Source of the DNA: a virus
DNA: 26,394 bases
Strand: one strand, 5' to 3'
IMG/VR virus record: IMGVR_UViG_3300025286_000116
Span: 1-26,394 of that record
Position 1 is the stretch's first letter. Each line of letters opens with the position of its first letter. The notes under the pieces are model-generated. The model saw only the letters and a list, made by a program, of their open reading frames with translations, was not told the DNA's origin and ran no database searches. This document shows positions 1 to 26,394 of the stretch, piece after piece. The translations under genes were made by a program, and so were the position numbers.

Positions 1-3000
1 GTTTCCTCGCAATACGATTCAGGGGAAGGCGCATGACTAACAGATTGTGGTTCTCCTCTTGTGCTTTTTTGAAACCCTCAAGGTCACCTTCCATCTCATA
101 GCGTTTTAATAACGCCTGTGCGCCGGTTGACTTTTCGAGCATTTCGTAGAAGACGCTCTGTTGGTCACGGTCTAGCTGGTCACCCGGTGACCCCTTGAAT
201 CGCCTGCGAATAGGGTCGATTACTTCCTCTGCGGCAACGGTAAGGGCTTCCTGTGGTGATAACTCTCCGGTCGCCGCTTGTACAGTCGCGCCTGCGGCTC
301 CCGTAAGCATCTCACCGGGACCGGGGAAGGCACTCTGTATCCCTGACTCTATTCGCATCGGAGACCAATCTATGCCAACCTTTTTCAGTGCGGCAGCAGT
401 GGCGATGGCAGCGGGATTGGTCTCTCCAGGTAGATATTGCTCTGATGGGGAGAGCGACTCCATGCGTCTCGGCACCATAGGAATATCACTGAACATCTGC
501 CGATTTTGCATCTGCTCTATAGGTATCTTGAGTATGGGATTGAGCGAGGCGGCGATCCCACGGGCAACTTCACGAAGAATAGGTTTGTCTGTCCGAATGT
601 TAAAACTCCCCGGTAGGAACTGTGAGGCAACATCGACAGCAATTTGACCAGCACCACGACGTCCGCGTTGTGGACCTGCCTCGGTCACCTCACGGTCAGC
701 ATTCCGAATCAAGGAGGCGACCGGGTTGAAGATCGGACGGGCCGCATGGCCCTTTGACATTTTTAGAATCCGGTAGCGCTCGACACCATCAATCGTTTCG
801 GTAAATGGGATGACAAAAGAGAAGTAATTCTCTTCATCCGAATCTGTAATGCGGTCCATCGAGGGTGTGCCATCGCTGTCTACGTAGGCACGGTTCATTT
901 GATTCCGAAGGAGTTCAGTGCCCAAGACCCCGGCCATTAAATACCCGACTCGTTTTCGTTGTCCTTTCTCGGTCAGTCGTCCAAACCCACGGACATTTCG
1001 CATGATGCCCTGCATTTGTGCGTTGAAGAACAAGATTAGCGCATTGTATTGCCGTGATTGAGAACCACGAACAGCGAAGTCAGGAGACCCACCGTATCGT
1101 CGAATTTCTAGCGCAACCTTCCGGCGTGCTTCATCTGATAACTTGCGACCGACTCGTCCACCAGAGGTCCCGGTCATCATGTTCCACGCAGCGAGTTTGG
1201 TATTTTCTTCAAGGACGTTGCTGAATTTCTCAATCGTGCCGAAGAGCTTTCGATCAAGGGTGTTCTTGACTTTGCCCCATGAATTGAGCGCGGCACTCTC
1301 AAGCTCATCAATCTTGAGGAACCCACGAGGGTTAATCTCAATGGCCTGTGTGGACCCACCAGCCCCGGCTTGGAGAAAGGCATCCCGTCCTCTGACCGCT
1401 GTGCGTGGGTCACGGAAGGCACGTTTTAACTGTTGGGGAAGGAGGGAAAACCACTCGCTGGTGAATTTCCAGAAGTTGCCATTGTCCTTTCCCAAGACCC
1501 GTCCGAGTATCGCCATATCCACCCAGTCACGCGCGACGTTTGTAACGGAGAATCCCAGGTTTGCCGAGGTTGCCATCCGGCGTGTGATGCCCCCAAAGAA
1601 GGCCAGTGCGCCTTCGCCAACCATACTAGCCATTTGTGGGTGCATCAGACTGATGGCATTGGTCACATATGCAGGAGCGGCGACATTGACCTCAATACCA
1701 TTATCAAAGACAGAAAAGGTACTCCAGCCACCAACATCACCAAATTGCGTGTCTAGTTCTTCTTTGGTCTTGGCGACAAAGTTCCTTCCGGTGACGGGAA
1801 GGTCCTCACCCGCTTCACGGAGAATCGGAAAGGCGTCTGCCATCTCTGCGCTCGTGCCGTGATACCGCAAGAAGGCCCGACCTGCCTCATTCCGTCCTGC
1901 CTCTTCAAGTGCGCTATGTCGATAGGCGAGCGAGGCTTCACGCGGATTCCGCATCGCCTTTTCCGACCCCTTGAATTTTTTGAGCGGACCAAGACTTTGA
2001 TTTGCTTTTTGTGCTGACTTGGTGAGAATACCCTGTTCTGTTGCATCCAAGAAGCGAAGGAGTGGGGTATATCCACCTTCGCGTTTGGCGAGCTTGGCGT
2101 AAAATTCAGGAGTGATTCGACCGGAATCCCTGAGAATATCAAGAGTCTCTCGGTTGAAGTCGTAGATTTCCTGTGCGCGTAGTTTTACCTGCGCCCACTT
2201 CTCCGGTGACATACTGGATTGAAGGGCTACTCGCTCAGCCACGACCCGTTCGGCATTGAAGCCTTGAGGGAAGACCCCATCCATAGCTGTTGTATCAAGT
2301 TTCCCCTTTGCGAAGTTGGCTAGTTGTCGTTCATTGAGGATGCCAACGTGGTGATCCATACTATCAAGCACAATAAGTCTGTTCACATCTGTTTCAATAC
2401 CCCTAAATGCGGGGTTGAGCCCATCCTCCTTCACATTTCGCAGATGCCGTTCTATCGTTTCCGTCGCACGCTGTTGCTTGGAGTAGATACCGCCGATTTC
2501 GAGGTCCATGTCGTCCGCAGCCGACATCGACCCCGGTTGACGTCTCGCTTCAGGGAATCGCTTTTCAATCTCCTTGATGTAGTTACGGACAGGGAGCTTA
2601 TAGTCCTGAATCTTCCCCATGACACGTTCATACAGTGACCGTCGAGTGGGGTCACTCAGATTCATCGCTTCGTCTGATTGGGCAATGAGTCGGTCAACTC
2701 GGCCCAAGGGCTCAACGGGACTTTCTACAATGTCATCAATAATCTTCTGGGCTTGACGCCCTTCTGCTGTCTGCCCTCGCAATTTTGGCGGTCCTGTCGT
2801 CGTCGGACCTGTGGGTTTGATAATCGGGGCTTGTCCAGCAGGACCGCCACCACCCCCACCCGTCGTTTGTCGGATGCGTTCATCGATGGTGGCCGCAGTA
2901 CGTTGTGGCATGTCAGGGGTGGGAGTGAGTTCATCGACAGCCTTTGCGACCTGTGGCGCACCACCAGCACGCAGGAATCGATTCATGAGTGCCTGTGTGC

Positions 3001-3661
3001 CTACGCCGAGGACCGCACCGCCGGTTCCACCGATGGCGATATTCTTTGCCGTTCGGATGGGGTCTTCCCACGGGGCAGGACCACCAGAGGCCCAATCTAA
3101 CCCAACAGTTCCTGCGGCTCCGTGTCCCGCTGCTTGGAGCCCTGCCATTGCCAGTTTGCCGGTTTTGGCAAATGGAACCCCACCCAGTACACCGTGTGCG
3201 ATTGTCTCAGACGGGTTCCACTCATCACGCCCCTCAACCTTCTGAGCGAGCCAATCACCAATCCCTGACATCGCTGCGCCACCAAGCATCGCGCCACCAA
3301 CGGTGCCACCGGGTCCAAGGGCTGAGCCAAGAACCCCACCGACACCATACCCAACAATACCTGGAATTGTACGGAGTCCCAGGGCTGGAAGCGAGAACTC
3401 TGGTGTCTCTTCGGCATCTGTCTTTGGTATGGGTTCAGGTTCGGTCGTTGGGATGCCAGATGGTATCGGTGTGAGTTGAGGCGCACGGGCACGCGCACTC
3501 GCCAATGTGCTCATGGGGAGTGGTGTGTCGTAAATCTTCTGGTGCTGTTCTGGATGAGATTCAAGGAAGCGGTCGACTACAGTCTGGTCAGCGAGCCCCT
3601 GTAGATGGGCGTTCGCCCCACGAATCTTGTCAGCCGCTTCCTTGATGGAGTACTGTGCCAT
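1..3661 (-). CDS. Giant internal virion / polyvalent-type protein, LPD38-like, C-terminus beyond left edge
   Basis: Reading the minus strand from ATG at 3661 gives 1,220 codons without a stop up to base 1, so the gene is partial at its 3' end. A one-base gap separates it from the 38-aa gene upstream (TAG-T-ATG). Residues about 95-135 form a Gly/Ala-rich hydrophobic stretch (VGYGVGGVLGSALGPGG), followed by a Pro/Gly linker near 270 containing a run of six Gly. The middle is helical and charged. Residues 706-713 read VTNVARDW and residues 878-885 read FFNAQMQG. From memory these two signatures resemble the LPD38 family of large phage polyvalent proteins, which also occur in very large virion proteins of podoviruses. 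Its position after three other internal-type proteins suggests a T7 gp16-like ejected protein, which is inference. No transglycosylase motif is visible in the part seen. The reading frame is certain; the family assignment is moderate. Confidence 0.85.
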   Translation of the reverse strand, partial: MAQYSIKEAADKIRGANAHLQGLADQTVVDRFLESHPEQHQKIYDTPLPMSTLASARARAPQLTPIPSGIPTTEPEPIPKTDAEETPEFSLPALGLRTIPGIVGYGVGGVLGSALGPGGTVGGAMLGGAAMSGIGDWLAQKVEGRDEWNPSETIAHGVLGGVPFAKTGKLAMAGLQAAGHGAAGTVGLDWASGGPAPWEDPIRTAKNIAIGGTGGAVLGVGTQALMNRFLRAGGAPQVAKAVDELTPTPDMPQRTAATIDERIRQTTGGGGGGPAGQAPIIKPTGPTTTGPPKLRGQTAEGRQAQKIIDDIVESPVEPLGRVDRLIAQSDEAMNLSDPTRRSLYERVMGKIQDYKLPVRNYIKEIEKRFPEARRQPGSMSAADDMDLEIGGIYSKQQRATETIERHLRNVKEDGLNPAFRGIETDVNRLIVLDSMDHHVGILNERQLANFAKGKLDTTAMDGVFPQGFNAERVVAERVALQSSMSPEKWAQVKLRAQEIYDFNRETLDILRDSGRITPEFYAKLAKREGGYTPLLRFLDATEQGILTKSAQKANQSLGPLKKFKGSEKAMRNPREASLAYRHSALEEAGRNEAGRAFLRYHGTSAEMADAFPILREAGEDLPVTGRNFVAKTKEELDTQFGDVGGWSTFSVFDNGIEVNVAAPAYVTNAISLMHPQMASMVGEGALAFFGGITRRMATSANLGFSVTNVARDWVDMAILGRVLGKDNGNFWKFTSEWFSLLPQQLKRAFRDPRTAVRGRDAFLQAGAGGSTQAIEINPRGFLKIDELESAALNSWGKVKNTLDRKLFGTIEKFSNVLEENTKLAAWNMMTGTSGGRVGRKLSDEARRKVALEIRRYGGSPDFAVRGSQSRQYNALILFFNAQMQGIMRNVRGFGRLTEKGQRKRVGYLMAGVLGTELLRNQMNRAYVDSDGTPSMDRITDSDEENYFSFVIPFTETIDGVERYRILKMSKGHAARPIFNPVASLIRNADREVTEAGPQRGRRGAGQIAVDVASQFLPGSFNIRTDKPILREVARGIAASLNPILKIPIEQMQNRQMFSDIPMVPRRMESLSPSEQYLPGETNPAAIATAAALKKVGIDWSPMRIESGIQSAFPGPGEMLTGAAGATVQAATGELSPQEALTVAAEEVIDPIRRRFKGSPGDQLDRDQQSVFYEMLEKSTGAQALLKRYEMEGDLEGFKKAQEENHNLLVMRLPLNRIARK

Positions 3662-3662
3662 A

Positions 3663-3779
3663 CTAATAGCCACTTCTGCGGTATGTGAGTTTTCCGCCCG
3701 TGCGCTTTGCTGCTTTCTTTGCGCCAGCGACGGTCTTATACTTCGTGGGGCGCTTCCCCGGACGTTTCAATGTCGGCAT
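3663..3779 (-). CDS. 38-aa highly basic small protein
   Basis: This short gene lies between the 259-aa internal protein and the giant virion protein. The ATG at 3779 follows a near-perfect Shine-Dalgarno (AAAGGAGG) at 8-base spacing, the best in this part of the operon, and the stop TAG sits one base before the next ATG. The product starts MPTLKRPGKRPTKYKT and ends LTYRRSGY. It has 13 Lys/Arg in 38 residues and no acidic residue, so it should bind nucleic acid. A small basic protein inside an internal-protein cluster could coat DNA, help packaging or travel with ejected proteins; this is inference only. I recognise no family. Evidence for translation is the ribosome site, the tight fit between neighbours and the strongly biased composition. 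Confidence 0.75.
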   Translation of the reverse strand: MPTLKRPGKRPTKYKTVAGAKKAAKRTGGKLTYRRSGY

Positions 3780-3797
3780 TCCTCGAACCTCCTTTCC

Positions 3798-4577
3798 TTA
3801 GAATGGATTGTTGACGGTAGGTGTCAAATACGATCTAGTAACTTCATTTGCTTGAGCTTGAAGCTCGTTTGCATTGTCAAAGAGAACCTGAAGTTGCTGT
3901 TGTATCTCGATAGGGAGATTAGATATGTTGACAATCGTCTTGTTTCCAAATGGGTCTGTTTGCATCCGATTCTCCGCATAGAACTTACTGTATGCACCCC
4001 ACGCATTCTTTGCTGCGTTCTGTGCCACGGTCGCTCTCGATTGAGCACCTGTTTCTACGTCTTTTCCGATAGCTCGCGTTGCGGCATCTTGTTGTAGCTG
4101 AAGATTTCGGATTTGATACGGAGTCATTTCCTCATACTCGCGTTGCCTCGCCTCGCGGTCTAGTGCTGCTTCACCGGATCGCCATCCTTGTCGCAGTTGC
4201 TCTATTCGATGTGCTTCAGATTCAGGAACGGAATATATCCCTTCTGTGGCTGGAGCGATTGGTGGACTAAATTGAAGCCAGGGCTTGATCCCTGGAATGT
4301 CAGGAAGTGCTCCGGCAGAAATATCCCTTCCACGGTATTGAGTAAGAAAGTCCTGTACATCTTGTCGTTCAGCTTCACCCTGTCGATATGCTTCTGTGGC
4401 TCCAGTCGCGCGTATCTGTTCATCTAAGGCATCTTGTTGTAGCTGTCGTCCAGCCTCCCATTGGCTTGTTTCGCGGGCAACATCTTCCTGACGTATCCGC
4501 TCATCCCGGCTTTGCCGCCCAAGATTCGCAATCAGGTTCCCGATAGCCGTTACGCCAGTGCTTGCTCGAAATGCCAT
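3798..4577 (-). CDS. Internal virion-type protein, 259 aa, helical and Gln-rich
   Basis: The protein begins MAFRASTGVTAIGNLIANLG and is then almost entirely charged helix with many Gln, Arg and Glu (for example QWEAGRQLQQDALDEQIRA). There is a short Pro-rich break near residues 90-115 and a C-terminal Gln/Asn-rich helix (IEIQQQLQVLFDNANELQAQ). No enzyme motif or membrane segment is visible. The start lies 6 bases after the stop of the 415-aa gene, with a modest AGG-type ribosome site. The composition and the position in a run of Gln/Ala-rich proteins before a giant virion protein match the internal or ejection proteins of podoviruses (the slot of T7 gp14-gp16 or P22 gp7/gp16/gp20). This is assignment by context, not by homology. 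Confidence 0.7.
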   Translation of the reverse strand: MAFRASTGVTAIGNLIANLGRQSRDERIRQEDVARETSQWEAGRQLQQDALDEQIRATGATEAYRQGEAERQDVQDFLTQYRGRDISAGALPDIPGIKPWLQFSPPIAPATEGIYSVPESEAHRIEQLRQGWRSGEAALDREARQREYEEMTPYQIRNLQLQQDAATRAIGKDVETGAQSRATVAQNAAKNAWGAYSKFYAENRMQTDPFGNKTIVNISNLPIEIQQQLQVLFDNANELQAQANEVTRSYLTPTVNNPF

Positions 4578-4583
4578 AATGTC

Positions 4584-5831
4584 CTACCTGCCCCAGGCTC
4601 TCAATATTTCTGCTGGAGACCGTCGACCCCAGAAGTTAGATCGCATTTGTGCTGCTATTTCCGACCTCGCTGTGTCTGACATGGGAGTTTCCGGCTGCGG
4701 TAATTCACCAATGGGCTTATCACGACGGCGAGAGAATCCACCTGTACCGGTTCGTTGGCCTATTCTCCAGCCCGGTTCTGTACCCGGAACATAGTCTTGC
4801 TGTCTAGGAACCGGGGTCACAGCAGTTGAATAGAAGTCACTCGTGCTGGTTGGACCCACTACTCCAGTGTTTGGATTAGGAGGTAGTGTCTGCGTCAGCC
4901 CACCTAAGTTTGGTATGTCATAACTTGGACCGACATGCCCGCCTCTGGAAGACAGAGGTGGTGGTGCAGGTCCTCTTGACCATCCGCCGTGAATCCCACC
5001 TGGGACGACGTACGACCGATGCGCGAAGGGATCTCGTGGGATGTTCGGCATTCTTGGAGCCCCACCAAGGAACGCCTGCATCATCCCCGCTCCTCGTGAT
5101 GGGTCCATAGCAACTGGTCCTGCCATGCCTGCTGACATCGGTGCAGATGCAGCAGAGGGAAGCTGGTTCATCCCGGCTTGGCCTCGGAGGTAGCCTCCAA
5201 GAAGTCCACCACCGGCTCCAAGCGCACCGCCCTTGGCGGCTCCTCTCCAGCCACCGCCGCCGAGTGCGCCACCGGCTGCGCCCATTCCTGCGCCGAGCGC
5301 AGCTTGAAGGGGCAGGGACAATCCGCCGGTCGCCATTGGCAGGGCGACTGACCCAATGCCTAGACCAATCTTTCCAAGCTTGCTCCAGAAACCACCGCCT
5401 TGCTTGCGGTCGTCCTCTCCGGGCATTCCACCGCGCAACCCGGCGCGCTCGGCTTCCCACCGTGCGCGTTCGGCTGCAAGATTCTCCGGGGAGAGGGCTG
5501 AGACGTCAAACCCACCTTCGGGTGTGAGAATCCCGCCTGCTGCCCTGAGACCCTGTCCCTCACCCGTAATCTGGAAGGGACTATAGCCCTGCGCGAATTG
5601 TCGTGCCATATTCGCTTGATGCAGGCCCATTGCCGGGGAATAGGGACTTGTCTGAAGTCCTTGGAAGGCGGCGAGTTGCCGGACATAGCGGTCACGGGCA
5701 AGGGCATCTTCACGGTCCTCTCCCGCACCAAACGCACTGCCGAGTGCGCCGATTCCGCCACCAACGATTTCTGCTTGTGTCTCACCTGGGAAGCGATTCC
5801 AGAGTGATCCGAGTCTGTCCCTGATTGCCAT
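4584..5831 (-). CDS. Glycine-zipper internal virion protein, 415 aa (putative ejection protein)
   Basis: The N-terminus (MAIRDRLGSLWNRFPGETQA) is amphipathic and is followed by a Gly/Ala segment. Residues about 150-215 form a long, strongly Gly/Ala-rich hydrophobic block (LGIGSVALPMATGGLSLPLQ, then GAGMGAAGGALGGGGWRGAA), typical of membrane-inserting glycine-zipper stretches. The second half is Pro/Gly/Ser-rich and probably disordered, ending in a short basic helix (EILRAWGR). The gene lies between two other internal-type proteins, with a 41-base gap upstream and 6 bases downstream. Proteins of this kind in podoviruses are ejected and help build the channel across the cell envelope; that role is inferred here. 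The block could instead be a structural assembly surface. Confidence 0.7.
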   Translation of the reverse strand: MAIRDRLGSLWNRFPGETQAEIVGGGIGALGSAFGAGEDREDALARDRYVRQLAAFQGLQTSPYSPAMGLHQANMARQFAQGYSPFQITGEGQGLRAAGGILTPEGGFDVSALSPENLAAERARWEAERAGLRGGMPGEDDRKQGGGFWSKLGKIGLGIGSVALPMATGGLSLPLQAALGAGMGAAGGALGGGGWRGAAKGGALGAGGGLLGGYLRGQAGMNQLPSAASAPMSAGMAGPVAMDPSRGAGMMQAFLGGAPRMPNIPRDPFAHRSYVVPGGIHGGWSRGPAPPPLSSRGGHVGPSYDIPNLGGLTQTLPPNPNTGVVGPTSTSDFYSTAVTPVPRQQDYVPGTEPGWRIGQRTGTGGFSRRRDKPIGELPQPETPMSDTARSEIAAQMRSNFWGRRSPAEILRAWGR

Positions 5832-5872
5832 TTGCCTATGTCCTTTGTGTACGAGAGCAGGATTAGATACCG

Positions 5873-7702
5873 TTACTGCAGCATACGAAGGTATGCTTGA
5901 TTGAGACCTTGTTCTCCGAGGACTCTATCGAGCGCGAGACGTTCGCGTTGGAGTGCTAAGCGGTCGGTGCCGAGATACCGCTGTAGGGCGAGGTTTTCGT
6001 CGAACTGACGACCACGCTCAGTGAGTCCTTGACGGTCGAGCCACTGAGACATGCGCGATACATCAAGGCCACCCCGTCCAAGGAGGTCAGCGAGTGCGCT
6101 CTGTGCGCTCGCTTGACGGAACTGCTCACCCTGCTGGTAGAGTTGCTGTTGTTGCAGGAAGCGGTCAATCAGGTCACTCTCGGCGGCTTGTCGACTTTGG
6201 AATTCTAACTGTTGCTGCTGCGCCTGTAGCTCTTCGCGCGTTAGGCCAAACTTCGCGGCCTGTTGGCCTTCCTGTGCTTGGAGTTCTTCTCGCGTTAGTC
6301 CAAGTTGTGCAGCACGCTGTTGGCTGGTTGCAGCTTCCTGTCGAGATGTCTCTCGTAACTCTTCACCCGTGAGTCCTGTGCGGAAGAGTTCTGCTGCACG
6401 TCCGGCCTGTCCTGTGAGGAACTGATTTGCGGCATCCATCGCCGCCAGTTCATCTGCACGGTTGGTCTGTGCTTGCTGGATGCTCAGGTCACGCGACTGG
6501 CGGAGGAGAGCATCAGCGGTATCTTGACGAATACCCTGCTCACGGGCGAGATGTCGACCACCCCCGAATGTGCCACGACCAGCAGCCCCGGCTGCTGATT
6601 CCTGAAGCATCGCTTCCTGTTGTGCGAGTGCTTGCTCTTTTTGCTGCTCTCGCATCTGGCTGACGACCTGGTCGGACATCACCCGGTTCCCCATGACGTC
6701 TCCTAGCAATCCACGTACTTGTCCTTCCACGATTTGCTGGTCAGGGGAGAGGAACTGTGTAATATCCCCTTCGCGGTAGCGATAATCAGGGATGGCGTCT
6801 TGAGAATACTGGTACGGGTTGTAGGTTTGGGAGTACTGGTATGGGTCATAGGTGGGGAGCCGGTCCATCGAGATTTCTCCCGGTGTGTACTCTGGTGTGT
6901 AAATCGTTGAAGGACCACTCCACTGTTCCCACGGAGGCATCTCAGCAATAGTGGACTGAGAGACCTGTGGTCCTGATGGTCCGGGTCCGGGTCCGGGTCC
7001 TCCACCAGGTCCAGGCGGGGGGGGATCTTTCACACAAATACTGTTGCCGTTCGGGTCCTGCTCTGAGTGATATCCATCGGGACAAGGAGGTGGTGGTGTC
7101 GTTGTTGGTTCGAGATTCCTTGGGGGTGAGTGAAGAAACTTCAGCATTTCCGAGTACTGGTATGGGTCGTCGATTCCTTTGCCACCCCCCTCGCCAATGC
7201 GTGGATCGAGGCTCTGGAACCAAGCATCACCTGGACCTTTGAACCGAGGGTCGATGTGTCCCATTCCTTCTTGGAAGTCACCCACCCCGGCCTGTGCGTT
7301 TGCGACACGCTGTTCTTCAGCAAGTCGCTGTCGCTCTTCAGGCGTGCGTGATTGATACAGAGCTTGCCAGCGGTTCCACCCTTGATATGGTGAACCTGCG
7401 GTAAGTGGCGTTGGTGGCTCCGGGCCACCCTGTTCACCAACGGTCTGGACTTGCTGCGTTGCCGATGTCTGCGGAGGCAGCTGACCGAAACCAGCGTGTG
7501 GTTCGCTTCTTCTAGGTTTCGGGGCTGGAGGCAATGCACCAGTCTGTGTACCACTCTGTGGGCGACCTCCTCCTGAAGACTGTTGTGTCATCCCACCAAT
7601 CGGTGTTTGTCGCGGACCAGGACTAGGCCGCTGGAGGTAGGGCGTCGTTTGGTCGTAGCCCTTGGGTTTTCCGTACTGATCAATAATGTTGGCAGTAGGC
7701 AT
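5873..7702 (-). CDS. Gln/Pro-rich internal virion protein with short repeats, 609 aa
   Basis: The N-terminal third is Pro/Gly/Gln-rich and looks disordered, with a Pro-Gly run near residues 225-245 (PPPPGPGGGPGPGPGPSGP). Next come Tyr-rich repeats of the form PYQYS (one near residue 180, two near 285-300). The C-terminal half is Gln/Ala/Arg-rich helix with three GLTxEEL units at about residues 442-495, the last two 18 residues apart. One Cys pair (CPDGYHSEQ...SICV) sits near residues 207-223. There is no catalytic motif and no membrane helix. It directly follows the endolysin, with 3 bases between stop and ATG. Composition and place in the internal-protein cluster suggest an internal or ejection protein. 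The role is inferred, but the open frame is secure. Confidence 0.75.
   Translation of the reverse strand: MPTANIIDQYGKPKGYDQTTPYLQRPSPGPRQTPIGGMTQQSSGGGRPQSGTQTGALPPAPKPRRSEPHAGFGQLPPQTSATQQVQTVGEQGGPEPPTPLTAGSPYQGWNRWQALYQSRTPEERQRLAEEQRVANAQAGVGDFQEGMGHIDPRFKGPGDAWFQSLDPRIGEGGGKGIDDPYQYSEMLKFLHSPPRNLEPTTTPPPPCPDGYHSEQDPNGNSICVKDPPPPGPGGGPGPGPGPSGPQVSQSTIAEMPPWEQWSGPSTIYTPEYTPGEISMDRLPTYDPYQYSQTYNPYQYSQDAIPDYRYREGDITQFLSPDQQIVEGQVRGLLGDVMGNRVMSDQVVSQMREQQKEQALAQQEAMLQESAAGAAGRGTFGGGRHLAREQGIRQDTADALLRQSRDLSIQQAQTNRADELAAMDAANQFLTGQAGRAAELFRTGLTGEELRETSRQEAATSQQRAAQLGLTREELQAQEGQQAAKFGLTREELQAQQQQLEFQSRQAAESDLIDRFLQQQQLYQQGEQFRQASAQSALADLLGRGGLDVSRMSQWLDRQGLTERGRQFDENLALQRYLGTDRLALQRERLALDRVLGEQGLNQAYLRMLQ
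6228..6378 (-). repeat. GLTxEEL repeat units within the 609-aa virion gene
   Basis: Three short units encode GLTGEEL, GLTREEL and GLTREEL in one frame. The last two lie 54 bases (18 codons) apart and share the following LQAQ. The DNA is also similar between the last two units, so this looks like a recent in-frame duplication inside a coiled-coil region. Confidence 0.7.
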
Positions 7703-7705
7703 CAG

Positions 7706-8200
7706 TTACACCAGGAATGAGAGAATGCGCGCGTGCCACCCGTACAGCCACTTGAGGTCAGTCGGGCGCTTTTGCACGATGCGGTCGATGTTTAAGATAC
7801 GACGAGCGACGAGGTCATTATTGACCACACGAGCCCCTTCGAGTGACGTCGTGCGGGCAGTCAATGCTGCGAGCGTTTTGGGACCAATAATGCCATCGTC
7901 GGTCACGTTCAGAATGCGTTGGAGCGTCTGGGCTGCACACAGTGGCCCACTATGGACACCGTAATCAGCAACGGTATTAAAGAGAAACGGTGGTTGAATG
8001 CGGTGAAAGTTCGGTTGAATAATGTATTGGTTCAGGTAAATGTCTTCGGCCACCGTGCGTGTAGGAGGACCCTTGGCCCATACATCAGGGTGGGCGCGTT
8101 CTGAAATCCCAAACTTCGTACGACCTCCGGCGTCGTCCGGGTCGTTCGTATCCTTTGACCCTTCTCGCAGGATGAGGTCATTGAGAAATTGATCAAGCAC
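7706..8200 (-). CDS. Endolysin, GH108-type N-acetylmuramidase with peptidoglycan-binding domain
   Basis: The 164-aa protein cuts the glycan backbone of peptidoglycan at lysis. Near the N-terminus it has LREG (Glu13, the likely catalytic acid) followed by DDAGGRTKFGIS (residues 22-33), the conserved E-x-G ... D-x-GG-x-T-x-x-GI signature of glycosyl hydrolase family 108. The C-terminal part (ADYGVHSGPLCAAQTLQRIL, then DGIIGPKTLAAL and a final GWHARI) matches the PG_binding_3 domain that accompanies it in Gram-negative phages. Length is within the usual range of about 160-180 residues. There is no signal peptide, so release should need a holin; the membrane protein gene directly upstream overlaps it by 8 bases and is the natural partner. 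The call is firm from the motifs. Confidence 0.88.
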   Translation of the reverse strand: MLDQFLNDLILREGSKDTNDPDDAGGRTKFGISERAHPDVWAKGPPTRTVAEDIYLNQYIIQPNFHRIQPPFLFNTVADYGVHSGPLCAAQTLQRILNVTDDGIIGPKTLAALTARTTSLEGARVVNNDLVARRILNIDRIVQKRPTDLKWLYGWHARILSFLV

Positions 8201-8453
8201 GCGGAGCCGGAGGGGGTGGCTGTTCTCCAGTCTGGTGTTGGATGAACCACCGGATATAGTGCGTCAGTGCCTGCATTGCGCGTGTGTTGTCCTCAATCAG
8301 TTGGTTCGTGCGCGAGGTCCCGAATCCGTGGTCCTCGGGGTTATCATAAATTTCTTCCAACCGAACGAGGCGTGATGCCGTGCGCGAGACGGTCCAACTG
8401 AGCCAGATGGCCCAAGACACGACCGGAATAGCGAAGGACAGAATCAGATCCAT
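8193..8453 (-). CDS. Small membrane protein next to endolysin (holin or spanin-like candidate), 86 aa
   Basis: I chose the ATG at 8453 because it forms a TAATG junction with the upstream stop; an in-frame ATG 30 bases earlier would overlap that gene. Residues 1-22 (MDLILSFAIPVVSWAIWLSW) are a membrane helix. After it come a basic charged stretch, a polar helix (residues about 45-75) and a Pro-rich tail (EQPPPPAPRA). The stop overlaps the start of the endolysin by 8 bases, so the two are co-translated. One N-terminal helix with a soluble tail fits either a pinholin-like/type III holin or an inner-membrane spanin. I cannot choose between them from the sequence, and no second overlapping lipoprotein frame (Rz1) is obvious. 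Confidence 0.75.
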   Translation of the reverse strand: MDLILSFAIPVVSWAIWLSWTVSRTASRLVRLEEIYDNPEDHGFGTSRTNQLIEDNTRAMQALTHYIRWFIQHQTGEQPPPPAPRA

Positions 8454-9190
8454 TAGAAGATGTGCCAATTGGAGCCGTCGCACACAATCGACAGACTGCC
8501 ATATTGTCCCGTGATGGTCTGCGTGACGACGCCATCGATGGTCTCCGAGGAGTTCCCATCAATGATGACGGTGTTCGCAGCCACCAGTTTCTTGATGTGA
8601 AGAATGCGCCCTGCGTTTCCCGACGCTGCATAGAGGGTGATCCGAACAACGCCCCCAGAGGAGGTCACAAGCACGCTGGCTTCCCGACCGGCATCACCCG
8701 TTGTCACGGTGTAGTCACTGGTTTTGGAGAGAATGGTCGAGCCGCCGCCCAGAATGGTTCCAGAGCCATCAACCACAACCGTGCCGTAGATAGCAAGACC
8801 GCTGGAGTTCAGCAGGAAACGCTGTGTGCCGCCCAAGGACATCCCTACGGAATCTGCTGCTGGAAAATAGAGCCCGGTATTGGTATCCCCGACAGTCGAG
8901 AAGGAAGGGTCACCAACGGCACCGCCATCTTGTGAGAGGACGTTCGTCGCCAGGTAGTCGGAGATATCGACCCCATCAATCGTGACGTCTGTACTAACAG
9001 CGATGGTCCCGGTGATGGTGCCGCCTGTGCGGTCGAGCGCATTGGAACTCAGATCCGTAAAGTTCGTATTGAACTGTGATGCACTAATCGTGTCTCCCAC
9101 GGCGAACGTATGTGAGACGGTAATCTGTGCGCCAAGCGTGAGCGGGACGAGCGCAATCAGCAGAAAGAGAGTGGCACAGAATTTCATCAT
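8453..9190 (-). CDS. Fibre-like beta protein with N-terminal signal peptide, 245 aa
   Basis: The start ATGATG at 9190 overlaps the upstream stop (ATGA) and has GGAG 8 bases before it. The first 21 residues look like a Sec signal peptide: a short basic n-region (MMK), a hydrophobic core (FCATLFLLIALVPLTL) and a small-residue exit at GA-Q. The rest is a tail-fibre-type beta-rich protein. It includes DRTGGTITGTI, FSTVGDTNTGLYFPAADSVG and a C-terminal domain ending SLSIVCDGSNWHIF; such modules are common in phage fibres. A signal peptide on a fibre-like protein is unusual because virion proteins assemble in the cytoplasm. It may be exported to the periplasm or outer surface, or the segment may act as a membrane anchor. 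The gene sits just before the lysis pair. Confidence 0.8.
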   Translation of the reverse strand: MMKFCATLFLLIALVPLTLGAQITVSHTFAVGDTISASQFNTNFTDLSSNALDRTGGTITGTIAVSTDVTIDGVDISDYLATNVLSQDGGAVGDPSFSTVGDTNTGLYFPAADSVGMSLGGTQRFLLNSSGLAIYGTVVVDGSGTILGGGSTILSKTSDYTVTTGDAGREASVLVTSSGGVVRITLYAASGNAGRILHIKKLVAANTVIIDGNSSETIDGVVTQTITGQYGSLSIVCDGSNWHIF

Positions 9191-9453
9191 GGGGCTTGCT
9201 CCACAAACAACAAGAGACGGCAGACGTGGTTCGCCAGCGAGGAGCGCAGGACAATGTAGCCATCGCCCCAGGCTTGCCGGTCAGCGCTATTGTCTCGGTA
9301 AATCGTTCCGTTCCCCTCAATACTCACTGGGTGCCATCGGATATTGTCCGAGTTTCCGGGGAGCGAATGCGAGACGATGTAGTCCGTATTGGCAGTCCCA
9401 AAGGTCACCGTGACATATTCAAACGCCGCATACGGTGTAAATTTCGAGGGCAT
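9187..9453 (-). CDS. Conserved small tail-region protein, 88 aa
   Basis: The product starts MPSKFTPYAAFEYVTVTFGT and contains a mixed beta sequence with ADRQAWGDGYIVLRSS and a hydrophobic end (CRLLLFVEQAP). There is no signal or membrane helix. The ATG follows the stop of the nozzle gene by one base, and its own stop overlaps the next gene as ATGA, so it is translationally coupled on both sides. The sequence resembles small beta-sandwich proteins coded next to tail nozzle and fibre genes in environmental podoviruses. I do not know its exact role; a tail accessory subunit is a reasonable guess. Confidence 0.75.
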   Translation of the reverse strand: MPSKFTPYAAFEYVTVTFGTANTDYIVSHSLPGNSDNIRWHPVSIEGNGTIYRDNSADRQAWGDGYIVLRSSLANHVCRLLLFVEQAP

Positions 9454-9454
9454 C

Positions 9455-11683
9455 CTAGCCCTTATCGCTTAGCGTGGACCCTTGCAGGCCGACATTGAGC
9501 AGCACCATTTGGGTATTGGGCTCCCGATTGCAAACACGCATGGAGAACGCCCGTCCTGATCGACCAATACGAACCCGTACGGGTGTGGCCTTCGCTTCAC
9601 CAAAGACGGCTTCATCGAACTTGGCGGTCCCGAAGCGTGCCAGTGTGGTATCTGCTGCCGAGACTGTGGTCGTGGCAGTCGGTACCTGCCCTGGATTATC
9701 GAGAAGATACTCAAGTGTGATCGTCAGATTGCCGGTATCGCAGAGCGCCGTAATAAATGCAGCCTTATAGCGCTTCCGTCGAAACGGCTGTGAGATTTTA
9801 TAGCCCTCGGGAGACGACACTACATTCGTATGGACAAGTTCCCAACAGAAGTTCGGTGTGGCGATGACGTAGGTATAGGACGTCGTCGGATTCACACTCC
9901 AGTTCGATGAGACCGTCAACGCGGTGCCGGTGTTCGAGGAAATAATCCGTCGTTGCACACGGTTGTCCGATGAAATGGCATAGACGGCCAGTTCATCCAA
10001 CCCGGCATCTGCTGTATCAAAGGTGGCACTACTGTCCGTCAGGGTGTTGTTGGTCGAGCCGGTGACGGTCCCTTCAAGCGTGAAGGTCGTGCCACCACTG
10101 ACGGTGCGTGCGCCGTCCTGGTTCCCGTCCCAGACCCGAAAGACGCGCCCTCCGTAATTCCCGATGTTCAGGAAGGGGGCATCATCCGAATCCCACAACA
10201 CACCCAGAGCGCTGACGTCCATCGGGTCCCAGACACCCTCCCACACGCCGAGTCGATAGTTGTAGGAGTAAATACCTGTGTTGCGCGTCTGCTTCGCGCC
10301 ATCAATAACTTGTGGTACGGCCCACAGAATGCGCTGGCGCTCGACGTCAGGTCCGCCGACAATGATGTCGAGCTTCGCCATGTTGAGCTTATCCTTGGCA
10401 ACCTTGTCCGAGAACTCCGGGTAGGCCAAGGGTTTCGGGCTCTGTCCCGAGGTCCACGCATAGGGACCGAACTGGCTCCACCAGTAGGCTGTGCCCTCGG
10501 CAGAGAACAAACTACGTTGGGCCACCATGCCTACGGTATCGTCAATGACACGTACTTCCCAACTGTTCGCATCGGTGCCGACCAACGCATACGTAGAACG
10601 CTCCTTGAAGATGCCGAGCATGTTCTGCGACAGGGCTCGTAGTCCAAGGATGCGTTGGCCGTCATCGAAGCCAACCCGCTCGAAGTCGTTCGTTGTATCA
10701 AAGGCTTCGGGCTTGCCGATTCCTGAATAATAGAGGTCGACCCCATCTGTGGCGAACATCCGTGAGAGATGCTCCGCAATCGCAATGGTTCCAGACGGTG
10801 GCGGATTGTTCTCCGTCAACCCCGGCACCTTCACGGTGAGATTGTTCATCTGCGCGTCAGTGAGAGCGAATGTCCATGAATGGGCACCCCCATCTATCGC
10901 CCATCCACCGTGCGCTGACGCATAGGCTCCACCGTCATTGACAGTCATGCTTGTGTCGGTCAGGCGAAAGTAGGTCGAGGAGAGCGTAGTCTCACGTGCA
11001 TAAATCCGCACGTGGGTAATTTGGTTATCGTGTGTAGACGTATTATCTGCGACGTTCGCAGCGGTAGTCGTAATCGTAATCGTGTTTGTAGCGACGGTCA
11101 CGGATGCAGAATCACTCGGGGAACTCTCGTGTCCGGTGTTGCTGTTATAGAGAGCTAGGCGAAATTCATACGTGCCATCAGGGTCACCGCCTGCCCCGGA
11201 GTCTGCGACCGAAGGAGCATCAGGAGTGGTGATTCCGAAGTTATAGATGTTGGAGCCGTCGAACTTCTTTGCCTCCTGCCCATTGGCAATGAAGCAGAGA
11301 TTGTTCATGGTCTCGAAACTTGGGTAATGCGTTCCTGATGTAAAGGGAGACGCAATACCACTGTCCGCTGCTGCAAACGCACCCGAGGAGATTTTCGAGA
11401 ACCGTCCGCCGTCGCTCACAACGAGATCGAAATCGGTATACGCACCACCCGACCGTCGCCGGAAGTGGTAGAGCCCGAGGATTTCCGGGGTGCCGCTCTC
11501 AGCCGCAGCGGTGATGATATTGCAGCCGAGGCGCTTGGCCGGAACTGCCGTGAGCGGAGTCGCTCCGACATAGAGCAACGCAGCGTTCGTCGCGTGCGGC
11601 GAGGCTTCCTTCGGGATCTTATCAGCGCGTCCACCCGAGATGACCCCACGCTCCCACGAATTAAAATCTTCACGGAAGCGCAT
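9455..11683 (-). CDS. Tail nozzle / stabilisation protein, beta-propeller-like, 742 aa
   Basis: I place the start at ATG 11683, which makes a TAATG junction with the adaptor gene; the in-frame upstream start at 11770 would overlap it by 87 bases. Residues about 1-150 and 290-520 carry a repeating pattern: LVVSDGGRFSKISSG, MNNLCFIANGQEAKKFDG, AEHLSRMFATDGVDLYYSG, YSYNYRLGVWEGVWDP, GGRVFRVWDG. This resembles the beta-propeller tail nozzle proteins of podoviruses (P22 gp10 or T7 gp12 slot). An FN3-like insert spans about 153-230 (GTYEFRLALYNSNTGHESSP...THVRIYAR), and a second beta insert spans about 530-608. The end (RRKRYKAAFITALCDTGNLT onward) is a jelly-roll-like module. It should extend the short tail below the adaptor encoded just upstream. 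The family call is moderately strong; the frame is certain. Confidence 0.82.
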   Translation of the reverse strand: MRFREDFNSWERGVISGGRADKIPKEASPHATNAALLYVGATPLTAVPAKRLGCNIITAAAESGTPEILGLYHFRRRSGGAYTDFDLVVSDGGRFSKISSGAFAAADSGIASPFTSGTHYPSFETMNNLCFIANGQEAKKFDGSNIYNFGITTPDAPSVADSGAGGDPDGTYEFRLALYNSNTGHESSPSDSASVTVATNTITITTTAANVADNTSTHDNQITHVRIYARETTLSSTYFRLTDTSMTVNDGGAYASAHGGWAIDGGAHSWTFALTDAQMNNLTVKVPGLTENNPPPSGTIAIAEHLSRMFATDGVDLYYSGIGKPEAFDTTNDFERVGFDDGQRILGLRALSQNMLGIFKERSTYALVGTDANSWEVRVIDDTVGMVAQRSLFSAEGTAYWWSQFGPYAWTSGQSPKPLAYPEFSDKVAKDKLNMAKLDIIVGGPDVERQRILWAVPQVIDGAKQTRNTGIYSYNYRLGVWEGVWDPMDVSALGVLWDSDDAPFLNIGNYGGRVFRVWDGNQDGARTVSGGTTFTLEGTVTGSTNNTLTDSSATFDTADAGLDELAVYAISSDNRVQRRIISSNTGTALTVSSNWSVNPTTSYTYVIATPNFCWELVHTNVVSSPEGYKISQPFRRKRYKAAFITALCDTGNLTITLEYLLDNPGQVPTATTTVSAADTTLARFGTAKFDEAVFGEAKATPVRVRIGRSGRAFSMRVCNREPNTQMVLLNVGLQGSTLSDKG

Positions 11684-12597
11684 TAGCGAGAGGTGACATC
11701 CTTCATGTATCGCGCACGTGACCCAGGCGTTTGGCCTTCGAGGAAGGTCTGCTGGAGCCGCAACTCCCAATCATTCTGTTGTTGAATCCATGCTGCTTGG
11801 GGCTGCACTTCATCATAGGCAGCAAGCATCAGGAGCGCATCCCAGATGAGGATGCGCGAAAAGGGGTCTGGAATGTCGGGAATGTCGTTGTTATCGGAGA
11901 GCTTGACGGCTTTACGGTAGCAGTTGTATTCAATGCTGTCCGCCGCCTCCGGGTCGACAAGGAGTTTGATTTGGGGATATCCCTTCCCGTAGTCGTCAGC
12001 CCCAAGGGTCAAGATGGTATTGGCAGCATTGTCCTTCACCGTCAAGGTGCCGGTGAACGTGCCGCTCTTCGTGAGCTTCAGAATCTTCTTGAAGCTGGTT
12101 GAGGAGTTGACCGCTGTGGTGCCATTTGACGAGTTTGAAGTAATCGTCTCCGTCGTCAGGACGTCGCTGCCGTCGAGCCCTCGCACAATGACGTCCTTTG
12201 AGGTGTCACCGGAAGCGGACGAAACGATGGAAATGGCTGCGGTCGTCGAAGGATGGGCGGAGACGGGAGACGGCTTGACCCAGTGCCAGTGATACTTGGT
12301 AAGCGGGGCATCATAATACTCACGTGCAGGCACCTCGACCATCTTGCGTTTTTCCGTCGCATTATAAAATCGGTGTAGGCGTTGGACTTCTTCGGCCAGA
12401 GGATACGCCAACTGACCACTGGCCGTCGTCACGGTGTAGAGTTCCTCCGACCGCATGAATGACCAGCGTTGCTGCGCGCACCGCATATCCTGCGAGTCGT
12501 TGATAAAGTCCTTGATGAGTGTGAGCAGGTTCCCGGTCTCACCGGGGTTGTCCCACAACAGCAGAACTTGATCTTGGATGTCCTTGAAGGTCAGCAT
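11683..12597 (-). CDS. Head-to-tail adaptor-like protein with inserted Ig-like domain, 304 aa
   Basis: The N-terminal helices (MLTFKDIQDQVLLLWDNPGE, then LIKDFINDSQDMRCAQQRWS) and the following YTVTTASGQLAYPLAEEVQR match the pattern of phage adaptor proteins that bind below the portal (gp4/gp11-like slot). Residues about 112-185 form an Ig-like beta domain (VIVRGLDGSDVLTTETI, NGTTAVNSSTSFKKIL, FTGTLTVKDNA). The C-terminal helices (DPFSRILIWDALLMLAAYDE, NDWELRLQQTFLEGQ) resume the adaptor. The ATG follows the stop of the 62-aa gene directly (TAGATG) with no clear ribosome site, which suggests coupling. The domain insertion is seen in the sequence; the adaptor role rests on the helix pattern and on its position before the nozzle gene. 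Confidence 0.75.
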   Translation of the reverse strand: MLTFKDIQDQVLLLWDNPGETGNLLTLIKDFINDSQDMRCAQQRWSFMRSEELYTVTTASGQLAYPLAEEVQRLHRFYNATEKRKMVEVPAREYYDAPLTKYHWHWVKPSPVSAHPSTTAAISIVSSASGDTSKDVIVRGLDGSDVLTTETITSNSSNGTTAVNSSTSFKKILKLTKSGTFTGTLTVKDNAANTILTLGADDYGKGYPQIKLLVDPEAADSIEYNCYRKAVKLSDNNDIPDIPDPFSRILIWDALLMLAAYDEVQPQAAWIQQQNDWELRLQQTFLEGQTPGSRARYMKDVTSR

Positions 12598-12786
12598 CTA
12601 GTCGAGCGCTTTCTGAAGGAGGATGTCCAAGAGGTCGACACGTCGCACGGGGGTGCCCTCGTGCTCGATGCCAGTAGGTCCAAAGAGGTAACGGTCGGCG
12701 GGGGTAGTGAGGGACAGGGTGACCCACACCCCCCACACGACCAAAATAATGCGTAGGCACCACGTGCCTACCTGTACTACCGTCAA
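12598..12786 (-). CDS. Small membrane protein, 62 aa, TTG start overlapping upstream stop
   Basis: The frame is open well upstream, but its only early ATG (12873) would overlap most of the preceding gene. The TTG at 12786 makes a TTGA overlap with that gene's stop, a typical coupled junction, so I prefer it. Residues about 9-26 form a membrane helix (WCLRIILVVWGVWVTLSL), followed by a soluble end (RYLFGPTGIEHEGTP, then VDLLDILLQKALD). I recognise no family. It pairs with the 56-aa membrane protein just before it; the two could form a small membrane complex, for example a holin/antiholin pair, but nothing proves that. Confidence 0.55.
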   Translation of the reverse strand: MTVVQVGTWCLRIILVVWGVWVTLSLTTPADRYLFGPTGIEHEGTPVRRVDLLDILLQKALD

Positions 12787-12953
12787 CGGGTAGCGACAGG
12801 CTGTGTCGTGAAGAACCGCACGACGACGTTCGCCAGTGCGAGCCCCTGCGCGACCTGAACAGGATTGTCCCATTCAGCAAATGTTGCGAGGGCGGCAGCG
12901 ACCAGATTTAACCAAACAGTACGGCTTCGCCAAAACGGTTTTGCCATTTTCAT
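12783..12953 (-). CDS. Small holin-like membrane protein, 56 aa
   Basis: The ATG at 12953 is preceded by TAAGGAGCAAG, a good Shine-Dalgarno. A second ATG two codons later is also usable. The product begins MKMAKPFWRSRTVWLNLVAA and ends ANVVVRFFTTQPVATR. The order W-x-S-x-T-x-W-x-N, a hydrophobic stretch, an acidic loop (AEWDNP) and N-x-V-x-R-x-x-T-x-x-PV closely resembles a widespread set of small phage membrane proteins, some annotated as holins (from memory). It has one or two short membrane helices. It lies among tail genes, not beside the endolysin, so the lysis role is uncertain. Its stop overlaps the next gene's TTG start. Confidence 0.7.
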   Translation of the reverse strand: MKMAKPFWRSRTVWLNLVAAALATFAEWDNPVQVAQGLALANVVVRFFTTQPVATR

Positions 12954-12961
12954 CTTGCTCC

Positions 12962-13333
12962 TTACGCGAGTTCTCTCGCCTTTGTATCAACGAGTGCCAT
13001 GAGTGCTGCTGGTGTGAGCCCATGCAGGTCGGCCAACGCATGTACGAGTGGATCATTGGTATAGCGTTCAGCCGCACGGTCACTGGCAGCATCTTCATCA
13101 AACGTAGCCGTCTCTGCTGCCGTTTTCGGTACGACGGCAGACCCATCCCACTTCTGTGTCCGTGGGTTTGGGACGAACGCATCGATGTAGGGCTGCGCGG
13201 CAGACTGCTGCTCACTAGGGCAGACCGTCCACGTTGTCTTATCATCAAAGGTGCCAATCGAGACACCATCGATGGTAACGTGCGCGCGGATGGCCTCATC
13301 GAGGCGAGCAGTAATGTCAAGGTAGTGCTGCAT
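12962..13333 (-). CDS. Tail-region protein with DGVSIG motif, 123 aa
   Basis: The ATG at 13333 has TAGGAG six bases before it. The in-frame upstream start at 13411 would overlap the 300-aa gene, so I reject it. The N-terminus (MQHYLDITARLDEAIRAHVT) is followed by IDGVSIGTFDDKTTWTV and an Ala/Gln stretch. The D-G-V-S-I-G ... TW pattern is familiar from short proteins coded in phage tail-fibre regions. The C-terminal half is Ala/Asp-rich helix (LHGLTPAALMALVDTKAREL). There is no signal, membrane or catalytic motif. The function is unknown; a fibre-associated or chaperone role would fit the position. Confidence 0.75.
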   Translation of the reverse strand: MQHYLDITARLDEAIRAHVTIDGVSIGTFDDKTTWTVCPSEQQSAAQPYIDAFVPNPRTQKWDGSAVVPKTAAETATFDEDAASDRAAERYTNDPLVHALADLHGLTPAALMALVDTKARELA

Positions 13334-13344
13334 ACTATACGCTC

Positions 13345-14247
13345 CTACGCATACAGGAAGCCGGACATGCCATGCTGCATCGTATCGGAATTTGGGGATG
13401 CCCCAAACCACGTAGCCGTACCCACGGCGGTGGCGGACTCAATCCAGGCGTAGTAGTGTCGACCTATCGCCGGGTAGTGCGTCATATTCAATGCATGGAC
13501 ATAGGGGTCATTGATGTCGAAGAACATCTGGTTCGCCGTTTCCATCCCTGACCGCACCGCGACCGTATCGAGGTTCATCGCGTTCGTGACATCCAGTGTG
13601 ATGGCCGCGTGACGATTGACGTTGACGGATGAGGTCGCCGCCGTACTGTTTTTCGAGGCGACGATGAGCGATAACACTACTGGGGTTTCCGCCACCCCGA
13701 TCACAACATCAACCTGATTGGCCGCTGCGCCGTTTGCCTGACGCCATGTGGCTGTAGTGTAGGTCCAGGTGCCCGTGGACTCTACACGACGGAGTGCGCG
13801 GAACTGCCGGTGGTAGTAATTCCAGATGTAGCGCTTCTCTGTGGTATCGTCCGTCTGCCCTCCCGAGGCATTGATGTAGATGGTGCCGAGGTAGCGTCGG
13901 GTGGTCACTCCGTTCTTGACGAGCACCCCATCCTGTGTGGTTAGTGCGGTTGCGCGCGTGGTGGTATTCGTCCAGATGAGTTTCTCAATGGTCACCACCC
14001 CGGCGTTGTCATAGGCGAAGATGTCGTAGGGCTTGTCGGCTGTGGCTCCCGATAGCGAGACCGTAATCTCACTGAAGCTACGAGTGTTCCAGGTCGACGA
14101 CCCGTCATACAAGGCAATCCGATTTCCCTTGTAGGGCGTGTAGTAGACGTTTGCGGTCCCTGCTACATCAGCAGTCGTGACCGCATTCCCGCTTGTTGCG
14201 GTAATCCGTCCATCGCAGACGTGGCCGGTTTCAGGACTATATGCCAT
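13345..14247 (-). CDS. Tail fibre / virion surface protein with 'TPYKGNRIALYDG' domain, 300 aa
   Basis: The N-terminal part (GHVCDGRITATSGNAVTTAD, then NVYYTPYKGNRIALYDGSST) matches a beta domain seen in many tail and fibre proteins of phages and prophages. It is followed by a beta-rich middle (DIFAYDNAGVVTIEKLIWTN, TRRYLGTIYINASGGQTDDT) and a C-terminal beta domain ending SDTMQHGMSGFLYA. There are no membrane or signal segments. The start has an AAGG ribosome site and sits 5 bases after the 61-aa gene. This is probably a receptor-facing or structural fibre subunit. The similarity is remembered at family level, and the exact location in the virion is unknown. Confidence 0.78.
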   Translation of the reverse strand: MAYSPETGHVCDGRITATSGNAVTTADVAGTANVYYTPYKGNRIALYDGSSTWNTRSFSEITVSLSGATADKPYDIFAYDNAGVVTIEKLIWTNTTTRATALTTQDGVLVKNGVTTRRYLGTIYINASGGQTDDTTEKRYIWNYYHRQFRALRRVESTGTWTYTTATWRQANGAAANQVDVVIGVAETPVVLSLIVASKNSTAATSSVNVNRHAAITLDVTNAMNLDTVAVRSGMETANQMFFDINDPYVHALNMTHYPAIGRHYYAWIESATAVGTATWFGASPNSDTMQHGMSGFLYA

Positions 14248-14252
14248 GAGCC

Positions 14253-14438
14253 TTAGCCTTCCTCAATCTCGTTCCCATCAGCCACCCATGCCAACACCAC
14301 CTGGTAGTCGGTGTTCCCAGGGTCAAGCGGCACAGTATGTGTCACGCCATTGGCAACGACATGCACGCCAGCGTGTTCTGTGGAATCAACCTTGTTGAAA
14401 TATGTGGCAGACGTAATGTCTTCTCGCTGAAAGACCAT
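14253..14438 (-). CDS. Small tail protein, 61 aa
   Basis: The product starts MVFQREDITSATYFNKVDST and ends VVLAWVADGNEIEEG. The C-terminal pattern GNTDYQxVLAWVADGNxIEE recurs in short proteins coded next to tail-fibre genes of many phages. There is no membrane or signal segment. It is packed directly against the 143-aa gene (its ATG ends where that stop begins) and 5 bases before the 300-aa gene. Function is unknown; a tail-fibre accessory is the likely place. Confidence 0.72.
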   Translation of the reverse strand: MVFQREDITSATYFNKVDSTEHAGVHVVANGVTHTVPLDPGNTDYQVVLAWVADGNEIEEG

Positions 14439-14870
14439 TTATAGCTCCGCTGCGAAGTTGGCGTCACCGTTCCAGTACACGCGATTTGGATCGGTCGCGG
14501 TGGAACTGTTCACGCCGCAGACCGCTGCGTATTCATCAATCCCCATAGCCGTTTGAATCGTAGAGACGCCATTTACTGCGGTGATGGAACCCGTTACGGT
14601 TGGCGAGGCACGCATGGTCGTCGGATAAGGGATCGTCGTTAGGGCTACCGCCGACTGCCCACTCGCTGTAGACATCCCAACCGCGCCAATCTTAATGTCC
14701 CCAAAAAAGTAGCGTTGACACCTAGACAAGTTGTTGCTGAAGCTCTCGTGTTGGAAGGGAGGGAGCGTCGAAGAGGTGTAGGTATCAACTTCCAATTGGA
14801 CCCCGGTGATTTCAAAATTGTTGTCAGCATGGGCATGGGCGATCCACCAGTCATACGCAGGGGGCTGCAT
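14439..14870 (-). CDS. Stand-alone fibre C-terminal module, 143 aa (possible truncated adhesin)
   Basis: The protein starts inside what is normally the end of a larger jelly-roll domain: WWIAHAHADNNFEITGVQLE, then PPFQHESFSNNLSRCQRYF. The pattern F-x-I-T-G-V-Q-L-E-V ... LxRCQRYF is a frequent C-terminal part of phage and prophage tail fibres. The first strands of the jelly roll are missing. It still has a good ribosome site (GAGGGG, 9 bases before the ATG) and an intact frame to the stop, so it seems to be translated as a separate short protein. The remaining 100 residues are a beta-rich tip (TIPYPTTMRASPTVTGSITA). It may be a leftover of a fibre gene or a separate tip subunit that binds the fibre. 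Confidence 0.75.
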   Translation of the reverse strand: MQPPAYDWWIAHAHADNNFEITGVQLEVDTYTSSTLPPFQHESFSNNLSRCQRYFFGDIKIGAVGMSTASGQSAVALTTIPYPTTMRASPTVTGSITAVNGVSTIQTAMGIDEYAAVCGVNSSTATDPNRVYWNGDANFAAEL

Positions 14871-14876
14871 CGCTGC

Positions 14877-15131
14877 TTACCCCTCACGGCGTGCGGCTGC
14901 GGCAGCTTCCTCGTCGGCAATGACTTCCGGCGTCCAGACCGCAGCCGCGACATCACGGACACGCTGGGGTTGACCGTCGAGGGCATCCCCTGGAGTTAAG
15001 ACATAGCGGTGAAAGGACGGCCCAGAAATTCGCACCCCATCCTCTTCGACATAGGTCGCGTGCCGGATTTGGAGATGCCCGGTGGCTGTTACGTCCAGTG
15101 AGTCCAAGATCACTTTTTTCTCTAACGACAT
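14877..15131 (-). CDS. Small tail-region protein, 84 aa
   Basis: I chose ATG 15131 because GGAG lies 7 bases before it; the in-frame GTG at 15143 lies within that ribosome site. The product begins MSLEKKVILDSLDVTATGHL and contains RHATYVEEDGVRISGPSFHR and PGDALDG, then VxAAVWTPEVI and an Ala-rich end. Proteins with the same order (MSLEKK..., V-x-E-D-G ... FHR ... PGD ... VHTPEVI) are common small partners of tail-fibre genes in phages, from memory. The role is unknown. It lies between the 409-aa fibre and the 143-aa fibre tip. Confidence 0.75.
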   Translation of the reverse strand: MSLEKKVILDSLDVTATGHLQIRHATYVEEDGVRISGPSFHRYVLTPGDALDGQPQRVRDVAAAVWTPEVIADEEAAAAARREG

Positions 15132-15143
15132 AATTATCTCCAC

Positions 15144-16373
15144 TTACACAAAATAAAGGTGACTGAACGCGAAGCCGGTATCGTCGTCAACGTTACCTGT
15201 AACGAAAGCGCGATCATTGGAAGTCAGTAACGTGCCATCTCCCGAGTAATGCAGGACATTACACGAAGCAGTCGCGGTATTGGCGTCATGGCGAAGGCTC
15301 CACTGATACCCCGCTTGATTGGTGGAAAAGAAGGTGCCGATGTTCGTCGCGACTTGTTGGTTTGTCACGTTCGCGCTCGTGAAGGGAAATCCTGAGAGTT
15401 GACCGTCACCAGAGATCGTCCCTTTTGTCGATAGCAACACTTTGCACGTTAGATACACAGCCCTGCCAATCTTGACGTATTTGCCGACTTGGGCCGAGTA
15501 CGATTGACCGCTCTGTCCTGACGTTCCCCCGATCACGGGCGTCCAATCTCCCTCCTCGTAATCGTCCAGTACATTTGCGCCAGCCGATGCCGATTGCGTT
15601 GCGGGAAACCCAACGCCAGACCCAACCGACAGGACATCGGTGGTCTTGTTATAGGTCAGTCCCGCGTCACCTCCAAAAGATGTGCCGCCATCATTAAATT
15701 GCACCTGTGTGTCAGACCCGGCAGCACTCCCACCAGCGGCCGCCCATTGCAATGTGCCATCCGTGTTGTTGATCGTCAAAGCCTCGTCTACTGCCCCAAT
15801 CGCGGCGGGCATCGTGAGGGTGTAGGTACCCGATACCGTGGCAGGGGCATCGAAGCCCACATACTGACCCCCAGTGTTGTCCTGCAAACGCAGGTCTCCT
15901 TCTCCGGTGATATCCACCTGTCCAGCGGTAACAGCCGTAAACGTGGGGCTGTCTCCCGTGCCGACGCCAATGCTGGTGCGAAGGGTGGCTCCGCTTTCGG
16001 CGACGGGATCGCCAGAGCCGTCTCCGACAATCATCTGTCCGTCAGTCAGCACGGCCAGCGCAGAGACTGCACTGGTGCCACTGCCGAGCAAGACCCCACC
16101 ATCCGTCAGAGTGGTGGCTCCGGTGCCCCCTCTGGCGACTGCGACGGTGCCGGTGTTATCGCCCTGCCCGAGATTCAGGTGTGTGAGGTTGGCAGCACTC
16201 AGATCATCGATAATGGTGGTGGAGAGTGGACCGCTGAGTTTGCCGTCCGTCCCAACCAGTTCGACGTTTCCTGATCCAAATTCCGCACCACCGGCTACGT
16301 CAAGGGCTTCGGCATCAACGTCAGTGATATTTAATTCTGGGCGTGTTGTATTCGAGGGGGTGAACTGTGACAT
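15144..16373 (-). CDS. Tail fibre protein, 409 aa
   Basis: The N-terminal half is a repetitive fibre shaft: LTHLNLGQGDNTGTVAVARG, GTGATTLTDGGVLLGSGT, LTDGQMIVGDGSGDPVAES, followed by GDSPTFTAVTAGQVDITGEG. The C-terminal half is a head domain beginning DDYEEGDWTPVIGGTSGQSG and YSAQVGKYVKIGRAVYL, a tip found in many phage tail fibres. There is no peptidase-type intramolecular chaperone motif and no catalytic residue that I can see. It should be a trimeric receptor-binding or side fibre. The start lies 5 bases after the 113-aa gene, and the stop abuts the 84-aa gene's ribosome site. The fibre call is strong; the receptor is unknown. Confidence 0.85.
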   Translation of the reverse strand: MSQFTPSNTTRPELNITDVDAEALDVAGGAEFGSGNVELVGTDGKLSGPLSTTIIDDLSAANLTHLNLGQGDNTGTVAVARGGTGATTLTDGGVLLGSGTSAVSALAVLTDGQMIVGDGSGDPVAESGATLRTSIGVGTGDSPTFTAVTAGQVDITGEGDLRLQDNTGGQYVGFDAPATVSGTYTLTMPAAIGAVDEALTINNTDGTLQWAAAGGSAAGSDTQVQFNDGGTSFGGDAGLTYNKTTDVLSVGSGVGFPATQSASAGANVLDDYEEGDWTPVIGGTSGQSGQSYSAQVGKYVKIGRAVYLTCKVLLSTKGTISGDGQLSGFPFTSANVTNQQVATNIGTFFSTNQAGYQWSLRHDANTATASCNVLHYSGDGTLLTSNDRAFVTGNVDDDTGFAFSHLYFV

Positions 16374-16378
16374 ATCGT

Positions 16379-16720
16379 CTACCTCTCATAAGTCACGTGG
16401 ATTTCCGCGCTCGTGGAAGTCGTGCGAAACGCACGAAAGGCTTTCATCGCGGCGATGTTCGCCAGTTCGATGACGGAGCCTGCATTTGCGAGGTGTCCCG
16501 TAGTCGCCGTTGGAGCAGTGCCGTCAATCGTCCACCGCATGGGTGCCGTCTCGATGGTAATGAGTACATGCCGTGCCGACCCTTGGTCGTGCGCGGCAAG
16601 GCTTCCCGTACTGAGCAGGGTCGCTGCCGTGAAGGTGACACCACCCGAGGTGGCATCGACCGTGATCTTTTCGTGGGCGTAGGGGGTGAGAAACCCCGAG
16701 ACTGCTTGTGTGTATTCCAT
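16379..16720 (-). CDS. Small virion-associated beta protein, 113 aa
   Basis: The protein has the pattern RWTIDGTAPTATTGHLANAG, then IELANIAAMKAFRAFRTTST, ending IHVTYER. This matches a widely spread type of small beta-sandwich protein in phage tail/head regions (a W-x-x-DGTAPTATTGHLL ... I-x-AFRAIR pattern, from memory), with no assigned biochemical role. There are no signal or membrane segments. It lies in tight spacing between the 192-aa gene (3 bases) and the tail fibre (5 bases). It is probably a surface or decoration protein. Confidence 0.75.
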   Translation of the reverse strand: MEYTQAVSGFLTPYAHEKITVDATSGGVTFTAATLLSTGSLAAHDQGSARHVLITIETAPMRWTIDGTAPTATTGHLANAGSVIELANIAAMKAFRAFRTTSTSAEIHVTYER

Positions 16721-16723
16721 GAG

Positions 16724-17302
16724 TTACCTCACCCAGGCGTGTTCCTTGCCGGTGTATCCCACGCTTTGGATGTCAAAGAGTTGTCCGAAGTGATCGAAGT
16801 TCGCCGCATCCACCTCATTGAGTGTATCGTTGGTCATACTCCGCTCACGCTGTGCGTTGTCTGCCAGGACTCGCTCGCGCACGCGATGCACCCCACCCGT
16901 GAGTGGGTCGAGGAAGCGAAGGTGATCGATCCAGACTTCTGAATCAATGGGGTAGTAGGCCGCGCGATATCGCCCTTCACGTCCGGCTTTGCGACAGACA
17001 GGACAGACCGTTTCGCGGGTAATCTGAATGGGCACCTGGAGAGTGGTGCCATCAACAGGACAGGGCATTCGTGTCCCTGGACGAATGGAGAAGACGAACC
17101 CATAGCCATCGCGTGCCTGGATATAGGCATCGTCAGCGGTATCGTACGTGCCATCGACGCGCGTCGGCGGTTCAAGAACTTGACCGGGAGCGAGCTTCTG
17201 TTCAACGAGAAACTCGCCACCCCGGTTCCCAGTCCATCGAACTCGAAAACGTCCGCCGAAGTCCCTATGAAGGCGCGATTGCACCCATGACGGAACTATC
17301 AT
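16724..17302 (-). CDS. Hypothetical phage protein with partial zinc-ribbon motif, 192 aa
   Basis: I use the ATG at 17302; the codon before it (TTG) is also in frame. The N-terminal part (MIVPSWVQSRLHRDFGGRFR, then VRWTGNRGGEFLVEQKL) is basic and mixed. Residues 81-103 contain CPVDG ... CPVCRK, like a zinc ribbon in which the second Cys of the first knuckle is Asp. Only Cys81, Cys100 and Cys103 are available, so metal binding is uncertain. The C-terminal half is acidic and helical (RERVLADNAQRERSMTNDTL, then ANFDHFGQLFDIQSVGYTG). It sits between the lectin-like virion gene and the tail genes. I recognise no named family. A head-tail or fibre connector is possible but unproven. Confidence 0.7.
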   Translation of the reverse strand: MIVPSWVQSRLHRDFGGRFRVRWTGNRGGEFLVEQKLAPGQVLEPPTRVDGTYDTADDAYIQARDGYGFVFSIRPGTRMPCPVDGTTLQVPIQITRETVCPVCRKAGREGRYRAAYYPIDSEVWIDHLRFLDPLTGGVHRVRERVLADNAQRERSMTNDTLNEVDAANFDHFGQLFDIQSVGYTGKEHAWVR

Positions 17303-17305
17303 CAA

Positions 17306-18157
17306 TTAGCGTCCCTGCGAGACCACGATGTAGTCGACAGTCGCGGTGGCCGAGGCTGCGCTCTCTGTGAAGAACGCGATGACTGGCGCGAGGGCGACCG
17401 TCGCGGTGACCGCAGACGCCTGCGCTGTCCCTACCTGGGTCCCATTGATGAAGTACGTAGCTTCGCCATCAGACGCGACCTTGACACCGAGGCGGATAAA
17501 GGTATCCGCAACGGGGGCCGTGCTCGTTGAGATTTGCGAGGCATCCGTATCGGCTGCAACACCTTGCCCCCAGAAGTCATCCGTGGTGGCTCCGGTGTCG
17601 AACAGGAATCCCACCGCATTGGTAGCATTCGAGGTCAACGTGGTGCCGGACAACGTGAAGGGCATTTCCAGTGCAGCGACCTGATCGGTGAACCCGGCGA
17701 AGAGCACAATGTTGGTAATGGCGGAGACCTTCAGGCGTGTCTCAAAGAAGAGTTCACCCTGATTGGCTTTCCAGTTCAGATCCCCATTGATCTGTGTACC
17801 ATTAACCGCCATCGTCGTCGTGCTGTCATCACCAGCTACCATCGAGAGGGTGCCACTGACACCCGCTGTGGCCGTGACGACCGGGTCTACCGCCTGTGAG
17901 TCAGACCCACTGAACACGCCCCAGATATCCGTGCGGAGCGTATCACCGAGGAAGTCATCGAACAGTTCAACGTAGCTGGCCTTGTAGCGAGTCGCCACGG
18001 CGACGAGGTCACCGGGCTTGTCCGTAAAGACGTGCCCTACGGCGGTGTTCACCCCCGTGTTGCCATCCCACTCAAAACCAGCGGTAAACGGCCCCCAGGT
18101 GCCACGCGCATCTGTCGGAGCCGTCTTGGACGAATCAATCTTCCGAATCTTATTCAT
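17306..18157 (-). CDS. Lectin-like virion protein (concanavalin-type fold), 283 aa
   Basis: After a short charged N-terminus (MNKIRKIDSSKTAPTDARGT), the protein has ELFDDFLGDTLRTDIWGVFS, then LNWKANQGELFFETRLKVSA, ITNIVLFAGFTDQ and a final DTFIRLGVKVASDGEATYFI ... ATVDYIVVSQGR. These strands fit a concanavalin A-like jelly-roll fold, common in phage capsid fibres and decoration proteins. No glycosidase catalytic pair is evident, so binding is more likely than cleavage. A good GGAG ribosome site lies 7 bases before the ATG. Its place directly after the major capsid gene suggests head decoration or head fibre, which is inference. Confidence 0.78.
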   Translation of the reverse strand: MNKIRKIDSSKTAPTDARGTWGPFTAGFEWDGNTGVNTAVGHVFTDKPGDLVAVATRYKASYVELFDDFLGDTLRTDIWGVFSGSDSQAVDPVVTATAGVSGTLSMVAGDDSTTTMAVNGTQINGDLNWKANQGELFFETRLKVSAITNIVLFAGFTDQVAALEMPFTLSGTTLTSNATNAVGFLFDTGATTDDFWGQGVAADTDASQISTSTAPVADTFIRLGVKVASDGEATYFINGTQVGTAQASAVTATVALAPVIAFFTESAASATATVDYIVVSQGR

Positions 18158-18254
18158 GACAATACTCCAGACCCCACCTCATCCTCACAGAGGCTAGATA
18201 CGAGGACTCTGGTGCGGCCTAGAAAAGGAATAGACTCTAGCATCTATACACAGC
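18158..18254. other. Intergenic gap after the capsid gene with short inverted repeats
   Basis: This is the largest gap inside the operon apart from the right-end control region. On the minus strand it contains short inverted repeats (CTAGA ... TCTAG and CAGAG ... CTCTG) but no stem followed by a T-run, so a terminator is not supported. No good -10/-35 pair is visible. It may act as an mRNA processing or stability element after the highly expressed capsid gene. Confidence 0.3.
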
Positions 18255-19487
18255 CTACTGGTTAATACCTTGCAACAGCCCCAGAGCATTCCGGGCCACT
18301 GTCGCAATGTCACCGTAGTGGAACATGGTGGCCTCGTATGCGTCCGTGTTCGAGACGCGGCTGAGCACCGCCCCGTCGTCGTCCATCCAGTCGAAGTCGC
18401 TCATCCGGCAAATGCGGAGGGCTTCCGGCACGATGAAGTAGAGACGGTTGTTCCACGCTTCAACGTCGGCCACGATGGGAATGCCCGAGAACTCCACGCC
18501 CTCGTAGCCACCATCGAGTTGCATCACGTTCACCGCGCGACGTTCGTTCGCACAGAGTTCGTAATACTTGTCGACCATGAAGTGGTTCGCAAGGATGAAC
18601 TTGATGTCTTCCTTGTCGAAAGACGAGTTCATCGCAATCCGCGAACAGACCCGCTGGAGGAGCGGGAATCGCAGATCCTGGTAGGTGGTGGTATCGTCAC
18701 CCACAACCTGTGCCTGCCACCACGGATTCCCCGAGACCGCGATGCCGTGTAGTCCGCCAGAGAGCAGCGGTGGATTCTCGTTGTCGACGATGGCCGCGAG
18801 GCCGGTCATCTGATTGCCCAGGGTGTCCTCAAGGACCCAATAGTCACCATCAGCCTTGGACCCGGAGATGGAGTCACCGAGGGTCGCGGCGTAGGTGGTA
18901 GCAGATTCGGCACCGACGAGAATCGTGGTGCTGTTATTGAGGACAGTGGAGTTATCCGAGGCATCGATCAAGTCAACCGTTGTGGTCTTCGGCTGGAGAT
19001 ACGTGTAGGCGTTCCCCTGATTATCATCAACATTGACTGATGTACCCGAGCCCGAGACGTAATAGGCAAGGGCGTCCCGTCCGTCACCATGTGCCTGCCG
19101 ATTGGCCGACTTCTTGGTATCACGAACGGCTCCGGTCACCTCCGAGCGGACGGCACGAATAAACGCACCGGCATCCGACCGGGTGGCCCGAATCACCTGA
19201 CCAGAAATCTGGATCGAGGTGTAGATGTACTTCGCAGGTACGACGGCTGCGTTGTACCCCTGCGAGTCCTTGGACGGCAGCGTTCCTTCCTCTGCACGAC
19301 CAGCACCCGCCTGTGTGTGACGAGACACGTGCAACGGTACGGTGAAGTTCTTACCTTCGACGTTGAACTTCTCGTGACGTTCGAGTCGATTCCACAGGAT
19401 TGTGGAGTTGTTCAACAACCGTCGCAACGGCGGAAGGTAAAAGACCTTCAGCACATTGCTGGCGGTTGTGAGGTTCATATTAGCCAT
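18255..19487 (-). CDS. Major capsid protein, 410 aa
   Basis: I use the ATG at 19487 (MANMNLTTASNVLKVFYLPP); a longer in-frame start at 19544 would overlap the scaffold gene. The protein has the features of an HK97-fold coat protein of podovirus type. There is an N-terminal region with LRRLLNNSTILWNRLERHEK and VPLHVSRHTQAGAGRAEEGT, then a long spine-helix-like region (GAFIRAVRSEVTGAVRDTKK) and an A-domain-like C-terminus (LYFIVPEALRICRMSDFDWM, then TDAYEATMFHYGDIATVARN). Size is close to P22 coat (about 430). A separate scaffold gene upstream supports the call. It forms the icosahedral shell. The homology is inferred from layout and pattern; confidence is high. Confidence 0.9.
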   Translation of the reverse strand: MANMNLTTASNVLKVFYLPPLRRLLNNSTILWNRLERHEKFNVEGKNFTVPLHVSRHTQAGAGRAEEGTLPSKDSQGYNAAVVPAKYIYTSIQISGQVIRATRSDAGAFIRAVRSEVTGAVRDTKKSANRQAHGDGRDALAYYVSGSGTSVNVDDNQGNAYTYLQPKTTTVDLIDASDNSTVLNNSTTILVGAESATTYAATLGDSISGSKADGDYWVLEDTLGNQMTGLAAIVDNENPPLLSGGLHGIAVSGNPWWQAQVVGDDTTTYQDLRFPLLQRVCSRIAMNSSFDKEDIKFILANHFMVDKYYELCANERRAVNVMQLDGGYEGVEFSGIPIVADVEAWNNRLYFIVPEALRICRMSDFDWMDDDGAVLSRVSNTDAYEATMFHYGDIATVARNALGLLQGINQ

Positions 19488-19516
19488 GATTCTCACATAG
19501 AAAACTGAACACGCTG

Positions 19517-20413
19517 TTAGCCACGAATCTGAGAATCGAGCCACGCCTCGGCATCTTTGTCGAGGTCGGCCCAGTCAATTTTCTTCCCGCTTCCATAGGA
19601 CTTCTGTTTTGGGAAGACAGGCGTGCCACCAGCCGGTTCAATGGATTGAGTTGTGACCTTGGTTGCGCGTACAGCGTCAACCTTGGCCTGTTCTTTGTAG
19701 TGCGTTTCCAGATCACCCGCGAGCTTGGCTCCGGCATCTTTCATCGCAACGATCATGTCCTCGATACTTTGTGGGTTGGCTTCAGCCGCTATCTGCCGAA
19801 TCGTCACTTCTGCATTGGGTAACTTTGACAAGACAGGGTACGAGTCGGAAATCGCCTTGAAGGTCGTATTCGACGTATCTTCGAGTTTCTGATACTGCCG
19901 AGCCGCTTCTTCACGAGCGGTCGTTTCTTGGATGCGCTGATTCACCCGTTGATCGAGTTCTTGCAGCTTAGTATTGACCGACTGCTCGATTGCCCCAAAC
20001 GTAGCGACTTCATCGGGAGCCGGTGGTTGCTGCTGCTGCTGCGCGGGTCCGCCCATGCGTGCCTGCGCGAGACTGATCAACTGTTGTGGGTCGTCCAGCA
20101 ACTTCACAAACGCCTGTTCACGCGCCTGTAGTTGTAAAGCGGTTGATTCGAGGTCACGATTTCGGGTTGCGAGTGCCTGCGTCTTTTGGGTGTAGTCCTG
20201 GTGACGCTGAATACCATCACGGACATCCTTCCACGGGGCTGACTTGACTTCACCATTCACGCGGTATTCCACGAGTTGGTCATCGTTTAGCTGTGCCGTG
20301 TCCGGTTGCGGCTGCGCGGTCTCACCTTCGGCGGACGGTGCAGGGTCCTGGGGCGTCTCCGTGCTTAGGTCTTGGAGTTGTGCCTCAGTGGGGTCGGGTA
20401 GTTCTTCTGCCAT
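19517..20413 (-). CDS. Scaffolding protein, 298 aa
   Basis: I prefer ATG 20413 (MAEELPDPTEAQLQDLSTET), which has AGGAG upstream; a GTG at 20425 is too close to that site. The sequence is very polar, with an acidic Pro/Gln-rich N-terminus, a long helical coiled-coil stretch (residues about 75-190: ALATRNRDLESTALQLQARE, then QLDQRV-type heptads) and a poly-Gln run. The short charged C-terminal helix (KKIDWADLDKDAEAWLDSQI) is the usual coat-binding end of phage scaffolds. Its length equals that of the P22 scaffold (about 300), and it lies between portal and coat. It directs procapsid assembly and then leaves. Confidence 0.87.
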   Translation of the reverse strand: MAEELPDPTEAQLQDLSTETPQDPAPSAEGETAQPQPDTAQLNDDQLVEYRVNGEVKSAPWKDVRDGIQRHQDYTQKTQALATRNRDLESTALQLQAREQAFVKLLDDPQQLISLAQARMGGPAQQQQQPPAPDEVATFGAIEQSVNTKLQELDQRVNQRIQETTAREEAARQYQKLEDTSNTTFKAISDSYPVLSKLPNAEVTIRQIAAEANPQSIEDMIVAMKDAGAKLAGDLETHYKEQAKVDAVRATKVTTQSIEPAGGTPVFPKQKSYGSGKKIDWADLDKDAEAWLDSQIRG

Positions 20414-20453
20414 ACGGTCGAACACTCCTTTGATGGGTGGTGCAGTGGGTCAA

Positions 20454-22565
20454 TTATTCGAGACCCGATTCAGGTGGTGGCGGTGGGGCCATTCCTGGTG
20501 GTGGGGGTGCTCCCGGTGGTACAGGTGGTTCTGCCGGTGGGATCATCCCCGATTCAATGAGATGGTTGAGCCCATAGTCGGTAGCCAGTTGGAAGGCAGC
20601 GACGGGGTTCATCCACTTCATATGAAGAATAATGTGTGTGATGAGCGCAATCCGAACTTCATCTGAGAGTCCTTGGGCTGCTGGACCCTTGAGTTCCTCG
20701 GTGTGCGCTTCGTAATGTACCGCATGGTTCTCATAGAACTGCGGAATCGTAATCTGGCGACCTTCGAGCATCTCGTTGTTCTCGTGCTGCGCCATTTCCT
20801 GATCGAGCGCTGCGCGTTCCATTGCCTCTTCCATCCCGTTCATATCCAGGGAGGTGAGGGTGCGGCGTTTGACCTCGGGGTCGTTCGGGTCACCCAGAAG
20901 CCCCCGGTCATAGAGATTGAGGGTCTGTTCGATCTTGGTTGACTTGAGACCCGCTATCGCACTACCGACCTGTACGCGAATCGAGGCGTGTTCATCAATC
21001 TGGCCGTTCGAGAACTGATACATCTCGGGAATGGAGTTCGGTCCAGCGAAGCTCAGCAACCGCTCGACGGTGTAGCCAATCTTCATCATGCGGCGAAACT
21101 TGAGGGCCGCATCCTGAATGGCAAGTTCGTAGCCACGGCCATCCGGCGCGTGGACATTATCCGAGGCTTCCTGAAGGAGGTTCGTCTGGAAGCCGCTCTT
21201 GGCTTGGCCGGTCTTCCCTTCAAAGGAGGGGAAGATTTGTGACACATCGTCGAACTCGCCCTTCAGGAGTTCGGCCATGCGCCACGCATCCGATGCGATA
21301 TTACCGGGTGTGACGGGATGGGGCTCCGGCATCCCCGGAATGTAATTCCACTCGACCACTTCACCAGCGGCGTTGACCAAGGCTTCGTCAGGAATCTGCG
21401 CCTGCTTCGGGACCATCCACTTCGGGTGGATGTTCATATCGATTTGTTCTTGCAAGTGCGAACGGAGGTCGTTGTAGGCACGCTGGATTGGAATGAGTTG
21501 CTCGACGAACGTCGAGGTCCAGAACTGCCCGACATCGAGGACATCGGTGAATTCAATGACCGGGAAGGGATTCGGCATATCCGAGAACCCATAGGGTAAC
21601 TCTTCCTGGTATTTGACGACGAGGTCACCCGCAACGACCACATAGCGACCCTCGGGATATTTCCCAGAGGGGCGCATGAAATGTTCCTTGACGAGAATTT
21701 TATCGGGGTCGGCCTTCGAGCCATGATCCATAGGCGCACCCAAGGAGGAGAGCCCCCCGAGTGGCCGGGTGTTGAGTGAGGCAATCTGGCGCTCGAACTC
21801 AAAGAACTGCGTGTGTGAAATATCGCCCTTGATATCGTCTGCGTGCTCCGGGTAGCGCGCCTTGACGTCCTCAACTTGACGGACCTTTGCGCGAATGATT
21901 TCAGGCTGGTCCGCGAGGCGTGAGAGGCGCGAGTCACTGACGAGCACCTCGAAGGCACTCCCGACTTCAACCTCAATATCACCCAGGGCAGCATCCTCAA
22001 CACGGAAGCCATTGGGTGCGCTCTCGTCAGAGAGCCGCACAGGTACCTTCCGTGCGTTGTCCCAGTGGAACCACCAGAAGGATTTACCACACTTGGAACT
22101 CCAGAGTAGCGCATCGATGTATTTAGTTTCGAGGTTGGTCTTCTCCCACAGATATTCCAGGGAGCGTTGAGTCGCCTTGGCATCAAGACGGTCCTTACGC
22201 TCGTTTGTGAATGGGATAATCAGAGGTCGTGGGCGCGACTTGGCAAACTTAGCGAAGCGCGTCTTCACCTTAGCTCCAGCACGGTTAACTGCCGCGCGGT
22301 GCTTGTTGATGGGTTCTTCGAGTTCGTCGACGTTCCGAATCCGTCGCCAGAGGGGTTCGGTCTCGTCGGTCTGCTGCCCACGAATGAAGGCGGCATTGAT
22401 GAACCATTGCAGTTCGTGTGGACGGCGATTCGAGCGCCATTCCTCAAACTTGCGGTTCACCTCTCCCGCGATCTTTTTCATGTCCGGCTGATCACCTACT
22501 GTAACTTCGATCTTCGTGGTCGAGGACGCTTTCACGTTGGGCGCGTCATCAAAGATGTCAGCCAT
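20454..22565 (-). CDS. Portal protein, 703 aa
   Basis: The product is a large podovirus-type portal that forms the dodecameric DNA entry ring. Visible parts are an N-terminal helical region (EVNRKFEEWRSNRRPHELQW), a wing region (ALLWSSKCGKSFWWFHWDNA, then GDIEVEVGSAFEVLVSDSRL) and the stem-like middle (EFTDVLDVGQFWTSTFVEQL, IPIQRAYNDLRSHLQEQIDM). The C-terminal tail is strongly Pro-rich (EPPVPPGAPPPPGMAPPPPP), and its role is not known. Length is close to P22 portal (725). The start overlaps the upstream stop by one base (TAATG). The position between terminase and scaffold is the standard order. Confidence 0.92.
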   Translation of the reverse strand: MADIFDDAPNVKASSTTKIEVTVGDQPDMKKIAGEVNRKFEEWRSNRRPHELQWFINAAFIRGQQTDETEPLWRRIRNVDELEEPINKHRAAVNRAGAKVKTRFAKFAKSRPRPLIIPFTNERKDRLDAKATQRSLEYLWEKTNLETKYIDALLWSSKCGKSFWWFHWDNARKVPVRLSDESAPNGFRVEDAALGDIEVEVGSAFEVLVSDSRLSRLADQPEIIRAKVRQVEDVKARYPEHADDIKGDISHTQFFEFERQIASLNTRPLGGLSSLGAPMDHGSKADPDKILVKEHFMRPSGKYPEGRYVVVAGDLVVKYQEELPYGFSDMPNPFPVIEFTDVLDVGQFWTSTFVEQLIPIQRAYNDLRSHLQEQIDMNIHPKWMVPKQAQIPDEALVNAAGEVVEWNYIPGMPEPHPVTPGNIASDAWRMAELLKGEFDDVSQIFPSFEGKTGQAKSGFQTNLLQEASDNVHAPDGRGYELAIQDAALKFRRMMKIGYTVERLLSFAGPNSIPEMYQFSNGQIDEHASIRVQVGSAIAGLKSTKIEQTLNLYDRGLLGDPNDPEVKRRTLTSLDMNGMEEAMERAALDQEMAQHENNEMLEGRQITIPQFYENHAVHYEAHTEELKGPAAQGLSDEVRIALITHIILHMKWMNPVAAFQLATDYGLNHLIESGMIPPAEPPVPPGAPPPPGMAPPPPPESGLE

Positions 22566-22921
22566 TACAGATTCTCAAGGACCCACTGCGCCTGTTCGGT
22601 GTCAGTGCCGTCCAAGGGGAAGCCTTTCCCTTCGAGAAATTGACGATTCTCTTTTTGAATGTTTCTGGTGTAGCGCTTGGGCTCATCGGGCGTCTGGAAC
22701 AGTTGAAGGTAGGACCCGAGAATTTTGCCCTGTGACTCACAGACGTGGGCCACTTCATTTGTTGCGTTGAGCACAGATTTCTGTGTCGCGCCTTGTTGGT
22801 CAATGACGATATTCAGAAGCGCAAAGAGCCGCTCGTCACGACCGATGGTGCGTCGATTGTGGTCCCACAGTCCCACACTAGCAACGATGGCAATGAGACC
22901 GAGGGCGATAAATTCGACCAT
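22565..22921 (-). CDS. Membrane-anchored small protein before portal, 118 aa
   Basis: Residues 2-22 (VEFIALGLIAIVASVGLWDH) form one N-terminal membrane helix. The rest is a soluble helical and charged domain (GRDERLFALLNIVIDQQGAT, then YTRNIQKENRQFLEGKGFPL) likely to lie in the cytoplasm or periplasm. It has two Trp but no catalytic motif. The stop overlaps the portal start by one base, and the start follows the 48-aa gene by three bases. A bitopic membrane protein between terminase and portal is odd; it could be a lysis accessory, a superinfection factor or a DNA-packaging helper, but none can be chosen from sequence. Confidence 0.75.
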   Translation of the reverse strand: MVEFIALGLIAIVASVGLWDHNRRTIGRDERLFALLNIVIDQQGATQKSVLNATNEVAHVCESQGKILGSYLQLFQTPDEPKRYTRNIQKENRQFLEGKGFPLDGTDTEQAQWVLENL

Positions 22922-22924
22922 GTC

Positions 22925-23071
22925 TTAGTTCAGCGGACGGACGATCCCTGGCACTTCGAGGCGTAAGACACGCCACTCAATAGTAGAGAGGGAAGCGTTC
23001 ATCTCGTAGAGCGTGAAAAGAATAAAGCCCAGAAGTGCGATGATGATCCCATCGACCACCTCACGCTTCAT
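22925..23071 (-). CDS. 48-aa single-helix membrane protein
   Basis: The ATG at 23071 overlaps the stop of the HNH-like gene as ATGA. The product MKREVVDGIIIALLGFILFT continues with a short soluble part (LSTIEWRVLRLEVPGIVRPL). One membrane helix covers residues about 5-23. It lies three bases before the next membrane protein, so the two are expressed together. There is no lipobox, and it is not a spanin by motif. I recognise no family. Confidence 0.65.
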   Translation of the reverse strand: MKREVVDGIIIALLGFILFTLYEMNASLSTIEWRVLRLEVPGIVRPLN

Positions 23072-23301
23072 CGACCATTTTTTCGTCGATTGGACGATTT
23101 GGACAGGACACGGAGGTTCCGTCGTGCGTTATTCCGTGGATTCCCGTCACGATGATCAATATCTTTTCCATCTCCCTTGGAGACGAGCCCCAGGCGTTTT
23201 GCGGTTGAACGGGCGCGATTGCGGGATGCTCGGTCTTTTTTTGATGCCGGGAGTTTGTGGTAGGAATCGTATTCTTTCCGATAATTCCGTTTACTCTTCA
23301 T
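23068..23301 (-). CDS. Small HNH-like endonuclease, 77 aa
   Basis: I choose ATG 23301, which lies inside the end of the 58-aa gene (11-base overlap); an in-frame start at 23376 is less likely. The N-terminal half is very basic (MKSKRNYRKEYDSYHKLPAS, then RNRARSTAKRLGLV). The core is GKDIDHRDGNPRNNARRNLR (Asp49-His50, Gly53-Asn54, Asn57-Asn58, Asn62), followed by Asn71 and Asn75. This order fits a minimal HNH/ββα-metal motif seen in short phage proteins. It may nick DNA, help packaging (HNH proteins next to terminase do so in some phages) or be a mobile homing-type insert. The motif is clear; the activity is not proven. Confidence 0.8.
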   Translation of the reverse strand: MKSKRNYRKEYDSYHKLPASKKDRASRNRARSTAKRLGLVSKGDGKDIDHRDGNPRNNARRNLRVLSKSSNRRKNGR

Positions 23302-23467
23302 TGCGTCGTTTAATAAGAATACGGAGGTCCGCTGCGCGCTTCCCGGCTGCTGGTGAAGGACGATTCTGCTCTGCATTTGAGACCATCACCATCCCCACCG
23401 GAGCTTTTGACGGGGGGCATTTACTGCCCGTGAGCACCTGCTTGATCACCTTCCCTATTTTAGACAT
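23291..23467 (-). CDS. 58-aa protein at the head of the internal cassette
   Basis: The product MSKIGKVIKQVLTGSKCPPS ... ends AADLRILIKRRNEE. It is basic, has one Cys and a helical C-terminus, and matches no family I know. The frame ends (GAATGAAGAGTAA) over the start of the HNH-like gene, so the two are translationally coupled. A near-consensus promoter ends about 16 bases before its ATG. The predicted transcript would therefore give it a leader of only about 10 bases without a Shine-Dalgarno, so it may be translated poorly or as a leaderless message. Evidence for translation is the coupling and the long open frame. Confidence 0.6.
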   Translation of the reverse strand: MSKIGKVIKQVLTGSKCPPSKAPVGMVMVSNAEQNRPSPAAGKRAADLRILIKRRNEE

Positions 23468-23483
23468 CTGTATATTTTGGTCT

Positions 23484-23512
23484 ATTATACCACGTACATG
23501 GATCTAGGTCAA
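23484..23512 (-). promoter_or_regulatory. Internal sigma-70-like promoter, TTGACC-17-TATAAT with extended -10
   Basis: On the minus strand the -35 box TTGACC (23507-23512) and the -10 box TATAAT (23484-23489) are exactly 17 bases apart. The bases TGG just before the -10 make it an extended -10. The start of transcription would be near 23477. It lies between the 36-aa gene and the 58-aa gene, inside a late operon otherwise read from the right-end promoter. It should drive the 58-aa, HNH-like and membrane genes and on into portal. Confidence 0.65.
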
Positions 23513-23517
23513 GATCC

Positions 23518-23628
23518 CTATTGTGTACCCTTGGGCTGACCCCCACTCACGCTGCCTGCGCTCACGGAGGACGAGTTCGGTTTGTTGCTGTTGGGCTTGA
23601 CTGCTCCCATCTTTGGGGTGTGTGGCAT
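23518..23628 (-). CDS. 36-aa Ser/Pro/Gly-rich protein after terminase
   Basis: The ATG at 23628 shares one base with the stop of the large terminase (TAATG), and AGGAG lies six bases before it, a strong ribosome site. The product starts MPHTPKMGAVKPNSNKP, continues with Ser/Gly residues and ends GQPKGTQ; it looks disordered. I recognise no family. The translation signals are the evidence; the protein itself gives no functional hint. Confidence 0.55.
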   Translation of the reverse strand: MPHTPKMGAVKPNSNKPNSSSVSAGSVSGGQPKGTQ

Positions 23629-25250
23629 TAGCCTCTCCTACGCCGTTTACGGCGCTTCCGTACAATTTGCTTCATGCACTTCTGGTGTACGTTCAGTTCT
23701 TCGACATACGACGATGATCCCTTGGGCACGACTGGCACAAGCCCAATGACCTTGTTGGCGCACAACACCACAACTGTGGCGAGGTCATCGTGCTGCCCAA
23801 CGCGCGCACCGATGCGGACATTACCTCCTGAGCCGATATGCTTTTCGATGCCCAGAAGTTCCTGACGCTGCTCTTTATTGTGGAGGAGGTGTGCGCGGGT
23901 CGTACGAAGTAGCGTTTGGAATGACCCATAAATCCTTGCCTTACTGTTGGCAGTGAAGTCCTGACCCTGAATCACAAAGCCCCGGTCTAGGGCCAGTTCC
24001 TTCAGCGCTTCCAACTGATATTGGTCGGAGTAGACGTTCACAACGTGGTATTCGTTGATTTTCTGGGCAATCTCATCAAGAATGACGGCGGGGTTGAGTG
24101 AAACTCCTTTTTCCGGTTTCCAGCTTTGTATCCAATCTTGGACAAAGCCGCGTGCGGGTTCATAGTGTCCGATACAAAACGCGAACTTGTCCTTCCGAAA
24201 CGCCGGGTCGAGCGCGGCGATGTAGAATGGTTTCTGGTCCTCCGGGTGCCCACTACGTGGGTAGGCTTCGCGCCACTGTGGGGCATTGTGCATCGCGTCG
24301 TCGAGCAGCGTATCGGGAAACATCCCCGAGACCGCATCGACGAACTGGGCGCGCACTTCACGGATATAGGCGTCGGGGTCCTTGAGTTGCGTGCGCGTAA
24401 ACCAGCGACGGTCGAGAATCGGGTTCTCAATGGCTGGTGTCGGTGCGTGGTAGACCACGGTTTGCCGAAAGCGCTCGCGGTCCTCATCATCTGTGGTGAG
24501 TTTCCGCCCTCCGGTCCCGGCGTTGTGCGCGGCCCAGAGAATCCCCTCCTTACTCCAGGGTGTGGACGCCCCAAGGAGTTTGTGGTCGGGAAACTGGATC
24601 TGTGCGTACTCGACCGCACGGATGACCTCGTAGTCCGGGTTCGCCGCTTCCTCTTCGGAATACCAGAACCCCACCTCGTCACACGCCACAATCGGTACAG
24701 CGAAACCCCGAAAGGACCGCCGTGTGGGGGGCGATGGCGCGATGACGTGCCCGTTCTTCAGGAGAATCCCATCAGCGTTGGACTTCTCTACCTCATTTTT
24801 GAGGATGGGTGATTCATCTAAGATGCCCATCACAAACTCATCAAGAATGGATTGTGCGAGGGGCAGCTTCTGCGCGACGATGAACGACCGGCACTTTTGA
24901 CGCTTGGCGACGTAGCGCATGTGCCCACCCATCGAAGCTTCGTAGGCGAGAACGAACGAGAGAAACTTGTCGGTCTTACCACTCCGTCGACCCAGGATGG
25001 CCCACGCGGAGTGATATTCATTGGGGGTGTAGGTCACCTCTGTGACGGGCGTGACGGGAAAGCCGAGGTCGTCGAAGGTCGCGCCCCCCTGAAGGACGCT
25101 CCAGTGGTAGCGCTCCTCCTCTGTGTCGAGGGGGAGCCCATAGAGCGCTTTCAGCATGACCTGCTGTGGGCCGCTCATCGAGACCCAGGTGCGTTTGAGG
25201 AGGCGTGGTTCGTGAATTGCTTCGGTGAACGTAATGCGCTCAGCAATCAT
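23628..25250 (-). CDS. terL: Terminase large subunit (TerL), 540 aa
   Basis: This is the packaging motor ATPase and headful or cos nuclease. The ATPase part has Walker A GRRSGKT (residues 87-93), Walker B IVACDE (187-192, Asp191/Glu192) and the coupling motif LLGASTPW (225-232). The RNase H-like nuclease shows Asp348 in IAALDPAF, Asp409 in NVYSDQYQ and the Asp488-Asp489 pair in GQHDDLA. The tail is very basic (IVRKRRKRRRRG) and may contact DNA or portal. The ATG overlaps the stop of a nested 65-codon frame (ATGA) and has no clear Shine-Dalgarno, so it depends on coupling. All catalytic residues are present, so it is likely active. Confidence 0.95.
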   Translation of the reverse strand: MIAERITFTEAIHEPRLLKRTWVSMSGPQQVMLKALYGLPLDTEEERYHWSVLQGGATFDDLGFPVTPVTEVTYTPNEYHSAWAILGRRSGKTDKFLSFVLAYEASMGGHMRYVAKRQKCRSFIVAQKLPLAQSILDEFVMGILDESPILKNEVEKSNADGILLKNGHVIAPSPPTRRSFRGFAVPIVACDEVGFWYSEEEAANPDYEVIRAVEYAQIQFPDHKLLGASTPWSKEGILWAAHNAGTGGRKLTTDDEDRERFRQTVVYHAPTPAIENPILDRRWFTRTQLKDPDAYIREVRAQFVDAVSGMFPDTLLDDAMHNAPQWREAYPRSGHPEDQKPFYIAALDPAFRKDKFAFCIGHYEPARGFVQDWIQSWKPEKGVSLNPAVILDEIAQKINEYHVVNVYSDQYQLEALKELALDRGFVIQGQDFTANSKARIYGSFQTLLRTTRAHLLHNKEQRQELLGIEKHIGSGGNVRIGARVGQHDDLATVVVLCANKVIGLVPVVPKGSSSYVEELNVHQKCMKQIVRKRRKRRRRG

Positions 25251-25444
25251 CCGAGATGGAGCTTATTGTTCAGTGTCATCTGTTCGACGGTTTGCCTGAG
25301 CGAGAATGTCGCTTGTCGTTCGGAGTCCATGACCGCGCCCTTGATCTCCTGCTGGCCGAGCGTCGTCGTTGCTTGATACTTCCCCGGCGATACTGCTGTG
25401 ACTCGGGACGAGAAGTTGAGGTCCGGTGGGACGTTCTTGATCAT
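25247..25444 (-). CDS. 65-aa gene nested out of frame in the 3' end of terS
   Basis: The frame starts at ATG 25444 inside the small terminase gene and ends with TGA overlapping the terL ATG (ATGA). The product begins MIKNVPPDLNFSSRVTAV and includes GKYQATTTLGQQEIKGAV and SLRQTVEQMTLNNKLHLG. In the overlap I count GC at third codon positions of about 72% in this frame but only about 42% in the terS frame, while terL and the first part of terS are GC3-rich by eye. A weak GAGAG lies 10 bases before the ATG. It could be a separate small protein, or the real end of TerS reached by frameshift. The function is unknown. Confidence 0.6.
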   Translation of the reverse strand: MIKNVPPDLNFSSRVTAVSPGKYQATTTLGQQEIKGAVMDSERQATFSLRQTVEQMTLNNKLHLG

Positions 25445-25874
25445 ATTGTTGTCGCTCTCGGATATAACCAGAGAGAGACCGTTCGACCTCCCCCGGTTCT
25501 AGGGGTGTTGGCCTATTCTGCCCCAGAAGTGTGTGTGTACCCTTGAGAATCTTAAAGGCTTCACCGACCTTGGGATTCTCACTCTGTAGCTCGCATTCGA
25601 GCTTTTTCTTGACGACGTCGAGTGCGAGGGCGGTCACATCGCGGAGCCGGTCGTTGAGTTCCTCAAACATTCCTTCGTCCTTGGCAACTGCAAGGTACCG
25701 ACTGACAGTCTTGACGCTCAGCCCGAACTGCGTGGCGATCTTCGGGATCGACTTGCCGTGCAGGACACGTTCGACGACCATCAGAGCCATGCGTGCGCGA
25801 CGATGACCCGACCTGCGACGAGCCGGAGGCGTGCTCAGGGGGGGAGGAGGCTGGCTCGTCGAGGTCGAATCCAT
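25263..25874 (-). CDS. terS: Terminase small subunit (TerS), 203 aa
   Basis: This gene lies just before the large terminase and should recognise the packaging site. Residues 1-28 are Pro/Arg-rich (PPPPLSTPPARRRSGHRRAR). Residues 42-62 form a helix-turn-helix (SIPKIATQFGLSVKTVSRYL), followed by oligomerisation-type helices (LNDRLRDVTALALDVVKKKL). The last 60 residues are Gly/Asp-rich and low in hydrophobics, and their codon use is poor because another frame runs there. The start lacks a strong ribosome site; the leader holds a hairpin instead. The HTH plus position support the call. It could alternatively be a small regulator, but the helix plan is usual for TerS. Confidence 0.8.
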   Translation of the reverse strand: MDSTSTSQPPPPLSTPPARRRSGHRRARMALMVVERVLHGKSIPKIATQFGLSVKTVSRYLAVAKDEGMFEELNDRLRDVTALALDVVKKKLECELQSENPKVGEAFKILKGTHTLLGQNRPTPLEPGEVERSLSGYIRERQQYDQERPTGPQLLVPSHSSIAGEVSSNDDARPAGDQGRGHGLRTTSDILAQANRRTDDTEQ

Positions 25875-25878
25875 TCAT

Positions 25879-25919
25879 AAAGGTGCAGACCCCGCCCTCA
25901 TCGTATTGTGTCTGCCTTT
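25879..25919 (-). promoter_or_regulatory. Leader hairpin directly upstream of terS
   Basis: In the minus-strand RNA, AAAGGCAGAC (from 25919-25910) pairs with GTCTG-CA-CCTTT (from 25890-25879). This gives ten base pairs with a two-base bulge and a 19-base loop that includes GAGGGCGGGG. The 3' arm ends four bases before the terS ATG at 25874, so the stem may hide or position the start. No riboswitch family fits. Confidence 0.45.
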
Positions 25920-25969
25920 GCCTGGTGTTCAGCCTTATGGCGGCGTGAGGTGCAGGGCGATTTCAACTA

Positions 25970-25998
25970 ATCATATCACAAGATGTAGTGTGTGTCAA
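25970..25998 (-). promoter_or_regulatory. Late-operon sigma-70-like promoter, TTGACA-17-TATGAT
   Basis: On the minus strand TTGACA (25993-25998) and TATGAT (25970-25975) are exactly 17 bases apart. Transcription would start near 25963, giving an 89-base leader with a hairpin before terS. The -35 box is one arm of a palindrome, so repressor control is likely. It is the best candidate for the main promoter of the minus-strand operon. Confidence 0.6.
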
Positions 25999-26009
25999 GT
26001 TTTTGACAC
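25992..26009. promoter_or_regulatory. Operator-like palindrome GTGTCAA-GTTT-TTGACAC
   Basis: A perfect inverted repeat with 7-base arms and a 4-base spacer covers the -35 box of the late promoter. A third half-site (TTGACAC, 26014-26020) follows 11 bases later. This is the arrangement expected for a dimeric repressor or activator, whose gene is not in this window. Confidence 0.55.
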
Positions 26010-26273
26010 CCGTTTGACACCCAAAACCGCCGTGGATGTCATTTCGTGTCAAAATTCTGTAAGTGCTTGTGAACACAGGAGTTATAGATGCCATGAAAAT
26101 GAGGTGTGGGCGAAAACTCGATGTCAAAAATTTCCACAACAGAGAGTAGTTAAACGAGCGTTTGACCACTACAGGTGGTAGAGTTTGAAAATTTTGTCAA
26201 ATGGCGACATGGAGGGGCTGTTTTCGTGTCAAGGATTAACTACTAGAAAACAAAGGGGTTATGGGTTTTGACA
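25993..26273. repeat. Eight TGTCAA/TTGACA hexamers in 280 bases
   Basis: Exact hexamers begin at 25993, 26003, 26014, 26047, 26122, 26195, 26227 and 26268, in both orientations; near matches occur at 26162, 26327 and 26337. Spacings are 10, 11, 33, 75, 73, 32 and 41 bases, all near whole turns of B-DNA at 10.5 bases per turn. They may be operator half-sites, origin iterons or a terminase recognition site. Confidence 0.6.
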
Positions 26274-26296
26274 GGGGTTTTTCGACGATCTATATA
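26268..26296 (+). promoter_or_regulatory. Candidate rightward promoter, TTGACA-17-TATATA
   Basis: On the plus strand TTGACA (26268-26273) is followed after 17 bases by TATATA (26291-26296). The -10 is imperfect. It would read out of the window to the right, opposite to the late operon, so an early gene block may start there. The -35 is also one of the repeated hexamers. Confidence 0.4.
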
Positions 26297-26310
26297 TAGG
26301 TAAACCTATA
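26295..26310. repeat. Perfect palindrome TATAGGT-AA-ACCTATA
   Basis: Seven-base arms with a two-base spacer lie at or just after the first rightward -10 box and upstream of the second. It is unlike the TGTCAA family, so it may be an operator for a different protein. Confidence 0.5.
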
Positions 26311-26336
26311 GAGAGACGTAGACTCCTGACAAATTT

Positions 26337-26366
26337 TTGACGTGCGAATTTCATACCCTCTATTAT
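26337..26366 (+). promoter_or_regulatory. Candidate rightward promoter, TTGACG-18-TATTAT
   Basis: The plus-strand boxes TTGACG (26337-26342) and TATTAT (26361-26366) each match the consensus at five of six positions, with an 18-base spacer. It points off the right edge, so the gene it would drive is not seen. It is the better of the two rightward candidates by its -10. Confidence 0.45.
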
Positions 26367-26394
26367 ATACAGGGGTGGGGTAGGGGTCGTGAGG

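Follow-up and report, generated by a model that had tools for sequence, protein, structure and literature searches.

A hexamer array beside a phage terS gene as a possible initiator-binding part of an IHF-organised replication origin

The window analysed here, a 26.4-kb virus record without end repeats, contains a genuine cluster of eight copies of one hexamer beside terS. By sequence comparison this cluster is well supported as a protein-binding array, because it stays in place in relatives while its word changes by lineage, and we consider the chances about even that it forms the initiator-binding (iteron) part of an IHF-organised replication origin. A sequence-only reading had named a repressor array, origin iterons and a packaging (pac) site as candidates; a protein-binding array is well supported in general terms, and of the three candidates origin iterons currently fit best. 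For most environmental phages the replication origin has yet to be located. If the origin reading is true, the combination of an IHF-like dyad and a locally enriched hexamer would allow probable origins to be found in many uncultured phages, and initiator-iteron specificity switching would become testable by comparison.

Hexamer cluster upstream of terS

Exact matches to TTGACA/TGTCAA occurred at 25993 (−), 26003 (+), 26014 (+), 26047 (−), 26122 (−), 26195 (−), 26227 (−) and 26268 (+), so that the sequence-only reading was right both in its eight exact hexamers in 280 bases (25993–26273) and in the start-to-start distances of 10, 11, 33, 75, 73, 32 and 41; TGACA pentamers beyond these eight lie at 26037 (−) and 26327 (+). 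The scan of all 26.4 kb found 18 copies, an ordinary total (shuffle mean 14.6), and the finding is therefore one of clustering, with 8 of the 18 falling within 281 bp. Dinucleotide-preserving shuffles (3000 runs) of the 520-bp gap upstream of terS (25875–26394) gave a mean of 0.52 copies of TTGACA/TGTCAA and never more than 4; whichever hexamer was counted, the shuffles produced at most 7. In none of 30 Markov copies of the full window did any hexamer occur more than 6 times per 281-bp span. The gap is AT-richer (44% GC) than the rest of the window (56% GC). A 23-base piece of the array had no exact match among the viral contigs. Motif words and array limits, here and below, were picked by eye from k-mer counts.

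The main genes of the window run leftward, beginning with terS (25263–25874, minus strand; 203 aa, with an N-terminal HTH) and terL (23628–25250, minus strand; 540 aa), followed by portal and capsid genes, whose products have cultured-phage relatives at only about 21–29% identity, mostly phages of Actinobacteria. TerL alignments scanned against genome contigs returned no relatives. The contig extends 520 bp beyond the start of terS, so that genes of the early region, as well as any initiator, lie off it. A consensus-like terS promoter is predicted from the sequence at 25970–25998 (−), as TTGACA (25993–25998)-N17-TATGAT (25970–25975), and is kept in L009, the sister contig described below, as TTGACA-N17-TATAGT. 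The statement that no annotated feature explains the hexamers was thus not quite accurate, the copy at 25993–25998 (−) being the −35 box of this predicted promoter. A weak candidate promoter, likewise read from the sequence, points away from terS at 26337–26366 (+; TTGACG-N18-TATTAT), and similar sequence is present in L011. The far array edge is marked by a putative palindromic element of the CCC-TATATA-GGG type (26356–26375), and relatives have comparable elements in this position.

The word TTGACA is the sigma-70 −35 consensus, and with one copy fitting a promoter the gap could be an AT-rich promoter region in which the repeats are merely the −35 boxes of several promoters. The other copies, however, have no good −10 at about 17 bp by inspection, and relatives carry words at the same place that are not −35 words (TGAAA, TGAACC); this explanation is disfavoured, and we regard it as highly improbable.

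Arrays at the same place in relatives

The sister contig L009 (TerL 89%) contains six hexamer copies within its 353 bp. The segment CTACCACCTGTAGTGGTYAAACGC, at 26158–26181 in the window and 58–81 in L009, is strongly conserved within the array and contains the near-palindrome ACCACCTGTAGTGGT. G001 and G002 (L015–L018; TerL 56% to the window) are one phage with different break points, and their contigs join into a circle of about 57.7 kb, so that the genome is circular or circularly permuted. Its array word is ATGTGTCATG, and all five ATGACACAT of the 57.6-kb G001 genome sit in the gap upstream of terS; from this gap the late genes run out on one strand, and most early genes occupy the opposite one. 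This genome encodes an integrase, PolA, an exonuclease and an AAA_25 helicase. An attP site (Int arm sites plus IHF) was set aside because the G001 integrase gene lies about 15 kb from the array.

About 14 phages with related terminases have an array upstream of terS, the repeated word varying by lineage (TTGACA, ATGACACAT, TGACACAC, CTGACAG, TGACAGAC, TGAAA, TGAACC, GTGAACATT); these include TerL relatives at 37–48% identity, in which the words are other than that of the window. No clear array was seen in L020 and L033. The gene common to all 15 of the 15 upstream regions compared was terS, the loci having been found through TerL; relatives were reached via TerL or via the dyad, and "beside terS" and "has dyad" are thus partly built into the samples. 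In L023, an ORF (3315–4004, −) with a C-terminus that resembles an HNH endonuclease by eye is inserted between array and terS, and a TTGACACA site falls within the promoter predicted for this ORF, which is apparently absent from the related L025.

IHF-like dyads between the hexamers

A 25-bp dyad, TAAGTNNTTGATTCTAAAGGASTTA, was found interleaved with the hexamers in one to four copies, often 75–80 bp apart. The two TT/AA steps of the dyad are 9 bp apart, and the kinks in IHF-bound DNA are also 9 bp apart. The left half of the dyad, YAANNNNTTGATW, is the reverse complement of the IHF consensus WATCAANNNNTTR (PMC10380432). Exact matches to this consensus numbered 20 in 9.6 kb of array gaps versus 6 in 247 kb elsewhere in the same loci, with 0.38 expected from shuffles; the dyad was spotted before this count was made, and the IHF consensus itself is independent of it. 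The window array contains no exact match to the consensus. It holds a degenerate IHF-like dyad at 26060–26084 (+; TAAGTGCTTGTGAACACAGGAGTTA), with a homologue at 155–179 in L009, and a second, weaker candidate at 26237–26261 (−; TAACCCCTTTGTTTTCTAGTAGTTA, 9.9 bits). Because the former has two mismatches to the consensus, we infer rather than observe IHF binding there. As judged from sequence, the conserved organisation is one of hexamers interleaved with IHF-like dyads about 75–80 bp apart.

The same dyad is present in the IncW plasmid R7K, in the gap beside trwA, which is the oriT region. Plasmid R388 is, like R7K, an IncW plasmid. IHF binds the oriT of R388 (PMC3264647). The dyad alone was rejected as a mark of origins, as dyads also occur in such oriT-like plasmid gaps. 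In plasmid BPP5P1 (L202), an IHF-like dyad at 7001–7027 lies just before a mobilization-protein gene and after T4SS genes, as at the IncW oriT. The dyad core had no match in the text of the literature searched. A pattern scan for this core, TTGATTCTAAAGGASTTA, hit 110 viral contigs, far above our own chance estimate, some with arrays and many without an obvious one.

Helical phasing of the sites

The phasing test, in which the period was free to vary between 10.2 and 10.8 bp, covered 16 arrays. The window array was phased (best-period R 0.89, p about 0.005), as was that of L009 (p about 0.01; 0.011), whose sites are homologous to those of the window and not independent of them. Among the 14 other arrays, 13 were unphased (p 0.12–1.0), the sole exception being that of Flyfo podovirus Tbat2_2 (p 0.025); phasing is therefore not the conserved feature, and with 16 arrays tested the hits do not support a general rule. 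The proposal that bound proteins would sit on one DNA face thus fits the window and L009 and is not supported as an organising principle. The 33-75-73 gaps are kept in L009. Phasing in the window may be locally relevant, or may be a by-product of the 73–75-bp unit length.

The same composite in unrelated phages

Arrays of other words were found beside the dyad, namely GGGACA (11 copies in L090, 8 in L145), TGACACG (11 copies in L075), ATGTCACA (L104) and TGACCC (L079). In L145, 8 of 29 GGGACA copies lie in 260 bp, and the array starts directly behind a gene with Prim-Pol, AAA_25 and a C-terminal HTH, 16 kb from TerL. The arrays of L090 and L104 lie inside the structural cluster. Flyfo podovirus Tbat2_2 and Morganella phage Henu15 each carry a 400-bp module twice, 14 kb apart and with copies 92–96% identical, in which TGCAACA sites and dyads lie on both sides of an AT-rich core, without the promoter. 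Flyfo encodes a D5-type primase-helicase, and Henu15 has a protein of the same size in the same position.

These loci bear on the idea of a lambda cosB-type site for initiating packaging, in which TerS would bind the hexamers beside its own gene with IHF bending the DNA between them. A terS homologue adjoins every array of the window's family, and of the 34 dyads found in one locus with a TerL, 30 are on its upstream side; the terS-adjacent sample is, however, biased, because its loci were found through TerL, and the arrays of L145, L090 and L104 lie away from terminase genes. In lambda itself, cosB adjoins the TerS gene and contains three sites for TerS that differ in orientation, two of which have an IHF site between them (PMC4669245). 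It shares with the window the TerS-adjacent position, the short mixed-orientation sites and the IHF site in between, but the arrays described here have 6–11 sites and 1–4 dyads and in other phages are duplicated (the two Flyfo and Henu15 copies) or distant from the terminase. Sigma-70 region 4 and resolvase HTH models give weak matches to the TerS HTH, and L032 and L036 agree in both TerS recognition helix and word. In contrast, L029 and L041 have the same helix (CSVDTVERTLTWA) and different words (TGAAA versus GTGAACATT), and L028 and L029 have the same word and different helices, so that the match fails in two of the three informative pairs, few as these are. G001 and G002 assemble through the array region as a circle. 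Contig ends near arrays were discarded as a sign of cos ends, since their positions are scattered and assembly could have been broken by the variable repeats. Taken together, we consider a cosB-type site unlikely.

An operator array for a phage repressor or an early/late switch at divergent promoters, with IHF looping as in Mu or L5, would fit the position between the predicted terS promoter and the candidate divergent one, with one site as a −35 box. The G001 integrase, the variation of the words in the manner of immunity specificities, and the arrays of L090 and L104, which precede genes within the structural cluster, point the same way. However, most sites in most relatives are well upstream of the terS promoter, at widely varying distances from it; the early region of L029 has what is probably a separate palindromic operator family (TTTTGGGACATCATGTCCCAAA), the duplicated Flyfo module lacks the promoter, and no repressor was identified. 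An operator function is accordingly unlikely in our estimate.

Candidate initiators and duplex stability

A search of 16 records found AAA_25 helicases in 8, among them G001 and those from which L028, L029, L181 and L042 derive. A phage-encoded candidate initiator with a DNA-binding domain was seen in L145 and, weakly, in L160. For the helicases of G001, L028, L029 and L181, Pfam did not recognise an HTH in the C-terminal tail, where one was suggested by eye only; L028 and L029, which share the word TGAAA, have similar tails (GISHSTAYRKL and GISQSNAYRRI). The least stable 60-mer lies in or near the array for most loci. In the window a low-stability 60-mer lies beside the array, without a clear AT-rich core between two iteron sets; two sets flanking an AT-rich region are clear in Flyfo and Henu15. 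The short site is clustered at one locus in the window (8 copies in 281 bp), in G001 (all five ATGACACAT) and in L145, and at two loci in Flyfo.

A replication origin as the preferred reading

We favour an origin because the array occupies a homologous place with a lineage-specific word, in relatives down to 37–42% TerL identity, and because of the IHF-consensus enrichment in relatives, the L145 neighbourhood, the Flyfo/Henu15 module, the likeness to PICI origins, the use of IHF at R6K and pSC101, the low duplex stability and the AAA_25 helicases of more complete relatives. In G001 the GC skew reaches its minimum no more than about 2 kb from the array, which adds to this but is not decisive, as skew is confounded by gene orientation and follows gene direction in Flyfo and Henu15. 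Counting against an origin are the position of the array in the window's family, beside terS and not a helicase gene, and the early genes of the window being off the contig, as well as the four helicase tails without a Pfam HTH and the window's lack of an exact IHF consensus or a clear AT-rich core.

The origin would lie in the gap between the late operon, starting with terS, and presumed divergent early genes. The binder, which we infer to be a replication initiator encoded by the phage, would probably be a helicase or primase-helicase of the hexameric type, equipped with a DNA-binding tail, and would occupy the short sites in either orientation. Bending at the interleaved 25-bp dyads, which would be the work of the host's IHF or a protein like it, would gather the sites into a compact nucleoprotein complex that in turn melts the neighbouring AT-rich DNA. 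The recognised word would change with the initiator and hence differ between lineages, and the site shared with the −35 box of the terS promoter might couple initiator binding to late transcription.

More tentatively, and with our confidence short of even, such arrays could represent a widespread class of cis-element in many unrelated phages, with rapidly changing initiator words set in a conserved scaffold of near-symmetric IHF sites at terS-adjacent, helicase-adjacent or structural-gene positions, the word switching with the DNA-binding domain of the initiator. Word switching in this class is possibly under selection by origin-targeting or competing elements.

Comparison with known systems

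The ori1/crr of phage P4, which works with the alpha protein, has short iterons in both orientations in two separated arrays. The P4 system resembles the arrays described here in these respects and in the D5-type primase-helicase of Flyfo; the window's family, in contrast, encodes AAA_25 helicases and not D5 proteins, and the words differ. The Rep-ori of PICI/SaPI elements is similar in having several short iterons around an AT-rich region and a primase/helicase-type initiator (PMC6092414), whereas here a full-size phage carries the array, next to terS and interspersed with several IHF-like dyads, and two flanking iteron sets are clear only in Flyfo and Henu15, not in the window. At the R6K gamma and pSC101 origins, initiator sites and IHF are needed for efficient opening (PMC5043065), but their iterons are long direct repeats, unlike the irregularly spaced hexamers in both orientations found here.

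The stoperators of Cluster A mycobacteriophages are likewise lineage-specific short asymmetric sites; they are spread genome-wide, mostly in one orientation (PMC6550527, PMC9283540), whereas the sites here are clustered and in both orientations. In the RepA/ori modules of Vibrio PLE, iterons and the initiator DNA-binding domain swap together (PMC8263062); the iterons there are semi-palindromic and about 30 bp long.

Palindromes in relatives

A CCCC-TATA-GGGG palindrome lies at the distal array edge in L011 (3320–3340) and also in L030, L032 and L036, and might serve as an early promoter, as a melting site or in the manner of cosN. The 51-kb relative L029 carries, in its early region, the perfect palindrome TTTTGGGACATCATGTCCCAAA(A) at 355, 903 and 1215, with an imperfect copy at 1976, and this family is probably of the repressor-operator type.
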